A stretch of DNA of 64,000 nt from Reyranella soli (lineage in GTDB: Bacteria > Pseudomonadota > Alphaproteobacteria > Reyranellales > Reyranellaceae), in assembly GCF_007992495.1 (NCBI RefSeq), contig NZ_BKAJ01000082.1:1-64000 (forward strand), in the 5' to 3' direction. The translations under genes were made by a program, and so were the position numbers. The notes beneath the pieces were generated by a model. The model saw nothing but the letters and a program-made list of their open reading frames with translations, was not told the DNA's origin and searched no databases. Shown one piece after another: positions 1-64,000 of the stretch. The first letter of the stretch is position 1, and the number at the start of each line of letters is the position of its first letter.

Positions 1-38
1 GCCGCAGGAAAGGTCCCTCGCTGCGCTCGGGATGACAG
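1..38. repeat. Right part of interspersed palindromic repeat, family A
   Basis: The first 38 bases match 7368-7405 with a single mismatch and end in GCGCTCGGGATGACAG, the right arm of a palindrome found complete at 7335-7405 and 56921-56994. The left arm lies outside the window. Such GTCATCCCGAGC...GGACC elements are extragenic palindromes; I see no coding function. Confidence 0.8.
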
Positions 39-167
39 CGTGCCTCTATCAGGTATCTGCGATACCAAGTACTAACCAAAGCACTCCGGATACGCCGGTC
101 GACCGATCGAGTAAGGCATCCAACCCTGCCCCGGAGGGGGAAGTGCCAAGACCATTGAGGAGCTGCC

Positions 168-989
168 ATGCGATTCGGCATCGTCGCCATTCCCACCGTC
201 CATGAAGCCGGCGGACTTTTCGAGCGCGCCATCGGCTTCGCCGCGCGCGTCGAAGCGCTGGGCTTTGCCGGGCTATGGACCACCGATGCCTTTGCACGTG
301 GCAGCGCCACGCTTGATCCTCTGCTCTTCCTCAGCGCGCTCTGCCAGGCAACCGAGCGCATCGAGCTGGGCACCTGCGTGATGCAGGTCCCGCTACGCCA
401 TCCGGTCGAGCTGGCGCATCGCGCGCAGACCGTCAACCTGTTGTCGCGCGGTCGCTTCCGCTTCGGCGTCGGCAGTGGGTCGACCAAGCACGATTTCGAC
501 GCCGTGCAGATCGACTATGAGCGCCGCTTCACGTTGCTGCCGGACCATCTCGCGGTGATGCGCAAAGTGTGGGCGGGCGAACCGGTCTACGGCCCCGCCC
601 TTTCCGTTTGGCCGGGCACGGAGGGCGGCCCGCCGGTCTATCTCGGCGCCTGGCGAAGCCCTCGCTGGATCAACCTCGCGGCCAAGCACTGCCATGGCTG
701 GATCGCGTCAGGGATATACGCGTCCCTGGACGACCTGCCGATCGGCCTGGACATGTTCCGCAAGGCCGGCGGCAAGCGCGCCATCCTCGCCAACATCTTC
801 ACCGACCTGCGTCCCGATCCGCCCGCGCATCCGCTGATCGCACACGCCAAGACGACACTGGTCTGCAGCAAGTCCGAGGCCCGCGATCGTCTGCGCCGCA
901 TTGCCGACCTCGGCTTCGACGACGCGCTGATGGTCGTGCCGTTCGGCGCGCCGGAAATGCTGGATGAAATCCGCGACCTGCTGCCCTGA
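168..989 (+). CDS. LLM class flavin-dependent oxidoreductase
   Basis: The 273-residue product is a luciferase-like (TIM barrel) flavin oxidoreductase. The N-terminal strand MRFGIVAIPTVHEAGG, the FAGLWTTDA segment, and the later RIELGTCVMQVPLRHPVELA and LSRGRFRFGVGSGS stretches are typical of the family, which uses reduced FMN or F420 on diverse substrates. It is slightly shorter than the usual 300-350 residues. The ATG follows a GAGGAG ribosome site at good spacing. It stands alone on the plus strand, ending 45 bp before the convergent VOC gene, so no pathway partner can be named. The exact substrate is unknown. Confidence 0.85.
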   Translation: MRFGIVAIPTVHEAGGLFERAIGFAARVEALGFAGLWTTDAFARGSATLDPLLFLSALCQATERIELGTCVMQVPLRHPVELAHRAQTVNLLSRGRFRFGVGSGSTKHDFDAVQIDYERRFTLLPDHLAVMRKVWAGEPVYGPALSVWPGTEGGPPVYLGAWRSPRWINLAAKHCHGWIASGIYASLDDLPIGLDMFRKAGGKRAILANIFTDLRPDPPAHPLIAHAKTTLVCSKSEARDRLRRIADLGFDDALMVVPFGAPEMLDEIRDLLP

Positions 990-1034
990 GTGGTCCGCCG
1001 CGGTCCGAGACCTCGCCAAGGCACCAAATCGCTC

Positions 1035-1430
1035 CTATGCACGAGCGCCGCGTGCCGCGGGTTGAAACAGCTCGATCAGGTTTCCGGATGGGTCCTGCAG
1101 CAGGATCTGCGATCCGCCTGGGCCCTTCACCACATCGTTCCGGAACGCGACTCCGGCGGCGCGCAGTCGATCGACTTCGGCGGCCAAGTCATCGAACACC
1201 AACTGAATGCGGTTCCACCCGCCGGCGCTCGGTTGCTGGCCATCGGGCATCGGTCGTCCGGCCGAGCTGGTTTTGCCGCTCAACAGCAAGCGCAACGGTC
1301 CCCGCTTTACGTCGGCAAAAGCAGGGGCGGCGCTCGATAGGCACTCGAAGCCAAGGTACGTCGTGTACCATGCGACAGCCTCATCAACGTCATGGACCAT
1401 GTAACGGACATTGACCACTGCATCCGCCAT
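1035..1430 (-). CDS. VOC family protein (glyoxalase/bleomycin-resistance fold)
   Basis: A 131-residue single-domain vicinal oxygen chelate protein. It has the betaalphabetabetabeta signature: an opening VNVRYMVHDVDEAVAWYTTYLGF, a central WNRIQLVFDDLAAEVDRLRAAG and a C-terminal LLQDPSGNLIELFQP, where the final Glu is the usual metal ligand. The open frame begins 11 codons earlier, but the ATG at 1430 has AGGAGG just upstream and is preferred. It lies 33 bp after the cytochrome c gene and is probably the last gene of the padR-chrA run. Substrate unknown; such proteins include lyases, dioxygenases and binding proteins. Confidence 0.85.
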   Translation of the reverse strand: MADAVVNVRYMVHDVDEAVAWYTTYLGFECLSSAAPAFADVKRGPLRLLLSGKTSSAGRPMPDGQQPSAGGWNRIQLVFDDLAAEVDRLRAAGVAFRNDVVKGPGGSQILLQDPSGNLIELFQPAARGARA

Positions 1431-1463
1431 CTCGACCTCCTGTGCATCCGGCCACGGCTGCAA

Positions 1464-1961
1464 CTATTGCTTTACGGGCCGAAAGTCCTGATCGGGGAAG
1501 GGCGATGCCTTCGGCACCTGTATGACCACAACGCCTCGGCCTGTGGCCTGGTGGCAGGCGTTGCATGTTTCCGTAAGGCGCCCGTAGGCGGCGGCGAACC
1601 TTGCCGCATCCGCGCTCTTGATCGCCTCTGACACAGCCTCCATCGGCTCTTTTGTTGTAGCGACAATCAGGTCGGCGATGCTCACTGTCCTGTACGTCGG
1701 CCAGACGCGAGCCGCCCGCTCGAAAGCCTCTTCGAGCTCATGGAGCTCGTAGGCCGCATAGGCCCAGTTCTTCTCCTGACCGGCCAGGCCCAACTTGGTG
1801 TGACGCGGCTGCACGGTCATGGTCATCAGGTCGCCAAGGCCGGGCCGATAGGATTGCGGCGCGGCGTTCGCTGGCGCCGGCGTCTGGGCGTTGGCCGCAC
1901 TGAGTATCGAGAGAACGACTACGCTGGTCGAGAGCACGAAAGACAGGAGCTTGATCGACAT
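1464..1961 (-). CDS. Periplasmic monoheme cytochrome c-like protein
   Basis: The 165-residue product begins with a Sec signal peptide (about residues 1-25, ending SAANA) and carries one CNACH heme c motif near residue 135, with the heme-binding Cys and His intact. The alpha-helical, Glu/Ala-rich body resembles small cytochrome c'/c-type domain proteins rather than a class I cytochrome, but this is inference. The ATG at 1961 is preceded by AAAGGAGA; a longer open frame upstream has no signal peptide and is rejected. It starts 31 bp after chrA, suggesting co-transcription with the chromate carrier and a redox role in the periplasm. Confidence 0.8.
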   Translation of the reverse strand: MSIKLLSFVLSTSVVVLSILSAANAQTPAPANAAPQSYRPGLGDLMTMTVQPRHTKLGLAGQEKNWAYAAYELHELEEAFERAARVWPTYRTVSIADLIVATTKEPMEAVSEAIKSADAARFAAAYGRLTETCNACHQATGRGVVVIQVPKASPFPDQDFRPVKQ

Positions 1962-1992
1962 GACTGTCTCCTTTGACCGACTGACGAACCCT

Positions 1993-3216
1993 TCAAAAGG
2001 CCGCGACGAACGCTCCACCGAATGCGCACAGGACGACAACCAGCCAAGGTGGCGTCTTCCACATCGCAAGCAACAGGAACGCTGCAACGCCGAGGGCGAA
2101 GTCACCGGGTTTCGTGATACCTGCCGTCCACACCGGGTCGTAGAGGGCCGCAAGCAGGAGGCCGACGACAGCGGCATTGATGCCGCGCAATGCTGACTGG
2201 GTGGATGCCCTGTTGCGCAGCTCCTCCCAGAAGGGCAGAGCGCCAATGACCAGGAGGAACGATGGAAGGAAAACTGCCACCAGGCAGAGCGCGGCGCCCG
2301 CGGCGCCGTTCGGTGGCGCCTTCATGACGGCGCCCAAGTAGGCGGCGAAGGTGAACAGCGGGCCCGGTACAGCCTGGGCTGCGCCATAGCCCGCCAGGAA
2401 CGCATCCTCGCCGACCCAGCCTGTCGGAACGACTGCTTCTTTCAGGAGCGGCAACACGACGTGGCCGCCGCCAAATACCAGCGAGCCGGTGCGATAGAAA
2501 GCATCGACGAGCTTGAGGCCCTGCGAAGCACTCCCGGATGCAAACAGCGGCAGGCCCGCCAGCAGTATGAAGAAGATCGCGAGCAGGGTGGCGCCTGTGC
2601 GGCGGCCGACCTTCAAGGGAAGAGAGACGTGGTCGGTCGGCGCCGCGACGCGCAAGAAGACGGCACCCACGATGCCGCCCAGCGCGATCACACCGACCTG
2701 CGACCATGCGGATGGCAGGGCGAGAACAAGGCCGGCAGCGCTCACGGCGATCGTCGCGCGCTCGCGGTCCGGCGTGAGGGACCGCATCATGCCCCAGAGC
2801 GCCTGGGCAACCACCGCGACCGCAGCAACTTTCAAGCCGTGCAGCCAGCCCGTGCCACCGGCGCCGCCTAGCGCATCCACGCCATAGGCGAAGACGACGA
2901 GGATGACGGCGGAGGGTAGGGTGAAGCCCGTCCACGCCGCCAGCGCTCCGGCGTATCCGGCGCGCGACAGGCCGATGGCGATGCCGACCTGGCTCGATGC
3001 TGGGCCCGGCAGGAACTGGCAAAGCGCGACCAGGTCGGCATAGGCCCGATCGTCGAGCCATCGCCGTTTGGCAACGAACTCCTCGCGAAAGTACCCGAGA
3101 TGCGCGATCGGGCCGCCGAACGAGGTCAGGCCGAGCCGCAGGAAGACGGCCAGCACCTCCGGCCACGACCCGGACGAGGCGTCACCTTGCGGTGCGCTAT
3201 CCCCGGGTCGGTTCAT
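1993..3216 (-). CDS. chrA: Chromate efflux transporter (CHR family)
   Basis: A 407-residue inner-membrane carrier with two homologous CHR halves. The first half contains LGLTSFGGPIAHLGYFREEFV and LCQFLPGPASSQVGIAIG, and the second contains GSLVFGGGHVVLPLLKEAVV with YGAAQAVPGPLFTFAAYLG. These FGGP/FGGGH and PGP motifs define the long-chain chromate ion transporter family, which exports chromate using the membrane potential. Its ATG overlaps the padR stop codon (ATGA), so translation is coupled. Position behind a PadR regulator and ahead of a cytochrome c is a coherent metal- or redox-stress unit. Some family members transport other oxyanions. Confidence 0.9.
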   Translation of the reverse strand: MNRPGDSAPQGDASSGSWPEVLAVFLRLGLTSFGGPIAHLGYFREEFVAKRRWLDDRAYADLVALCQFLPGPASSQVGIAIGLSRAGYAGALAAWTGFTLPSAVILVVFAYGVDALGGAGGTGWLHGLKVAAVAVVAQALWGMMRSLTPDRERATIAVSAAGLVLALPSAWSQVGVIALGGIVGAVFLRVAAPTDHVSLPLKVGRRTGATLLAIFFILLAGLPLFASGSASQGLKLVDAFYRTGSLVFGGGHVVLPLLKEAVVPTGWVGEDAFLAGYGAAQAVPGPLFTFAAYLGAVMKAPPNGAAGAALCLVAVFLPSFLLVIGALPFWEELRNRASTQSALRGINAAVVGLLLAALYDPVWTAGITKPGDFALGVAAFLLLAMWKTPPWLVVVLCAFGGAFVAAF

Positions 3217-3527
3217 TGTCGCTCCACCAGTTCGTTGAAGAGTTCTTCGACCTTTCCCCGCGCTGCAATGAGCGCGCTGCGGCCCTTCGCGGTCGCGCGG
3301 TAGTGGCGGCGGGCTCGACGCCCAGGGCCTTCGGTGCGCGATTTGAGGTAGCCTTTGCGCTCGAGCACATGAAGCATTGGATAGAGTGTGCCGGGGCCGA
3401 TCCTGTAACCGTGCCGACGCAGTTCCTCGAGCATCCAGTTGCCAAAGAATTTGCCTTCCACCGCATGATGGAGGATGTGCAGGCGAATCAGGCCGCCGAA
3501 GAACTCTTGGTGTCTTGCGGTTTTCAC
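3213..3527 (-). CDS. PadR family transcriptional regulator
   Basis: A 104-residue PadR-type winged-helix repressor. The segment LHILHHAVEGKFFGNWMLEELRRHGYRIGPGTLYPMLHVLERKGYLKS is the diagnostic DNA-binding domain with the GTLYP turn, followed by a C-terminal amphipathic helix for dimerisation. The start is a GTG at 3527 with no good ribosome site. It overlaps chrA by four bases. A perfect palindrome lies 21-37 bp upstream of the start and is the likely autoregulatory operator. PadR next to chrA is seen in other proteobacteria; the inducer here is presumably chromate or a related stress. Confidence 0.88.
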   Translation of the reverse strand: MKTARHQEFFGGLIRLHILHHAVEGKFFGNWMLEELRRHGYRIGPGTLYPMLHVLERKGYLKSRTEGPGRRARRHYRATAKGRSALIAARGKVEELFNELVERQ

Positions 3528-3547
3528 ACGAACCGATCGAAGGTGCT

Positions 3548-3564
3548 TATCGAAATTCGATAAT
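3548..3564. promoter_or_regulatory. Perfect 17-bp palindrome, likely PadR operator
   Basis: TTATCGAA-A-TTCGATAA has 8-bp perfect arms in an AT-rich patch of an otherwise GC-rich region. It sits just upstream of the padR start. Position and symmetry suit a dimeric repressor; assignment to PadR is inference. Confidence 0.6.
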
Positions 3565-3716
3565 ACTCATCGAGAAAACGGGGGCAACCCTTCGGCCGTT
3601 TTCGCACGGTGTGCATTTGCGATCTGAATCGTGCTGTCGTGAAGAAGTCAGCGTCAAAGGCGCCTGGCGCAGGAGGGCCTCAGCGGGAACCGCGACCTCC
3701 TATGCAGCGCGGGCCG

Positions 3717-5756
3717 TCACGCCATCGCCACCTCGACGCCGACATCGTTATAGCAGGCGCCCTTGCCGAGGTCGGCGCGCCGGTCGGTAGGCACCAGCGC
3801 GCTGATGGTCTGGCCGGTCGGGCTCGTGGCGACCCAGGCACCCTTCTCCGACGCGACGACGCCCGGTGGCACGGCATCGGTGACGACCAGCGGCAGGATC
3901 ACCTCGCCAAGCTCATTGTAGACCCGTGCGTGCGCGCAGCCCTCGAGCTTGCGGGCCGCGGCGTCCTCAGGATGCATCAGCAGCGGTGGCGTCTCGCCGG
4001 CCGCACCGCCGACACCCAACAGTGTCGAGGAAATGCGCGCGTCCGACGCCGGCGAGATCAGCATCAGCTTGTACCGCTCGTCGCGCGGCCGGAACGCAGG
4101 CACGCGGGCGTCCGGTCCCCACCGTTCGGCGAGCACGTCCGAGACGAGCTCGACCTTGCCCGAGGGCGTCGCCGGCCGGTGTGTCGCGAACAACGCGAGC
4201 GGACCGCCATCCGCGCTCATCCTGAGCGCCGTTCGTATCGGCAGGTCGCTCGGCTGGATGCCGTTGAAGGCAGGGTGCGAGGCGTCGAGCGCGTCGTTCA
4301 TCAGGTCGCGATCGGAGGCCTGCAGGGCGGGATCGTTGAAGCCGAATCGCGCGGCGAGGCGGCGGAAGATCTCCGTGTTGGGCAAGGTCTCGGCGACCGG
4401 TGCAATGACGGGTTCGGCGCGCTGCAGCCAGTGGTGGCCATAGGCGGCGTAGAGGTCACCCTGCTCGAAATGAGTCGCCGCCGGCAGGATCACATCGCAC
4501 AGCGCCATGCTTTCCGTCATGGCGATCTCGATCCCCACCATGAAGACGTCCTCGCGCATGAGGCCGCGGCGGATGCGATTCTGGTCGGGATGCACGACCA
4601 GCGGGTTGTGATTGTAGATGAAGAGGGCGCGCAGCGGCGGGTCGATGTCGTCCTCGGCGAGATGCCGGCCCATGTCCACGATGTCGAGCGTGCGCGTCGG
4701 GCCGGGCAGCAGGTCGGGCCGCGTGAGCTTCGCCGGCGTCTTGGGGAAGGCGTTGCCGGCGCCGAGCACGATGCCGTTGCGGGCGTCGAGCTTGCCCATG
4801 AGCGCGGGCAGCGCAATGGCTGCGCGGATGCCGCTGCCGCCGTTGCGCCCGCGCTCCTGGCCGTTGCCGAGCGCCATGACCATGGGGTCGCTCTCGCTCA
4901 TCCAGGCGGCCAGGGTGCGGATGTCGTTGGCGTCGAGACCGCAGACCTCGGCCGCCCGTTCGACCGTCCAGGCGCGCGCCGCGCCCATGAACTCGTCATA
5001 ACCGTGCACGTTGGCGGCGATGAAGGCACGGTCATGGGCGCCTAGCCTCTCGAGTTCGTTGGCCAGCGCGAAGCTCAGCACGACATCCGTGCCCGGCAGC
5101 AGGGCGAGATGCAGATCGGCCTGCTCGGCGATCTTGGTCCGCAGCGGGTCGACCACGACCAGGCGACCGCCCTTGCGCAGCGCCTGCCGCACGTTACGCA
5201 CCAGATGCAGGTTGGCGACCGTGGCGTTGTTGCCCCAGACGATGTTGAGCTTGGCGTCCGTCGCCGCCTCGGGCCCGATGCCGGCCACGGCGCCATAGGT
5301 GCCGGCCCACGCCTCGCTGCGGACGGCCCCGCAGAGGGAGCGTCGATAGAGCTGGCTGGCGCCCAGCCGATGGAAGAAGCGCAGGGACATGCTGTCCACG
5401 GCGATCAGGCCGTGCGGGCCGGAATAGTTGAGCGGCGCCACCGCCTCGCGGCCATGACGCGCGATGACGGCGGAGACCCGCTCATGAACGAGATCGAGCG
5501 CTTCGTCCCAGGTGATGCGCTCGAAGGCGCCGGAGCCCTTCGGCCCGACGCGCCGCAGGGGATGCGTGAGACGGCGCGGGCCGTGAACGAAGTCGGCCGT
5601 ATGGTGCGCCACCTTGTTGCAGATCGCGCCGGCCGTCAGCGGCAGCGCCTTCGAGCCGCGCACCTTGGTGATACGTCCCGCCTCGACCGTCACTTCCAGG
5701 CTGCAGGTATCGGGGCAATCCAGCGTGCAGACGCTGGCATGTTCGTGGCTCGCCAT
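3717..5756 (-). CDS. Molybdopterin (bis-MGD) oxidoreductase with N-terminal 4Fe-4S cluster
   Basis: A 679-residue DMSO-reductase family enzyme. C10, C14, C18 and C46 form the N-terminal 4Fe-4S site, followed by the FERITWDEALDLV segment, the cofactor-binding core (NIVWGNNATVANLH, VVVDPLRTKIAEQADLHLALLPGTD, LGNGQERGRNG) and the C-terminal molybdopterin dinucleotide-binding domain from about residue 570. No twin-arginine signal is seen, so it is probably cytoplasmic. The ATG at 5756 has GGAGGG upstream; an upstream in-frame ATG at 5813 is less likely. It resembles formate dehydrogenase or thiosulfate-reductase type catalytic subunits, but no electron-transfer partner is adjacent. Divergent from a MocR regulator. 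Confidence 0.85.
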   Translation of the reverse strand: MASHEHASVCTLDCPDTCSLEVTVEAGRITKVRGSKALPLTAGAICNKVAHHTADFVHGPRRLTHPLRRVGPKGSGAFERITWDEALDLVHERVSAVIARHGREAVAPLNYSGPHGLIAVDSMSLRFFHRLGASQLYRRSLCGAVRSEAWAGTYGAVAGIGPEAATDAKLNIVWGNNATVANLHLVRNVRQALRKGGRLVVVDPLRTKIAEQADLHLALLPGTDVVLSFALANELERLGAHDRAFIAANVHGYDEFMGAARAWTVERAAEVCGLDANDIRTLAAWMSESDPMVMALGNGQERGRNGGSGIRAAIALPALMGKLDARNGIVLGAGNAFPKTPAKLTRPDLLPGPTRTLDIVDMGRHLAEDDIDPPLRALFIYNHNPLVVHPDQNRIRRGLMREDVFMVGIEIAMTESMALCDVILPAATHFEQGDLYAAYGHHWLQRAEPVIAPVAETLPNTEIFRRLAARFGFNDPALQASDRDLMNDALDASHPAFNGIQPSDLPIRTALRMSADGGPLALFATHRPATPSGKVELVSDVLAERWGPDARVPAFRPRDERYKLMLISPASDARISSTLLGVGGAAGETPPLLMHPEDAAARKLEGCAHARVYNELGEVILPLVVTDAVPPGVVASEKGAWVATSPTGQTISALVPTDRRADLGKGACYNDVGVEVAMA

Positions 5757-5770
5757 TGGACCCTCCGCGC

Positions 5771-5787
5771 CGTCACGCTTGGTGACG
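5771..5787. promoter_or_regulatory. Inverted repeat CGTCAC-N5-GTGACG in the divergent promoter region
   Basis: Perfect 6-bp arms lie between the divergent starts of the molybdopterin oxidoreductase (5756) and the MocR regulator (5838). This is the expected place for an operator shared by both genes. MocR proteins often use direct repeats, so which protein binds here is unknown. Confidence 0.4.
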
Positions 5788-5837
5788 AGCGTCCCACATC
5801 GGGTATCATGCAAGTGGACATACGCCTATGGCCAGTT

Positions 5838-7334
5838 ATGACGATTAAGATAGAGCCACTTCGCAATGCAAAGAGCGCCAGTGCCGCTATCGCCGCCCTG
5901 AGCGTCGATCGGCTGCTTGAGCAGTCGTTGCAGCATCAGCTCGTCCGGCAGATCCGGCAGTTCATATTGTCCGGCCGGCTCCACCAGGGAGCGCGCATGC
6001 CGTCGACCCGCGGCCTGGCGCAGGAACTCGGCGTCTCGCGGATCACCGTCGCCTTGGCCTACGACCAGCTCGCGAGCGAGGGCTACATGGAAGCGCGGCG
6101 CGGATCGGGCATGTACGTCTGCTCGACGCTGCCCGACGACGTCCTGAAGGTGACAAAGGAGGACCGCAGCCGAAAACGACTGCGTCCGTTTCTCGCGAGC
6201 GACGAGGGGGTCGAGCCCAGATTTGAGCCTCGGGCGCATCGTCCTTTCCAGGTGGGCGCACTCGACCCCGAGCTGTTCCCGCACGCGACCTGGTCGCGCC
6301 TGCTCGCCCGGGCGTGGCGTAACCCTGTGCCGGCCTTGACCGGCGCTCCCGACAGCTTCGGATGGCGGCCGCTCAGGAACGCCATCGCGCGCCACCTCGC
6401 CGAATGGCGCGACATCGACTGCGACAGCGCGCAGATCGTCGTCACCAGCGGCACCGCCGATGCGCTCGACATCATCGGCCGTTGCGTCTTTGCCCGCGGC
6501 GACACCGTCCTGGTCGAGGACCCGGGTTACGCGCCCATGCGTTTCGGCCTGGAAAAGAACGGCATCGGCGTTCTGCCCGTTCGCGTCGACGACGAGGGCT
6601 TCGACCTCGATGCGGTCGGACCTCGCCTCAAGGCGAAGGGCGCCGTGCTCACGCCATCGCGCCAGTTTCCTCTCGGCGCCACCCTGACGCTCACCCGTCG
6701 CCTGAAGCTGCTCGACTGGGTGGCCAGGACAGGCGGCTATCTCATCGAGGACGACTTCGACAGCGAGTACCGCTATCGCGGCGCGCCGCTGCCGGCCCTC
6801 ATGAGCCTCGACCGTCATGAGCGCGTGATCTATCTCGGCAGCTTCTCGAAGATCCTGTCACCGACGCTCAGGATCGGCTTCATGGTCCTGCCCGCACTGT
6901 TCCTGGACGAGGTGCGGGCCTACCTGCGCCTGCGCGGCGTTGCGGCATCATTGGTCGCGCAGCCGGCGCTCGCCGAATTCATGCTGTCAGGCGATCTCGC
7001 CGTCCATATCCGTCGGACGCGGCGTCTCTACGCGCAACGGCAGGAAGCGCTGGTCTCGTCGGCCAGCGTGCTGGACGGCCTGCTCGAGATCGTGCCGAGC
7101 ACGGCCGGCATGCATCTGGTCGCCGACCTTGTGCCTCGGCTGCGCAAGCAGATGACGGACAGGGCTGCCACGCGCCTTGCCGCGGAAGCCGGCGTGGTCG
7201 TCAGGCCCTTGGCGGATTTCTTCGCCGGACAACCGGACCGTTCGGCCCTGCTGCTGGGGTTTGCGGGCTTCGGCGAGGATGAGTTGAGGCGTTCCGTGCG
7301 CGTGCTGGCCGAAACGCTGCGGCGCGGGTCGTAA
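5838..7334 (+). CDS. MocR/PdxR-type GntR regulator with aminotransferase domain
   Basis: A 498-residue fusion. An N-terminal GntR winged helix (about residues 20-90, with LHQGARMPSTRGLAQELGVSR) precedes a class I/II aminotransferase-fold domain. The domain keeps the PLP lysine K338 in YLGSFSKILSPTLRIGF, the DPGYAP loop and the EDDFDSEYRYRG motif. MocR proteins sense PLP or PLP-amino acid adducts and control vitamin B6 or amino-acid genes. The long open frame extends far upstream; the ATG at 5838 is chosen because the GntR domain begins right after it. It is divergent from the molybdopterin oxidoreductase, its most likely target along with itself. Confidence 0.88.
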   Translation: MTIKIEPLRNAKSASAAIAALSVDRLLEQSLQHQLVRQIRQFILSGRLHQGARMPSTRGLAQELGVSRITVALAYDQLASEGYMEARRGSGMYVCSTLPDDVLKVTKEDRSRKRLRPFLASDEGVEPRFEPRAHRPFQVGALDPELFPHATWSRLLARAWRNPVPALTGAPDSFGWRPLRNAIARHLAEWRDIDCDSAQIVVTSGTADALDIIGRCVFARGDTVLVEDPGYAPMRFGLEKNGIGVLPVRVDDEGFDLDAVGPRLKAKGAVLTPSRQFPLGATLTLTRRLKLLDWVARTGGYLIEDDFDSEYRYRGAPLPALMSLDRHERVIYLGSFSKILSPTLRIGFMVLPALFLDEVRAYLRLRGVAASLVAQPALAEFMLSGDLAVHIRRTRRLYAQRQEALVSSASVLDGLLEIVPSTAGMHLVADLVPRLRKQMTDRAATRLAAEAGVVVRPLADFFAGQPDRSALLLGFAGFGEDELRRSVRVLAETLRRGS

Positions 7335-7405
7335 CTGTCACCCCGAGCGAAGCGAGGGGCCATTGAAGCCGCAGGAAAGGTCCCTCGCTACGCTCGGGAT
7401 GACAG
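7335..7405. repeat. Interspersed palindromic repeat, family A
   Basis: CTGTCACCCCGAGCGAAGCG at the left and CGCTCGGGATGACAG at the right form an imperfect palindrome of about 70 bp between the convergent ends of the MocR and LysR genes. The right 38 bases repeat positions 1-38 with one mismatch. It could fold as a bidirectional transcript end, but there is no T-run. Confidence 0.85.
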
Positions 7406-7414
7406 CGGGCCCTA

Positions 7415-8341
7415 TCAGGCTTTCGTTGTCGACTTGGCCTCTGCGGCCAGCCAATCGACGAACGATCGCACGCGTTGATCGCTTCCCAACGCCGCTGGCC
7501 ATCGTACGACATGGGCCTTGCTCGACGGCATGTCCCATTTGGCCGGCAACACGCGCACCAACCGGCCGTCCGTCAGGGCATCGTGCACCAGCAGCGAGCG
7601 CGCCATCACCACGCCGGCGCCTTCCAGGGCCGCGGCGATCGCAGTCCCCAAGGCCGCGAAGCGGAGGCCCGTGGGCGGACGACGCTCGATGCCCAGTCGT
7701 TCGAACCATACCGGCCACGACCATTCGGCGCCCTGGCCTCGACCGCCGGGCGGACCCTTGTGCACCAGGGGCAGCTCGGCCAGCGCCCTGGGATCGCGCA
7801 GCATGCGACCACCCGGCAAGAGTTGCGGACAGCACACCGGGAACACTTGCTCGTGGAACAGCAGCTGCTGGGTCGAGGTCGATCGCGCGGCCTCGATCGG
7901 CTGCCACAGGATCTGGACGTCGGCATCCGCCGCGCGGGCCTGCAGCTCGTTCTCGACAATGCCGAGCTCGACCTCGAGCTTTCGATGGGCGCGCGTGAAG
8001 CGCGGCAGCCGGCGCACCAGCCAATAGTCGGCCAGGGCCGAACCGACGGCGACGCGCAACCCCGCCGGCGTCACCAGGGCGCGACAGCGGCCGCGCAGAT
8101 CGGCGAGGCCGTCGAGCAGCTCACCCAGGCCGCTCGCCAGCTCGGCTCCGGCCGGCGTGGCGCGGAGCCCGTCGCTCGAGCGGCTGAGCAGCGGGGTTCC
8201 GACGAAGGCCTCCAATCGGCGCAGGCGATGACTGACCGCGCTTTGGGTCATGCCGAGCTCGGCCGCCGCCCGCGTCATCGAGCGATGACGCAAGGCGGTG
8301 TCGAAGGCGACGAGAGCGTCGAACGGCGGCAAGGTGCGCAT
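7415..8341 (-). CDS. LysR family transcriptional regulator (GcvA-like)
   Basis: A 308-residue LysR protein. The N-terminal helix-turn-helix is ALVAFDTALRHRSMTRAAAELGMTQSAVSHRLRRLEAFVG (about residues 10-50), and a periplasmic-binding-like effector domain follows from about residue 90. The LPPFDALVAFDTA opening resembles the GcvA/AmpR subgroup. It is divergent from the MFS carrier at 8424 with an 82-bp intergenic region that holds a clear T-N11-A box, so it probably regulates that exporter. The inducer is not deducible. Confidence 0.9.
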   Translation of the reverse strand: MRTLPPFDALVAFDTALRHRSMTRAAAELGMTQSAVSHRLRRLEAFVGTPLLSRSSDGLRATPAGAELASGLGELLDGLADLRGRCRALVTPAGLRVAVGSALADYWLVRRLPRFTRAHRKLEVELGIVENELQARAADADVQILWQPIEAARSTSTQQLLFHEQVFPVCCPQLLPGGRMLRDPRALAELPLVHKGPPGGRGQGAEWSWPVWFERLGIERRPPTGLRFAALGTAIAAALEGAGVVMARSLLVHDALTDGRLVRVLPAKWDMPSSKAHVVRWPAALGSDQRVRSFVDWLAAEAKSTTKA

Positions 8342-8351
8342 TTTCGCCAGT

Positions 8352-8366
8352 ATGAACGATATTCAT
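8352..8366. promoter_or_regulatory. LysR-type T-N11-A box between lysR and MFS genes
   Basis: ATGAA-CGATA-TTCAT is a perfect 5-bp-arm dyad with the T-N11-A spacing (T8353, A8365) that LysR proteins recognise. It lies 10 bp from the lysR start. Its ATG is in frame with the MFS gene, but the dyad suggests this is operator rather than a start codon. Confidence 0.6.
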
Positions 8367-8423
8367 GAAGAAGTGAAAGGTTGGCGCTGGGGCCCGGCCG
8401 CCCCTTGGCCCATTCACAGGGCC

Positions 8424-9758
8424 ATGTCGGACTTCCGCCGCACGCCCGTTCTCGCTCTGGCCCTCGCGGGCTTCCTGACCCAGTTCGACGTCACGGCCGT
8501 CGTCGTCATCCTGCCGTCGATCGGCAAGGAACTCGGCTTCGGCATCTCGGGCTACGCCTGGGTGATGGATGCCTACAGCCTTGCTTTCACTGCCGCGCTG
8601 CTTGCCTCCGGCGCCTTGGCCGACCGCTTCGGCCGCCGCCTGGCGCTGCTGGCCGGCAACGTAGTGTTCGCTGCGGCTTCGCTGCTTTGCGCGGTATCGT
8701 GGGACGGGCCCTCGCTGTGGCTTGCTCGAGGTCTCCAAGGCATTGGCGCGGCATTCGTCATCACCGGCTCGTTCGCCCTCATTGCCGGCATCTGTCCGGA
8801 GCCCGGGGCTCGCGCGCGCGCCTTCGGGCTGGCCGGCATTGTCTCGGGTGTCGCCATGGCGATAGGCCCCACGCTCGGCGGCGTTCTCGCCACCTGGCCG
8901 GGTTGGCGCTGGATCTTTCTTGCGAACCTGCCGGTCTGTGCCGCCACGATCTGGATCGTGCCGAAGCTTGTCGGCGAATCGCGAGACGACGCGGGCCGGC
9001 CCATCGATCCCCTCGGGATCGCCTTGCTGACCCTCGCCCTCGGCCTCGTCATAGAGAGCCTGCTGAGTGCGCACCAGTCGCCGACGCGGCTGCTGGCGGG
9101 CAGCGGCGCCGGCGGCGTGTTCCTGGCGCTGTTCGTCTGGCAGCAGCAACATCGCGCCGTGCCCGTGCTCGATCCCGCTCTCCTCCGTCAGAAGGCGATG
9201 ATCGCCGTCTCCCTGCTCCTGATCACGGTCTCGGTGGCTTACTGGGCGGTGCTGGTCTACCTGCCGCTCTTCCTGCAGGCCCGTTTCGGCTTCACCATCG
9301 AGTGGACGGGCCTGGTCATGCTCGCCGCCACGTTTCCCATGGTCGTGCTGCCGCCTTATGCGGGCGCACTCGCACCGCGCTGGGGCTGGCGACGACTATT
9401 CGCAACAGGCCTCGTCGTCATCGCTCTTGGCGACGCCGTGCTGGCCGCCACTTTTCTCGACGCGCTCGCGATCGATCCGCTCTGGCCCGTTCTCTCGGGT
9501 ATGGCCGTCATCGCGATCGGCGCCGCGCTGGTACAGGCCCAGCTCTCCGGCGCGGTGGTGGCGCTCGCTCCGCCAGCGCAGGCCGGCATGGCGTCGGCCC
9601 TGACCATCGTCATGCGTCAGGGCGGATTTGCCGTGGGCATCGCCGGACTCGGCGCAACAGTGAGCAGCGGATACGCCGTCTTGTTCCTCGCGGCCATGGC
9701 CGCGGCCGTTGTCGGCGCCGCGTCGACAGCTTTGCTCGGCCCTCGAAGCGGGCGCTGA
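8424..9758 (+). CDS. MFS transporter, DHA2-like drug exporter
   Basis: A 444-residue major facilitator. TM1 carries FLTQFDVTAVVVILPSIGKELG, and the loop after TM2 has the motif-A-like GALADRFGRRLALLAGN. Motif C-like GIVSGVAMAIGPTLGGVLATWPGWRWIFLANLPV is diagnostic of drug/H+ antiporters. About 13-14 hydrophobic segments are visible. I chose ATG 8424 because the first helix follows directly; ATG 8352 is in frame but sits in the regulator box, and neither has a strong ribosome site. It ends one base before the convergent gene at 9760. Confidence 0.85.
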   Translation: MSDFRRTPVLALALAGFLTQFDVTAVVVILPSIGKELGFGISGYAWVMDAYSLAFTAALLASGALADRFGRRLALLAGNVVFAAASLLCAVSWDGPSLWLARGLQGIGAAFVITGSFALIAGICPEPGARARAFGLAGIVSGVAMAIGPTLGGVLATWPGWRWIFLANLPVCAATIWIVPKLVGESRDDAGRPIDPLGIALLTLALGLVIESLLSAHQSPTRLLAGSGAGGVFLALFVWQQQHRAVPVLDPALLRQKAMIAVSLLLITVSVAYWAVLVYLPLFLQARFGFTIEWTGLVMLAATFPMVVLPPYAGALAPRWGWRRLFATGLVVIALGDAVLAATFLDALAIDPLWPVLSGMAVIAIGAALVQAQLSGAVVALAPPAQAGMASALTIVMRQGGFAVGIAGLGATVSSGYAVLFLAAMAAAVVGAASTALLGPRSGR

Positions 9759-9759
9759 G

Positions 9760-10182
9760 TCAAAAGCTGCTTTTCGCCCCTTTGTGTCCTTCCCTCCTGA
9801 AGAGGCGAAAGTCGGGATTCCGCACGTCCAGACGATCCAGGGCGTCGGCCACCGTAGGGACGACCACAGGCGGCACCGATCCAATCCGCGATTGGACAGC
9901 GCCGAAGAGCCGATACAAGCCGACAATCTCCGGATGGCGTGCCACGACGACTCGTTGGTAGCCTGGACACAACTGCCGACGCCGCCCGCGTTCCCTGATC
10001 GCCCTGTCGGGCATGGCGATCCCACTGACTGAGGTGAAATCGAACAGAAAATGGGCCGGGCCTTCAGCGGCGACCAACGCAGCGCTGGCTTCGTCAATAG
10101 CCTGAATGTCGTCGCTGTTGAATGTGTTCCAGAAGCGAAGCAACGCCACCCGGTGCTGCCGATCAAATTCAATCGTGAACAT
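9760..10182 (-). CDS. Hypothetical protein, STAS/SpoIIAA-like fold suspected
   Basis: A 140-residue soluble protein with no signal peptide. The pattern MFTIEFDRQHRVALLRFWNTFNSDDIQAIDEA, then FLFDFTSVSGIAMPDRAIRERG and ARHPEIVGLYRLFGAVQS resembles the single-domain STAS-like proteins that start with a short beta strand and carry an F-D-F-T/S strand before a helix. This is a weak structural guess. The ATG at 10182 is preferred over an upstream in-frame ATG because the conserved-looking domain begins there. A widely spaced 11-bp inverted repeat lies 21-78 bp upstream. Function unknown. Confidence 0.6.
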   Translation of the reverse strand: MFTIEFDRQHRVALLRFWNTFNSDDIQAIDEASAALVAAEGPAHFLFDFTSVSGIAMPDRAIRERGRRRQLCPGYQRVVVARHPEIVGLYRLFGAVQSRIGSVPPVVVPTVADALDRLDVRNPDFRLFRREGHKGAKSSF

Positions 10183-10202
10183 GCCGCACGTCCATCGTCG
10201 AA

Positions 10203-10260
10203 ATTCGCAACATGAGCGTCGTGGCACGGCTCGTCCTGCGCATGACATGATGTTGCGAAT
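10203..10260. repeat. Widely spaced perfect inverted repeat
   Basis: ATTCGCAACAT (10203-10213) and ATGTTGCGAAT (10250-10260) are exact reverse complements separated by 36 bases, directly upstream of the minus-strand gene ending at 9760. They could be two operator half-sites or a stem in the leader RNA. Confidence 0.5.
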
Positions 10261-10325
10261 AGCGATCAGGACCGCATCACCTGTTTGGGGGACAGGGGAT
10301 CGATTTTCCTGTTTCGGATGCGGGC

Positions 10326-11429
10326 TCAGCGGTCGGCAGGCAGCCTCGGCAGGCCGGCCAGCAGCGCGGCGACTTCGGCCTGCCGCGTCGTGCCGGTCTT
10401 GGCCAGTACGGCCTTGACCTGCGTACGGACTGTCTCGCGGGTGACGCCCGAACTATCGGAGATCTGTTCGACAGTCTGGCCGCGCGTGAGGCTGCGCGCC
10501 ACACGCGCCTCCGCGGGTGACAGATCGAACAGAGCGCGAATCACCTGGGCGTCAGGCGCCTCAGGCGCGGTAACCGGCGTGACGACCAGCACAGCGAGGC
10601 CGCCGCCGAAGAGCTCACGCGACTGTCCCGAGGTCGGCACGACATGAATAACCGCAGCGTCCGATGCGCTGACGCGCGATGCGAAGGATTGCACAGCCAC
10701 CTTCGACGGCTCGAAAAGACCGGATAGCGCATCCTGCAGGAGACTCTGGGCATGCCTATCGACGAGTCCGAGACGGTCGCGCGCCAGCCAGCGAACATGC
10801 GTCATCGCCTCGATAAGGCGGTTGGCCGCCAGCACCTTGCCGTTTCGGTCAAGAACGGCGGCGGGCAATCCCACGAGTGCAAGCGCCTCGGTTGCCGCAT
10901 TCAGACGCTGCAGGCGCCAGCGCGCCGCCAGCAGGCCCGCCCGCGCGATGTGCGGCCGGAAGGAATCGAGCGTGGCGAGCTCGCGCTCGCTCAGGCCCGG
11001 CTGGCCCTCAGGGCGCTGGACGTGAACCACCAGAAAGTCGGCCGACGGCACCTGGATCGCCGTCGCCGCGGCGTGATTGAGGCCATGGTGCCGAGACAAG
11101 TCACGGCGAAACGGATCGGCTTCCCATTCTTCGTGGCTGAGCACATCCATCTGGCGCAGGAACCCGCCGTGATCGGCCGCCAGGAGGCGCGGCGTGATCT
11201 GGGACGTGAGGGGTATGTCGCTATTCATGTAGGCGGCGACGACCGGCTGGAACGGCTTCGACGCCGTCCAGCCGATCCAGGCGTCGCTGCGCCGTGTGAG
11301 CATGACAGCGTGCGCTGTGCCGACAATGCCACCGATTTGCTCGAGGACTTTCGGCCACTGCTCAGGCAGCACTGCGGCTTCATAGATGTCTTGGATCAGT
11401 GTTTCGCGATCAACCATGCCATTCGCCAA
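10326..11429 (-). CDS. LuxR-type helix-turn-helix regulator
   Basis: A 367-residue protein ending in a LuxR/GerE DNA-binding domain at about residues 300-360 (LSPAEARVARSLTRGQTVEQ, then the recognition helix TRETVRTQVKAVLAKTGTTRQ). The N-terminal 280 residues look like a PAS/GAF-type sensory region, with LVGLPAAVLDRNGKVLAANRLIEAM typical of a PAS strand-helix start. No receiver domain is present. The start codon is uncertain: ATG at 11429 or 11417. No partner gene is evident; the next gene upstream is an unrelated-looking MFS carrier. Confidence 0.82.
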   Translation of the reverse strand: MANGMVDRETLIQDIYEAAVLPEQWPKVLEQIGGIVGTAHAVMLTRRSDAWIGWTASKPFQPVVAAYMNSDIPLTSQITPRLLAADHGGFLRQMDVLSHEEWEADPFRRDLSRHHGLNHAAATAIQVPSADFLVVHVQRPEGQPGLSERELATLDSFRPHIARAGLLAARWRLQRLNAATEALALVGLPAAVLDRNGKVLAANRLIEAMTHVRWLARDRLGLVDRHAQSLLQDALSGLFEPSKVAVQSFASRVSASDAAVIHVVPTSGQSRELFGGGLAVLVVTPVTAPEAPDAQVIRALFDLSPAEARVARSLTRGQTVEQISDSSGVTRETVRTQVKAVLAKTGTTRQAEVAALLAGLPRLPADR

Positions 11430-11594
11430 CGTCTCGAGTGCTGGCCGGCGATCGATTACCGGGCTGCGTGCACATGGTTACGGCTCTCCCCCAAGGACCG
11501 TTGGTACCCAAACGCGCAGAACTCAATAAAAACCCTTGTATCTGGTTGCACGGCGGCTGGCCAACGCATGGCCTTGGATTTGCGCCCGTCGCAG

Positions 11595-12761
11595 TCATTT
11601 GGCGAGCGCTGGCTTCACCCTCATGGCTTTCAACTGCAATAGAGCCGCGAAAGCCGCCATGCTCAGCCCGCCCAGAATCGCGAAAGTCACTTGCGCCCCG
11701 ATACTGCCCATCAATGCCGCCAGGGCCGGTGCGGCCAGTGCGTTGATCAGGTTCATGGGCAAGGCGATGGTCGCCATCGCCGCCGCATAGTCGGCTTTCT
11801 CGAAGAAGACGAGCGGCAACGTGGCTCGTGCTACGGCGAAGGCGCCGCTCCCCAGGCCGAACAGCGCGAGATAACCAGCTACGGAGACAATTCCTGCACC
11901 GCCGATCCAGATCGCGACCAGCCCCAACGGGATCATCGCGCCCGCGACAATCGCGGTGGAGAGCCCATCCCATCTCCGCCCGCCCAGAAGATCGATCACA
12001 CGCCCACCGACCTTGAACGCCCCAAGGAGCGAGGCAACCGCGACCGCGCCGGCAAGGTCCATTCCCATGGATTGCAAAAGTTGAATGCCCACCGCATCGA
12101 TGCCGAAGGTGACGAAGCTGTTCAAGGCGATAGCGGCGACCAGCAGGACGAAGACAGACCCCTTGCGCCCGCGTCCCGCATGAGTGGCCCTTTGTGTCGC
12201 GACTTCAGTCGCGGGCAGGCCAAACCAGACCAGCGGACAGATCGCCAAAGCCATGATCCCGGCATAGACGAGGACAGCCCCATGCCAACCGACCAGGTGA
12301 TGGAGAAAGGCGGTTATGGGCCAGAAAACACTGCCGGCGAGGCCCGTCACCAGCATCAGTGTTCCAATCAGGCTTCGCGCCCGATCCTCTGCATATTCTG
12401 CGATATAGACGTAGGCCGCGGTCGTCAGGAACATCGCGCCAGCCAGGCCGGTCAGCGCCCAGGCAACCCAGAAGACCGGCAGAGTCGGAGAAAGCGCGAC
12501 GAGGCACAGCCCGAGCCCGATCGTGCCTGCTCCCGCAGTCATCACCTGGTGCGTTCCGAACCGGCGGAAGGCGCGGCCGGCCCAAGGTGCCGCGAGCCCC
12601 ATCCCGACAAACATCACTGACGTGCCGACAAAGACCAACGGCAGAGCGCTTCCGAATTCTGCCGCTACCGACGGCGCAATCACCGGCAAGACGCCGACCG
12701 CGCCCCAGCCGGTGATCTGGGTCAGTGCGAGAACAAGCAGGACAGGGAAATGACGTCGCAT
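11595..12761 (-). CDS. MFS transporter
   Basis: A 388-residue, 12-helix major facilitator. It opens with RRHFPVLLVLALTQITGWGAVGVLPVIAPSVAAEFG and has GLAAPWAGRAFRRFGTHQVMTAGA after TM2, the family motif-A position. The family is closest in feel to the CynX/NimT or nitrate/oxalate-like carriers, but the substrate cannot be read. It is 48 bp downstream of the monooxygenase gene on the same strand (BVMO stop 12810, MFS start 12761), so the two may share a transcript. Confidence 0.82.
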   Translation of the reverse strand: MRRHFPVLLVLALTQITGWGAVGVLPVIAPSVAAEFGSALPLVFVGTSVMFVGMGLAAPWAGRAFRRFGTHQVMTAGAGTIGLGLCLVALSPTLPVFWVAWALTGLAGAMFLTTAAYVYIAEYAEDRARSLIGTLMLVTGLAGSVFWPITAFLHHLVGWHGAVLVYAGIMALAICPLVWFGLPATEVATQRATHAGRGRKGSVFVLLVAAIALNSFVTFGIDAVGIQLLQSMGMDLAGAVAVASLLGAFKVGGRVIDLLGGRRWDGLSTAIVAGAMIPLGLVAIWIGGAGIVSVAGYLALFGLGSGAFAVARATLPLVFFEKADYAAAMATIALPMNLINALAAPALAALMGSIGAQVTFAILGGLSMAAFAALLQLKAMRVKPALAK

Positions 12762-12809
12762 CGTCCACTGGTAGGTCCGAAGTGCGACACTCTCATGTCC
12801 TTGTTCCCA

Positions 12810-14453
12810 TCAGGCGATGACCTTCTGCCTACTGAGCTCGAACCCCTCATATCCCTTGGCCGCGACGGCATCGCAATGCCGCTTGTAGCGGTCGAAGCCG
12901 CCAACATAGGGCATGAACACGCGCGGCTTGCCCGGTATGTTGGCGCCCATGTACCAGCTGTTGGCCAGCGGATAGAGCGTGCTGTCGGCCACCTTGTTGA
13001 CGTGATGGACCCAGTCCATCTCGGCCTGCGGGGAAGGCTCGATGCGGCTAAAACCTTCCTTGCGCATGTGGCCGATGCAGTCGGCGATCCAGTCGACGTG
13101 CTGCTCGATCGAGGCGATCATCTGCGTCTTCACGCCCGGGCTGCCGGGGCCGGTGACCACGAACATGTTGGGGAAGCCCGACATCATCAGGCCGAGATAG
13201 GTGAGGGGACCGCCCTCCCAATGATCGCGCAGGATGGCGCCGTCGCTCGTGCGCACGTCGATCTCGCGTAGCGCGCCGGTCATGGCGTCGAAGCCCGTGG
13301 CGAACACGATGGCATCGAGCTCGAAGGTCTGGCCGCCCTCGGTCCTGAGGCCGGCCTCGGTGATCTGCGCGATCGGATCGGAACGCACGTCGACCAGGCC
13401 GACGTTGGGCCGGTTATAGGTCTCGTAGTAGTTCGTATCGAGGCAGAGCCGCTTGGTGCCGATCGGATGGTCCTTGGGGGCCAGAAGCTCGCCGGTGCGC
13501 TTGTCCTTCACCATTGAACGGATCTTGTTGCGCACGAACTCCGAGGCGGTGTCGTTCGACTGCTTGTTCACCAGGAGGTCGGTGTAGGCATAGAGGTAGC
13601 TGATGCTGCCGCCTTCCTGCCACTTTGCCTCGTAGGATTGGTTGCGCTCGTCGTCGGAAACGTCGAGCGCCGACTTGGTCGGCTTGGCATGGCCTGCGAT
13701 GGCGAACGGCGTGTCGGCCGCCGCGGCGCGGCGCGCGGGATACTCCGCCTTGTGGCTGCGCTCACGCTCGGGCTCCATCGGCCCGTTGCGCGCCGGCAGG
13801 CTGAAGTTGGCGGTGCGCTGGAACACCGTCAGATGCTTCGCCTGCTGGGCGATGATCGGGATCATCTGCACGCCCGACGAGCCCGTGCCGATCACGCCGA
13901 CGCGCAGGCCGGTGAAGTCGACACCTTCATGCGGCCACAGGCCGGAGTGGTACCACTTGCCCTTGAAGCTCTGCAGGCCCTTGAAGTCGGGCACGCGCGG
14001 CGTCGAGAGGTTGCCCGCGGCCATGACGCAGTAGCGCGCGCGGATCTCCTCGCCGCCGTCGGTCTTCAGGATCCATTCGCCCGCCTTGCTGTCGAAGTGG
14101 GCGGAGACGATGCGCGTATTGAGCTGCACGTCGCGGCGCAGGTCGAAACGGTCGGCGACGTGGTTGATGTATTTCAGGATCTCGGGCTGCGTGCCGTAAC
14201 GCTCCGGCCACTTCCACTCCTGCTGCAGCTCGTTGGAGAAGCTGTAAGAGTATTCCAGGCTTTCCACGTCGCAGCGTGCGCCGGGATAGCGGTTCCAGAA
14301 CCACGTCCCGCCGACGCCGGAGCCGGCTTCGTAGGCCCGGACCTTCAGGCCCATGCCGCGCAGGCGATGGATCGAATAGAGGCCGGCCAGGCCGCCGCCG
14401 ACGATGGCGACATCCAATTGCCGAGGAGCGGGGCCATGCGAAGCGTCAGGCAT
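12810..14453 (-). CDS. Flavin monooxygenase, Baeyer-Villiger type I
   Basis: A 547-residue FAD/NADPH enzyme. It has the first Rossmann motif VGGGLAG at residues 18-24, the second GTGSSG at 189-194, and between them FKGKWYHSGLWP at 163-174, an exact match to the FxGxxxHxxxWP fingerprint of type I Baeyer-Villiger monooxygenases. Such enzymes convert ketones to esters or lactones with O2. The ATG at 14453 is chosen because the Rossmann domain starts 15 residues later; an upstream in-frame ATG at 14555 adds a Arg-rich stretch without homology. Its transcript likely continues into the MFS gene at 12761. Substrate unknown. Confidence 0.9.
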   Translation of the reverse strand: MPDASHGPAPRQLDVAIVGGGLAGLYSIHRLRGMGLKVRAYEAGSGVGGTWFWNRYPGARCDVESLEYSYSFSNELQQEWKWPERYGTQPEILKYINHVADRFDLRRDVQLNTRIVSAHFDSKAGEWILKTDGGEEIRARYCVMAAGNLSTPRVPDFKGLQSFKGKWYHSGLWPHEGVDFTGLRVGVIGTGSSGVQMIPIIAQQAKHLTVFQRTANFSLPARNGPMEPERERSHKAEYPARRAAAADTPFAIAGHAKPTKSALDVSDDERNQSYEAKWQEGGSISYLYAYTDLLVNKQSNDTASEFVRNKIRSMVKDKRTGELLAPKDHPIGTKRLCLDTNYYETYNRPNVGLVDVRSDPIAQITEAGLRTEGGQTFELDAIVFATGFDAMTGALREIDVRTSDGAILRDHWEGGPLTYLGLMMSGFPNMFVVTGPGSPGVKTQMIASIEQHVDWIADCIGHMRKEGFSRIEPSPQAEMDWVHHVNKVADSTLYPLANSWYMGANIPGKPRVFMPYVGGFDRYKRHCDAVAAKGYEGFELSRQKVIA

Positions 14454-14679
14454 CTTTCTAGCGTTCCCGTATTGTTTTTGCTGTGCGAGAGGAAATCGGC
14501 GTCTTTCCAACGGTCTCCTGCCTCGGCCGGCTTGGCAAGCCTCGCCGCCGGACACATTGCAGGGGCCGGCATGCGCTGGATGCGGTGCAGCAAGCCGGTC
14601 GAACCGATGGTCGGACGAATGTTTCAGGCTTATGCTTTTTGGATGACAAGCTGTCGGCCGGGAGCCCGGTAACCTTCTC

Positions 14680-15882
14680 GTGGATCAGTCGGTTTCATCA
14701 CCTGTCGCCAGGACGGTTTCGACACCGGCTTCTCCGGCCCCCGCCGCCTCTCCGCCGCGCATCGCCATCCCATCGCGCCCGTCCATCTGGAGGTTTAGCC
14801 GCGGCCGGCTGCCGATCGGCCCGCGGACGCTCGCCATCGTCGCCGTGGTGCTGGCCGCGCTCACCTACGGCGGCCGCGAGCTCTATCTCAGGTTCACCCA
14901 CATCTACGAGTACGATGCGCGCGTCACCGCCGACATCGTCACCATCTCCAGCCGCGCCGACGGCTGGGTCGTCGACATGCCGGTGCGCGAGGGCATGCGG
15001 GTCGAGGCGGGCCAGGTCGTGGCCAAGATCGACGACCGCGCCGCCAAGCTGCGCAGCGATGCGCTGAAGGCCCAGATCGAAGGCGTGCGGGCCGAGCGCA
15101 CGCGGCTCCGGGCCGAGCGGCGTCTCGTCCTGAACCAGGCCGATGCGCTCGCCAAGACGCGCACCTCGACCGTACAGGCGCGCGACCGGGCAGTGGCGGC
15201 GACGAAATCCGACCTGGACTTCGCCAAGAACGAGCTCGAGCGGCAATGGTCACTGTTCGAGCGCCGGGTCTCCAACGAACGCGCGCTGCAGGTCGCCCAG
15301 TCCGCCGTCGAGAAGCTCGACAGCCAGCTCCAGCAGGCACGCGCCGAGCTCGACCAGGCGCTGAACAGTCTTGAGGAAGCCAAGGTCGAGCAGGAGAAGC
15401 TTGTCGTGATCGATGCGCAGATCGCCGCGCTCGATCACCAGGTCGCCAATCTTGCGGCGCAAATGCACCAGCAGAATGTCGACGTCGAGGATCGGACCAT
15501 CAGAAGCCCGATCCCGGCCGTGATCGACCGCACCTTCACCTTGCAGGGCGAGTATGTGCAGTCGGGCCAGCGCATCCTGCTGCTGCACAATCCCGAAGAA
15601 GTCTGGGTCGAGGCCAACATCAAGGAGACCCAGGTCGGCCGCCTGAAACTCGGTCAGATGGTGGTCGTGTCGGTCGACGCCTATCCCAACGACCGTTTCG
15701 TCGGCAAGGTCACGCGCATCGGCAGCGCCACCACGGCGCGCTTCGCCCTGCTGCCCACCCCCAACCCGTCCGGCAACTTCACCAAGATCACCCAGCGCGT
15801 GCCGGTGAAGATCGACATGGTCGAGATGCCCAAGCCGCTGACGCCGGGCATGATGGTCGAAGTCGAAATTGACGTGCGTTAA
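14680..15882 (+). CDS. EmrA/HlyD-family membrane fusion protein
   Basis: A 400-residue periplasmic adaptor. A proline-rich cytoplasmic start leads to one transmembrane helix (about residues 47-68), then a lipoyl half-motif, a long alpha-helical hairpin coiled coil (about residues 125-265) and the second lipoyl/beta-barrel part with VDVEDRTIRSPIPAVIDRTF and VWVEANIKETQVGRLKLGQ, typical of EmrA. The start is a GTG; a GGGAG lies upstream at long spacing. It is followed by the DHA2 permease, with which it would bridge to an outer-membrane channel for drug export. Confidence 0.88.
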   Translation: MDQSVSSPVARTVSTPASPAPAASPPRIAIPSRPSIWRFSRGRLPIGPRTLAIVAVVLAALTYGGRELYLRFTHIYEYDARVTADIVTISSRADGWVVDMPVREGMRVEAGQVVAKIDDRAAKLRSDALKAQIEGVRAERTRLRAERRLVLNQADALAKTRTSTVQARDRAVAATKSDLDFAKNELERQWSLFERRVSNERALQVAQSAVEKLDSQLQQARAELDQALNSLEEAKVEQEKLVVIDAQIAALDHQVANLAAQMHQQNVDVEDRTIRSPIPAVIDRTFTLQGEYVQSGQRILLLHNPEEVWVEANIKETQVGRLKLGQMVVVSVDAYPNDRFVGKVTRIGSATTARFALLPTPNPSGNFTKITQRVPVKIDMVEMPKPLTPGMMVEVEIDVR

Positions 15883-15886
15883 TTCA

Positions 15887-15972
15887 TTTCAGTCATACGC
15901 GGACCGCGGGCGTCCCGCCCGCCTCATGACTTATGAGCGGGCGAGACGCCCGCGGTCCGCGTATGACTGAAA
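15887..15972. repeat. Near-perfect 86-bp palindrome covering the emrB start codon (family C)
   Basis: Arms 15887-15927 and 15933-15972 are reverse complements apart from one mismatch and one extra base, with a 5-base loop. The repeated core GCGGACCGCGGGCGTC is typical of extragenic palindromes. The ATG of the downstream permease (15963) lies inside the right arm, and no Shine-Dalgarno sequence is visible there. Confidence 0.9.
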
Positions 15973-17543
15973 ACGTCGTCCAGACCGCCCAGGTCCTTCG
16001 CGAGCGCTACGGGCCCTCCTATCGCTGGCTGGTCACCATTTCCGGCATGGTCGGCGTGGTCTCCATGGTGCTGGCCATGACCACGGTGAACGTGGCCGTG
16101 CCCGACGTCATGGGCGCCTTCGGCATCGGCCAGGACCAGGCGCAATGGATGTCGTCGGCCTACATGGCGACCATGACCGCGGGCATGCTCATCAACGCCT
16201 GGCTGACCGGCATCTTCGGCGAGCGGCGCATCTTCGTCGGCGCGCTGCTCTTTTTCTCCTTGGGCGCCCTCCTGGGCGGCACGGCGCCGACCGAGCACTG
16301 GCTGATCTTCGCCCGCGTCCTGCAGGGCTTCAGCGCCGGCGTCTCCCAGCCGCTGGTGATGGCCACCATCTTCACCGTCTTCCCACCCGACCGCCGCGGC
16401 ATGGCGATGGGCGTGTTCGGCCTGGGCGTCGTGTTCGCGCCCGCCATCGGCCCGACCCTGGGCGGGCTGATGATCGAGTACTTCTCCTGGCGCTACGTCT
16501 TCTTCATCTCGTTGCCGTTCTGCGTCATCGCCGCCGGCATGGGCCTGTTGTTCATGCCGACGCGGCGCATCCCGCGCGAGATCCCGCCGTTCGACTGGCT
16601 GGGCTTCGCCCTGCTCTGCATCAGCCTGTTCGGCCTGATGACCGGCATCGCCGACGGCCAGCGCGAGGGCTGGAGCTCCGACATCATCGTGCTGCGCCTC
16701 GCGGTGGGGGCGCTGGCCGGCATCGGCTTCATCCTGTGGGAGCTGCACACGCCGCGCGCGCTGCTCGATGTGCGCATCTTCACCAACATCGAGTTCTCCG
16801 CCGCCGCCATGATCGCCTTCATCTTCGGCGCCGGCATGATGGGCTCGACCTACGTCATCCCGGTGTTCGTGCAGACCATCATCGGCTTCACGCCGCTGCT
16901 CGCCGGGCTGATGATGATGCCGGCCGGCATCATGCTCGCCTTCATCTTCCCGCTGGCCGGCCGCATGTCGGACGCCATGCCGGCCTCGGTCATGATCATC
17001 ATCGGCCTGCTGCTGTTCGCGGCAGGCTTCGCCTGGATGACGGTGGCCGACGTCGACACGACCTTCTGGACCCTGGTGGCGATGATCATGGTCTCGCGGC
17101 TGGGCCTGGGCCTGATCAACCCCAGCCTCAACGCCTCCTCGCTGAAGGCCCTGCCGGCCGACAAGGTGCGCCAGGGCTCTGGTGTCGCGAACTTCATGCG
17201 CCAGCTCGGCGGCGCCTTCGGCATCAACCTGATGGTGGCCTTCTTCGAGGTGCGCACGCGCTTCCATGCCGATGCGCTCACCGCCACCCAGGGCTACGAC
17301 AACAACACGACCGAGCGCATGCTCCACCAGCTCTACCAGCTCTACCAGCGCTCCGGCCTGCCGTTCCAGCAGCAGAAGGCCGGCGCGCTGGAGTATCTCG
17401 GCACCATCCTGAACATCAACGCCCAGATGATGGCCTTCTCCGACACCTTCATCGTCGTCGGTGTCGTGGCCTTGCTGGCGCTGTTCCCTGCCGCCATGCT
17501 GTCGCGCTCGCAGCGCCGCTCGCGCCGCCTCGCCTTCAGCTGA
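15963..17543 (+). CDS. DHA2 family MFS multidrug permease (EmrB-like)
   Basis: A 526-residue, 14-helix drug/H+ antiporter. Diagnostic features are MTTVNVAVPDVMGAFGIGQDQAQWMSSAYMATMTAGM in TM1-2 and GVFGLGVVFAPAIGPTLGGLMIEYFSWRYVFFISLPF (motif C). A large loop also separates TM13 and TM14 (about residues 430-495). With the upstream adaptor it forms an EmrAB-type pump in the inner membrane. The ATG at 15963 lies within a long palindrome; an alternative in-frame ATG at 15933 is in its loop. CbiZ begins 2 bp after its stop, so the two are co-transcribed. Confidence 0.88.
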   Translation: MTENVVQTAQVLRERYGPSYRWLVTISGMVGVVSMVLAMTTVNVAVPDVMGAFGIGQDQAQWMSSAYMATMTAGMLINAWLTGIFGERRIFVGALLFFSLGALLGGTAPTEHWLIFARVLQGFSAGVSQPLVMATIFTVFPPDRRGMAMGVFGLGVVFAPAIGPTLGGLMIEYFSWRYVFFISLPFCVIAAGMGLLFMPTRRIPREIPPFDWLGFALLCISLFGLMTGIADGQREGWSSDIIVLRLAVGALAGIGFILWELHTPRALLDVRIFTNIEFSAAAMIAFIFGAGMMGSTYVIPVFVQTIIGFTPLLAGLMMMPAGIMLAFIFPLAGRMSDAMPASVMIIIGLLLFAAGFAWMTVADVDTTFWTLVAMIMVSRLGLGLINPSLNASSLKALPADKVRQGSGVANFMRQLGGAFGINLMVAFFEVRTRFHADALTATQGYDNNTTERMLHQLYQLYQRSGLPFQQQKAGALEYLGTILNINAQMMAFSDTFIVVGVVALLALFPAAMLSRSQRRSRRLAFS

Positions 17544-17545
17544 GA

Positions 17546-18226
17546 ATGCCTTTCGCCATCGATTGTGCGCCGCCGTTCCTGAAAGTGCGTTTTGCCGAGC
17601 CGCAACGCACGCTGGGTTGGTCGTTGCTTCATCCCGGCTTTGCGGTCGTTTCCGACATCGTCTGGGTCGAGGTCCGCAACAGCGACCTCGGGCCCTCGAC
17701 CGATCCGAAAGCCTTTCTGCGAGCCCGGCTGAGGGAGGCCGACCTGCCGGATGCACTCGGCTTCATGACGTCTCGCGACATCCGCCGGCATCTTTCTTGT
17801 CGGCGACGCGTCGACGCTGTCGAGGCGGCCTGCCTGACCACGGTCGGGCTATCGAACGGTGAGCGGGTAGGCTCGCGCAAGATGTGCGCATCACATGTCG
17901 GCACGATCAACACGCTGGTGCATGTCTCCGTGCCGCTGACCGACGGCGCCATGGTCGAAGCGATCTCCATAGTCGCCGAAGCGAGAACGGCCGCCATCGT
18001 CGACTCTCGGCGCGTGGAGCAAGGAGCGGCCATCACCGGCACCGGGACGGACTGCATCGTCGTGGCCTCGGCGTGCGGCGACGCACCCCTCGACTGCGCC
18101 GGTCTTCATACCGCGGTCGGCGAGGCGATCGGCGGCGCCGTCTACGACGCCACGCGGACCGGCGCCGAACAATGGGACCGGGACATTCGGCACCTCGGTC
18201 TTTCCCCGACACCTGCTTTCACCTGA
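17546..18226 (+). CDS. cbiZ: Adenosylcobinamide amidohydrolase (CbiZ family)
   Basis: A 226-residue CbiZ-family enzyme, which in archaea and some bacteria removes the aminopropanol arm from adenosylcobinamide to give adenosylcobyric acid for cobamide remodelling. The family core is visible as LGFMTSRDIRRH, AACLTTVGLSNGERVG, GTINTLVHVSVPLTDGAM, then GTGTDCIVVAS and the C-terminal LHTAVGEAIGGAVYDATRTGAEQW. No other cobalamin gene is in the window. It starts 2 bp after the EmrB stop, an unusual partner. No cobalamin riboswitch is evident upstream. Confidence 0.82.
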   Translation: MPFAIDCAPPFLKVRFAEPQRTLGWSLLHPGFAVVSDIVWVEVRNSDLGPSTDPKAFLRARLREADLPDALGFMTSRDIRRHLSCRRRVDAVEAACLTTVGLSNGERVGSRKMCASHVGTINTLVHVSVPLTDGAMVEAISIVAEARTAAIVDSRRVEQGAAITGTGTDCIVVASACGDAPLDCAGLHTAVGEAIGGAVYDATRTGAEQWDRDIRHLGLSPTPAFT

Positions 18227-18233
18227 GGTCACC

Positions 18234-18635
18234 ATGGAACGGAACATCGTGGGCGTGTGGCGTCTGGCATCGACACGGGCGACCAATCCCGACGGCGAGC
18301 AGGTGGGCGTGCCGTTCGGGCCGCGCGGCATGGGCCTGGTCACCTTCACCTCGGACGGGCGAATGATGTCCGTCCTGGTCGACGGACGCGCCAGCCTGCC
18401 CGAGGGCACGCCGCGGCAATATTCATCCTACTGCGGCAACTACACGTTCGACGGCAGCACGCTCACCACTGTCGTCGACGCCAACTGCGATCCCGTGCGC
18501 TTCACCGCGCCGCAGGTGCGCAAGGTGCGCTTCGAGGGCGGGCGCATGATCCTGACGCCACCGACGTCGGAGATCGATGGCGTGAAGGTGACGCGCGAGC
18601 TTACGTGGGAGCGCATCACCGAGACGTCACTCTAG
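18234..18635 (+). CDS. Lipocalin-like domain protein
   Basis: A 133-residue single-domain protein. The opening MERNIVGVWRLAS, the GLVTFTSDGRMMSVLVDGR strand pair, the YCGNYTFDG segment and the closing RELTWERI match the bacterial lipocalin-like beta-barrel family that binds small hydrophobic ligands. There is no signal peptide. It starts 7 bp after cbiZ behind a GAGG site and is likely in the same operon. Its ligand is unknown. Confidence 0.8.
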   Translation: MERNIVGVWRLASTRATNPDGEQVGVPFGPRGMGLVTFTSDGRMMSVLVDGRASLPEGTPRQYSSYCGNYTFDGSTLTTVVDANCDPVRFTAPQVRKVRFEGGRMILTPPTSEIDGVKVTRELTWERITETSL

Positions 18636-18758
18636 GTCTTCAGCCGATTCGATTTCCGCTGCGGCGACCATCGGCCGCGTCCCTTTCTTTATTGCGCCTG
18701 CGATCATGCTGGTGTTCCTCGTCCTCGGGCTCGGCACAGGAGAGGCGGCGCGTCATCC

Positions 18759-19976
18759 ATGAAACTTTTCTTCGACGATGCCGAGTTCGACGCGCAATTG
18801 CAGCGCACGACCGCCAAGGTTGCCTGCCGCGCCGCCGATCTCGGTCAGGTCCTGAGCGTGGCGCACCGCATCACGCCGGGTGACTATGCCAGCTGGTACG
18901 CCCAATGGTTTGCCGAGGGCCGCAAGGAGGCCGAGCTGGGTCGTCGCGAAAGCGCGTACGGCCACCATCACAACGCCGGCGAGGCCTGGCTGCGCGCCAG
19001 CGAGTATTTCCGCTGCGCCTATTTCTTTTCCCGGCGCTATCCGCAGGGCGCCGCCCTGGTGGCGGCCTGGCGCCGCTGCCGCGAGGCCTTCCGCGCGGCA
19101 ATCCCCGCTCTGCCGTTCGCGATCGAGCCGGTGCAGATTCCCTGGCGGCACGATATCCCCCTTGAAGGCTACGTGCTGCACGCAGGCCCTTCGGCTGCGC
19201 TCAGGGCAGGCGGCACGACCGCTCCGACCGTGCTGATGCCCTGCGGTTACGATTCGCCGGTCGAGGAATTCTACACACTTGGCGGCCACGAGGCGGCGCT
19301 GCGTGGCTTCAACGTCGTCGCCTTCTCCGGGCCGGGCCAGGCCGAGATGCTCCACGAACGCGGCATCCCGTTCCGTCCCGACTTCGAGGCGGTGGTCGGC
19401 CCGGTGATCGACTTCGTCGAGCGCGCGGCGCAGAACGATGGCCGCCTCGACGCCACGCGCATCGCGATCGTCGGCCGCAGCTTCGGCGGCTATCTGGCAC
19501 CGCGCGCGGCGGCGCACGAGCCACGCATTGGCGCCCTCGCCGCCGATCCAGCGCAGACCGACATGGGCGCCGTTCTCGCCCAGCGCCTCCCGCCTGACTG
19601 GCTCGAGCTCCTGGAGCGCGGTGATCCTGCGCTGAACGAGAAGATCTGGGCAGCCTTCCCCGGCATCCGCGGCCAGGAATTCTGGCTCGCGCGCCTGCGC
19701 GCCCACGGCCTCAACACGCCGCTCGAATACTGCCAGGAGATGCGGCGCTGGACCGTCGATGTCGAGGCCATCCGCTGCCCGGCCTTCGTCTCCTACGGCG
19801 AGGGCGACTTCGCTCAGGCGACGACCGAGGCCTTCTTCCAGCGCCTGCCCAACGCCAACAAGCGGCTGGTCGTCTACCGCGATGCGACCGGTAGCGGCGG
19901 ACACTGCGAGGGCATGGGGCCTGCGCCGTATTTCTCTGATCTGTACGGATGGCTGGGGGATCTGTGGCGGTCGTGA
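18759..19976 (+). CDS. Alpha/beta hydrolase with helical N-terminal region
   Basis: A 405-residue hydrolase of the kind related to 2,6-dihydropseudooxynicotine hydrolase. An all-helical N-terminal part (about residues 1-125) precedes the alpha/beta fold. The nucleophile is S241 in VGRSFGG, with the acid in the GEGDFAQAT region and His in GSGGHCEG near the C terminus. Residues about 143-151 (GPSAALRAG) are encoded by a palindromic repeat, so this surface loop may be an in-frame insertion. The ATG lacks a close ribosome site. Substrate unknown; it ends 6 bp before the convergent TetR gene. Confidence 0.83.
   Translation: MKLFFDDAEFDAQLQRTTAKVACRAADLGQVLSVAHRITPGDYASWYAQWFAEGRKEAELGRRESAYGHHHNAGEAWLRASEYFRCAYFFSRRYPQGAALVAAWRRCREAFRAAIPALPFAIEPVQIPWRHDIPLEGYVLHAGPSAALRAGGTTAPTVLMPCGYDSPVEEFYTLGGHEAALRGFNVVAFSGPGQAEMLHERGIPFRPDFEAVVGPVIDFVERAAQNDGRLDATRIAIVGRSFGGYLAPRAAAHEPRIGALAADPAQTDMGAVLAQRLPPDWLELLERGDPALNEKIWAAFPGIRGQEFWLARLRAHGLNTPLEYCQEMRRWTVDVEAIRCPAFVSYGEGDFAQATTEAFFQRLPNANKRLVVYRDATGSGGHCEGMGPAPYFSDLYGWLGDLWRS
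19186..19207. repeat. Short palindromic repeat inside a coding sequence
   Basis: GCCCT-TCGGCTGCGCTC-AGGGC matches the widespread CCTTCGxCTGCGCTCAGG extragenic palindrome type. Here it is in frame within the alpha/beta hydrolase gene and encodes a loop without disrupting the fold motifs. Confidence 0.55.
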
Positions 19977-19982
19977 GCGCGC

Positions 19983-20609
19983 CTACTTCACGGCGATACC
20001 ACGCAGCACGAGCCTGAGCCCGCTCAGGAATTCGGCGTCGGGCGAAATCTTGCGCGCGCTCCGGGCGGTGTCGGCAAGAAGCGGGAAATCGTCCGGAGGC
20101 AGCGCCGCGATCGCCGCCGTGCCTTCTCCGCCGAGTGGGCCGAGGTGCTGGAGCTGCACGGCGCCGAAGACATAAGCGACAATCGTCCGGAACGCGATGG
20201 CCCGGCGCTCGCCCGCGAAGCCCGCTTCGGCCAGAACACTAAGCAGCGCTTCGCCCCAGCGCAGCGAATGGATCGAGGCATGGCGGCGCGCGAGAAGCAG
20301 CGGCGTCACCGCCGGATGCGTCGTCGCGACGGCATGCGCACGCACCGCGAGCTCGGTCGCCTTGTCGACCCAGTTCTTGCGACGGCCGACATCGAGATCG
20401 GGACCACCCTGGGCGGGATCGAGCACGAGATCGACCACCAGCGCTTCGAGCTGCTCGCGGCCCTGCACATAGCGGTAGAGCGACATGGTGCCCATGCCGA
20501 GCTCGTCTGCGACCGCCCGCATCGACAGGCCGTCCGGGCCTTCGCGCCCGATCACTGCGAGAGCGGCTTTGGCCAGAAGGGTGGGGGTGAGGGAACGCGG
20601 CCTAGGCAT
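19983..20609 (-). CDS. TetR/AcrR family transcriptional regulator
   Basis: A 208-residue TetR protein. Residues about 8-50 form the helix-turn-helix (LLAKAALAVIGREGPDGLSMRAVADELGMGTMSLYRYVQGREQLEALVVD). The C-terminal helical domain carries the TetR_C_1-like EAGFAGERRAIAFRTIVAYVFGAV segment. The ATG at 20609 is preferred because the upstream extension crosses the promoter palindromes. It is divergent from a peroxiredoxin-like gene, and two palindromes in the 89-bp gap suggest it represses both. Confidence 0.88.
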   Translation of the reverse strand: MPRPRSLTPTLLAKAALAVIGREGPDGLSMRAVADELGMGTMSLYRYVQGREQLEALVVDLVLDPAQGGPDLDVGRRKNWVDKATELAVRAHAVATTHPAVTPLLLARRHASIHSLRWGEALLSVLAEAGFAGERRAIAFRTIVAYVFGAVQLQHLGPLGGEGTAAIAALPPDDFPLLADTARSARKISPDAEFLSGLRLVLRGIAVK

Positions 20610-20627
20610 GGCGGATAGTGTGCATGA

Positions 20628-20656
20628 TTGACAGCGTACGTCATACGCTCTAAATA
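20628..20656 (+). promoter_or_regulatory. Candidate sigma70 promoter of the peroxiredoxin-like gene
   Basis: A perfect -35 TTGACA at 20628-20633 is followed after 17 bases by TAAATA at 20651-20656, a partial -10. The first operator palindrome fills the spacer. The -10 match is only moderate. Confidence 0.45.
20633..20649. promoter_or_regulatory. Palindrome 1 in TetR/peroxiredoxin promoter
   Basis: AGCGTA-CGTCA-TACGCT, 6-bp perfect arms, lies between the -35 and -10 of the plus-strand promoter and 24 bp from the tetR start. It is a good candidate TetR operator. Confidence 0.55.
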
Positions 20657-20662
20657 GAAAAT

Positions 20663-20681
20663 AAGAGTACATTGTACTCTT
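20663..20681. promoter_or_regulatory. Palindrome 2 in TetR/peroxiredoxin promoter
   Basis: AAGAGTAC-ATT-GTACTCTT, 8-bp perfect arms, lies just after the candidate -10 and 18 bp before the plus-strand start codon. It differs in sequence from palindrome 1, so two regulators or two TetR modes are possible. Confidence 0.6.
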
Positions 20682-20698
20682 AATCTTGGAGGGCCGGA

Positions 20699-21313
20699 AT
20701 GCCTGAAGACCACCTCATCTCTCCTGGCACGATCCTTCGGCCGCGCGTCCTGCGGGACGTGTCCGGCCGCTCCGTCTCTATCCCGCCGGCCGCAGGACAG
20801 GGAGAGGATGCTCTGGTGCATCTGCAGTTCCGCCGCTTCGCCGGATGTCCGGTGTGCAATCTGCACCTGCGCTCCTTCGCCCGCCGTCATCGCGAACTCG
20901 ACACGGCCGGGGTGCGCGAGGTCGTCCTGTTCCATTCGCCCGCCGACGAGCTGCGGCCGCACACGGCGGACCTGCCCTTCGCCGTCGTCGCCGACCCCGA
21001 CAAGCGGCTCTATGCCGAGTTCGGCGTCGAGTCGTCGCCGCGCGCGCTGCTCGACCCGCGCGCCTGGGTACCCATCCTGCGCGCGATCGCCTTTGCTACG
21101 ACCGGGATCCTGACGGGCACGGTCCGTCCGCCCGCCGCGAAACCGCAGGGCGGGCGCCTCGGGCTGCCGGCCGACTTCCTGATTGCGCCGGATGGGCGGG
21201 TGGTTGCCTGCAAGTACGGCGCGCACGTCGACGATCACTGGTCGATGGACGACGTTCTCGCGCAGGCGCGGGCTTGGCGGGGAGAACGGTCCCGAGAACT
21301 GGTCGGCGTCTGA
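20699..21313 (+). CDS. Peroxiredoxin-like family protein (thioredoxin fold)
   Basis: A 204-residue thioredoxin-fold protein of the AhpC/TSA-related peroxiredoxin-like group. LVHLQFRRFAGCPVCNLHLRSFARRHRELDTAGVREVVLFHSP carries a C50-P-V-C53 pair in the peroxidatic position, followed by LPFAVVADPDKRLYAEFGVE. Members probably reduce peroxides or act as thiol oxidoreductases in the cytoplasm. The start has a GGAGGG ribosome site 7 bp upstream. It is divergent from tetR, and the paired palindromes suggest stress-inducible repression. Confidence 0.82.
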   Translation: MPEDHLISPGTILRPRVLRDVSGRSVSIPPAAGQGEDALVHLQFRRFAGCPVCNLHLRSFARRHRELDTAGVREVVLFHSPADELRPHTADLPFAVVADPDKRLYAEFGVESSPRALLDPRAWVPILRAIAFATTGILTGTVRPPAAKPQGGRLGLPADFLIAPDGRVVACKYGAHVDDHWSMDDVLAQARAWRGERSRELVGV

Positions 21314-21444
21314 CTGACGGCAGTGCTGGACGTCCGGACCGCGGACAAGGCCTAGTCTGGCTGGCCTCGACACTGCCGACACGTGGTACCTCCTGGAGCG
21401 CCAAAAGTCGCTAAAACGAAATTGCGGCGCCGTGACTGTGGTGC

Positions 21445-21473
21445 TTGCCAGATCACCGCACTGAAGTTATAAT
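21445..21473 (+). promoter_or_regulatory. Near-consensus sigma70 promoter, TTGCCA-N17-TATAAT
   Basis: The -35 TTGCCA (21445-21450) matches five of six consensus bases, the spacer is 17 and the -10 TATAAT (21468-21473) is perfect. Such a match is rare by chance at this GC content. Transcription would start near 21480 and run into the structured region with no annotated gene. Confidence 0.6.
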
Positions 21474-21584
21474 ACCCCACGCTTCAGGCGATCGGCCACT
21501 GGCACGATTCGCCGGAGCGCTCGCTCTTTGCATCGTTTGTCCGATGTCATGCCGCGCGGGCGATGTCGTTCGCCATAGGAGGCA

Positions 21585-21746
21585 ATGTGTGCCCTTCTCC
21601 TGAAGCAACGTGACCCCCAACTGCTTGGGGTTCGGGTTCCGAAGAGCTACCAGGCTCTCTGTCGGAAACCTCGAAACTCCGCAAATGTTCACGGAAATGT
21701 AACAATGACTGCAGTGCATGCATCGGCGGCCATGCCGCGGACCTAG
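21585..21746 (+). CDS. Possible small protein, 53 residues
   Basis: An open frame starting MCALLLKQRDPQLLGVRV and ending AAMPRT lies 105 bp after the predicted transcript start. AGGAGG precedes the ATG by only 2 bp, tighter than usual. A GTG two bases later has better spacing but encodes only eight codons. The peptide is basic, has no signal or membrane segment and is not recognised. The hairpins overlap it, so the transcript may equally be non-coding. Confidence 0.25.
   Translation: MCALLLKQRDPQLLGVRVPKSYQALCRKPRNSANVHGNVTMTAVHASAAMPRT
21615..21675 (+). ncRNA. Candidate structured RNA with two hairpins
   Basis: CCCCAA-CTGC-TTGGGG (21615-21630) is directly followed by a bulged stem of about 17 pairs. 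In it GGTTCCGA and AGAGC (21635-21647) pair with GCTCT and TCGGAAACC (21654-21670), and the outer TTCG pairs with CGAA (21672-21675). It lies 135 bp after a near-consensus promoter in a gene-free region. No T-run follows, so it does not look like a simple terminator. Confidence 0.4.
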
Positions 21747-21879
21747 ACGAACCGGCTCGTCTTGTTGCCCCAGTTTGGCCAGCAGCCTTCCCCGAGTCTG
21801 AAAACCGGTAGCGGAAATAGCGGAAATGTCCGAATTCCTACGGGTAGGGGCTTACGCTTCCTGGAGGCACAAATCACGT

Positions 21880-22761
21880 CTAAGCGGGAGGCGATGCCGG
21901 CGGCGGCTTCTGCCGGGAAAATATCCGCTTCAGCCAGACGCCAACGGCGGCGACCGGGACGAGAACAAAAATCCCGAACTTCTTTGCAAAGACGACAAGT
22001 GCGGCGAGCACGCCGAGCTTGGTCGCGACTTTTGCTCCCAGAACGGCCGCGACCAGGCTGGCGATGCCATATTCGGCAACTTTGTCGCCTGGCTGGAAGT
22101 CGGTGTAGAGGCCGCCGGCGGGGAAACTGAAACTCGACAGGGCGACGTCGAGCAGACCTTTGCCTGCATCGTCTTTCTTGCCGATCCACGTCAGTTGCTC
22201 GAAGCCGTCGCGCCCGAGCGCGAGGGCGACACTGTTGACCAACGGCCCATGCCGTTCATCCATCGCGTCGATGGACCATCGCACGGTATTCGTTGCCCGA
22301 TCGAGATGCGGGCGCTGCAGCCAGCCGACAACGCGAAGTGTCGGGATGCCGGCCGCTCGCCGCTTGGCATTTCCGGTGTCCGTGTCTTCGGCGACCGACT
22401 TGAGCATCGCGTCGGCATCGATGTCGTGCCAGTCATCGAGCCGCACGTAGCCGTCGCCAAGCTTCTGATAGAAGACGACGCCTTTGGTTGCAGGATCGTA
22501 GAGCGCCGCTTCCGTTCCGTGAGGTGCGGTATCGCCATTGAGAATCTCCCAAAGCGATACGGCATCGGCTCCTTGAAGTTGACGGATCTCGTCGGGTGCC
22601 TGCAGCGTGCCTCGCGAGACGGGCAGCGTGAGTTTCTGGCCATCCTTCCATGTCAGCGCTTTGATGGCCGCCGAGCGTTCCTCGTCATTTTGAGGTACTT
22701 TGGCGTTTGCTGCGAAACCGAATGCCAACAGGCTGAGGCATGCAATCAGCAAACTTCTCAT
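21880..22761 (-). CDS. DUF2167 domain membrane-anchored protein
   Basis: A 293-residue protein. It has a signal peptide (about residues 1-20, ending FAANA), a large extracytoplasmic domain with TLPVSRGTLQAP, YQKLGDGYVRLDDWHDIDADAML and PTLRVVGWLQRPHLDRATNTVRWSID typical of DUF2167, and C-terminal hydrophobic helices (about residues 225-275) ending in a basic tail. The ATG at 22761 has AGGAGG eight bases upstream. The family is membrane-associated and of unknown function. It stands alone, divergent from the M20 deacylase. Confidence 0.85.
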   Translation of the reverse strand: MRSLLIACLSLLAFGFAANAKVPQNDEERSAAIKALTWKDGQKLTLPVSRGTLQAPDEIRQLQGADAVSLWEILNGDTAPHGTEAALYDPATKGVVFYQKLGDGYVRLDDWHDIDADAMLKSVAEDTDTGNAKRRAAGIPTLRVVGWLQRPHLDRATNTVRWSIDAMDERHGPLVNSVALALGRDGFEQLTWIGKKDDAGKGLLDVALSSFSFPAGGLYTDFQPGDKVAEYGIASLVAAVLGAKVATKLGVLAALVVFAKKFGIFVLVPVAAVGVWLKRIFSRQKPPPASPPA

Positions 22762-22905
22762 GGAGCCTCCTCGAGCGACGCTGCAAGTCCGCGGCCGTCG
22801 CTGCGAGCCCTCCAGCAGCCACGCTACGGCAAAAGAACTCATGTCCGTTCCACCGTTCGACGGTCATAGTGCGGGCAGTGGATGTCAAGGCGACGGGAGT
22901 AGTGG

Positions 22906-24186
22906 ATGCTTGATGCTGCGTTGAAGACCAAGATCATGAACGAGGTCGATCGTCAGTTCGACGACCAGACCAAAGTGCTGGCCGACCTGGTGAAGATCCC
23001 GTCGACCCGTTTCCGCGAAGCGCCGGCGCAGGACATGATGGCCCGCCTGTTCAAGGAGGACAGCCTCTCGGTCGACCGCTGGCAGATCAAGATCGACGAC
23101 CTGAAGCACTTGCCGGGCTACTCGCCGCACAGCCAGGACTATGACGATGCCTGGAACGTCGTCGGCGCCTGGCGGCCCAACAGCCCGAAGGGCCGCTCGC
23201 TGATCCTGAACGGCCATATCGACGTCGTGCCCGAGGGACCGCACGACATGTGGAGCCGCCCGCCCTTCGAGCCCGCCGTCAAGGACGGCTGGATGTACGG
23301 CCGCGGCGCCGGCGACATGAAGGCCGGCATCATCCTCAACCTCTTCGCGCTGCGCGCGTTGCGTGCGCTGGGCTATCAGCCCGCAGCCGACGTCTACCAG
23401 CAGTCGGTGGTCGAGGAGGAGTGTACCGGCAACGGCGCGCTCGCCTGTCTGCAGCGCGGCTATCGCGCCGATGCCGCCCTGATCCCCGAGCCGTCGTCCG
23501 GTGTGCTGACCGTGGCGCAGGTCGGCGTCATGTGGTTCCAGGTCAAGGTCACCGGCCATCCGGTGCACGTCTACAAGGCCGATGCCGGCTCGAATGCCAT
23601 CGAATCGGCCTACCGCCTGATCCAACAGCTGCGCGAGCTGGAGAAGAAGTGGAACGAGAAAAAGGCGCACGACAAGCATTTCTGCGACCACCATCACCCG
23701 GTGAACTTCAATGTCGGCAAGATCGCCGGCGGCGACTGGGCGAGCTCGGTGCCGTCATGGTGCACCTTCGACATGCGCGTCGGCGTGCTGCCGTCGCAGA
23801 CGCTGAAGGAGTGCCGCCAGGAAATTGAGCACGTTATCCGCACCGCAGCGGCCAACGATCCGTTCCTGGGCAACAACCCGCCGACCGTGACCTGGGAGGG
23901 CTTCCAGGCCGAGCCGTTCGTGCTCAAGAACCACGAGCAGGTGCGGGTCGTGCTGGCCGAAGCGCATAGGACGGTGTGGGGCCAGGAGCTCTTGGACAAG
24001 ACCTCGACCGGCACGGCCGACAACCGCTTCTTCGGCCTCTATGCCGGCATTCCCGCCCTGGTCTATGGGCCGCAGTCCGACGACATCCACGGCTTCGACG
24101 AGCGCGTGAACCTGGAATCGATCCGCAAGATCACCCAGGCGACGGCGCTGTTCGTCGCCGAATGGTGCGGACTGCAGCAGGCGTAG
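22906..24186 (+). CDS. M20 family deacylase (ArgE/DapE-like)
   Basis: A 426-residue zinc-dependent amidohydrolase/peptidase. The metal ligands are visible as LILNGHIDVVP, YGRGAGDMKAG, the catalytic VVEEECTGNGA pair and a C-terminal HGFDERV. A lid dimerisation domain lies at about residues 210-330. Such enzymes remove acyl groups from N-acylated amino acids or hydrolyse dipeptides. It begins behind GGGAG and is followed after 22 bp by a DapA-family enzyme, so the two probably act in one amino-acid-derivative pathway. The precise substrate is unknown. Confidence 0.87.
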   Translation: MLDAALKTKIMNEVDRQFDDQTKVLADLVKIPSTRFREAPAQDMMARLFKEDSLSVDRWQIKIDDLKHLPGYSPHSQDYDDAWNVVGAWRPNSPKGRSLILNGHIDVVPEGPHDMWSRPPFEPAVKDGWMYGRGAGDMKAGIILNLFALRALRALGYQPAADVYQQSVVEEECTGNGALACLQRGYRADAALIPEPSSGVLTVAQVGVMWFQVKVTGHPVHVYKADAGSNAIESAYRLIQQLRELEKKWNEKKAHDKHFCDHHHPVNFNVGKIAGGDWASSVPSWCTFDMRVGVLPSQTLKECRQEIEHVIRTAAANDPFLGNNPPTVTWEGFQAEPFVLKNHEQVRVVLAEAHRTVWGQELLDKTSTGTADNRFFGLYAGIPALVYGPQSDDIHGFDERVNLESIRKITQATALFVAEWCGLQQA

Positions 24187-24208
24187 GTCTGTCCGGAGGG
24201 CCCCGGCC

Positions 24209-25126
24209 ATGAAAACGGTCTATCGCGGCGTCTTTCCTGTGGCGCCCACGGTGTTCGACGGGAACGGCGACCTCGATCTCGAGGGCCAGAAGCGCTGCAC
24301 GGACTTCATGATCGATGCCGGCTCGCAAGGCATCTGCATCCTGGCCAACTGGTCCGAGCAGTTCGTGCTGACCGACGACGAGCGCGAGCGGGTGATGGAC
24401 TGCGTGCTGGCCCACGTCGCCGGCCGCGTGCCGGTGATCGTCACGACGACGCATTTCGGCTCGCAGGTCTGTGCCGCGCGCAGCCGCCGGGCCGAGGCGG
24501 CGGGTGCCGCCATGGTGATGGTGATGCCGCCCTATCACGGCGCCACCATCCGGGCCTCCGAGCAGGGCATCTACGACTTCTTCCGCCGCGTCTCCGATGC
24601 CATCAACATCCCGATCATGATCCAGGACGCGCCGGTCGCGGGGACGCCGCTCTCGGTGCCTCTGTTGGCTCGCATGGCGCGGGAGATCGCCAACGTCTCC
24701 TACTTCAAGGTCGAGGTGGCGCAGGTCGCGAACAAGCTGCGCGCTCTGATCGCCGAAGGCGGCGACGCGATCGTCGGTCCATGGAACGGAGAAGAGGGCA
24801 TCACCCTGATGGCGGATCTCGATGCGGGCTGCACCGGGGCGATGACCGGAGCGGGCTATCCCGACGGCATCCGACAGATCATGGATCCGTTCGCCGCGGG
24901 CGATCGCGAAGCGGCGGTGGCGGCCTACCAGCGCTGGCTGCCGCTGATCAACTACGAGAATCGGCAATGCGGGCTGATCGCCGCCAAGGTGCTCATGCAG
25001 GAAGGTGGCGTCATCCGCTCTGAGATGACGCGCCATCCGGTGCTTCCCCTGCATCCGGCAACCCGCGCCGGATTGATCGAGGTCGCGCGCCGCACCGATC
25101 CGCTGGTGCTGCGCTGGGCGGACTAG
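24209..25126 (+). CDS. Dihydrodipicolinate synthase/NAL family lyase, atypical
   Basis: A 305-residue (beta/alpha)8 class I aldolase-type protein. The Schiff-base lysine is K167 in VSYFKVEV. Two conserved family sites are altered: the usual Tyr motif (LYNxP) reads MIQDAP, and the GTTGE loop reads ILANWSEQ. So it is not DapA proper and more likely acts on another keto acid or sugar-acid analogue. A GGAGGG ribosome site precedes the ATG. It is paired with the M20 deacylase upstream and its stop codon overlaps the convergent cupin stop. Confidence 0.82.
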   Translation: MKTVYRGVFPVAPTVFDGNGDLDLEGQKRCTDFMIDAGSQGICILANWSEQFVLTDDERERVMDCVLAHVAGRVPVIVTTTHFGSQVCAARSRRAEAAGAAMVMVMPPYHGATIRASEQGIYDFFRRVSDAINIPIMIQDAPVAGTPLSVPLLARMAREIANVSYFKVEVAQVANKLRALIAEGGDAIVGPWNGEEGITLMADLDAGCTGAMTGAGYPDGIRQIMDPFAAGDREAAVAAYQRWLPLINYENRQCGLIAAKVLMQEGGVIRSEMTRHPVLPLHPATRAGLIEVARRTDPLVLRWAD

Positions 25127-25506
25127 ATCCAGACGTCGTTCTTGGCCGTGCGCTCGCCGCCTTCGTGACCGGTATTCAAAGTGCCGCGCGGTTCGATCAG
25201 CAGCATCTTGACCTCCTGCCGGGCGAACGGCTTGTGCTCGGTGCCCTTGGGGACGACGAACATCTCGCCCGGACCCAGCACGACGGACCGATCCCTGAGA
25301 TCGATGCGCAGTTCGCCGTCGAGAACGATGAAAGCCTCGTCGGTCTCCGGATGGTCATGCCAGACGAAGTCACCGGTGATGCGCACGATCTTGAACTGAT
25401 AGTCGTTCAGCTCGGCGACGACTTTTGGCTGCCATTGCTCCGAGAAAAGCGCGAACTTCTCGGCAAAATTGATCACCTCGCGGCGCTTCGCGATATCGGA
25501 TGGCAT
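25123..25506 (-). CDS. Cupin domain protein
   Basis: A 127-residue single cupin. The metal-binding first motif is FVWHDHPETDEAFIVLDGE (two His and a Glu) and the second is VVPKGTEHKPFA. The N-terminal REVINFAEKFALFSEQWQPKVVAELN segment is common in small cupins of alphaproteobacteria. The ATG at 25506 follows AGGGAG. Its stop codon overlaps the stop of the DapA-like gene on the other strand. It lies 74 bp after the EamA gene on the same strand. Ligand and reaction are unknown. Confidence 0.85.
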   Translation of the reverse strand: MPSDIAKRREVINFAEKFALFSEQWQPKVVAELNDYQFKIVRITGDFVWHDHPETDEAFIVLDGELRIDLRDRSVVLGPGEMFVVPKGTEHKPFARQEVKMLLIEPRGTLNTGHEGGERTAKNDVWI

Positions 25507-25580
25507 GCGGCTGCTCCCTGTGATGGGCCGGATCGCATGATGCCGACGGCCAGGAGGCGTCGTCTTGAATGATTGTGCAC

Positions 25581-26444
25581 CTACCGCAGCCTTCGAACCG
25601 AGGCGAAGAGCCCGAGCGCAACGCCGCCCAGCACGACGATCACGCCGACCAGTCGAAGGCCTCCGATCGGCTCGCCGACCAGCCAGCCGGCGAAGCCCAG
25701 TGCGACGCACGGCACCAGCAGCGAGATCGGTCCGACCTTGGCTGCGGGATAGGTGCGCAGCAGCGTGCCCCAGATCAGGTAACCCAGCCACATCACCGGG
25801 ATGACTGTGTAGAGCAGGGCTAGCCAGCCCTTCCAGGTCGGCGCCAGGATCGGCGCCAGAAGTTGGTTGGGGCCTTCGAGGATCAGCGCGGCCAGCGCGA
25901 GCGGCAGCGGCGGCAGCACGCAGGCCCAGGCCGTCACCGCGAACATCGACACGCCGCGCGCCGAGCGGAAGAAGAGATTGCCGACCGCCCAGGTGAGTGC
26001 CGACATCAGCGCCAGGCCGATGGCGATGATGTTCGCCGTGCCGTCGACGGTGCGCGAGATCAGCACGACGCCGACGGTCGCGATCGCGAGGCCGAGCCAC
26101 TGGCCGCGCGTGGCGTGCTCGCGCAGGAAGAGCGCGGCCAGCACGACGGTCAGTGGGCCCTGCAGCTGGACCAGCACGGAGGTCAGGCCGGGCGGCAGTC
26201 CCGCCTGCATGGCGAAGAACAAGAAGACGAACTGGCCGCCGAACATGAAGCCGCCGATGCCGGCCAGCGTGCGCCAGGGGATTGCCGGCCTGGCGACGAA
26301 GGCGACCGGCAACGCGCACAGGAGAAAGCGCCAGGTGGCGAACGTGAAGGGGGCGTACTCGTCGAGGCCGAACCGTATGACCGTGAAGTTCAGCCCCCAC
26401 ATCGCCACGATCAGCAGCGCAGCGAGCGTGTGAAGGGGCGTCAA
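25581..26444 (-). CDS. EamA family transporter (DMT superfamily)
   Basis: A 287-residue, ten-helix drug/metabolite exporter with two EamA repeats. Typical signatures are LIVAMWGLNFTVIRFGLDEYAPFTFATWRFLLCALPV at the N terminus, QLQGPLTVVLAALFLREHATRGQWLGLAIATVGVVLI at the end of repeat one, and LLVPCVALGFAGWLVGEPIGG in repeat two. Members export amino acids, purines and other metabolites. It starts 4 bp after leuD and is likely translated from the leu transcript, so export of a branched-chain or related intermediate is possible. Confidence 0.88.
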   Translation of the reverse strand: MTPLHTLAALLIVAMWGLNFTVIRFGLDEYAPFTFATWRFLLCALPVAFVARPAIPWRTLAGIGGFMFGGQFVFLFFAMQAGLPPGLTSVLVQLQGPLTVVLAALFLREHATRGQWLGLAIATVGVVLISRTVDGTANIIAIGLALMSALTWAVGNLFFRSARGVSMFAVTAWACVLPPLPLALAALILEGPNQLLAPILAPTWKGWLALLYTVIPVMWLGYLIWGTLLRTYPAAKVGPISLLVPCVALGFAGWLVGEPIGGLRLVGVIVVLGGVALGLFASVRRLR

Positions 26445-26448
26445 GCCG

Positions 26449-27066
26449 TCACAGCCAGACCCACGGCCGGGCGTTCTTGTCGGTCGCTTGCCAGGCCTCG
26501 ACCTTGTCCTTGTGCGTCATGGTCTGGGCGATGTCGTCCAGGCCATTCAGCAGGGCGTGCTGGCGGCGCGCGTCGATCTTGAAGGGGATGACGCGGCCGG
26601 TTGGCGACACGACCTGGCAGTTCTCGAGATCGACCGTAACGCGCGCATTGCCTGGCGAGGCGCGCATCTCGTCGGCGAGCTGCTCGACCTCTTCGATGGG
26701 CAGCGCCACCGGCAGAAGGCCGTTCTGGAAGCAGTTGCTGTAAAAGATGTCGCCGTAGGAGGGCGCGATCACCACCTTCACGCCCATGCCAGCCAGCGCC
26801 CACACCGCGCCTTCACGCGACGAGCCGCAGCCGAAATTCTCCTTCGACAGGATGATGGGCGCGCCGCGATAGGGCTCCTGATTGAACACACAGTCGGGGT
26901 TTTCGCTGCCGTCCGGCTTGAAGCGGATCTGCTCGAAGCAGTAGGGACCGAGCCCCTGGCGTCCGGTGTTGTTGACCAGCCGCTCGATGCGGATGACGAG
27001 GTCGGTGTCGACGTTCTGGCGCATCAGCGGGGCGGCAACGCCGGTGACCTTGGTGAATTTTTCCAT
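26449..27066 (-). CDS. leuD: 3-isopropylmalate dehydratase small subunit
   Basis: A 205-residue LeuD, the swivel-domain partner of LeuC in leucine synthesis (isomerises 2- to 3-isopropylmalate). The start MEKFTKVTGVAAPLMRQNVDTDLVIR and the FGCGSSREGAVWAL motif are diagnostic. Length is normal. It is 60 bp downstream of leuC, the gap being filled by a 37-bp palindrome, and 4 bp upstream of the EamA gene. Confidence 0.95.
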   Translation of the reverse strand: MEKFTKVTGVAAPLMRQNVDTDLVIRIERLVNNTGRQGLGPYCFEQIRFKPDGSENPDCVFNQEPYRGAPIILSKENFGCGSSREGAVWALAGMGVKVVIAPSYGDIFYSNCFQNGLLPVALPIEEVEQLADEMRASPGNARVTVDLENCQVVSPTGRVIPFKIDARRQHALLNGLDDIAQTMTHKDKVEAWQATDKNARPWVWL

Positions 27067-27085
27067 TCAATTTTCCTCTCATGCT

Positions 27086-27122
27086 CTTCCGGACAGCGCG
27101 CAGGATGCGCGCGGTCCGGAAG
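27086..27122. repeat. 37-bp palindromic repeat, family B
   Basis: CTTCCGGAC and GTCCGGAAG form the outer 9-bp arms. A second copy with identical outer arms and length is at 45961-45997. This copy lies between leuC and leuD inside the operon, where its hairpin could tune relative expression or mRNA stability. Confidence 0.8.
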
Positions 27123-27126
27123 GTAT

Positions 27127-28521
27127 TTAGAGCTTCCTAACATCAGCAATCGCACCCTTGATCGCCGCGGCCGCGGCCATGGCCGGGCTGGCGAGGTGGG
27201 TGCGGGCGCCGGGGCCCTGGCGGCCGACGAAGTTGCGGTTCGAGGTCGACACGCTGCGCTGCCCCGGCGGCACGCGCTCGCCGTTCGAGGCGATGCACAT
27301 CGAGCAGCCGGGCTCGCGCCATTCGAAGCCGGCCTCCTTGAAGATACGGTCAAGTCCCTCAGCCTCGGCCTCGCGCTTCACGCGCTCCGAGCCCGGCACG
27401 ATCCAGGCGTTCACATGTGCCGCCTTCTGCCGGCCCTTGGCGATGGCGGCAGCAGCGCGCAGGTCGGAGAGGCGACTGTTGGTGCACGAGCCGATGAACA
27501 CCCAGTCGACCTTGGTGCCTTCGATCGGCTTGCCGGGTTCCAGCCCCTGGTACTGCAGCGCCGCCGTCCAGGCGGCGCGCTTGTCCTCCGGCCCCTTGTC
27601 GGGATCGGGGATCGCCCGGTCGACGGCGATCACATGCTCGGGGCTGGTGCCCCAGGTGATCTGCGGCGCCACTTTCGCCATGTCGATCGTGTGCTCGCGG
27701 TCGAAGTCGGCGTCTGGATCGGTCGGCAGCGTGCGCCAGTGCGCGACCGCGCGGTCCCACATCGCCCCCTTGGGCGCGTAGTCGCGGCCAGCAAGGTATT
27801 CGTAGGTCGTGTCGTCGGGCGCCACCATGCCGGTGCGCGCCCCCATCTCGATCGTGAGATTGCAGAGGGTGAGGCGTCCTTCGGCAGACAGGCCACGGAT
27901 CGCCGGGCCGGCATACTCGACCGCGTAGCCGGTGCCGGCGGCGGTGCCGAGGTCGCCGATCAGGTGCAGGATCATGTCTTTGGCGGTGACGCCCTCGGGC
28001 ACCTTGCCCTCGAACTGGACGCGGAAGCGCTTGGGCTTGCGCTGCACCATGGTCTGGGTCGCGAGCACGTGCTCCAGCTCCGACGAGCCGATGCCGAAGG
28101 CCAGCGAGCCCATGCCGCCATGGGTCGAGGTATGGCTGTCGCCGCAGACCAGCGTCGTGCCCGGCAGGGTCAGGCCCTGCTCGGGACCCATGACATGGAC
28201 GATGCCGTTGCCGTCCTGGCCGATATCGAACAGCCGGATGCCGAACTTTGCGGCGTTGGCGCGCAGGCCGCGCAACAGCGGCGCACCGGGCGGGAAGGTC
28301 TCCTCGGTGCGGCCCGGCTGGGTCGAGATCGCATGATCGGGCGTGGCGTAGATCAGCCGCGGCTGCGGCGGCACATAGCCCTTCTCCATCACCTCATGCA
28401 GCGCGCGTGCACCGGACAGGTCGTGCAGCAGCAGCCGATCGATATGCAGCAGCATGAAGCCGTTGCCGAGATCGGTAATGACGTGGCTGTCCCAGATCTT
28501 GTCGAATAGGGTCTTGCCCAT
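27127..28521 (-). CDS. leuC: 3-isopropylmalate dehydratase large subunit
   Basis: A 464-residue aconitase-family protein. It has LVCGDSHTSTHGGMGSLAFGIG, FIGSCTNSR and EPGCSMC, which supply the three cysteines of the 4Fe-4S cluster, and the C-terminal NRNFVGRQG motif. With LeuD it catalyses the second step of leucine synthesis. The ATG at 28521 (MGKTLFDKIW) follows GGAGG and is preferred to an upstream in-frame start. It is 71 bp after the MaoC gene on the same strand. Confidence 0.95.
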   Translation of the reverse strand: MGKTLFDKIWDSHVITDLGNGFMLLHIDRLLLHDLSGARALHEVMEKGYVPPQPRLIYATPDHAISTQPGRTEETFPPGAPLLRGLRANAAKFGIRLFDIGQDGNGIVHVMGPEQGLTLPGTTLVCGDSHTSTHGGMGSLAFGIGSSELEHVLATQTMVQRKPKRFRVQFEGKVPEGVTAKDMILHLIGDLGTAAGTGYAVEYAGPAIRGLSAEGRLTLCNLTIEMGARTGMVAPDDTTYEYLAGRDYAPKGAMWDRAVAHWRTLPTDPDADFDREHTIDMAKVAPQITWGTSPEHVIAVDRAIPDPDKGPEDKRAAWTAALQYQGLEPGKPIEGTKVDWVFIGSCTNSRLSDLRAAAAIAKGRQKAAHVNAWIVPGSERVKREAEAEGLDRIFKEAGFEWREPGCSMCIASNGERVPPGQRSVSTSNRNFVGRQGPGARTHLASPAMAAAAAIKGAIADVRKL

Positions 28522-28592
28522 GAGGTTCCTCCGGTGGCGGATAACAGCATCCGCCATCGCCGGAAGGAAGACGGTTTACGCAAGGCTGACCG

Positions 28593-29045
28593 TCAGGCGG
28601 GAGTCCCCCGCCGGCGGACCAGGAGGTTGCCGACCGTGATCTGCACGGCCTCTCCCGCCTGATTCAGCGTCGTTGATCGCACCTTGATCAGCCCTTGATC
28701 GGCGCGTGACTTCGACGGCCGCACTTCCAGTATCTCGCTCTGCACGCGGAGCTCGTCGCCGGGCCGAACCGGCTTCGGCCAGCGAAGCTCGTCGAATCCC
28801 AGGCCCACGACTCCGCCGGCGGGTTTGAGTTCGCCATCGACCAGCAGCCTCATGGTGATCGCCGCCGTATGCCAGCCGCTTGCGGCCAAGGCGCCGAAGA
28901 TCGTGTTCCTGGCCCCCTGGTCGCTGAGGTGAAAGGGCTGAGGATCGAACTCGGTGGCGAACGAGGTCATGCGATCGGCCTCGACCCGTGCTGTGCCCGA
29001 GCCGAATGTCTGGCCGATCGCGTAGTCCTCGAGGTAGTTCGTCAC
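28593..29045 (-). CDS. MaoC family dehydratase
   Basis: A 150-residue hot-dog fold protein. YLEDYAIGQTFGSGTARVEADRMTSFATEFDPQPFHLSDQGA contains the hydratase motif with the D..P.H residues, and FGALAASGWHTAAITMRL the conserved helix. Such enzymes hydrate or dehydrate enoyl-CoA thioesters. The start is a GTG at 29045 with GAGGG upstream; the longer upstream frame runs through the VOC gene and is rejected. It lies 10 bp after the VOC gene and ahead of leuC. Confidence 0.85.
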   Translation of the reverse strand: MTNYLEDYAIGQTFGSGTARVEADRMTSFATEFDPQPFHLSDQGARNTIFGALAASGWHTAAITMRLLVDGELKPAGGVVGLGFDELRWPKPVRPGDELRVQSEILEVRPSKSRADQGLIKVRSTTLNQAGEAVQITVGNLLVRRRGTPA

Positions 29046-29055
29046 CGAAACACCC

Positions 29056-29673
29056 TCACGATGCCAACGCCTTTCCGGTCTGCTCGCGCACGAGGTAGTC
29101 GGCATACCAATCGGCCCAGGCGTCGTCGCGCCGTCCCAGCTGCTTCTCGTACTGACCGTGTGCCGCTTCGGCGCGGCGCAGCGCGCGGGCCAGATCGGCC
29201 GCGGAGGTGAAGGTCGTGTCGGTACCGTCCACGCGTCCTGGCAGGCGTGCGGTGACTTCCTGCAGGAGCCACTCGTTGCCGTCGGGATCGCGGAACGTGG
29301 CATAGGAGAAGTAGCTGCGTCGCTCGGGGTCGGGGCCCGGCTGCGGCGGCTCGCCGACTCCGCGATGGAACACGTCGCTCACCGCGACGCCGCGCGCGGC
29401 AAGCACGTCGTGCGTCGCCACGATGTCGGACACCACGAGGAAGAGCCCGCGCGCCGAACCCGGTGTGGCGTCCGTGAGCCCCGTACCGAAATGCACCGAG
29501 CAGTCCGAGCCCGGCGGCGTGAACTGCACGACATGGAAGGCGTCGCTGATGTCGAAGTCGGCGTCGAGCCGCCAGCCCAGGCTGTCGTAGAAGCGCTTGG
29601 CGCGGTCGACATCGGAAACGGGGATGACGATGACTTCGAGCTTCATGTCGGGCATCGCGTTCTGCTGGGTCAT
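29056..29673 (-). CDS. VOC family glyoxalase-like protein
   Basis: A 205-residue vicinal oxygen chelate protein. Two halves are visible: LEVIVIPVSDVDRAKRFYDSLGWRLDADF and LFLVVSDIVATHDVLAARGVAV with FRDPDGNEWLLQEV holding the metal-ligand Glu. A C-terminal extension from about residue 150 is helical and Arg/Ala-rich. AAGGAGG precedes the ATG. A perfect 14-bp palindrome sits 22 bp upstream, so this is probably the first gene of the VOC-MaoC-leuCD run. Substrate unknown. Confidence 0.83.
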   Translation of the reverse strand: MTQQNAMPDMKLEVIVIPVSDVDRAKRFYDSLGWRLDADFDISDAFHVVQFTPPGSDCSVHFGTGLTDATPGSARGLFLVVSDIVATHDVLAARGVAVSDVFHRGVGEPPQPGPDPERRSYFSYATFRDPDGNEWLLQEVTARLPGRVDGTDTTFTSAADLARALRRAEAAHGQYEKQLGRRDDAWADWYADYLVREQTGKALAS

Positions 29674-29694
29674 GACATTTCCTCCTTGGTTCTG

Positions 29695-29708
29695 GCACCG
29701 ATCGGTGC
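29695..29708. promoter_or_regulatory. Perfect 14-bp palindrome upstream of the VOC-MaoC-leuCD run
   Basis: GCACCGATCGGTGC is self-complementary and contains the ACCGATCGGT core common in TetR-type operators. It lies 22 bp upstream of the first start codon. Which regulator binds is unknown. Confidence 0.5.
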
Positions 29709-29783
29709 TGGCAGAGAACTACCGCCGCGCAGGAGAAAGCGCCCGTTAAGCCTTGTGAAACGCCGTTAAGAGTTGCCGGAACG

Positions 29784-32663
29784 TCAGTTTAGCAGCGCCT
29801 TTGCAGCCTTCAGGTCGGCAGTAGCAAAGCCCTCAGTGAAACGGCCGTAGGTATCGGCCAGCAGCTCTCGCGCAGCATCGCGCTGGCTGCGCGTCCCGGC
29901 AAGCCGCATCAGGCTCATCGCGACCCGGAGCTGCCAGAACAGGGCCGACTGCTGCTCGGCCAGCACCAGCGCGCGCCGGAACAACGACCGGGCCTGACGC
30001 TCATCGCCCTGGCCTGCGCAGATCTCGCCCTTGATGCGCAGCAGCTCGGGAAGGATGAGCAGACCGCCCAGGGTCTCCGTCGCGTCGATCACCCCATCGA
30101 TCACCCGCACCGCCTGCTCCACCTGGCCGGTCGAGACCAGGGCCGTCGCCAGCGTGGCGCTGAAGCCTGGCGTGTACAGCCAGTAGCGATCGGCCTCGAG
30201 GCTGGCGATCGAGCGGCGCAACAGGGTGGTCCCTTCCTCTACGTCGCCGCCGTGGACCAGGGCTTCGCCTCGCATGCCCTGGCCGACATTGCGATAGGGC
30301 TCCAGGAAATGCGCCGTGGCATGCGCAATCAGGCGCTCCGCCTGTTGCTCGACCAAGGCCCAGTCACCCGCCCAGCCATGGACCGAAGCGCCCCAGATCA
30401 ATCCGATGCAGGAGGTGACGGGATCGTCGTCGGCCAGCGGCGTCCGCGCGATCTGCCCCGCCATCTCGAGCGCCTGGTCGAGATGACCCTGCAGCCACAG
30501 AATGCGGGTCAGAGGAATGCGTGGCGGCCTGTAGAAGGCGAAGTGTCCGGGGTCCGTCGGCCGCACGCCCGCTGCCTCTGCCAGGCATGTGTCGAGGTGG
30601 AAGCGCGCCCTGGCCTGATCACCGCCCAAGTGATGCGAAACGCCGAGCAGGATATGCGCGGCGGCCCGGCCGACCGGGTCGCCGATCTCGCCGGCCACCT
30701 TTTCCATGCGCTCGGCCGCCGCGAGGGTGCGCGCGACCTCGCCGATGCGACGATAGTAAAGATGCAGCCGGTTCAGCAGCCGGACCTGGTTGAAGCGATC
30801 ACCCAGTGCGGTCGCGATCTCCAGGCCACGCTCCAGCGCCGCTCCCGCCTCCTCACTGTTGCGGCTGGTCAGCATCAGCGAGTGGCCGAGGCCCGCCTGC
30901 AGCTCCATCTCGAAGCGCGTGCCGCGCTCGGTCTCCTCGAGCACGCCGAGCGCGCGCTCACTCCAGCGCCGGCATTCGTCGAGCAGCGAGACTTCGATGA
31001 ACAGCGGCGCCGCCGCTGCAGCGAGCTGCACGCCGAGCGCGCGCTCGCCGGTCCCGGCGAAGCACCAGTCGAGGGCGGCGCGCACATTTCCCAGCAGTGA
31101 CGCGCGTTCGAGGCGCCGGTTGCCGTCGCTGGGCGTCAAGGCCTGCGTCCTCTCTGCGCGGGTCTGCTCGAGGAAGGTGCGGAAGTAGTCGGCGTGGCGG
31201 CGCGCTGCAGTTCGTTCTTCTCCGCTCTCGGCCAGCTTGGACCGGGCGTAGGCGCGCATGGTGTCGAGCAACCGGTAGCGCGGCGTTCCGCTGGCGTCGG
31301 CCTGGACCAGCGACTTGGCGACCAACTGCTCGAGCGCCTCCACCACAGCAGCCGGATCGAACGAGGCGTCGGACGCCACCGCCTCGGCCGCCCGCAGGGT
31401 GAAGCCGCCGAGCAGGATCGAGAGGCGTCGCAGGACCGCGCGCTCGGTCTCGGGAATGAGGTTGTAGCTCCAGTCGAGCGTGGCGCTCAGCGTCTGGTGC
31501 CGCGGCAACGCGGTGCGCCGCCCCTGCCACGAGAGCCGCAGCCGGCTGTCGAGCAGCGTCGCGAGCCCCTGCAGGCCGTGCGTGCCGACACGGCCGGCGG
31601 CCAGCTCGATCGCCAGCGCGTTGCCGTCGAGCTTGCGGCAGATCTCGGCGACGATCGCGGCGTCGGCGTCGCTGAGCTCGACGGGGTGGCCGCTGGCGGC
31701 CGCGCGTTCGACGAAGAGATTCGCCGCGGCAAAGGCCATGACCTCGGAGGCGCCGAGCTTGTCGCGATCCGGAGTCTCCAGGGCGGGCAAGGGGAAGACG
31801 TGCTCGCCCTCGACGCGCAACGCTTCCCGGCTGGTCGCCAGCAGGCCGACCTCGGGGCAGTCACGAAAGACCGGCTCAGCCAGGCGGGCGGCCTGGTCGA
31901 TGACGTGCTCGCAATTGTCCAGCACCAGCAGCAACCGGCGACGGCGCAGGAAATTCAGCACGGTCGGCATCGCATCGCCGGACTGGACGGCAACGCCAAG
32001 CGCCGACGCCACCGCGCTCGGCAGCAGGCTGGCATCGCTGATCGCCCCGAGATCGACAAAGGTCACGGCATTGGCGAAGGCCGCCAGCCCGGCATGAGCC
32101 ACCGCAATAGCGACGGTCGTCTTGCCGATGCCGCCCGGCCCATGCAGCGTGACGAAGCGCTGTGTGGCGAGCAGGGCCGAGACATCGGCCACCGTTGCCT
32201 CGCGCCCGACCATGTGGCCAAGCGGTCGCGGCAAGCCTGGCGGCGGGTCGGGTGAGGTGGCGGATACCGATGAAATAGCGGGCTTGGCGGCAGCGGGCGG
32301 TGCTGCCGTGACGGCGGGCGTCTCGACGACGGCGGTGACCGGCGCAACCAGGCAGTAGCCGCGGCCGGAGACGTTGGTCACGTAGCGCGCGCCGTCGCGG
32401 CCATCGCCCAGCGCCTTGCGCAGCATGGCGACATGGACCCGGAGGCTGCTTTCATCGACCGTGATCTTCGGCCAGACGCGGGCCATCAGGTCCTGCTTGC
32501 TGACGACCTCGCCCGCGTGCTCGACCAGCGCGATCAGGAGGTCCAGCGCCCGGCTGCCGACGGCGACCGGAACGCCATTCTTCTCCAGAAGCCGTTTGTC
32601 GGCATGTAGGCGGAAAGGGCCGAAAGCGACGCTCCCGCGCGAGCCGGCAGCACCACGATCCAT
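29784..32663 (-). CDS. Winged-helix regulator with ATPase and TPR-like domains
   Basis: A 959-residue multidomain regulator. An OmpR-type winged helix (about residues 12-107, ending YVTNVSGRGYCLV) is followed by a Pro/Ala linker and an NB-ARC/AAA-type ATPase with Walker A GPGGIGKTT at 175-183 and the Walker B-like LLLVLDNCEHV. A long helical repeat region (about residues 480-950) completes it. This is the layout of adenylate-cyclase-like or AfsR/STAND transcription factors, in which nucleotide and ligand sensing control DNA binding. The ATG is preceded by AGGGGC and by a 10-bp-arm hairpin. It lies upstream of the VOC-MaoC-leuCD run on the same strand. Confidence 0.85.
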   Translation of the reverse strand: MDRGAAGSRGSVAFGPFRLHADKRLLEKNGVPVAVGSRALDLLIALVEHAGEVVSKQDLMARVWPKITVDESSLRVHVAMLRKALGDGRDGARYVTNVSGRGYCLVAPVTAVVETPAVTAAPPAAAKPAISSVSATSPDPPPGLPRPLGHMVGREATVADVSALLATQRFVTLHGPGGIGKTTVAIAVAHAGLAAFANAVTFVDLGAISDASLLPSAVASALGVAVQSGDAMPTVLNFLRRRRLLLVLDNCEHVIDQAARLAEPVFRDCPEVGLLATSREALRVEGEHVFPLPALETPDRDKLGASEVMAFAAANLFVERAAASGHPVELSDADAAIVAEICRKLDGNALAIELAAGRVGTHGLQGLATLLDSRLRLSWQGRRTALPRHQTLSATLDWSYNLIPETERAVLRRLSILLGGFTLRAAEAVASDASFDPAAVVEALEQLVAKSLVQADASGTPRYRLLDTMRAYARSKLAESGEERTAARRHADYFRTFLEQTRAERTQALTPSDGNRRLERASLLGNVRAALDWCFAGTGERALGVQLAAAAAPLFIEVSLLDECRRWSERALGVLEETERGTRFEMELQAGLGHSLMLTSRNSEEAGAALERGLEIATALGDRFNQVRLLNRLHLYYRRIGEVARTLAAAERMEKVAGEIGDPVGRAAAHILLGVSHHLGGDQARARFHLDTCLAEAAGVRPTDPGHFAFYRPPRIPLTRILWLQGHLDQALEMAGQIARTPLADDDPVTSCIGLIWGASVHGWAGDWALVEQQAERLIAHATAHFLEPYRNVGQGMRGEALVHGGDVEEGTTLLRRSIASLEADRYWLYTPGFSATLATALVSTGQVEQAVRVIDGVIDATETLGGLLILPELLRIKGEICAGQGDERQARSLFRRALVLAEQQSALFWQLRVAMSLMRLAGTRSQRDAARELLADTYGRFTEGFATADLKAAKALLN

Positions 32664-32673
32664 GACGCGCCCC

Positions 32674-32700
32674 TGGCGAAGCGGACTGGTCGCTTCGCCA
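32674..32700. promoter_or_regulatory. Hairpin/operator just upstream of the STAND-type regulator
   Basis: TGGCGAAGCG-GACTGGT-CGCTTCGCCA has 10-bp perfect arms and ends 10 bp from the start codon, touching the ribosome site. A second small dyad CCCTG-CATA-CAGGG follows at 32703-32716. Either could be an autoregulatory operator or a leader hairpin. Confidence 0.5.
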
Positions 32701-32816
32701 TGCCCTGCATACAGGGTGCCCTAACGCCCGCCAAGGCGGCCAATCTCCAGGATGGATTTGCAATTCTTCGCGAAACTAAACTCGTCGGCTGGCCGGCTAG
32801 AATCCATAAGCCAGGC

Positions 32817-33620
32817 ATGGGTAAGACGATCCTTGTCACCGGTGCTGGCTCCGGACTGGGCGAAGGCGCCGCTTTGGGGCTGGCGCGCGCGGGCCATCGC
32901 GTCATTGCGACAGTTCAGATTGCGCCGCAGGTCACGGCGCTCCGGCGCAAGGTCGAGGAGCTTGGCCTGACCACGATCGAGGTCGAGAAGCTCGACCTGC
33001 TCGACCCCTACGATGTCGCCCAGGCCTTGAAGTGCGATATCGACGTGCTGTTCAACAACGCCGGCATCGGCGAGGCGGGTCCGGTGAGCGAGATGCCCAT
33101 CGACCTGGTGCGGCGCAACTTCGAGACCAACCTGTTCGCGCCGCTCGTGCTCACCCAGGGCTTCATCGCGAGGTGGGTGGCCGAGAAACGGCCCGGCAAG
33201 ATCGTGTTCTGTTCGTCGATCGGCGGCCTGTTCACACCGGCGGGTTTCGGTGTCTACGCCGCGACCAAGCATGCGCTGGAAGCGATGGCCGAAGCCATGC
33301 AGCAGGAGCTGGCGCCGTTCGGCATCAAGGTGCAGGTCGTGAACCCCGGCCCGTATTCGACCGGTTTCACCGAGACGATGGCGGACACGCCCTTCCGCTG
33401 GCTCGACGACGGCAGGAACTTCACCAAGCGGGCGGCGATGCGCGACCTCATCGACAGCATGCTCTGGAACGACGAAGTCCGCCTCGATCCGGCCGAGATG
33501 ATCGCCCGGCTGGTCGAGATCATCCCTGCCGATGACGGCAAGTTTCGCAACGTCGTGCCGGACTTCGTCGAGGAGGTTGTTAGGGAGTCACAGGCCGAGG
33601 CGTGGCACCGCAAGATTTAA
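32817..33620 (+). CDS. SDR family oxidoreductase
   Basis: A 267-residue classical short-chain dehydrogenase. The cofactor motif TGAGSGLG is at residues 8-15 and NNAG at 80-83. The catalytic residues are S133/S134 in FCSS and Y147/K151 in YAATK. The C-terminal part, with VVNPGPYSTGF, is typical. It is divergent from the large regulator. The substrate is not evident; the closest feel is the broad group of SDR carbonyl or sterol reductases. The ribosome site is weak. Confidence 0.87.
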   Translation: MGKTILVTGAGSGLGEGAALGLARAGHRVIATVQIAPQVTALRRKVEELGLTTIEVEKLDLLDPYDVAQALKCDIDVLFNNAGIGEAGPVSEMPIDLVRRNFETNLFAPLVLTQGFIARWVAEKRPGKIVFCSSIGGLFTPAGFGVYAATKHALEAMAEAMQQELAPFGIKVQVVNPGPYSTGFTETMADTPFRWLDDGRNFTKRAAMRDLIDSMLWNDEVRLDPAEMIARLVEIIPADDGKFRNVVPDFVEEVVRESQAEAWHRKI

Positions 33621-33783
33621 GTTACTGGTGACGGGCCACGATCAGCGCCACCTATACCATCGTTCAATAGGCGCAGGGCCGATGCAGCTCTTACAACTCT
33701 TAACAGACGATAACGAGCATTCGCGCGCGGTGCGGCGTAACTGTTCGGTGGTTGGACAACGAACGCCTCAACTGGGGAGAGCG

Positions 33784-34320
33784 ATGACGAAGAGACTTCC
33801 CGCCTTGCTCGCGCTGACAGCAGGGGTCGCCGCCGCCGTGCTGGGTGCCCACACGCTCGTCGCGGCCGACAAGTACACCGTGGCCGTGCCCGATGGTCTC
33901 GCTCTGTCGGAGTTCAGGGGCTACGAGACCTGGGCCACCGTGGGCGCCAGCCAGACCGAGCACGATCTCAAGGTCATGGTCGCCAATCCGACGATGATCG
34001 CGGCATACCAGGCCGGCATTCCGCTCAACGGCCAGCCGTTTCCCGAGGGTTCGACGATCGCCAAGATCCAGTGGAAGCCGGTGAAGAGCACCGAGGCTCC
34101 CTTCGACGTGCGCATCTCGTCCACACTGAACGAGGTGCTGTTCATCACCAAGGACAGCAAGCGCTTCGCGAGCAGCGGCGGCTGGGGCTACGCCCGTTTC
34201 ACATACGACTCCGCCACCGACACCTACAAGCCCGAGGGTCGCGGCACCGACTGCGGGTTCGCCTGCCACACGATCGTGAAGGCAAAGGACTACATCTTCA
34301 CCGCCTACGGAAAGAGGTGA
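33784..34320 (+). CDS. Cytochrome P460-like periplasmic heme protein
   Basis: A 178-residue secreted protein with a Sec signal (about residues 1-28, ending LVAAD). The body matches the cytochrome P460 family: GLALSEFRGYETWATVG, AYQAGIPLNGQPFPEGSTIAKIQWKP and the C-terminal heme site. That site reads C157-G-F-A-C161-H162, three residues between the cysteines instead of two. P460 proteins oxidise hydroxylamine or NO-related species in nitrifiers; others have no known role. The ATG follows GGGGAGA. It starts a tight run with a molybdenum hydroxylase, for which it could accept electrons. Confidence 0.82.
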   Translation: MTKRLPALLALTAGVAAAVLGAHTLVAADKYTVAVPDGLALSEFRGYETWATVGASQTEHDLKVMVANPTMIAAYQAGIPLNGQPFPEGSTIAKIQWKPVKSTEAPFDVRISSTLNEVLFITKDSKRFASSGGWGYARFTYDSATDTYKPEGRGTDCGFACHTIVKAKDYIFTAYGKR

Positions 34321-34323
34321 GCC

Positions 34324-34800
34324 ATGGCCTACTCAGTAAAGATCAACGGAAAGACGTACAACGTCGATGTCGACGGGGACACGCCGCTGTTGTGGGTGCT
34401 GCGCGACGTGCTGGGCATGATCGGCACGAAGTTCGGCTGCGGCATCGCCCAATGCGGCGCCTGCACCGTGCATGTCGATGGCGCGGCGACCCGCTCCTGC
34501 GTCACGCCGGTCGAGAGCCTGAACGGCTCGGCGATCACCACCATCGAGGCGATCGGCGCGACAGCAGCCGGCGCCAAGGTGCAGAAGGCTTGGCTCGACC
34601 GCGAGGTCGTGCAGTGCGGCTATTGCCAGTCCGGCCAGATCATGGCCGCAGCGGCGCTGCTGGCTGCCAATCCCAAGCCCACCGACAGCGACATCGACGA
34701 CGCGATGTCCGGCAACATTTGCCGCTGCGGCACCTACGGCCGCATCCGCGAGGCCATCAAGCAGGCCGCACAGCCCGCAACGCAGAGTAAGGGAGGCTGA
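34324..34800 (+). CDS. 2Fe-2S subunit of molybdenum hydroxylase (IorA-like)
   Basis: A 158-residue protein with two 2Fe-2S clusters. The plant-type cluster uses C39, C44, C47 and C59 in the [17 protein letters not shown] region. The second uses C98, C101, C133 and C135 in QCGYCQSGQ and [10 protein letters not shown]. This is the small subunit of xanthine-oxidase-family enzymes. It starts 4 bp after the P460 gene and 2 bp before the large subunit. No FAD subunit is nearby, which is the two-subunit IorAB arrangement that needs an external electron acceptor. Confidence 0.93.
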
Positions 34801-34801
34801 C

Positions 34802-36940
34802 ATGACCGACTTGTCGCGGCGCCATCTCCTGCGCGCCGGTGCGGCGGCCGGCGGCGGCCTGTTGCTGAGCTTCAGTCTGCCTTTCGGATCGCAGGCCGCC
34901 ACGGCTTTCGCGCCCAACGCCTACGTGCGCGTCGGCGAGGACGGCTCGATCGTGCTCACCATGCCCTATGTCGAGATGGGCCAGGGCACGTACACCGCCA
35001 TTCCCATGCTGATCGCCGAGGAGCTCGAGGTCGGGCTCGGCCAGGTGCAGCTGGAGCATGCGCCGCCCGACGAGAAGACATATGGCAATCCCTTGCTGGC
35101 GGGCGTGCAGGCGACCGGTGGTTCAACGGCGATCATGGCGTCGTGGCAGCCGTTGCGGCAGGCCGGCGCCGTGGCGCGCACGCTGCTCGTGGCGGCGGCG
35201 GCCAAGCGCTGGAACGTCGAGCCGGCATCGTGTCGCGCGGAGAAGGGCGAGGTCGTGCATCCGCCGACCGGGCGTCGCCTCAAGTACGGCGCCGTCGCGG
35301 CGGACGCCGCGCGCATGCCCGTCCCCAAGGACGTGCCGCTCAAGGATCCGAAGGACTTCAAGCTGATCGGCACGCCCGCCAAGCGGCTCGACGCACCGGC
35401 CAAGGTCAACGGTACGGCGGTCTACGGCATCGATGTGCGTCCGCACGGCGTGAAGATTGCCACGCTGACGCAGTCGCCGGTCTTCGGCGGCAAGCTCAAG
35501 AGTGTCGACGACACGGCAGCCAAGGCCGTCAAGGGCGTGCGCCAGATCGTGCGGCTCGACGATTGCGTGGCTGTCGTGGCCGACCACATGGGCGCGGCCA
35601 AGAAGGGATTGGCGGCACTGAAGATCGAATGGGACGAGGGCCCGCACGCCAGGCTCACGACGGCAGATGTGGCGCGCGACCTCGAGCAGGCGACATTGAA
35701 CGCCGGCCCGGTCGCCGAGAACATCGGTGACGCGGCCAAGGCGCTGGAAAGCGCGGCGACGAAGGTCGACGCGACATATCAGGTGCCGTTCCTGGCGCAC
35801 GCCACGATGGAGCCGATGAACTGCACCGTGCATGTCGCCAAGGACCGCTGCGAGGTCTGGGTCGGCACGCAGGTCGCGGCGCGTGCCCAGGCGGCCGCCG
35901 CCAAGGTCACCGGCCTGCCGCTGGAAAAGGTCGTGCTGCACAATCACTTGATTGGCGGCGGCTTCGGTCGCCGGCTGGAGGTCGATGGCGTCACCCGCGC
36001 CGTGCAGATCGCGCAAAAGGTCGACGGTCCGGTCAAGGTCGTGTGGACGCGCGAGGAAGACATCCAGCACGACATGTACCGGCCCTACTGGTTCGACCGC
36101 CTGTCGGCCGGGCTGGACGAGACCGGCAAGCCGGTCGCCTGGAACCATCGCTTCGCCGGTTCCTCGGTGGTGGCGCGCTGGCTGCCGCCGGGCTTCAACA
36201 ACGGTCTCGATCCCGACAGCATCGAGGGCGCCGCCAAGTTCATCTACGGCCTGCCCAACAAGCACGTCGAATACCTGCGGGTCGAGCCGCCCGGCGTTCC
36301 GACCGCCTTCTGGCGCAGCGTCGGCCCGTCGCACACCATCTTCGTGGTCGAAAGCTTCATGGACGAGCTGGCGGCCGCGGCGAAGCAGGATCCCGTCGCC
36401 TACCGGCTGGCGCTGCTCGACAAGACGCCGCGCACCAAAGCGGTGCTGACGCTGGCGGCGGAAAAGGCCGGCTGGGGCCAGGCGCTGCCGGCTGGCATCG
36501 GTCGCGGCGTATCGGTGCAGAACGTCTTCGGCAGCCATCTCGCGCAGGTCGCCGAGGTCGAGGTGGCGAAAGACGGGACGGTCCGCGTGCGCCGCGTGGT
36601 GGCGGCGATCGACTGCGGCATCGTGATCAACCCCGATACGGTGCGGGCGCAGATCGAGAGCGCGACGATCTTCGGCATCAGCGCCGCGCTCTACGGTGAG
36701 ATCACGGTGAAGGACGGCCGCGTCGAGCAGTCGAACTTCGACACCTATCGCGTCCTCAGGCTGGACGAAGCGCCCAAGATCGAGGTGCATATCGTGCAGA
36801 GCGGCGATGCGCCGGGCGGCATGGGCGAGCCGGGCACGTCGGCGATCGTGCCGGCCATTGCCAACGCGATATTCGCCGCGACCGGCAAGCGGCTGCGCAA
36901 GATGCCGATCGATTCAGAGCTGCTGAAGCGACCAGCATGA
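34802..36940 (+). CDS. Molybdenum hydroxylase large subunit (IorB-like, Tat-exported)
   Basis: A 712-residue xanthine-dehydrogenase family molybdopterin subunit. A twin-arginine signal begins SRRHLLRAG (residues 5-13). The Mo-pterin regions include PYVEMGQGTYTAIPML, VQATGGSTAIM, IGGGFGRRLEVDGV and the catalytic glutamate E676 in GMGEPGTSA. With the 2Fe-2S protein it would form a periplasmic two-subunit enzyme like isoquinoline 1-oxidoreductase or periplasmic aldehyde oxidases. The neighbouring P460-like cytochrome is a plausible acceptor. GGAGG precedes the ATG. Substrate unknown. Confidence 0.9.
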   Translation: MTDLSRRHLLRAGAAAGGGLLLSFSLPFGSQAATAFAPNAYVRVGEDGSIVLTMPYVEMGQGTYTAIPMLIAEELEVGLGQVQLEHAPPDEKTYGNPLLAGVQATGGSTAIMASWQPLRQAGAVARTLLVAAAAKRWNVEPASCRAEKGEVVHPPTGRRLKYGAVAADAARMPVPKDVPLKDPKDFKLIGTPAKRLDAPAKVNGTAVYGIDVRPHGVKIATLTQSPVFGGKLKSVDDTAAKAVKGVRQIVRLDDCVAVVADHMGAAKKGLAALKIEWDEGPHARLTTADVARDLEQATLNAGPVAENIGDAAKALESAATKVDATYQVPFLAHATMEPMNCTVHVAKDRCEVWVGTQVAARAQAAAAKVTGLPLEKVVLHNHLIGGGFGRRLEVDGVTRAVQIAQKVDGPVKVVWTREEDIQHDMYRPYWFDRLSAGLDETGKPVAWNHRFAGSSVVARWLPPGFNNGLDPDSIEGAAKFIYGLPNKHVEYLRVEPPGVPTAFWRSVGPSHTIFVVESFMDELAAAAKQDPVAYRLALLDKTPRTKAVLTLAAEKAGWGQALPAGIGRGVSVQNVFGSHLAQVAEVEVAKDGTVRVRRVVAAIDCGIVINPDTVRAQIESATIFGISAALYGEITVKDGRVEQSNFDTYRVLRLDEAPKIEVHIVQSGDAPGGMGEPGTSAIVPAIANAIFAATGKRLRKMPIDSELLKRPA

Positions 36941-37058
36941 CGGCGCCCAGGCCATGGCCGAGAAAATCTCGCTTCCGCGCGCCGCTGCGTCGGATGAGGC
37001 TCGCAGTGGCGGGGAACCAGGCGCGCGCCATCGGCGCTGCGGAACGTGAGGCCGTGTG

Positions 37059-38249
37059 ATGGCGACTTCCCACGCTGTTCCGAAATCGCGATGGATCGCC
37101 ATCGCCGGTGTGATCGTCCTGGTCATCGCGGCTGGTGCGGGCTGGTTCCTGTTCAGCCATCAGAGCAAGGCGCCGCCGGCTGCTGCGGCGCAAACGCCGG
37201 CTCCGGCGGTCGGCGTGCGGCCGGCCGTCATGAAAGGCGTCAGCCAGTCCTTCGAGTTCGTCGGCCGCATCAAGGCCATCGAAAAGGTCGAACTGCGCGC
37301 CCGCGTGGAAGGATTTCTCGAGAAGGTCCTATTCCGCGAGGGCGACGCCCATGAGGGCAAGGACGTCAAGGCGGGCGAGCTGCTCTTTCAGATCGAGAAA
37401 GTACAGTTCCAGGCGGCGCTCGACCAGGCCAAGGCCAATCTTGCCGTTGCCGAGGCGACGTTGACCAACGCCAAGCTCGAGTACGAGCGCAGCCTCGAAC
37501 TGTCCAAGCGCAACTTCAGCCCGCAGAGCGATGTCGATCAAAAGAAGGCGGCGATGGACAGCGCCGCCGGCCGGGTGATGCAGGCCAAGGCCGCGCTGAC
37601 TCAGGCCCAGGTCAATCTCGACTACACCGACATCCGCGCGCCGATCGACGGGCGCATCGGGCGAACCGCCTACACGGTCGGCAATCTCGTCAATCCGGCG
37701 AGCGGCGTGCTCGCGACCATCGTCAGCCAGGATCCGGTCTATGTGCTGTTTCCGGTGAGCGTGCGCGACCTCGAGGCGATCCGCGAGGCGCGCCGCAAGG
37801 AGGATGGCGGCATGGCCAAGATCGACATCCGCGTGCGACTGCCCAGTGGCCAGGAATACACTCAGCGCGGCGTGTGGAATCTCACCGACCCGCAGGTCGA
37901 CCCGCAGACCGACACGCTGATCATGCGGGCGACAATGCCCAATCCCGACCGCACCCTGACTGACGGCCAGTTCGTGACGGCGATCATCCGTGAGCGCCAG
38001 GAAGAACCAAGGCTGGTGGTGCCGCAGGCGGCATTGCAGGTCGACCAGTCGGGCTACTATGTTCTGGTCGTCACCGACCAGAACAAGGTCGAGCAGCGGC
38101 GCGTGCAGACCGGTCCCCAACGCGGCACCGATGTCGTCGTCACTTCTGGCGTGAAGGAAGGCGAGAAGGTGATCGTCGACGGCATCCAGAAGGTGCGGCC
38201 GGGCCAGGTCGTGCAGGCGACGGTGCTGCAGGCAGCGTCGGATGGTTGA
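37059..38249 (+). CDS. RND efflux periplasmic adaptor subunit
   Basis: A 396-residue membrane fusion protein. A short cytoplasmic tail and an N-terminal membrane anchor (about residues 10-30) precede a lipoyl domain ([20 protein letters not shown]), a helical hairpin (residues about 105-175) and the beta-barrel with VQATVLQA at the C terminus. It is the MexA/AcrA type that links an inner-membrane RND pump to an outer-membrane channel. A GTG one codon earlier is also possible. It follows the molybdenum hydroxylase after 118 bp and precedes the pump by 24 bp. Confidence 0.88.
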
Positions 38250-38273
38250 TCCTCGTCATAACGGAGGACAGCC

Positions 38274-41200
38274 ATGATCTCCGGCATCTTCATCGACCGC
38301 CCGCGTCTGGCCTTCGTCATCTCGATCGTCATCACGCTGGCCGGCCTGATCGCGATCTTCCAGATCCCGGTGGCGCAGTTCCCCGAGATCGTGCCGCCGC
38401 AGGTCTCGCTCACCGCCGCCTATCCCGGCGCCGATGCCGAGGTGGTCGAGACCACCGTGGCGCAGCCCATCGAGCAGCAGATCGTCGGTGTCGACAACGC
38501 GCTCTACTACCAGTCGGCTAGCGCCGCCGACGGCAGCTACTCGCTGACCGTCACCTTCGCGCTCGGCACCGACCCCGACATCAACACGGTGAACGTCCAG
38601 AACCGCGCTCAGCTTGCCGTGCCGCTCCTGCCCCAGGAGGTGCAGCGCCAGGGCCTGGTCATCCGCAAGAAGTCGGCGGCGCTGCTGCAGGTCATCACCA
38701 TCTATTCGCCCAAGAACACCTACGACGCGCTCTATCTCAACAACTACGCCACCATCAACGTCGTCGACCAGTTGGCGAAGGTGCGCGGCGTCGGCCAGGC
38801 GAGCCTGTTCGGCGCCCTCGACTATTCGCTGAGACTATGGCTCGACACCGACCGGCTGACCGCCTTCGGCCTCACCCCGACCGACGTGGTGACCGCGGTC
38901 CAGAGCCAGAACATCCAGGCGGCGCTCGGCCGCATCGGCGCCGCACCGGCGCCGCAGGCCCAGCAGTACCAGCTCACCATCAAGACCCAGGGGCGTCTGA
39001 CGCGGACCGACCAGTTCGACAACATCGTGATCCGCGCCAATCCCGACGGTTCGGTGGTGCGCGTCAAGGACGTCGCGCGGGCCGATCTCGGCGCCAAGAG
39101 CCAGGAGCGCTACAGCCGCTTCGACGGCGCGCCCTCGGCGACGATCGGCATCTTCCAGTCGCCCGGCGCCAACGCGGTCGAGGTGGCGGCCAACGTCCGC
39201 AAGGTGCTGGACGAGCTGAAGCAGCGCTTCCCCGACGATCTCGAATACCGGGTGTTCTGGGATTCGACGGTGTTCGTGACCTCGACCATCGACGAGGTCG
39301 TCCATACGCTGGTCATCGCCTTCGTACTGGTGGCGATCGTCGTCTTCCTGTTCCTGGGCAAACTGCGAACCACCCTCATCCCGCTGGTCGCCGTGCCGGT
39401 GTCGATCATCGGCACCTTCGCGGTCCTGTTGCTGATCGGCTATTCGGCCAACACGGTTTCGCTGCTCGCCCTGGTGCTGGCCATCGGCATCGTCGTCGAC
39501 GACGCCATCGTGGTCATCGAGAACGTCGAGCGCGTGATCGAGGAGAATCCCGACCTCACCATTGCCGAGGCGACCAAGAAGGCAATGGGTGAGATCACCG
39601 CCCCCATCATCGCCATCACCCTGGTGCTGTTGTCGGTGTTCGTGCCGGTGGCCTTCATCCCCGGCATCAGCGGCCAGCTGTTCCGCCAGTTCGCCGTTGC
39701 CGTGTCGATCTCCATGCTGATCTCGGCGCTCAATGCGCTCACCCTGAGCCCGGCGCTGTGCGCAGTGCTGCTGAAGCGCGGCGACCACCAGCGGCGCGGC
39801 CCCCTTCAAAGGGTGATGCAGCGGGTCCTGGGCGCCATTGACTGGGTGCGCGACGGCTACGTCGCCATCGTGCGCCGCCTGGTGCGGCTCGCGGTCTTCG
39901 GCATCGTGGCAGCCGCGGTGTGCGGCGCCGCCGCCTATGGCGTGCTCAGGATCACACCGCAGGGCTTCCTGCCGACGGAGGACCAGGGTGCGTTCTTCGT
40001 TGCCATGCGCCTGCCCGAGGGCGCCTCGCTCAACCGCACCGCCGACCTGGTGAAGCAGGTCGAGGACATCATGCGGCCGATCCCCGGCGTGCAGGGCGTC
40101 GTGTCGGTCGTCGGCCTGAACTTCATCGACTACGTCGTGTCGTCCAACAGCGCCTTCTTCGTGGTGCGCCTGAAACCTTACGAGGAGCGCACCGACCGCA
40201 GCCAGTCGGCCGATGCCATCATAGCCAGCCTCAGGCCCAAGCTCGCCGCCATCCAGGGCGCCATTGCCTTCCCCTTCAACCTGCCGCCGATCCTGGGCCT
40301 GGGCAGCACCGGCGGCTTCCAGTACGTGCTGCAGGCCCTGCAGGGCCAGTCGCCGACCGACCTCGCCGCCGTCACGCGCGCCATGATCGTGGCGGCCAAC
40401 CAGCAGCCCGAGCTCGCCGGCGTCTTCACCACCTTCGCCGCCGACACCCCGCAGGTCTATCTCGACATCGACCGCGACAAGGCGCAGGTGCTGGGCGTCA
40501 AGGTGAGCGACGTGTTCGTCGCCCTGCAGGCGAGCCTGGGCGGCTACTACGTCAACGACTTCAACCTGTTCGGCCGCACCTGGCAGGTGAATATCGAATC
40601 GGAGGATCGCTTCCGCGACACCATCGACGACATCTACCGCGTCTATGTGCGCAACGCCGCGGGCGCCATGGTGCCGGTGCGCTCGCTGGCCACGGCCAAG
40701 CTAGTGCTCGGCCCGCAGGTGGTCATCCGCTACAACGGCTTCCGCGCCGCCGTCATCAACGGTGCACCCAAGCCCGGCTTCAGCTCGGGCCAGGCGCTGG
40801 CGGCGATGGAGCGCTTGTCAGCGACGACGTTGCCGCCGGGCTACGGCTTCGAATGGACGGCGGTTGCGCTGCAGGAGAAGCTGGCGGCCGGCCAGACCGG
40901 CATCGTGCTGGGGCTCGCCGTGCTGTTCGCCTATCTCTTCCTGGTGGCGCTGTACGAGAGCTGGAACATCCCGTTGCCCGTGCTGCTGTCGGTCACGGTC
41001 GGCGTCTTGGGCGCCATCGCCTTCGTGTGGTGGCTGGGCCTCGCCTTCGACGTCTATGCCCAGATCGGCCTGGTCGTGCTGGTCGCGCTCGCCGCCAAGA
41101 ACGGCATCCTGATCGTCGAGTTCGCCGTCGAGCAGCGACGGCATGGCCGCGAGCTCTTGGACTCGGCGGTCGAGGGCGCGCGGCTGCGCTTCCGGCCGGT

Positions 41201-41453
41201 GATCATGACCAGCTTCGCCTTCATCCTCGGCCTGCTGCCGCTCGTGATCGCCGAAGGCGCCGGCGCCGCCAGCCGCCGCGCCGTCGGCACGCCCGTGTTC
41301 GGTGGCATGCTCGCGGCCGCCATATTCGGCATCTTCATCATCCCGATGCTGTACGTGGTCTTCCAGCGCATGCGGGAGTGGACGGCTCAGGAGAAAGCGA
41401 AACGCGACTCCAACGCCGCTGCATCGCCAGCCGGCACAACCTCGGCGGAGTAA
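38274..41453 (+). CDS. RND efflux permease (HAE-1/AcrB type)
   Basis: A 1059-residue, 12-helix multidrug exporter. It begins [20 protein letters not shown], has the paired aspartates in [17 protein letters not shown] (TM4), a matching second half with [16 protein letters not shown], and two large periplasmic loops. This is the proton-driven pump of the tripartite system with the adaptor upstream. A GGAGG site precedes the ATG. No outer-membrane channel gene is present. Its last 67 bp overlap the convergent TPR gene. Confidence 0.93.
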
Positions 41454-42604
41454 TACCAAGGAGAGGGTCCGGGCTGCGGTCCCCACAGCCAGTCGGTGCC
41501 GGAAGGCAACAGGACGATGGTCGGAAGGCCAAGCCGCGCGGCGAGGTGAACAGGCCAAACGTCGTCGCCGACGACCATGCGGCACGCCGCGGCGAGCTCG
41601 GGTCGGCGTTCGACATCGACACCGGCGGGCGGTGAACTGTCCGTGAACCAGCCGACACGTGTCGACGCTTGCGCTGTCGTTCGCAATGCACCGGGCGAGG
41701 GCAGGGCATCGAGCGTCCAACCCAGGAGATGCGGCAGGCTGCGCAAGGGTGCCGCGGCGGCAAATCCTTCGAGAGCGGTACCACGTTGGAGCGTCGGCAT
41801 GTCGAGCCATTCGGCGAGACGCGGCGCACACTGCACCGTTGCATCGACGCCGCGCGCCAGCATCAGCGTGTCACGCAGCGCCGCGTCGCTCTCGATGTCG
41901 GCCTGTTCCGGATAGATCAGCAGGCGGCCGGTCAGAGGCTCGCCCTGCCAGCGCGGCAGGTCGGGCGTGTAGCGTTCGCCCGGTAGCTCCAGGCGCGCTT
42001 CGTAGTCCGAGAGTCCGCGCAGCCAGTCGCCCTGACGCAACAGCAAGTCGCCGCGGCGCAGGCGCAGATGCGGGTCGTTGGGTCGGCTGGTCAGCGCCGT
42101 CTCGAGATCGGCCAGGGCGCCGATCCAGTCGCCACGCGCGGCCAGCAGATTGGCGCGCGCCGACAGGGACGGCATCAGGCGATGGTCGATCGACAAGGCC
42201 TCGTTGTAGGCCTGCTCGGCCTCGTCGAGGCGACCCAGCGCCTCGAATGCGCGACCTTTGTTATGGGCAATGGCGGCATCGCCGGGTTTCAGGCGCTGGG
42301 CGCGATCGAGGGCTGCGAGCGCCGCAGTGTGCTCGCCCAGCACCGACAGGCAGCCAGCCAGGTTGACATGGGCCGCGACCTCCTTGGGCAGGAACTTGGC
42401 GGCGCGCTCCAGCGACTCGCGCGCCTCGGCGAAGCGGCCGAGCTTCAAGCGGGCCTGGCCGAGCAGGTGCAGCGCCTGCCCGGAGTTGGGCCGCGCGTCG
42501 ACCACTTGCGCCAGCAACGGCTCGGCGCCGGCGAAGTCGCCGGCGGCCGCGCGCTGTACGGCGTCGCGCGCCAATGTTTGGATCTGGAGATCGGAAAGAG
42601 GCAT
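41387..42604 (-). CDS. TPR protein with glycosyltransferase-like C terminus
   Basis: A 405-residue protein. About six TPR repeats (residues 10-235, e.g. [35 protein letters not shown]) are followed by a C-terminal region with [25 protein letters not shown] and [31 protein letters not shown]. The latter resembles the GT9/GT41-like sugar-transferase end found in bacterial TPR proteins. The ATG at 42604 lacks a strong ribosome site. Its 3' end overlaps the RND permease gene by 67 bp, tail to tail. Target unknown. Confidence 0.8.
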
Positions 42605-42628
42605 CCGCCGAGCCTCTAGCACAGATGG

Positions 42629-42841
42629 TCAGGCGCGCCAGAACGGCTTTTGTGCCTCGAATTGCATCTGGCCGGGACTGAGACCGAGATCGTGCAGGGT
42701 GCAGTAGTCGATGCTGCCGATGTCGCGGCGGCTACGCGCGCGACGGCGCCATTCCGTGAAAATTCTTCGGATCGAATTCCGGACCATGCCGCACCAAAGC
42801 AGCACGGCCGGTGTGGTTTCTATCCGGCCCGTGACGGGCAA
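42629..42841 (-). CDS. DUF1127 domain small protein
   Basis: A 70-residue protein ending in a DUF1127 domain: IFTEWRRRARSRRDIGSIDYCTLHDLGLSPGQMQFEAQKPFWRA. The Arg-rich helix and the DLGLS turn are diagnostic of this alphaproteobacterial family of small RNA-binding or phosphate/nitrogen-adaptation proteins. The ATG at 42841 sits immediately after the T-run of a terminator and has no ribosome site; ATG 42787 would give a 52-residue form. It is a close paralogue of the gene at 42963-43166. Confidence 0.8.
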   Translation of the reverse strand: MPVTGRIETTPAVLLWCGMVRNSIRRIFTEWRRRARSRRDIGSIDYCTLHDLGLSPGQMQFEAQKPFWRA

Positions 42842-42845
42842 TTCG

Positions 42846-42897
42846 CGAAAAAGAAAAAGCCGGCGGTCGACAGGGAGGCTGAGGATCGACCGCCGGC
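42846..42897 (-). terminator. Intrinsic terminator after the second DUF1127 gene
   Basis: On the minus strand GCCGGCGGTCGA and TCGACCGCCGGC (42897-42886 and 42870-42859) form a 12-bp perfect stem, followed directly by TTTTTCTTTTT. It lies 65 bp downstream of the 42963-43166 gene and abuts the start of the 42629-42841 gene, so it can act as a terminator or a leaky attenuator between the two paralogues. Confidence 0.85.
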
Positions 42898-42962
42898 CAG
42901 TGTCCGGAGAGGGTAAGGCCCGCGCAGGGTAACAATACGGGCCGGCTCCGGATTCGGGTGCG

Positions 42963-43166
42963 TTAGCTACGCCAGAAGGGCTTGTTGACCTCGAAGTTCA
43001 CGTCGCTGGCGCTCAGACCCAGGTCGCGCAGGGTGCGGGCATCGAGGGTCGAAAGCTCCTTGCGCTCCTTGGCGCGCTGGCGCCAGGTGGCGAAGATCTG
43101 GCCGAAAACGGCGAAGGTGCCGGCCAGCGGCGCCTTGGAACTGTAATGAAGCGAGAGGTCAGCCAT
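42963..43166 (-). CDS. DUF1127 domain small protein
   Basis: A 67-residue protein: a 22-residue lead followed by GQIFATWRQRAKERKELSTLDARTLRDLGLSASDVNFEVNKPFWRS. The same FW(R) ending and DLGLS turn as the neighbouring paralogue show a duplication. DUF1127 proteins in related bacteria bind RNA and affect phosphate or carbon metabolism. GGGGAG precedes the ATG. A strong intrinsic terminator follows. It is divergent from a GcvA-type regulator. Confidence 0.88.
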   Translation of the reverse strand: MADLSLHYSSKAPLAGTFAVFGQIFATWRQRAKERKELSTLDARTLRDLGLSASDVNFEVNKPFWRS

Positions 43167-43232
43167 GGGATTACTCCCCGAATAAAGTGAATACCTTGAT
43201 GATCGGGGATTTGGTCCTGGAGGGGCCGCTTT

Positions 43233-43248
43233 ACAAACAACCGTTTGT
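43233..43248. promoter_or_regulatory. Inverted repeat ACAAAC-N4-GTTTGT
   Basis: Perfect 6-bp arms in the AT-rich divergent region between the DUF1127 gene and the LysR-type gene at 43287. A candidate operator; the regulator is unknown. Confidence 0.4.
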
Positions 43249-43286
43249 CCTGTTTTGATAAGAATACCTCATGTGATGGGACAGCG

Positions 43287-44207
43287 ATGAAGCGAACCCT
43301 GCCGCCGCTCAATGGATTGCGTGCTTTCGAAGCCGCCGCTCGCCATATGAGCTTTACCGACGCCGCCGACGAGCTTTCAGTCACTCAGGCCGCGATCAGC
43401 CACCAGGTGCGTGGGCTCGAACAACGACTCGGATTAAAATTGTTCGTGCGCCGCAATCGCTCGCTGCTGCTGTCGGAAGCGGGCCAGGCCTATCTGCCGG
43501 CGGTGCGCGCCGCGTTCGATCAGCTGAACGAAGCGACCGAGAAGCTGCTGCAGAAGGATCGAGGCGGGCATCTCACGGTGACGACGACGTCGTCGTTCGC
43601 AGTGAAATGGCTGGTGCCGCGGCTGGGCGGCTTCCAGCGCGCCAATCCCGAGATCGATGTGCGTGTCAGCACCGGCACCGGCCTGGTCGATTTCAGCCGC
43701 GAGGATGTCGACATCGGCATCCGCTACGGCCGCGGCCATTGGCCGTCGCTCACCGCCGAACGCTTGATGAGCGAGGACATCATGCCGGTGTGTGCGCCGT
43801 CGCTGGTCAAGGGACCGAACGGCTTGAAGAAGCCGGCCGATCTCAAGCGCTTCACGCTGCTGCATATCGGGCCGTTTCCCGATGACTGGCAGATCTGGCT
43901 GACGGCCGCCGGCGTGAAGGGCGTCGATTCCACGCGCGGCACCTCGTTCGACTTTTCTCTCGCGGCCTACCAGGCGGCGATGGATGGGCTCGGCGTGGCG
44001 CTCGGCCGCCATGCCCTCGTGGCGCCCGATCTCAAGGCCGGCCGCCTGGTCGTGCCCTTCGACTTCAAGATGTCGTCCGACGCCGCCTACTACCTGGTCT
44101 ATCCGCCCGAGGCGATCCGCCGGCGAAAGATCAAGGCGTTCCGCGACTGGATCGTCTCGCTCTCCGAGGTGCAGCAGGAACAGCCGCAGCAACCGCGCGC
44201 GGCTTAG
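43287..44207 (+). CDS. LysR family regulator (GcvA/AmpR-like)
   Basis: A 306-residue LysR protein. MKRTLPPLNGLRAFEAAARHMSFTDAADELSVTQAAISHQVRGLEQRLGLKLFVRRNR is the classic GcvA-subgroup start and helix-turn-helix. The effector domain includes LVDFSREDVDIGIRYGRG. It is divergent from the DUF1127 gene. The ATG at 43287 is preferred because the conserved domain starts there. Targets are not deducible. A family A palindrome follows its stop. Confidence 0.9.
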   Translation: MKRTLPPLNGLRAFEAAARHMSFTDAADELSVTQAAISHQVRGLEQRLGLKLFVRRNRSLLLSEAGQAYLPAVRAAFDQLNEATEKLLQKDRGGHLTVTTTSSFAVKWLVPRLGGFQRANPEIDVRVSTGTGLVDFSREDVDIGIRYGRGHWPSLTAERLMSEDIMPVCAPSLVKGPNGLKKPADLKRFTLLHIGPFPDDWQIWLTAAGVKGVDSTRGTSFDFSLAAYQAAMDGLGVALGRHALVAPDLKAGRLVVPFDFKMSSDAAYYLVYPPEAIRRRKIKAFRDWIVSLSEVQQEQPQQPRAA

Positions 44208-44216
44208 CAGCTCCTC

Positions 44217-44337
44217 CGTCATCCCGAGCGGAGCCGTGCAAAGGGCGGCGCAGTCGAGGGACCTGTTCATCTGGCCGCCGCTGAAGAGGAGGTCCCTCCA
44301 CTGCGCCTCGCTGCGCTCGGCTTCGGTCGGGATGACG
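44217..44337. repeat. Interspersed palindromic repeat, family A (long form)
   Basis: CGTCATCCCGAGCGGAGCCG at the left and CGGTCGGGATGACG at the right bound a 121-bp imperfect palindrome with internal GTCGAGGGACC and GGTCCCTCCACTGCGCCTCG. A near-identical copy is at 49772-49892. It lies just after the LysR stop. Confidence 0.85.
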
Positions 44338-44363
44338 CGATGATAGGCCACAACCTTGAACTA

Positions 44364-44383
44364 TTATTTGCATTTACAAATAA
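44364..44383. promoter_or_regulatory. MarR-type operator TTATTTG-N6-CAAATAA
   Basis: Perfect 7-bp arms in a very AT-rich patch 43 bp upstream of the LLM gene, whose operon ends with a MarR regulator. A TTGAAC at 44356-44361 could be the -35, with the operator covering the -10. Autoregulation by MarR is the simplest reading. Confidence 0.6.
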
Positions 44384-44425
44384 ATACCGATCGATCATCC
44401 TTCAGCCAAGGATGGAGGAAACAAC

Positions 44426-45508
44426 ATGCAATTCGGCTACTTCACGCTGAGCGACAACCGCTATCCCAACAATCCGCGGCAGGCCGAGGACTTCATCAAG
44501 GACATCTACGCCGAGGCCCTGTACGCCGAGAAGATCGGCCTGAACTCGGCCTGGATCGGCGAGCACCATTTCAACCTTCTCGGCGTCAACGCCTCGCCGC
44601 TGGCGATCCTGGCACAGCTCGCCGGCGCGACGACTCGTCTCCGGCTGGCGCCCGCTGTGACGCTCCTGCCGGTGCATCATCCGCTGCATGTCGCCGAGGA
44701 ATGGGCGACGCTCGATTTGCTGTCGGGTGGCCGCGTCGACTTCGCCGCCGGTCGCGGCTACGACCGCAAGGAATACGAGCCGTTCCAGGCCTCGTTCGAG
44801 GATTCGGCCGAGCTGTTCGCCGAGGGCCTCGAGATCGTGTGGCGCGCCTGGACCGAGCCCGGCAAGTGGTCGCACAAGGGCAAGTTCTACGAGTTCAAGG
44901 ACGTCGAGATCCGGCCGCGTCCGGCGCAGAAGCCGTTGCGCCCCTACGTCGCCTGCTTCTCGCGCCCGTCGATGGAGCTTGCCGCCAGGCACGACTGGAA
45001 TGTGATCTACGCGCCGTTCGCCGCCGCCATGGTCTACGGCTCGCTCGGCGACGCGGTGCGCGTTTACAAGGAGACCTGCGAGAGCGCCCACAAGCGGCTG
45101 ATGCGGCGCGCCATGTGCTCGTACTTCGTGCACATCGCCTCGACGCCGGCCGAGGAGCAGTACGGCAAGGAAGCGCTGGTGCGCTACTTCCAGGACGCGC
45201 TGATCGCGGCCTTCCCCTCGTCGTCGGGCGAGAAGGTGCCGCCGACCTACAAATATTTCGTCGACATCGTGAACATCCTGCGCGATATGCGGCCGGAGAA
45301 GCTGACCGACAAGTCGATCCTGTGCGGAACCCCGCAGCACATCGTCGACACGCTGAAGCAGGTCGAGAAGGCCGGCATCGCCGAGGTCATCCTCTATTTC
45401 AACTACGGCCAGAAGCCGCATGCCGAGGTCAAGGCGCAGATGGACCGCTTCATGCGCGAGGTGGCGCCGCACTTCGACACGCGGGATGTCATGATCGCCG
45501 CCGCGTGA
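44426..45508 (+). CDS. LLM class flavin-dependent oxidoreductase
   Basis: A 360-residue bacterial luciferase-like monooxygenase. MQFGYFTLSDNRYPNNPRQAEDFIKDIYAEALYAEKIGLNSAWIGEHHF is typical of the LLM family with the EHHF motif, and LLSGGRVDFAAGRGYDRKEYEPF lies at the flavin site. It oxidises an unknown substrate with FMNH2. GGAGG precedes the ATG. A MarR regulator starts 17 bp after it and an AT-rich palindrome lies upstream, so this is a self-regulated two-gene unit. Confidence 0.9.
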   Translation: MQFGYFTLSDNRYPNNPRQAEDFIKDIYAEALYAEKIGLNSAWIGEHHFNLLGVNASPLAILAQLAGATTRLRLAPAVTLLPVHHPLHVAEEWATLDLLSGGRVDFAAGRGYDRKEYEPFQASFEDSAELFAEGLEIVWRAWTEPGKWSHKGKFYEFKDVEIRPRPAQKPLRPYVACFSRPSMELAARHDWNVIYAPFAAAMVYGSLGDAVRVYKETCESAHKRLMRRAMCSYFVHIASTPAEEQYGKEALVRYFQDALIAAFPSSSGEKVPPTYKYFVDIVNILRDMRPEKLTDKSILCGTPQHIVDTLKQVEKAGIAEVILYFNYGQKPHAEVKAQMDRFMREVAPHFDTRDVMIAAA

Positions 45509-45524
45509 TAGGCATGCGGGCGCC

Positions 45525-45959
45525 ATGGGCCCGCTCGATTCCTATCTCCCGTATCTCCTGAACCGCGCCGGTGCGCGCATCGCCACGGCGTTCAACGACG
45601 AGGTGCGACCGCTCGGCGCCACCCTGCAGATCTGGCGCGTGCTGGCCGCCCTGCGCGAGCAGGACGGCCGGCGCATGGGCGATCTCTCCAACACCACCTC
45701 GATCGAGGTCTCCACGCTGACCCGCCTGGTCGACAGCATGGAGCAGAAGGGTCTGGTCGCCCGCCGTCGCGACGCCAACGATGCGCGCGCCATCCTGCTC
45801 CACGTCGCGCCCGCCGGCCGGCGCCTCACCCAGCGCATCCTGCCGATCGCCGAGCGCTACGAGGAGGTGGCGCTGGCGGGCTTCACGGCCGGCGAGGCGG
45901 AAGTCCTGAAGGCAGCCCTGCGTCGCCTGTATGCGAACATGGATGGCCTCGAATCATGA
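45525..45959 (+). CDS. MarR family transcriptional regulator
   Basis: A 144-residue MarR repressor. PLGATLQIWRVLAALREQDGRRMGDLSNTTSIEVSTLTRLVDSMEQKGLVARRRDANDARAILLHVAPAG holds the winged helix with the DxRxxxxxLT-like wing. Flanking helices form the dimer. It is 17 bp downstream of the LLM oxidoreductase and probably controls it through the TTATTTG-N6-CAAATAA palindrome. The likely inducer is an aromatic or electrophilic substrate of the oxidoreductase. Confidence 0.9.
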   Translation: MGPLDSYLPYLLNRAGARIATAFNDEVRPLGATLQIWRVLAALREQDGRRMGDLSNTTSIEVSTLTRLVDSMEQKGLVARRRDANDARAILLHVAPAGRRLTQRILPIAERYEEVALAGFTAGEAEVLKAALRRLYANMDGLES

Positions 45960-45960
45960 T

Positions 45961-45997
45961 CTTCCGGACTGCCGGCCGGAGGCCGGCAGTCCGGAAG
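45961..45997. repeat. 37-bp palindromic repeat, family B
   Basis: CTTCCGGACTGCCGGCCGGA followed by the reverse-complement arm, almost perfect over all 37 bases, begins 2 bp after the MarR stop codon. It shares its 9-bp outer arms and length with the copy at 27086-27122. It may end the LLM-MarR transcript, without a T-run. Confidence 0.8.
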
Positions 45998-46058
45998 AGT
46001 TGAATCGGAGCGCCAATTGGTTGAAGGTTCCTGCGAACGATTCGCAAGGAACAGACTC

Positions 46059-46682
46059 ATGGCCCGCCTGACTTCGACCGACGACCTGCGCCGCATCATC
46101 GCCGAGCCACGTCCGGCGACGAAGACCAAGATCCTCGATGCCCTCGACGAGCAGTCGATCGATTTCCTCAAGCGCTGTCCCTTCGCCCTGGTCGGCACGA
46201 CCGCCGCCGACGGCACCATCGAAGTCTCGCCCAAGGGCGACGAGCCAGGCTTCATCCGGGTCGAGGATCCCAAGACCCTGCTGATCCCCGAGCGTGTCGG
46301 CAACAACCTGGCCTTCGGCCTCAGCAACATCCTGGCGACGGGCAAGATCGGCCTGATCGCCTTGGTGCCGGCGACGGGCGAGACGCTGCGCGTGTCGGGC
46401 ACCGCCGAGATCTTCGATGATGCCGACTTGGTTGGCTCGCTGAGTTCGCTGGGCAAGCCCGCCCTGCTGGCGACGCGCGTGCATATCAAGCACTGCTATT
46501 TTCACTGCGCCCGCTCGGTCGTGCGCGCCAAGCTGTGGGATCCCAAGTCGTGGCCGGCGGCAAGCCGAATCTCGTTCGGCAAGATCATCGCCCCGCGCAT
46601 CGGCGCCGATGCCAGCGTCGCCGCCCAGATCGACGCCGGTGTCGAAGGCGCCTACACTACGAGGCTCTGGACCAACAGCTGA
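46059..46682 (+). CDS. Pyridoxamine 5'-phosphate oxidase-like flavoprotein
   Basis: A 207-residue split-barrel protein of the MSMEG_1061/PPOX-like group. Typical segments are SIDFLKRCPFALVGTTAADGTIEVSPKGDEPGF and TLLIPERVGNNLAFGLSNIL with LIALVPATGETLRVSGTAEI. Members bind FMN or F420 and include reductases and heme-related enzymes; true pyridoxamine oxidation is unlikely. AAGGA precedes the ATG at 46059. It ends 7 bp before the MetE-like gene, so the two are probably co-transcribed. Confidence 0.87.
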   Translation: MARLTSTDDLRRIIAEPRPATKTKILDALDEQSIDFLKRCPFALVGTTAADGTIEVSPKGDEPGFIRVEDPKTLLIPERVGNNLAFGLSNILATGKIGLIALVPATGETLRVSGTAEIFDDADLVGSLSSLGKPALLATRVHIKHCYFHCARSVVRAKLWDPKSWPAASRISFGKIIAPRIGADASVAAQIDAGVEGAYTTRLWTNS

Positions 46683-46689
46683 CGGATAA

Positions 46690-47793
46690 ATGGCCGACCC
46701 GCCGTTTCGCGCTGAAGTTATTGGCAGCCTGCTGCGGCCGCGCATCCTCAAGGATACCGCGACCGCGATCGCCAACGGCAAGGCCGCGGCGGCCGACTAC
46801 CAGTCGGTGCTGGAACGCGAGATCGGCCGCGTCGTCGCCCAGCAGGAGGAACTTGGCCTCAGGGTCGCCACCGACGGTGAGTTCGGCCGCACCTCCTGGT
46901 TCGGCTTCTTCTTCGAAGGCCTCGACGGCTTTCGCCTGCAACCGTCGCTGTTCCGCTTCCGCGACACCGAAGGCGGCAGCTTCGAATGGCCGACCTGCGT
47001 CGCCACGGCGCCGATCCGCCGCCGCGCGCCGATCACGCTCGCCGAATACCGGCGGGTGAAGAGGTTCACCAGGTCTGCGCTGCCCAAGGCGACCCTGCCG
47101 ACACCCAGCGCCTTCCATTTTTTCCGCTTCACCCAGCCGTTCGATCCCGCGGTCTACGACCAGCAGCGTTACTTCGACGACCTTGTGGCGGTCTACCGCA
47201 CGGAGCTCGCCGAGCTCGCCCAAGCGGGTTGCACCTACGTGCAGATGGACGAGGTACCGGTGGCGATGCTGTGCGATCCCCTGGTGCGCGAGCAGGCCAA
47301 GGCCGAGGGCGGCGATTCCGACAAGCTGCTCGATCTCTACGTCGACGTGATGCGTCGCATCCTGAGCGAGCGCCCGGCCGGCGTGACCGTCGGCATGCAT
47401 CTCTGTCGCGGCAACTTCCGCAGCCGCTGGATGGCGTCGGGCGGCTACGAGCCGGTGGCGGCGCGGCTGTTCAACGACTTCCCGGTCGACGTCTATTTCC
47501 TGGAGTACGACAGCCAGCGCGCCGGCGATTTCTCGCCGCTGCGCCACGTCCCGAAGGATCGTCATGTCGTGCTGGGGCTGGTCTCGTCCAAGACGCCGGT
47601 CCTGGAAAGCCGCGACGACCTCAGGCGGCGCATCGACGAGGCGGCGACGTTCGTCGACCTCGAGCGCCTGTCGCTCTCCTCGCAATGCGGTTTCGCCAGC
47701 GTCGCCGGTGGCAACTCGATCGACGAGGACACGCAATGGGCCAAGCTCGGCCTGATCGTCGATACCGCCCGCGCGGTCTGGGGCACGGCCTAG
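46690..47793 (+). CDS. Cobalamin-independent methionine synthase family protein (MetE C-terminal type)
   Basis: A 367-residue single-domain relative of MetE's C-terminal half. The four zinc ligands are kept: His and Cys in GMHLCRGNF, Glu in FLEYDS and Cys in SSQCGF. The family transfers methyl groups from methyltetrahydrofolate-type or other donors to thiols. It lacks the N-terminal MetE barrel, so it may use a monoglutamate or corrinoid-free donor like archaeal core MetE. It lies 7 bp after the PPOX-like gene and 15 bp before an adenylate cyclase. Confidence 0.88.
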   Translation: MADPPFRAEVIGSLLRPRILKDTATAIANGKAAAADYQSVLEREIGRVVAQQEELGLRVATDGEFGRTSWFGFFFEGLDGFRLQPSLFRFRDTEGGSFEWPTCVATAPIRRRAPITLAEYRRVKRFTRSALPKATLPTPSAFHFFRFTQPFDPAVYDQQRYFDDLVAVYRTELAELAQAGCTYVQMDEVPVAMLCDPLVREQAKAEGGDSDKLLDLYVDVMRRILSERPAGVTVGMHLCRGNFRSRWMASGGYEPVAARLFNDFPVDVYFLEYDSQRAGDFSPLRHVPKDRHVVLGLVSSKTPVLESRDDLRRRIDEAATFVDLERLSLSSQCGFASVAGGNSIDEDTQWAKLGLIVDTARAVWGTA

Positions 47794-47808
47794 AATGGAG
47801 CGCTGGCG

Positions 47809-49764
47809 GTGAAGCGCCAGGCGGCCTTGTTCCTGCTGGCGGTGATGCTGTCGGTCAGTCTCGGCGCCATCATTGTGACGTCGCTTGCCATGTACCGCCT
47901 GACCTCGCAGCGCTACGCCGACGAGATCCGCAAGATCGAGGCGGGCCTCAGCGATCGTTTTGCCGTCTTCGAGACCATGCTGAGCGATGAGCATGAGCGC
48001 ATCACGTCGCACATGGATAAGGTGATGCCGTCGATCGCGCAGGAGCTGGAGGCGAGCGGTCGGCCACCGAGCGCGCTGTCGAGCGAGGAGATGACGGCGC
48101 TGGCGAAGCGCTACGGCGTTCAGCACATCTATTTCATCAATCGCGATCACGTCGTCTTCCAGACCAACTATCCGCCCGACATGAACCTCGCCTTCCCCAA
48201 GGGGCCGTTCACCGAGTTCCTCGATTCGGTGTTCGGGGGCAACCGGGTGATGAGCGACGGCATCGACCTCAGCCAGCTCACGGGGACACTCAGGACCTAC
48301 AGCTACCTGGGACCAAAGGACAAAGACTACATCATCGAGATCTCGACCGACGTCCGCAGCAGCCTCGATGCGACGGGCTATGGCTGGATGGCGAAGTACT
48401 TTTTCGACGAGTTGCTGACCGATCCGGTGCGCTCCAATCCCTCGATCAAGGAGCTCGACATCTATCTGATCAACCAGTCCGGCACCTGGTCGCTGATCCA
48501 TCCCGGCCAAAAGCTCGATCCGGCGCTGGCCGAACGCATCGTCAAGGACCGCCGCGAGGAGATCAGCAGCGGCGATGGCCGCTATCTCACCGTCTACAGC
48601 GCCGAAGAAACCTCGTCGGCAACCAAGCCCGGCCATGCGGTGACCGCCAAGCACGTGATTCGGAAGATCACCTACGACGTCGGGCTGGCACGCGAGGCGG
48701 TTATACAAGTCCTGCTGAGCTCGTTGCTCGTTTTGGCGATCCTGATGCCGATCGTGTTCTGGATCGCTTCCCGGCAGCTGCAGAAGCAGCTGCTCGAGCC
48801 GCTGTTCAACCTGCGCGGCGAGGCCGGCGCGATCGCCGAGGGCGATCTCAACCAGGCGATCGCCAACACCGACCGGCGCGACGAGATCGGCCAGCTGGCA
48901 CTCAGCTTCGCGTCAATGCGCGATGCGGTGCGCAAGACCATCACCGACCTCAAGAAGACCAACATCTCGATCGAGCGCTTCGTGCCGCAGGCCTTCCTGG
49001 CGATCGTCGGCAAGCCGTCGATTGTCGAGGTCGAGCTGGGCGACAACAAGCGCAAGGACATGACGATCCTGTTCTCCGACATCCGGAACTTCACGACGCT
49101 GTCGGAAGCCATGACGCCGGACGAGAACTTCGCCTTCATCAACGCCTATCTCGAGCACACGGGCCCGGTGATCCGCGCCCACAACGGCTTCATCGACAAG
49201 TACATCGGCGATGCCATCATGGCGCTGTTCGAATCGGCCGACGATGCGGTGCGCGCCGGGATCGCCCTGCTCGAGACGCTCGATACCTTCAATGCCGAGC
49301 GCCGCGCCGCGGGCCGGCGTCCGATCGCCATCGGCGTCGGAATCAACACCGGCACCCTGATGATGGGCACGATCGGCGAGAAGCACCGCATGGACGGCAC
49401 CGTCATCTCCGACGCCGTCAACCTCGCCTCGCGCGTCGAGAGCCTGACCAAGACCTATGGCGTCAAGATGCTGGTCTCGCAGTACACCGTGGAGAGCTTG
49501 GCCGATCCCAAGGCCTACGACATCCGCCCGATCGACGTCGTCGTGGTCAAGGGCAAGACCCATCCGGTCATGATCAGCGAGGTGTTCCAGCACGACCCGG
49601 CCGAGCAGCGCGCCGCCAAGGCCGGCACGCGCGACCTGCTGCAGTCGGGCGCCGAGGCCCTGGCACGCCATGACCTGGTCTGCGCCCGCCGGTTCTTCGA
49701 GGAATCGCTGGAAAAGCTGCCCGGCGACATGGCGGCCAGCAATCTGCTGAAGAAGTGCGCCTGA
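47809..49764 (+). CDS. Adenylate/guanylate cyclase with HAMP and extracytoplasmic sensor
   Basis: A 651-residue membrane cyclase. A helix at residues 5-27 and a second near 298-322 bracket a sensor domain. A HAMP domain (about 320-375) leads to a class III cyclase domain from about 415. Metal aspartates are D424 in FSDIRNFT and D468 in YIGDAIM. K464 in DKYIGD is the usual adenine-selecting lysine, so cAMP is likely. A TPR-like helical tail follows. The start is a GTG behind a GGAG site. It ends next to a palindrome of family A. Confidence 0.9.
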   Translation: MKRQAALFLLAVMLSVSLGAIIVTSLAMYRLTSQRYADEIRKIEAGLSDRFAVFETMLSDEHERITSHMDKVMPSIAQELEASGRPPSALSSEEMTALAKRYGVQHIYFINRDHVVFQTNYPPDMNLAFPKGPFTEFLDSVFGGNRVMSDGIDLSQLTGTLRTYSYLGPKDKDYIIEISTDVRSSLDATGYGWMAKYFFDELLTDPVRSNPSIKELDIYLINQSGTWSLIHPGQKLDPALAERIVKDRREEISSGDGRYLTVYSAEETSSATKPGHAVTAKHVIRKITYDVGLAREAVIQVLLSSLLVLAILMPIVFWIASRQLQKQLLEPLFNLRGEAGAIAEGDLNQAIANTDRRDEIGQLALSFASMRDAVRKTITDLKKTNISIERFVPQAFLAIVGKPSIVEVELGDNKRKDMTILFSDIRNFTTLSEAMTPDENFAFINAYLEHTGPVIRAHNGFIDKYIGDAIMALFESADDAVRAGIALLETLDTFNAERRAAGRRPIAIGVGINTGTLMMGTIGEKHRMDGTVISDAVNLASRVESLTKTYGVKMLVSQYTVESLADPKAYDIRPIDVVVVKGKTHPVMISEVFQHDPAEQRAAKAGTRDLLQSGAEALARHDLVCARRFFEESLEKLPGDMAASNLLKKCA

Positions 49765-49771
49765 TTTTTCC

Positions 49772-49892
49772 CGTCATCCCGAGCGGAGCCGCCTGAAGGG
49801 CGGCGTAGTCGAGGGACCTGTTCTTGCCGATGCGACAACAGAATAGGTCCCTCCACTGCGCCTCGCTGCGCTCGGCTCCGGTCGGGATGACG
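49772..49892. repeat. Interspersed palindromic repeat, family A (long form)
   Basis: CGTCATCCCGAGCGGAGCCG... to ...CGGTCGGGATGACG, a 121-bp element near-identical in both arms to 44217-44337. It fills the gap between the convergent cyclase and racemase genes, and a TTTTT lies just before it, so it may end one or both transcripts. Confidence 0.88.
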
Positions 49893-49896
49893 GAAG

Positions 49897-50565
49897 CTAG
49901 GCCGACGATTTCTCGTAGATCGCGTCGACGTGGACGTCGGCGCAGTCGATGACGGGGAAGCCGCAATCGTGGCCGGCGAAGGCCAGGAACAGGTCGGTGC
50001 CGCCCAGCAGCACGGCCTCGGCGCCACGATCGGCCAGGCGACGGCCGGCCGCGAAGAAGGTCTGGCGCTGCTGGTCGACGACGCGGCCGATGCTCGCCAT
50101 GTCGACGTAGCACTGCTGGACGCGCTCGAACTCGTCACCTTCGGGGGCGATGACCTCGGCCTTGGTGATCTTGCCGTAGAGCTTGCTTGCCATGACCACG
50201 CGCGTGCCGATGATGCCGACGCGCTTCAGCCCCCGCTGGTTGATGGCGGCGTCGACCGGATCGAGGCCGTTGATCAATGGCAGGGGCGAGATCGCCTCCA
50301 GCTCCTTGATGCAGAAGTGCCCACCCATCGAGGTGACGGCCGCGGCCTGGGCGCCGGCGCCCTTCAGATGGCCGATCAGCCGGGCAAAGATCTCCGCCTG
50401 TCGGTCGGGCCGCTGATCGCCCATGTTGCGGCTCATGTCGCGCACGTTGGCGTAGGCGATGGTGAGGTCGAGCGGGATGTTCGAGGCGTGGTGCCGCTCG
50501 ATCAGGCCGCGGTGGTAGAAGTCCGTGGCAGCCGGGCCGATGCCGCCGATCAATCCGATATGCAT
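49897..50565 (-). CDS. Aspartate/glutamate racemase family protein, catalytic cysteines replaced
   Basis: A 222-residue protein with the Asp/Glu/hydantoin racemase fold: MHIGLIGGIGPAATDFYHRGLI at the start and LVNGL/IGTRVVM in the middle. Both usual cysteines are missing. The CNTxH loop reads S79-M-G-G-H83, and the LGCTE loop reads LG-G188-TD. Cysteines occur elsewhere (C85, C151, C200). It may be a non-racemase or use other residues. An in-frame TTG upstream is rejected; GAGGGAG precedes the ATG. It lies 21 bp downstream of the desaturase stop on the same strand. Confidence 0.8.
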   Translation of the reverse strand: MHIGLIGGIGPAATDFYHRGLIERHHASNIPLDLTIAYANVRDMSRNMGDQRPDRQAEIFARLIGHLKGAGAQAAAVTSMGGHFCIKELEAISPLPLINGLDPVDAAINQRGLKRVGIIGTRVVMASKLYGKITKAEVIAPEGDEFERVQQCYVDMASIGRVVDQQRQTFFAAGRRLADRGAEAVLLGGTDLFLAFAGHDCGFPVIDCADVHVDAIYEKSSA

Positions 50566-50586
50566 CGCCAACTCCCTCGACGCGCC

Positions 50587-51618
50587 TCAGGCCGCCAACC
50601 GGGCCTCGCGAAACGATACCAGGCGACGCTGTGTCTCGTCCCACAGCACCAGGCGCACGCAGCGGAAGCTCTCGAGCAGGGTCAGCCGGCCGACCTGGCG
50701 CAGTTCCGGATGATCGCGCAGCACGCGCGGCAGGCGGTAGTAGGGAATGCGGCTGTTGAGGTGATGCACGTGGTGTACGCCGATGTTGCCGGTGAACCAG
50801 TGCAGGAACGCCGGCAGGTCGTAATGCGAGCTGCCGTGCAGGGCCGCGTCGTGCAGGTTCCACTCCCGGTCGTTCGCCCAGCTCGTCCGCTCGAACTGAT
50901 GCTGGACATAGAACATCCAGACCCCGACTGAAGCGGCGAGCAGCAGGCTCGGCAGGTGCACCAGCAGGAACGCCTTGAGGCCGATGAGCCAGATCAGCAG
51001 GCCGACGATCGAGGCGATCGCGAGATTGGTGGTCATGCTGCTGGCCCACGGCCGCCAGCCGCGCATCAAGCCGACCGGCACGCGGTACTGCAGGATGAAG
51101 AGATAGGCCGGGCCGAGGCCGAACATCACCAGAGGATGCCGGTACAGGCGATAGCGCAGCCGGCCCCAGAACGAGCAGGCGCGGTACTCCTCGACGGTGA
51201 GCGTCTCGACATCGCCAAGGCCGCGGCGATCGAGATTGCCGGTGCTCGCATGGTGCGTGGCATGGGCCTGGCGCCACACGCCGTACGGCGTGAAGGTCAG
51301 CACGCCGGCGACCCGGCCGAACCAGTCGTTGGCTAGGCGATGGCGGAAAAAGGCGCCGTGGCTGCAATCGTGCTGGATGGCGAACAGCCGCACGAGGAAG
51401 CCGGCGGCGGCGATGGCGAGCGGCAAGGCCAGCCAATAGCCGATGTCGAGCGTTGCCCAGGCGAGCACCCAAAGTGCGGCCAACGGCACGACCGTGATGA
51501 TGATCTCGACGATGCTGCGGCCGGTGCTCGGCTGCCGGTAGCGTGCGAGGATTTGCGTCCAGGCGCGCGCATCCCTCGGTGTCGCGGCGCTGGCTGCGGG
51601 ATCCTGTCTGCTTTTCAA
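50587..51618 (-). CDS. Fatty acid desaturase family protein
   Basis: A membrane-bound di-iron desaturase (343 residues from the chosen start). The three His boxes are HDCSHG, HATHH and HHVHH, with about four hydrophobic helices between. It would introduce a double bond into membrane lipid acyl chains or a related lipid. The start is uncertain: a TTG at 51618 with AGGAAA upstream fits best, while the open frame extends to 51702. It is downstream of the ABC permease gene with about 90 bp between. Confidence 0.83.
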   Translation of the reverse strand: MKSRQDPAASAATPRDARAWTQILARYRQPSTGRSIVEIIITVVPLAALWVLAWATLDIGYWLALPLAIAAAGFLVRLFAIQHDCSHGAFFRHRLANDWFGRVAGVLTFTPYGVWRQAHATHHASTGNLDRRGLGDVETLTVEEYRACSFWGRLRYRLYRHPLVMFGLGPAYLFILQYRVPVGLMRGWRPWASSMTTNLAIASIVGLLIWLIGLKAFLLVHLPSLLLAASVGVWMFYVQHQFERTSWANDREWNLHDAALHGSSHYDLPAFLHWFTGNIGVHHVHHLNSRIPYYRLPRVLRDHPELRQVGRLTLLESFRCVRLVLWDETQRRLVSFREARLAA

Positions 51619-51711
51619 GGGGCGCGCTTTCCTGTGCAAAATGGCACAGGCCTCGAGCCGCGCCGATTGTCCAGGCCTAGACGCGAACAGTGGCAAAAGC
51701 AACGAGACGAC

Positions 51712-52605
51712 TCAGCGCGCCGCGCGGCGCTGGATGATCAGGTTGGCGGCGACCGTCAGTAGCAGGGTCACTGTCATCAGAATGAAGGCGATGGCGCCGC
51801 CGAACGGCCAGTTGGTCTGCTGAGTGAACTGATTGTAGATCAGGGGCGCCATCATCTTGAACAGCGGCCCGCCCAGCAGGAAGGGCGTGGCGTAGGCGTT
51901 CATCGCCAGGATAAAGGTCAGGATGGTGCCGGCCAGGATGCCGGGCAACGCCAACGGCCAGAGCACGCGCCAGAACATGGTGGCGGGCGGGGCGCCCAGG
52001 CTGAAGGCCGCCTCCTCGACCGAGCGGTCGATGCCCTCGATCACGCTCTGCAGGCTGAGCACCATGAACGGCAGGTTGACGGCGATGATGCCGATGATCA
52101 CCGCCTTCTCGGTGAACATGATCTCGAACGGCTTGTCGATCAGGCCAAGGCCCATGAGGCTCGCATTGACGAAGCCCTTGTTGCCGAACACGACCATCCA
52201 GCCGGCCGCGCGCACTGAATTGCCGACGAACAGCGGCAGGACGATCGAGATGATCAGCAGGTTCTTGAAGCGGCTCTGCGTGCGCGCCACGACGTAGGCC
52301 AACGGAAAGCCCAGCACCAGGCAGACCGCGGTCACCAGCACGGCGATACGCACCGTCGTCCAGAGGATCGTCGTGTAGTAGGGGTCGGTGAAGAACTTGA
52401 TGTAGTTGGCGATCGTGACCGCCTCGACCATCATCTTCCGGGCTGGAACGAACTCGTTCAGGCTGTAGCGGAACAGGATGACGAGCGGCGCCAGCAGCGC
52501 GATCGCGACGAACACCGTCGCCGGCGTCAGCAACGCGGCGGCGGTGAGGCCCTCGCCCCGTCGCTTCTCGACGACGGGGCCATGTGCGATCGCGGTGTCG
52601 GTCAT
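51712..52605 (-). CDS. ABC transporter permease (polyamine/amino-acid type, PotB-like)
   Basis: A 297-residue inner-membrane permease. It opens with a short cytoplasmic tail, then AALLTPATVFVAIALLAPLVILFRYSLNEF, and has the EAA-loop motif EAAFSLGAPPATMFWRVLWPLALPGI (residues about 215-240) that contacts the ATPase. Six helices are visible. It is the last gene of the four-gene importer cluster, 12 bp after the binding protein. The set resembles spermidine/putrescine or opine uptake systems. Confidence 0.9.
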   Translation of the reverse strand: MTDTAIAHGPVVEKRRGEGLTAAALLTPATVFVAIALLAPLVILFRYSLNEFVPARKMMVEAVTIANYIKFFTDPYYTTILWTTVRIAVLVTAVCLVLGFPLAYVVARTQSRFKNLLIISIVLPLFVGNSVRAAGWMVVFGNKGFVNASLMGLGLIDKPFEIMFTEKAVIIGIIAVNLPFMVLSLQSVIEGIDRSVEEAAFSLGAPPATMFWRVLWPLALPGILAGTILTFILAMNAYATPFLLGGPLFKMMAPLIYNQFTQQTNWPFGGAIAFILMTVTLLLTVAANLIIQRRAAR

Positions 52606-52617
52606 GCGGTGTGGCCG

Positions 52618-53658
52618 TCAGCCCTTGAAGGACTTGTTCCACCAGTCCTGGAACGCGACGTCGTTCTTGGACATGTAGGCGTAGTCGAGATCGACCAGCC
52701 GCTTCTGCTCCTCGGGCGTGAAGCCGATGCGCTTCTGCACGTCGTCGGGCACCTTGGCGTTGGTGACCGTCGGGTTGTAGCCCATGTCGACGGCGAAGAG
52801 CTCCTGCGCCGAGGGTGCCATCATGGCGTCGAGCCAGGCATAGGCGCCTTCCTTGTTGGGCGCGTTCTTCGGCATCACGAAGCCCGAGACGTACATCGGC
52901 ACGCCTTCCTTGGGCGCTACTGTCTCGACCTTGATGCCGGCGTTCTGCCACTGCACGGCGCGCGCCTTCCACATGATGCCGCAGGTGATCTCGCCGGTCT
53001 TGAGCGCCTGGGCGAAGGCCTCGTTGGAGGGATAGATGCGCGCGCCGGCCTTGCGGCAGGCCATCAAGCGTTCCTTGCCAGGCTCGAAGTTGCTCACCGA
53101 GCCGCCCGAGGCGAGCGCCGCGGCCACCATGTTGTACTGGCGCTGGATGTCGATGATGCCGAGCTTGTTGCCGTGCTTTGGATCGAGCGTGTCGGCGAAG
53201 CCGGATGGCGCTTCCATCACGTCGGGATTGTAGAGCACGACCTTGCCCGAATAGATGTGGCCGATGCCGTAGGGATACTTCATCGCCGGGATCAGGTTCT
53301 TGGCATTGGGCATCTTCGAGTAGTCGAGCTGCTCGGCCAGCCCCTGCTCGTTCATGTCGTACATGTCGTTGGCCGACAGGCCCTGGACATCCGACGTGCC
53401 GCGGCGCAGCGTCCGCTCGGCCATCATCTTGGCCTTGCGCGGGTCGGCGTTCTCCTCGGCGTTCACGCATTCCCACTTGGCGGGCGCCAGCAGCGGCGTG
53501 TTGATGTTCTTGGTGAGCAGGCGCGAATAGTCGCCGCCCCAGGTGCCGATGACGATGCGCTTGTTGTCCTGCGCGCCGGCCGGCAGGGCCGCGCCCGCCG
53601 CCAAAGCGGCCGCGCCGCCAAGCGCGGTGCGGCGGTTGATCATGAATCTCTTCGACAT
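52618..53658 (-). CDS. ABC transporter substrate-binding protein
   Basis: A 346-residue periplasmic binding protein of the PotD/Fe-type extracellular solute-binding family. A twin-arginine-like signal, INRRTALGGAAALAAGAALPAGA, covers residues 8-30. The mature part begins KRIVIGTWGGDYSRLLTKNI and includes YGIGHIYSGKVVLYNPDVM. AGGAGG precedes the ATG. It sits between ATPase and permease in the importer. The ligand is unknown; neighbours suggest an amino-acid derivative or polyamine. Confidence 0.9.
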   Translation of the reverse strand: MSKRFMINRRTALGGAAALAAGAALPAGAQDNKRIVIGTWGGDYSRLLTKNINTPLLAPAKWECVNAEENADPRKAKMMAERTLRRGTSDVQGLSANDMYDMNEQGLAEQLDYSKMPNAKNLIPAMKYPYGIGHIYSGKVVLYNPDVMEAPSGFADTLDPKHGNKLGIIDIQRQYNMVAAALASGGSVSNFEPGKERLMACRKAGARIYPSNEAFAQALKTGEITCGIMWKARAVQWQNAGIKVETVAPKEGVPMYVSGFVMPKNAPNKEGAYAWLDAMMAPSAQELFAVDMGYNPTVTNAKVPDDVQKRIGFTPEEQKRLVDLDYAYMSKNDVAFQDWWNKSFKG

Positions 53659-53694
53659 TGTTGCCTCCTGTTGTTGGCTCCGTTCCCCCCGGAA

Positions 53695-54759
53695 CTACTC
53701 CTTGAAAACCTGACTGGCCGACGCCGGCCAGCCGACATGGATGGGCTGGCCGACCTCCGGCACGAAGGCGCCGTCGCGATTGGCGATCTGGGCGACCATC
53801 CGGTCGCTCGGCGACAGGCGCACATGGATGTCGATCAGCGCGCCGAGATAGGAGACGAATTCCACCGTGCCGGGCAGGCTGTTGTCGAGTCCGGTGTTGG
53901 GGCCCCCTACGCTGCTCGGGCCGACGGCCACCCGCTCGGGCCGGACCGACAGCACGGCGCGGCCAGCGCCGTCGCCCGCACAGGCAACCGCAAGCCCGCC
54001 GTCCGTGCGGAAGCGGCCCGGCGCCTCGAGCGTGCCCTCGAGAAAGGTGCTGCGGCCGACGAAGCCCGCGACGAAGCGGTCGGCTGGCCGCTCGTAGAGG
54101 TCGCGCTGGCTGCCGACCTGACGCACCAAGCCCTCGCTCATGACCACCAGCCGGTCGGCCATGGTCAGCGCCTCTTCCTGGTCGTGGGTCACCATCACGG
54201 TGGTGAGACCCATCTTGCGCTGCAGTTCGCGGATCTCGACCCGGACCTCCTGGCGCAGCTTGGCGTCGAGGTTGGACAGCGGCTCGTCGAGCAGCAGCAC
54301 GTCGGGATGGATGGCAAGCGCACGGGCCAGCGCCACGCGCTGCTGCTGGCCACCCGAGAGCTGACGCGGCAGGCGGCCGCCGTAGCCGCTGAGCCGTACC
54401 AGCGCCAGGGTCTCCTCGACGCGTTTCGCGATGTCGGCTTTCGGCAGCTTGCGCATCTGCAGGCCAAACGCCACGTTCTCGTTCACGGTGAGGTGCGGGA
54501 ACAGCGCGTAGTTCTGGAACACCATGCCGGCATTGCGCTTCCAGGGCGGCAGTACCGTCACGTCGGTGCCGCCGATCGTCACGTGGCCGGCGGTCGGCTC
54601 GATGAAGCCCGCGACCATGCGCAGGGTGGTGGTCTTGCCGCAGCCCGAGGGGCCCAGCAGGACCAGAAACTCGCCGTCCTTGATGCTGAGCGAGACGTCG
54701 CGCACGGCGTGGAAATCGCCGTAGCGCTTGGCGAGGCCAATGATGTCGAGCTGGGCCAT
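53695..54759 (-). CDS. ABC transporter ATP-binding protein (PotA-like)
   Basis: A 354-residue importer ATPase. Walker A GPSGCGKTT is at residues 36-44, then the Q-loop VFQNYALFPHLTV, the LSGGQQQR signature, the VLLLDEPLSNLDAKLR Walker B region and the C-terminal TOBE domain (about 280-354). The ATG at 54759 overlaps the permease stop by one base (TGATG), so translation is coupled. A longer frame with an upstream start is rejected. It powers uptake with both permeases of the cluster. Confidence 0.93.
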   Translation of the reverse strand: MAQLDIIGLAKRYGDFHAVRDVSLSIKDGEFLVLLGPSGCGKTTTLRMVAGFIEPTAGHVTIGGTDVTVLPPWKRNAGMVFQNYALFPHLTVNENVAFGLQMRKLPKADIAKRVEETLALVRLSGYGGRLPRQLSGGQQQRVALARALAIHPDVLLLDEPLSNLDAKLRQEVRVEIRELQRKMGLTTVMVTHDQEEALTMADRLVVMSEGLVRQVGSQRDLYERPADRFVAGFVGRSTFLEGTLEAPGRFRTDGGLAVACAGDGAGRAVLSVRPERVAVGPSSVGGPNTGLDNSLPGTVEFVSYLGALIDIHVRLSPSDRMVAQIANRDGAFVPEVGQPIHVGWPASASQVFKE

Positions 54760-55577
54760 CAGACCACGCGCGCCAGCTTGACGTATCGATCGGTGATCAG
54801 CATTGCGATACCGATCAGCAAGATCTGCACCACCGAGACCGCCGCGATCGTCGGGTCGATTTTCCATTCCAGGTACTGGAGGACGACGATGGGCAGGGTG
54901 GTGCGGCCCGGACCGACCAGGAACAGGCTCATCTCGAGATTGCCGAAGGAGGTCACGAAGCCGAACAGGGCGCCGGCGACGATGCCCGGCCGGATGGCGG
55001 GCAGCGTGATGCGCCAGAAGGTGACGAAGGCGTTGGCGCCGAGATTCTGGGCGGCTTCCTCGATGCTGCGGTCGACGCCGACAAGGCTCGCGGTGACCAG
55101 CCGCACCACCCAGGGGATGATGATTACGGTATGGCCCGCCACCAAGGCGTAGAAGGTGCCGAGCACGTCGACATCGAGGCCTTTCTCGGCCTCGACCTGG
55201 AAGACGTACATCGCGGTGCCCAGCACGACGCCGGGCACGATCAGCGGCATCAGCAGAAGCTGCGACAACGGCACGCGGAAAGCGAAGCGGTGGCGCACCA
55301 CCGCCAGCGCCGCCGGCACGCCCAGCGACAGGCCGAAGAAGGTCGCCAGCACGCCGACCTGGAAGCTCATGCGGAAGCCTTCGACGAACTTCGGCTGGTC
55401 GAGGATGGCCGCGAACCAGCGCATGCTGTAACCCTCGGGCGGGAAGGAGGGAATCTCCTGCCGGAAGAAGGCGAGCCAGGTGACGAAGACGAGCGGCGTC
55501 AGGATGTAGCCCAGCGTGATCGCCGCCGCGCCGTTCAGGGCCCAGCGCCGCGCGCGGCGTCGGATGACGGCGATCAT
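54759..55577 (-). CDS. ABC transporter permease (PotC-like)
   Basis: A 272-residue six-helix permease. The EAA loop is EAAQNLGANAFVTFWRITLPAIRPGI (about residues 165-190), typical of PotC-type partners. It is the first gene of the importer cluster. Its start codon touches a palindromic repeat at 55577-55659, and no ribosome site is visible upstream, which is unusual. The ATPase gene overlaps its stop by one base. Confidence 0.9.
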   Translation of the reverse strand: MIAVIRRRARRWALNGAAAITLGYILTPLVFVTWLAFFRQEIPSFPPEGYSMRWFAAILDQPKFVEGFRMSFQVGVLATFFGLSLGVPAALAVVRHRFAFRVPLSQLLLMPLIVPGVVLGTAMYVFQVEAEKGLDVDVLGTFYALVAGHTVIIIPWVVRLVTASLVGVDRSIEEAAQNLGANAFVTFWRITLPAIRPGIVAGALFGFVTSFGNLEMSLFLVGPGRTTLPIVVLQYLEWKIDPTIAAVSVVQILLIGIAMLITDRYVKLARVV

Positions 55578-55659
55578 GGCTGGGGGCGCGCCACTCCAGT
55601 GGCGCGTCTTTGTTTCAACCGACGAAGATCGCGCCGCTGGAGTGGCGCGCCCCCAGCCA
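55577..55659. repeat. Palindromic repeat, family D, abutting an ABC permease start
   Basis: TGGCTGGGGGCGCGCCACTC... (55577-55605) pairs with ...GAGTGGCGCGCCCCCAGCCA (55631-55659) with one mismatch, separated by a 25-base loop. A related element is at 59868-59945. It takes the place of the permease ribosome-binding region. Confidence 0.85.
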
Positions 55660-55674
55660 AGAGCGTCTCGACGC

Positions 55675-56904
55675 TCACAGCGCGTTCTTGTGGAAGCGGC
55701 CGCCCTTCATGATGGCGGAGAGATGCGGGCCGCCATCCTTGAACAGGCCGAGATTCTTCAGCGGATCGCCGTCGACCACCAGCAGGTCGGCGAAGGCGCC
55801 GGGCTCGACCACGCCGAGCTTGCCTTCCTGGCGCACGACCTCGGCGCCGATCAGGGTGGCCGAGCGGATGACCTCGATCGCCGGCATGACGCGGCCGCGG
55901 ATCTGGAACTCGACGGTCTGCTCGTCCTCGAGCGCGCCCAGAAGGTCGGAGCCGTAGGCCATGCGCACGCCGGCCTTGCGGCAGAGCTCCAGCTCCTTGA
56001 AGCCGTACTTCAGGACCTCGTCGTTCTTGTCGAGCATCTCCTTGGGCATGCCGAGCTCGGCGGCGCGCCGCTTCATGGCATCGTAGGCGATCAGGTTGGG
56101 CACCATGTAGACACCCTTCTGCGCCATCAGCTTGGCCGTCGGTGCGTCGACCAAGTTGCCGTGCTCGATGGTGCGCACGCCGCACTTCACGGCGCGGGTG
56201 ATCGCTTCGGGCGTGTAGGCGTGGGTCAGCACGTAGCGGCCGAAGGCGTGCGCCTCCTCGACTGCGGCGGTGATCTCCTCCTCGGTGAACTGCAGCGATT
56301 CCAGCGGGTCGTAGGGCGAGGCGACGCCGCCCGACACCATCAGCTTCACCTGGTCCGCGCCCTGGCGCATCTGTTCGCGCGTCGCCTTGCGCACCTCGTC
56401 GGGGCCGTCGGCGATGCAGCGGATGAACACCATGCCGTTGCAGCACAGGCACGGCGGGCCGATGTCGGTGCGCCGATTGCGGTCGTTGTGGCCGCCGGTC
56501 GGGCCGATCGAGCGGCAGGAGATGAACATGCGCGGGCCTGGGATCAGGCCGGAATCGACCGCAGTCTTGGTGCCCCAGTCGGCGCCGCCGGCGTCGCGCA
56601 CGGTGGTGAAGCCGCGATCGAGCATGCGCTTCAGGCGACCGGTCGAGCGCGCCATCATCAGGGTCAGCGGCACCGCCTCCATGCGGTTGATGTAGACCTC
56701 GCTGTGGTGCGTGTGCACGTGGCAGTCGATCAGGCCCGGCATCAAGGTGCGCTTGCCGCAATCGATCACGCTGGCATCCGACGCCTTGATCGGCTTGGCC
56801 GACACTTCCTTGATGACGTCGCCTTCGACCAGCACTTCGTAGCCGGCGCGCGCTTCCTTCCAGCGGGGGTCGAGCAGGCGCAGGTTCTTGAACAGGAACG
56901 ACAT
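55675..56904 (-). CDS. Metal-dependent amidohydrolase (imidazolonepropionase-like)
   Basis: A 409-residue amidohydrolase. The metal ligands are LIDCHVHTHHSE, KLMVSGGVASPYDPLES, LTHAYTPEAI, RTIEHGN and YGSDLLG. Such enzymes cleave amide or cyclic amide bonds of peptide or amino-acid derivatives (Xaa-Pro dipeptidase/isoaspartyl type). It shares the same opening and closing motifs with the paralogue at 57018-58256, with a family A palindrome between them. GGAGAT precedes the ATG. With the adjacent importer it suggests uptake and hydrolysis of an amide substrate. Confidence 0.9.
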   Translation of the reverse strand: MSFLFKNLRLLDPRWKEARAGYEVLVEGDVIKEVSAKPIKASDASVIDCGKRTLMPGLIDCHVHTHHSEVYINRMEAVPLTLMMARSTGRLKRMLDRGFTTVRDAGGADWGTKTAVDSGLIPGPRMFISCRSIGPTGGHNDRNRRTDIGPPCLCCNGMVFIRCIADGPDEVRKATREQMRQGADQVKLMVSGGVASPYDPLESLQFTEEEITAAVEEAHAFGRYVLTHAYTPEAITRAVKCGVRTIEHGNLVDAPTAKLMAQKGVYMVPNLIAYDAMKRRAAELGMPKEMLDKNDEVLKYGFKELELCRKAGVRMAYGSDLLGALEDEQTVEFQIRGRVMPAIEVIRSATLIGAEVVRQEGKLGVVEPGAFADLLVVDGDPLKNLGLFKDGGPHLSAIMKGGRFHKNAL

Positions 56905-56920
56905 TACCGATCTCCGAAGA

Positions 56921-56994
56921 CTGTCATCCCGAGGGCGTAGCCCGAGGGACCTTTACTGATCACCAAAGGTCCCTCGCTGCGCTCGGGATGACAG
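56921..56994. repeat. Interspersed palindromic repeat, family A
   Basis: CTGTCATCCCGAGGGCGTAG and CGCTGCGCTCGGGATGACAG are the arms, with GAGGGACCTTT and AAAGGTCCCTC inside. It fills the gap between the two amidohydrolase paralogues. Confidence 0.88.
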
Positions 56995-57017
56995 TGGTGG
57001 CGCGTCGACAGCATGCC

Positions 57018-58256
57018 TCATTTCAACTCATTCTTATGAAACTTGCCGGCCTTCATGATCACCGGCAGATGGGCGCCCTGGTCGAGGAACAGCTCCAGCT
57101 TCTTCAGGGGATTGCCGTCAACCACGATCAGGTCGGCGAAAGCGCCGGGCTCGACGATGCCGAGCTTGCCTTCCTGGCGCAGGATCTCGGCGCCGATGGT
57201 GGTGGCCTGGCGGATGATCTCGATCGGCTTCAGCACCTCGGCGCGGAACATGAATTCGCGGCTCTGCTCGACCTGGAGCTGGCCCAGAAGGTCGCTGCCG
57301 TAGCCGACCTTGACGCCGGCCTCCTTGCAGATCTCGAGCGAGCGCAGCGCGCCCTCGAGTACGACGTCGTTCTTTTCCAGCATGTCGGCCGTCATGCCGA
57401 ACTGGGCGGCGCGCTCCTTCATGATGAAGTAGGTCACCAGGTTGGCCACCATGTAGCCGCCGGAGGACTTCAGCAGCTTGGCCGCCTTGGCATTGATCAG
57501 GTTGCCGTGCTCGATGGTGCGCACGCCGTTGTTGACCGCCCGGGTGATGGCCTCGGGCGAGTAGGCATGGGCCAGCACGTAACGGCCGAAGGCTTTCGCC
57601 TCGTCGGTCGCCGCAGCGATCTCGGCCTCGGAGAATTGCAGTGAATCCAGGGGGTCGTAGGGCGAGGCGACACCGCCCGAGCACATGATCTTCACCTGGT
57701 CCGCGCCCTGACGCATCTGCTCGCGCACCGCCTTGCGCACCTGGTCCGGGCCGTCGGCGATGGCGAGGCTGTAGACCATGGCGTTGCAGCAGCCGCACGA
57801 GGCCGCGGCGTAGTCGGTGCGGCGGCGCGAATCACTGTGGCCGCCGGTCGGGCCGATGGCGCGGCCGGAGATGAACAGCCGCGGGCCCGGGATCAGGCCG
57901 GACTCGACGGCGGTCTTGATGCCCCAGTCGGCGCCGCCGGTGTCGCGCACCGTGGTGAAGCCGCGGTCGATCATGCCCTTCATCAGGTCGGCCGACTTCG
58001 CCGTTAGCAGGGTGAGCGGCATGGCTTCCAGAAGGCGGAAATTCACCTCGACCAGGAAGACGTGGACGTGGCAGTCGATCAGGCCGGGCATCAGGGTGCG
58101 CTTGCCGCAATCGACCACCTGCGCCTTGCCGGCCTTGATGGGCTTGGATGACACCTCTTTGATCGTGTCGCCCTCGACCAGCACCTCGTAGCCGCCGCGC
58201 GGCTCATTCCAGCGCGGGTCGAGCAGGTTCAAGTTCTTGAATAGTATCTGCGGCAT
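57018..58256 (-). CDS. Metal-dependent amidohydrolase, paralogue of 55675-56904
   Basis: A 412-residue amidohydrolase with the same ligand set: LIDCHVHVFLVE, KIMCSGGVASPYDPLDS, LAHAYSPEAI, RTIEHGN and YGSDLLG. The two copies are clearly tandem duplicates that have diverged. The ATG at 58256 follows GGGGGAG. It is the upstream gene of the minus-strand amidohydrolase-importer run and is divergent from a small P-loop kinase. Substrate unknown; N-acyl amino acids or cyclic dipeptide-like compounds fit the family. Confidence 0.9.
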   Translation of the reverse strand: MPQILFKNLNLLDPRWNEPRGGYEVLVEGDTIKEVSSKPIKAGKAQVVDCGKRTLMPGLIDCHVHVFLVEVNFRLLEAMPLTLLTAKSADLMKGMIDRGFTTVRDTGGADWGIKTAVESGLIPGPRLFISGRAIGPTGGHSDSRRRTDYAAASCGCCNAMVYSLAIADGPDQVRKAVREQMRQGADQVKIMCSGGVASPYDPLDSLQFSEAEIAAATDEAKAFGRYVLAHAYSPEAITRAVNNGVRTIEHGNLINAKAAKLLKSSGGYMVANLVTYFIMKERAAQFGMTADMLEKNDVVLEGALRSLEICKEAGVKVGYGSDLLGQLQVEQSREFMFRAEVLKPIEIIRQATTIGAEILRQEGKLGIVEPGAFADLIVVDGNPLKKLELFLDQGAHLPVIMKAGKFHKNELK

Positions 58257-58338
58257 CAACGCTCCCCCAACTTGGGCTGCGCACCCTACGATGGCGGCCA
58301 GTTTGGCGCTACAGTTTGCGCGGTTGGAGGGGGTTTTC

Positions 58339-58860
58339 GTGCGGCGCGTCGTCGTCATCGGCACCACCGGATCGGGCAAGAGCACGCTGGCCGAGCGGCT
58401 GGCGGCGCAGACTGGCCTGCGCGTGATCGAGCTCGATGCGTTGTTCTGGGGCAGGGACTGGCAGCCGGTGCCGCTCGAGCTGTTCCGTCACAGGGTGGAG
58501 CGCGAAACCAGGGGCGACGGCTGGATCGTGGTCGGCAACTACGGCCAGGTGCGCGACCTCGTCTGGCCGAATGCCGATACCGTGATCTGGCTCGATCTGC
58601 CGCTGCCCCTGGTGATGTGGCGCCTGGTGCGCCGGACGGTGCAGCGGGCGGCGGCCAAGACCGAGCTCTGGGGCACCGGCAACCGCGAAAGCTTCCGCAA
58701 TGCCTTCCTGAGTCGTCAGTCGATCCTTTTGTGGGCGCTCAAGACCCATCGCCGCAATCGCGAGCGCTACGCCAACGAATGCATGCCGCTTGCCAAGGAA
58801 AAGCGAGTGGTGCGCCTGCAGAACAAGCGCGAGGTCGATCGCTTCGTTACAATGCACTGA
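58339..58860 (+). CDS. P-loop nucleotide kinase-like protein
   Basis: A 173-residue AAA/adenylate-kinase-like protein of the DNA topology modulation (FlaR-like) group. The Walker A is GTTGSGKST (about residues 9-17), followed by ELDALFWGRDWQPVPLELFRHRV and VIWLDLPLPLVMWRLVRRT. Its arginine-rich C-terminal half resembles a lid. A GTG start at 58339 with GGAGG upstream is preferred over ATG 58291. It ends 2 bp before the proline racemase family gene, so the two are linked. Role unknown. Confidence 0.8.
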   Translation: MRRVVVIGTTGSGKSTLAERLAAQTGLRVIELDALFWGRDWQPVPLELFRHRVERETRGDGWIVVGNYGQVRDLVWPNADTVIWLDLPLPLVMWRLVRRTVQRAAAKTELWGTGNRESFRNAFLSRQSILLWALKTHRRNRERYANECMPLAKEKRVVRLQNKREVDRFVTMH

Positions 58861-58862
58861 AC

Positions 58863-59864
58863 ATGTCGGTCCATACCTTCTCCTGCCTCGACGGCCACAC
58901 CTGCGGCAATCCCGTGCGCCTGGTGTCGGGCGGCGCGCCCCTGCTCAAGGGCACCACCATGAGCGAGCGGCGGCTCGATTTCCTCGCCAACCATGACTGG
59001 ATCCGCAAGGCGCTGATGTTCGAGCCGCGCGGGCACGACGTGATGTCAGGCTCGATGCTCTATCCGCCGACCCGCGCCGACTGCGACGTCGGCATCCTTT
59101 TCATCGAGGTGAGCGGCTGCCTGCCAATGTGCGGCCACGGCACCATCGGTACCGTGACCATGGCTGTCGAAAACGGCCTGGTGGCGCCAGCAAGCCCCGG
59201 CACCCTCAACATCGACGCTCCGGCCGGCCGTGTCGTCGCGCGCTACGAGCAGAAAGGCCGGTTCGTCGAGAGCGTGCGCATCACCAACGTCGCCTCCTAC
59301 CTCGCCGCGAGCGAGATCGCGGTCGACGTCCCCGGCATGGGCGAGCTGGTGTTCGACATCTCCTACGGCGGCAACTTCTATGCGATTCTCGAGCCGCAGA
59401 AGAACTTTGCGGGTCTTGAGTCGATGTCGGCGGGGGACGTGCTGCGCCTGTCGCCGATCGTGCGCCGGCTGCTCAACGACAAGATCCATCCGGTGCATCC
59501 GGAGAACCCGACCATCAAGGGCGTGAGCCACGTCATGTGGACCGGCAAGCCGCGCGATCCGCGTGCCCATGCCCGTAACGCCGTGTTCTACGGTGACAAG
59601 GCGATCGACCGTTCCCCCTGCGGTACCGGCACCTCGGCGCGCATGGCCCAGCTCGCCGCCCGCGGCGAGCTCAAGGAAGGTGACGACTTCGTGCATGAGA
59701 GCATCATCGGCTCATTGTTCGACGGCCGGGTGGAAGGCGCCGCGCGCGTCGGCAACCACGACGCCATCGTGCCCTCGATCGCGGGCTGGGCGCGCCAGCA
59801 CGGCATCAACACCATCTTCGTCGACGACCGCGATCCCTTCGCGCATGGATTTCAGGTGACGTAG
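58863..59864 (+). CDS. Proline racemase family protein (hydroxyproline 2-epimerase type)
   Basis: A 333-residue enzyme of the proline racemase/4-hydroxyproline epimerase family. Both catalytic cysteines are present: C90 in PMCGHG and C253 in SPCGTGTSA. This favours epimerase or racemase over the dehydratase branch, in which the second Cys is Thr. It would convert trans-4-hydroxy-L-proline to the cis-D form for catabolism. It starts 2 bp after the kinase-like gene. No hydroxyproline oxidase is nearby. A family D palindrome separates it from the convergent CoA-transferase gene. Confidence 0.88.
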   Translation: MSVHTFSCLDGHTCGNPVRLVSGGAPLLKGTTMSERRLDFLANHDWIRKALMFEPRGHDVMSGSMLYPPTRADCDVGILFIEVSGCLPMCGHGTIGTVTMAVENGLVAPASPGTLNIDAPAGRVVARYEQKGRFVESVRITNVASYLAASEIAVDVPGMGELVFDISYGGNFYAILEPQKNFAGLESMSAGDVLRLSPIVRRLLNDKIHPVHPENPTIKGVSHVMWTGKPRDPRAHARNAVFYGDKAIDRSPCGTGTSARMAQLAARGELKEGDDFVHESIIGSLFDGRVEGAARVGNHDAIVPSIAGWARQHGINTIFVDDRDPFAHGFQVT

Positions 59865-59867
59865 TCC

Positions 59868-59945
59868 GCTGGGCGCGCGCGACTCCAGTCGCGCGTCGTT
59901 GTCGATCCCAGGATGAACGCGCCACTGGAGTGGCGCGCCCCCAGC
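59868..59945. repeat. Palindromic repeat, family D
   Basis: GCTGGGCGCGCGCGACTCCA and CACTGGAGTGGCGCGCCCCC are the arms of a 78-bp element related to 55577-55659. It fills the gap between convergent genes and ends on the stop codon of the CoA-transferase, so it could act as a two-way transcript end. Confidence 0.8.
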
Positions 59946-61144
59946 TAATCCGCCGCCTTCGCCAGAATCGTCGGTGCTTGCACGCCGCCGCGCGCGAAGA
60001 TAGCGTCGATCTCGTTGGCGCTGTAGCCCAGCTCCTTCAGGATATCCGCACCGTTCTCGCCGGTGTGCGGAGCGTGCTGCTGGGCCTCGTGCTGCGAGGC
60101 CGGCGGCAGGCCCGGGATGTTGGCGACCGGCATGCGGCCGAAGCCGTCCTGCTCGATCCAGTCGATCGCGCCCGATTCCTTGACGTGCGGATGGTCGAGG
60201 TAGTCGGTGTAGTTGTTGACGCGCTCGCAGAACACTTCCTTGGGCTGCAGCAGCGCGATCCATTCCTCGGTGGTCTTGGACGGCATGGTCTCCTGCAGCG
60301 CCTTGATGATGCGCGGCGCATTCCTGATGCGCGCCTCGTGGCCCTGCAGCTCGGGATCGTTGGCGATGTCGTTGCGGCCGATCAGCTCGAACAATGCCTT
60401 GAAATGGTGTGGCCGCATGGCGCTCACCATGATGTAGCCGTTGGCCGTCTTGTAGCTGCCGGCCGGCATGTAGAGCGGCGGCGGCGTGCCGTTGGAGAAC
60501 ACCCATTCCATCAGCTTGGCGCCCTGGTAGGCGGCCGCCGCCTTCATCAGGCTGGAATCGATGTAGCTGCCTTCGCCGAAGCGCAACTGGCGCATCAGTG
60601 CCGGCGCCAGCGCCTGGAAGGTGTAGAGGCCGGTCGTGACGTCGACCGCGATCATGCCCTGCCGCCACGGCGTGCCGTCGGGCAGACGGTTCATCACCAT
60701 CATGCCGCTGAAGGCCTGGATCAGCCCGTCGACGGTCGGCCGCTTGCTGTAAGGCCCCGTCTGGCCGAAGCCCGACACCGAGCAGTAGACGACCTTGGGA
60801 TTGACCTTCTTGGCATCCTCGTAACCGAAGCCGAGGCGCGAGATGACGCCTGGCCTGAAGCTCTCGATGACGACGTTGGCCTTGGCCATCACCTTGTTCA
60901 CCACGGCCTTGCCGTCGGCCGACTTGAGGTCGAGCGCGATCGAGCGCTTGCCGCGGTTGAAGGCGACGGAGTGGGCGCAGTGATCGCCCTTGATCTCGCC
61001 CAGCGCGCGGCCCCAGTCGCCCTCGGGCGGCTCGATCTTGATGACGTCCGCGCCGTGCAAGGCCAGCAGCATCGTGGCATGCGGTCCGGCCACGCCCTGC
61101 GTGAAGTCGAGCACGGTGATGCCGTCGTACGCGCCTTTGATCAT
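59945..61144 (-). CDS. CaiB/BaiF CoA-transferase family protein
   Basis: A 399-residue type III CoA-transferase. GITVLDFTQGVAGPHATMLLALHGADVIKIEPPEGDWGR, FNRGKRSIALDLKSADGK and the catalytic-Asp segment RPTVDGLIQAFSGMM are diagnostic. It moves CoA between carboxylic acids, often activating a substrate for beta-oxidation. GGGAGGAG precedes the ATG. A palindrome AACGTACGTT lies 39-48 bp upstream of its start and is shared with the divergent hydrolase. Confidence 0.92.
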   Translation of the reverse strand: MIKGAYDGITVLDFTQGVAGPHATMLLALHGADVIKIEPPEGDWGRALGEIKGDHCAHSVAFNRGKRSIALDLKSADGKAVVNKVMAKANVVIESFRPGVISRLGFGYEDAKKVNPKVVYCSVSGFGQTGPYSKRPTVDGLIQAFSGMMVMNRLPDGTPWRQGMIAVDVTTGLYTFQALAPALMRQLRFGEGSYIDSSLMKAAAAYQGAKLMEWVFSNGTPPPLYMPAGSYKTANGYIMVSAMRPHHFKALFELIGRNDIANDPELQGHEARIRNAPRIIKALQETMPSKTTEEWIALLQPKEVFCERVNNYTDYLDHPHVKESGAIDWIEQDGFGRMPVANIPGLPPASQHEAQQHAPHTGENGADILKELGYSANEIDAIFARGGVQAPTILAKAAD

Positions 61145-61182
61145 GAACCCGCTCCTCCCACCCCACTCCTCCTGAGCGCCTG

Positions 61183-61192
61183 AACGTACGTT
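61183..61192. promoter_or_regulatory. Palindrome AACGTACGTT in divergent promoter region
   Basis: A perfect 10-bp dyad, extended as TGAACGTACGTTTA, lies between the CoA-transferase and alpha/beta hydrolase genes. TetR-type fatty-acid regulators use similar sites, but no such regulator is in this part of the window. Confidence 0.4.
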
Positions 61193-61337
61193 TACCGGCC
61201 GTAGGGGAGCAAGGTCCGACCTGCAGGGAAGCCATGCGCATGAAGAAAAGTTACGTCAACGCGCAGACTTCTTCGTTTGAGCGCGGTGTCGCCGCGGCCC
61301 AGTTATGTGCAGCTGCACCTAATTGGAGTTCCGGGCC

Positions 61338-62192
61338 ATGGCCGCTCTTCCCCTGCCGATCGCCGCTCTTGCCGCCGCCAGCCACGTCGCGCCGTCGCTG
61401 GTGGCGCCGTTCTTCCGCCGCATGATGTTGACGCCGCGCCGCCACGTGCGGCCGCCGCCGGTCCTGTCGCTGCCGAGCGCCGACCAGCGCATCGACCTCG
61501 GCGATGGCCTTGTCGCCTGGCGCTGGGGCCAGGGCCCGGTCGTGCTGCTGGTGCACGGCTTCGAGGGCAATCGCGCGCAGTTCGCCGCCTTCGTCGAGGC
61601 GCTGGTCGAGCGCGGCTTCGCGGCGGTCGCGCTCGACGTGCCGGCGCACGGCGAATCGGCTGGTGACGACCTGACGGCCGTGAAGTTCATCGCCGCCATC
61701 GAACGCACGCTGGCGCGGCTGTCGCCGGTTCATGCCGTGATCGGCCATTCGTTGGGCGCGGCGATGAGCCTCTACTCCGTCGCCCACACCGGCGGCGCCA
61801 ATCGCGTGGCGCTGATCTCTGCGCCGTCATCGCTGAAGCGCGAGCTCAATCGCTTCGCCTCGGCCGTCGGCCTCTCCGAGCGCGGCCGCAAGGCGTTCAT
61901 CGCCTCCGTCGAAAACCATGTCGGCCGGCCGGCTGCCGACTTCGACGTCACGCGCATCGCCGGCAAGGTCGACCTGCCGCTGCTCCTGGTGCACGATCAG
62001 AACGACCGGCAGGTCCCGATCCTCGAATCGGCCAGGACCGCTCACGTGCTGCCCGGCGCCGAGCTCATGGTGACGCGCGGCCTGGGACACAATCGCCTGC
62101 TGGCCGATCCCATCGTCGTGCGCGCGGTCGTCGACTTCGTCTCTCAGGAGACGCCCACTCAAGAGATGATGGGTAACGCCCGCACGATGTAG
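61338..62192 (+). CDS. Alpha/beta hydrolase
   Basis: A 284-residue hydrolase. HGFEGNRAQF gives the oxyanion hole, the nucleophile is Ser in VIGHSLGAA (about residue 140), the acid is Asp in LLVHDQNDRQVP and the base is His in GLGHNRLL. The N-terminal 30 residues are hydrophobic and could be a membrane-associated helix. GGAG precedes the ATG at 61338. Its 3' end overlaps the convergent DUF2848 gene by 34 bp. Substrate unknown. Confidence 0.87.
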   Translation: MAALPLPIAALAAASHVAPSLVAPFFRRMMLTPRRHVRPPPVLSLPSADQRIDLGDGLVAWRWGQGPVVLLVHGFEGNRAQFAAFVEALVERGFAAVALDVPAHGESAGDDLTAVKFIAAIERTLARLSPVHAVIGHSLGAAMSLYSVAHTGGANRVALISAPSSLKRELNRFASAVGLSERGRKAFIASVENHVGRPAADFDVTRIAGKVDLPLLLVHDQNDRQVPILESARTAHVLPGAELMVTRGLGHNRLLADPIVVRAVVDFVSQETPTQEMMGNARTM

Positions 62193-62824
62193 CTGTGCTC
62201 GAGCTTGCGGCCCAGCACCGGATCGTCGATCTCCATGTCGAAGCGCGACGAGGACCGGATGCCGCCGATCGCCGGCAGGGTGCCGCAGAACATCGCCACG
62301 CCCGCCGGTAGCCGCTTGTTGCCGTTGTTCCAGCCGGCGATCAGGTCGCGCGGCAGGCGCATCTTGGCCAAAAGCCCTTCCTGGTAGGGGACCTTCTTGC
62401 CGCCTTCCTCGATGAAGCTGCGCAGGATCAATTCGTCCCAATGCGGCTCGACATCCTCGAAGCGCCAGGCCGAGCGGCCGATCACCTTGGCGCAGACCTG
62501 CTTGGACTGCACGACGCCGTAGGTCTCGAGCTTGCGGTCGGTATGGTCGGCGCCGATCGTGACCCACAGCCGATCGGCCGTGCCGATCAGCACCGGCTCG
62601 GCCTCGCCCGACGTGTCGTCGCCCACGACCTGGATGGAATCGGCCTGGGTCAGCAGGCTCGCGGCGACGCGGTAGTACAGCGGCACCTTGGAGGGCGGCT
62701 GCACGCCGATCGCCTTCAGCTCCTCGATGTGATGTTCCAGGGCCGCGACATCGCGGCCGGTCCAGCCGGCGATTACCAGGTCATCGATGTCGTAAGCTCG
62801 GCCGTCGAGCTCGACGCGCGCCAT
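62159..62824 (-). CDS. DUF2848 family protein
   Basis: A 221-residue protein of the DUF2848 family, distantly similar to fumarylacetoacetate hydrolase-fold enzymes. ALEHHIEELKAIGVQPPSKVPLYYRV, VVGDDTSGEAEPVLI and SRFDMEIDDPVLGRKLEHSY are typical. Its ATG overlaps the stop of the DUF1445 gene by one base, so translation is coupled. It overlaps the hydrolase gene tail to tail. The pairing with DUF1445 suggests a shared metabolite, identity unknown. Confidence 0.85.
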   Translation of the reverse strand: MARVELDGRAYDIDDLVIAGWTGRDVAALEHHIEELKAIGVQPPSKVPLYYRVAASLLTQADSIQVVGDDTSGEAEPVLIGTADRLWVTIGADHTDRKLETYGVVQSKQVCAKVIGRSAWRFEDVEPHWDELILRSFIEEGGKKVPYQEGLLAKMRLPRDLIAGWNNGNKRLPAGVAMFCGTLPAIGGIRSSSRFDMEIDDPVLGRKLEHSYIVRALPIIS

Positions 62825-63624
62825 CAGAGGACGGCGAGCTGCGAATTCAACAGGTCGGTCACCAGCATGTAGCCCGGCGCGTGGGTGATGCAGAACTCGG
62901 GCTTCACCGTCGCCACAACCGACTGCGGGGTGACGCCGCAGGCCCAGAATACCGGCAGCTCGTCGTCTCGCACCGGTACGGCGTCGCCGTAGTCGGGCTT
63001 GGCGATGTCCTTGATGCCGATCATCTCGGGCTTGCCGAGATGCACGGGTGCGCCGTGCACCGAGGGGAAGCGCGTCGTCACCTGCACGGCGCGGATCGCG
63101 TCGGCCGGCTTGAACGGCCGCATCGATACCACCATCGGCCCATGGAACGGGCCGGCCGGCGTGCACTCGATGTTGGTCCGGTACATCGGCACGTTCACGT
63201 CGCAGCTCTGGTGGCGGATCTCGAGGCCGTTGTCGATCAGCGTCTCCTCGAAGGAGAAGGAGCAGCCCAGCACGAACGACACCAGATCGTCGCGCCACAC
63301 CTTCTTGAGGTCATCGACCTCCTCGATCAACTCGCCCTTCTTCCACACGCGATAGCGCGGGATGTCGGTGCGGATGTCGAGGTCCTCGCCCAGCATCGGC
63401 AGGCGCCAGTCGCCCGGCTCGGACTGGCCCAGCAAGGGGCAGGGTTTCGGATTGAGCATGCAGAAGCGCGTGAAGTCGGCCGCGAATTCCTTCGGCAGGA
63501 TCGCGAGATTGCCCTGCACATAGCCCGGCGCCATGCCCGCGGTCGGCTTGCGGAAGCCGCCGGCGCGGATGCGGCGGCGCGCGTCGCGGCCGGTCTCGCC
63601 CTTGATGCTGGTAATCGTGTCCAT
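62824..63624 (-). CDS. Putative hydro-lyase (DUF1445, D-glutamate cyclase-like)
   Basis: A 266-residue DUF1445 protein. [37 protein letters not shown] and [23 protein letters not shown] are the diagnostic stretches. The mitochondrial homologue (DGLUCY) converts D-glutamate to 5-oxo-D-proline, and bacterial members are annotated as hydro-lyases. It starts 9 bp after the SDR gene and overlaps DUF2848 by one base, forming an SDR-DUF1445-DUF2848 operon. Confidence 0.88.
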
Positions 63625-63633
63625 TGGCTGCTC

Positions 63634-64000
63634 CTACACGTGCTGGCCGCCGTTGATCTGGATCTCGGCGCCGCTGACATAGCTCGCGCCCTTCTCGCAC
63701 AGGAAGTGGATCACATCAGCCACTTCGTCAGGCGTGCCCAGACGGCGCATCGGGATCTGCTCCTCGACGATCTTCTCGGTGCCGGGCGACAGGATCGACG
63801 TGTCGATCTCGCCGGGCGCGATCGCATTGACGCGAATGCCGCGTGGGCCGAAGTCATGCGCCATCTCGCGCGTCAGCGCCGCCAGCGCCGCCTTCGACGT
63901 GGCATAGGCGGAGCCGGCAAAGGGATGCACGCGGCTGCCGGCGATCGACGTGACGTTGACCACGCAGCCGCGCGCTTCCGACAGCTCTTTCATGAGGCCG
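63634..64000 (-). CDS. SDR family oxidoreductase, N terminus beyond the window
   Basis: The visible C-terminal ~120 residues contain the SDR active site: VVNVTSIAG for the catalytic Ser and SAYATSKAALAALTREMA for Tyr and Lys. They also hold IRVNAIAPGEIDTSIL and the C-terminal FLCEKGASYVSGAEIQINGGQHV. This is a classical 3-oxoacyl-ACP-reductase-like SDR. The frame stays open through the end of the window, so the Rossmann start is missing. It is the first visible gene of the operon with DUF1445 and DUF2848. Confidence 0.9.
   Translation of the reverse strand, partial: GLMKELSEARGCVVNVTSIAGSRVHPFAGSAYATSKAALAALTREMAHDFGPRGIRVNAIAPGEIDTSILSPGTEKIVEEQIPMRRLGTPDEVADVIHFLCEKGASYVSGAEIQINGGQHV

Follow-up and report, generated by a model that had tools for sequence, protein, structure and literature searches.

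An orphan promoter in an intergenic gap of Reyranella soli is probably part of a dispersed, promoter-bearing repeat

Introduction

In alphaproteobacteria, the Rhizobium intergenic mosaic elements (RIME) are mosaic, intergenic units of about 110 nt with large palindromes. Br-REP1 and Br-REP2 of Bradyrhizobium are described as multi-copy intergenic palindromes, one between convergent genes, and the Br-REP1 core measures 20 nt (PMC5082802). Sigma70-like promoters inside small repeats are described for Correia of Neisseria, a 204-bp miniature inverted-repeat transposable element (MITE) found mostly upstream of genes, and for MITEAba12, BrickBuilt, QMITE1 and SonMITE_1 (PMC10969869). In Streptococcus pneumoniae, the small interspersed repeats BOX, RUP and SPRITE are foldable as RNA, BOX being modular; they are described as over-represented between convergent genes and are viewed as parasitic non-autonomous elements (PMC3049150).

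We analyzed a 64,000-nt stretch of the Reyranella soli genome (NZ_BKAJ01000082.1, positions 1 to 64,000), referred to below as the window, in which a first-pass annotation had reported a near-consensus promoter driving an unannotated structured transcript. We judge this locus to be a diverged member of a dispersed, modular and non-coding repeat family whose copies carry their own promoter; the family probably spreads as a non-autonomous mobile element. In kind, the element belongs with the promoter-bearing MITEs and Correia, with BOX, RUP and SPRITE, and with the alphaproteobacterial REPs. Like Correia and the promoter-bearing MITEs as described, it is short, non-coding and intergenic, has many copies and carries an internal sigma70-like promoter. 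Unlike Correia as described, the Reyranella copies are longer, modular and mostly situated between gene 3' ends; their promoter is the best-kept part, and no target duplication was found. Compared by description, the element differs from BOX, RUP and SPRITE in its built-in promoter, greater length and conserved end boxes, and from the short Br-REP palindromes in being a long modular unit with a promoter. RIME, by description also, resembles it in mosaic intergenic make-up. A literature search that included Reyranella, with most subscription papers outside its coverage, returned no description of the family.

Results

The promoter and its gene-free gap

The promoter described by the first-pass annotation is exact: TTGCCA-N17-TATAAT has a 17-nt spacer and 11 of 12 consensus bases, and it is the sole consensus-like match between positions 20500 and 22900, where shuffled sequences average 0.4 matches. 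The site stands above chance because an independently trained family profile, presented below, picks that single place. The gap is also as first reported, with 566 nt between stop codons (21314-21879), and both previously noted hairpins, one of 6 bp and one longer and bulged, were recovered (Table 1). The 281-nt region gave a folding z of -1.77, and 11 of 200 shuffles folded equally well, so that folding alone is weak evidence.

An AGGAGG (21577-21582) and a 53-codon ATG frame exist downstream, as had been stated, and would suit a short peptide-encoding mRNA transcribed from the window promoter. The two are, however, separated by only 2 nt, and the usual Shine-Dalgarno site sits farther from its start codon than this. 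The orthologous copies compared, in the related genomes G051 and G053, have no ATG and contain frame-shifting gaps, and other copies differ in sequence across the region. We consider a peptide mRNA extremely improbable, and a small protein gene was rejected because neither start codon nor frame is conserved in these two copies.

Table 1. Features of the window locus (positions are those of the window)
Feature	Position	Strand	Remarks
AhpC/TSA-like gene	stop at 21313		upstream side of the gap
Whole repeat copy	21315-21722	+	408 nt, left to right end box; shared boxes and module order
Left 17-nt end box TGACGGCAGTGCTGGAC (family form TGMCAGCANTGCTGGCA)	21315-21331		palindrome-like; 2 nt past the upstream stop codon
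Upstream module GGAGCGCCAAAAGTCGCTAAAACGAAATTG	21395-21424	+	BLAST (gap query 76-105) at further own-genome places; consensus
Sigma70-type promoter TTGCCA-N17-TATAAT	21445-21473	+	motif scan and family conservation
Hairpin P1, CGCTTCaGGCGA..TCGCCGGAGCG	21480-21519	+	just below the promoter; folds in the window, G051 and G053
Near-invariant 22-nt box GCTCTTTGCATCGTTTGTCCGA	21523-21544	+	1 mismatch to GCTCTWTGCATCGTTNATCCGA
Hairpin P2, short form CGGGCG-ATGT-CGTTCG	21557-21572	+	read from sequence
53-codon frame	21585-21746	+	judged not a gene
6-bp hairpin CCCCAA-CTGC-TTGGGG	21615-21630	+	kept in G051; largely lost in G053
Longer bulged hairpin GGTTCCGAAGAGC..GGCTCTCTGTCGGAAACC	about 21632-21675	+	folding and orthologue comparison
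Right 17-nt end box TGACTGCAGTGCATGCA	21706-21722		palindrome-like
Remnant, 3' end of AMP-binding (acyl-CoA synthetase-like) gene	21742-21774	-	94% match to G003 over 33 nt
Second-copy piece, type I, AAAACCGGTAGCGGAAATAGCGGAAATGTCCGAATTC module	21792-21838	+	47 nt; matches 6 of 9 type I loci, best E 1e-9
DUF2167 gene	ends 21880		convergent, far side of the gap

A modular repeat family

BLAST of the gap against its own genome returned 47 matches in short blocks, and two other copies used as queries returned 50 and 38. We trained a profile on 70 copies from other genomes (set A2, from which third-subtype and doubtful rows were left out). Its only match within the 64-kb window was at 21444-21549 (forward strand; 30.7 bits, E = 1.2e-8), which makes this site one copy of the family, diverged from the rest. 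A further alignment (A1) held 120 of the 146 collected references together with the window copy, partial and doubtful rows again being left out.

From left to right, the family shows a 17-nt box, a GGnGCGC.AAAA.TCGC.AAAACGAAA block, the promoter, a short hairpin, the 22-nt box, a GC hairpin, 9-nt tandem units (for example AGCGGAAATAGCGGAAATGTCCGAATTC), further hairpins and a second 17-nt box. The length over both end boxes ranges from 313 to 615 nt, with a median of 438 (42 copies). The first-pass annotation missed that the window copy begins at 21315, just past the upstream stop, and that a second palindrome-like box closes it at 21706-21722. The block CTACCAGGCTCTCTGTCGGAAACCTC of the longer bulged hairpin recurs in other copies, and P2 reads CGAGCG-ATGC-CGCTCG in the orthologues of G051 and G053. 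Within a single copy the 9-nt units seem to co-vary (AGCGATATTAGCG versus ATCTAAACTATCT; for example in L013, L014, L020 and L027), which suggests local homogenisation or slippage.

The upstream 17-nt box was present in 104 of 150 copies and absent from 16918 nt of flank; the downstream one was present in 61 of 150. In the window's own genome the 17-nt box had 36 forward and 34 reverse matches (controls, 0). Both end boxes occurred in 38 of 150 copies, each palindrome-like, so that direct and inverted orientation are indistinguishable.

The 22-nt box, within 3 mismatches, occurred at 58 own-genome places (control, 0), and all 12 further box places that were fetched scored as element copies. 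It is the same in all three subtypes encountered; because copies from named genomes were collected by the exact 22-nt-box pattern, its conservation is partly built in for those copies. Position 5 of the box is A in 117, T in 32, G in 1 and C in 0 of 150 copies, a start-codon-like bias that is partly explained by the A/T-only collection pattern. Given this pattern, the lack of a Shine-Dalgarno sequence there and a frame that runs for only 3 codons in 42 of 150 copies, the start-codon reading was set aside. A viral origin was rejected, as a viral collection held 0 exact matches to the box.

Distribution across genomes

Among 65 genomes of the genus, 10 had matches and 55 had none. Up to 65 candidates were scored per genome, making 65 a floor: the window's genome (G000) carries at least 63 copies, G051 and G053 at least 65 each, G061 58, G013 40, G055 25, G019 23, G004 15, G009 4 and G059 1. 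Across the class, 1 of 190 genomes matched, namely the window's own. In named genomes, the matches listed for the exact 22-nt-box pattern include records of Reyranella, Rhodospirillales bacterium and Alphaproteobacteria bacterium, and among them are single matches in records titled Saprospiraceae and Chloroflexi. At the Saprospiraceae place, the box stands without the surrounding element. The Chloroflexi-titled contig (L181, 1603) holds a type II copy; since its isolate name and a carrier bin belong to one groundwater series, the contig is likely misbinned. As seen here, the family is confined to mostly large genomes within one genus, Reyranella.

Conservation of the promoter

A promoter was scored when 9 or more of the 12 consensus bases matched and the spacer was 16-18 nt long. 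The sense strand of 97 of 144 copies then carried a promoter, versus 2 of 144 on the other strand; the same rule detected 0 in 136 flanks and 3.5% in 1440 shuffles. The spacer was 17 nt in 89 of the 97 promoter-bearing copies, and under this rule 34 of 144 copies had no match. In 45 own-genome copies, with a median pairwise identity of 68%, the -35 element held 1.78 bits, the -10 element 1.87 and the 22-nt box 1.87, the remaining 60 columns averaging 0.88; these copies were found by BLAST and by the profile, and most of them also trained that profile. The third subtype has another -35/-10 layout (TTGACA-17-TAGAGT-like), placed upstream of the same 22-nt box.

Lack of conservation of promoter and stem in relatives had been named in advance as a finding that would count against the proposed transcript. 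The layout is kept in the orthologous copies, with the hexamer pairs TTGATC-17-TATAGT and TTGACG-17-TATGGT. To judge from the sense-strand enrichment, the high information content and these orthologue pairs, the promoter is a maintained part of the element. It is presumably active.

Genomic sites and probable turnover

Site context was read wherever the genes on either side could both be reached (109 of 146 copies), using gene calls from a simple codon-usage script. Relative to the element, 76 of the 109 lay between convergent genes, 20 in (-,-) context, 12 in (+,+) and 1 in divergent context; in the background, drawn from named-genome loci only, 122 of 596 gene pairs were convergent. None of 63 copies lay inside a gene. 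The promoter pointed toward a gene start in 13 cases and away in 21, a difference that is not significant. The elements nearly fill their gaps: the 22-nt box lies a median of 198 nt past the upstream stop codon and 252 nt short of the downstream one.

The predominance of convergent sites and the nearly filled gaps could also reflect a host-selected transcription barrier, in which end boxes, promoter and hairpins would stop read-through from both sides. Yet 55 of the 65 genus genomes manage without the element, several have just about 7-50 nt at the lepA site described below, and no intrinsic-terminator-like site was reported within the 566-nt gap of the window. Pneumococcal IS elements and parasitic repeats are likewise described as enriched between convergent genes (PMC3049150). 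We regard a barrier selected by the host as highly unlikely.

The site beside lepA (LepA_C) was compared at 26 of 30 loci. It holds a type II copy in G053, a type I copy in G013 and a short copy of the third type in G009; in G051, the right end of a copy lies at the contig edge. Another gene adjoins lepA in G000, G019 and G061, and G061 has an element on the far side of that gene. The gap measures about 7-50 nt in family-free genomes such as G078, G012, G049, G021, G076, G057, G080, G002 and G045 and in the carrier G004, and the remaining loci read contain other sequence or genes. Because distinct subtypes occupy this site in different species, the comparison points to turnover by repeated insertion or replacement.

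Other hairpin-forming sequences were seen in the lepA 3' gap of G008, G066 and G048 (L217, L234 and L218), of the form CCTCATCCTGAGGAGC.. in two genomes and of the TTCCCCATTC.. type in another. This gap is possibly a hotspot for several repeat families.

History of the window copy

In G051, G053 and G055, an element at the window locus has the AhpC-like gene on one side and, on the other, an acyl-CoA synthetase-like gene of the AMP-binding type. G061, with 58 copies elsewhere, has only 13 nt there. Its AhpC gene is about as close to that of the window (84.4% identity) as is that of G053 (84.9%), which makes loss in G061 and gain elsewhere equally possible. The G061 version of the acyl-CoA synthetase-like gene contains the AMP-binding Pfam domain. 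In G051 (C18; L199/L201/L205), the AhpC-like gene next to the orthologous copy looks rearranged, since the two blocks in which it matches the window's gene (query 300-423 and 466-557) are oppositely oriented.

The window copy is 78% identical to that of G051 and 69% to that of G053, the latter compared with about 85% for the flanking AhpC-like gene. From the 33-nt match to the 3' end of the acyl-CoA synthetase-like gene and the second-copy piece behind the right box, this gene was probably lost in the window lineage. The last codons of the gene run directly into the second-copy piece (21742-21838), a trace of the lost gene that arose perhaps by a deletion involving repeats. Of the identities initially proposed for the locus, a relic comes nearest for this particular copy, which is diverged and lies beside remnants.

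A foldable stretch downstream of the promoter

Folding a consensus of the unsorted sets yielded weak structures; pairing was therefore tested in subsets of rows with fixed spacing. For P1, 88.8% of cells paired in 46 type II-like rows versus 81.6% after shuffling, with 20 compensatory cells versus 9.4, a count reached in 0 of 500 shuffles. In 39 type I rows, the values were 90.4% versus 83.5% paired and 7 versus 1.6 compensatory cells. Slid versions of P1 paired far less, yet one type I slide exceeded the true register in compensatory cells (9) and a second equalled it (7); moreover, related copies are not independent, so the compensatory counts overstate the evidence somewhat. A strong P2 stem was found in 53 of 136 copies versus 5 of 128 flanks, and its arms are swapped together, for example from CCCGTCC/GGACGGG to CCCATCC/GGATGGG and to GTGCGTCC/GGACGCAT. 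Mean folding z was -0.58 for P1, -1.46 for P2 and -0.22 for flanks; P1 is thus not exceptionally stable, and the case for it comes from co-variation instead of energy. The structured unit proposed earlier stands insofar as dozens of copies, and the orthologues, conserve a promoter with a foldable stretch behind it. It is a repeat copy, and the notion of a single unannotated gene was abandoned.

Such conservation might instead indicate a multi-copy family of trans-acting small RNAs. Their unpaired 22-nt box would bind one shared target, an mRNA or a protein, and dosage or regulation would explain why copies are kept. The promoter and the box outlast the other parts, hairpins stand on both sides of the box, and the box is shared by all three subtypes, as this would predict. 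It fits poorly, however, with 55 family-free genomes among 65, copy numbers from 1 to at least 65, and a site that holds one subtype in one species and another subtype in the next. Each of the 12 additional own-genome box places (within 3 mismatches) was a copy of the element, and none was a separate target. The window had no gathering-level Rfam 15 covariance match anywhere in its 64 kb, and a scan of 6 copies gave just two sub-threshold matches, to the unrelated families mir-1323 and rpfG; a known RNA family was rejected on these grounds. A tRNA/tmRNA search of the window also returned none. Overall, a small RNA family of this kind seems unlikely, and we retain the reading of a mobile repeat.

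Search for a mover

No target-site duplication was detected in 42 copies, whose flank matches averaged 1.45 versus 1.61 for shuffled pairs (165 of 200 shuffles as high). As is usual for MITEs, the copies are many, short and non-coding and have no transposase gene (63 own-genome matches, 313-615 nt, no frame kept in orthologues); with no target duplication and with inverted repeats undecided, we did not file the element as a MITE.

Y1 transposase genes (E 1e-5) occurred in 9 of 10 carriers versus 23 of 55 other genomes, an association (Fisher p = 0.006) in which genome size is a confounder. IS110 transposases occurred in 8 of 10 carriers and in 27 of 55 others. The carrier G004 had neither a Y1 transposase at E 1e-5 nor an IS110 transposase, and the latter was not found in G019 either, the assembly of which is 81% complete. 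Because not every carrier has the enzyme, the element does not behave as a REP/BIME system with a Y1 (RAYT) transposase or as an IS110-type element should; the two transposases are only loosely associated with it, and neither was decisive as a mover. A recurrent neighbouring gene was rejected, the largest clusters of neighbour proteins, judged by eye, comprising 5 of 261. No autonomous partner or mover emerged among the neighbours or the Y1 and IS110 candidates.

IS110-type recombination is RNA-guided via a bridge RNA. By analogy, the element's own folded RNA, with its near-invariant unpaired box, might be needed in trans by its moving enzyme and so drive the spread, through an IS110-like RNA-guided or another RNA-dependent route. 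With transcription as part of the cycle, the promoter and 22-nt box would be expected to outlast other parts. We consider this additional step distinctly unlikely.

Discussion

The Reyranella element shows an unusual combination of properties: the promoter and the 22-nt box are best kept, the hairpins below them co-vary, and the copies gather at gene 3' ends. We propose that it spreads as a non-autonomous mobile repeat, with the moving enzyme supplied from elsewhere. Transcription from its promoter would yield a short, folded RNA, a product of the element and not of a host gene. Copies would survive mostly between convergent 3' ends, where a travelling promoter and hairpins may do least harm. 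At the window locus, the copy would already have stood downstream of the AhpC/TSA-like gene before the split from G051 and G053. Later loss of the acyl-CoA synthetase-like gene from the window's genome would account for the terminal codons that remain of it and for the partial second copy beside them.

What began as an orphan promoter thus becomes a countable family, in which a single genome can supply dozens of natural replicates, all with a promoter, a foldable stretch and a defined site of their own. The family makes it testable whether the promoter is kept for the spread of the repeat, and why repeats gather between convergent genes. It also carries a warning for annotation: a near-consensus promoter with hairpins in a gene-free gap of these genomes may well be repeat DNA and not a new gene.
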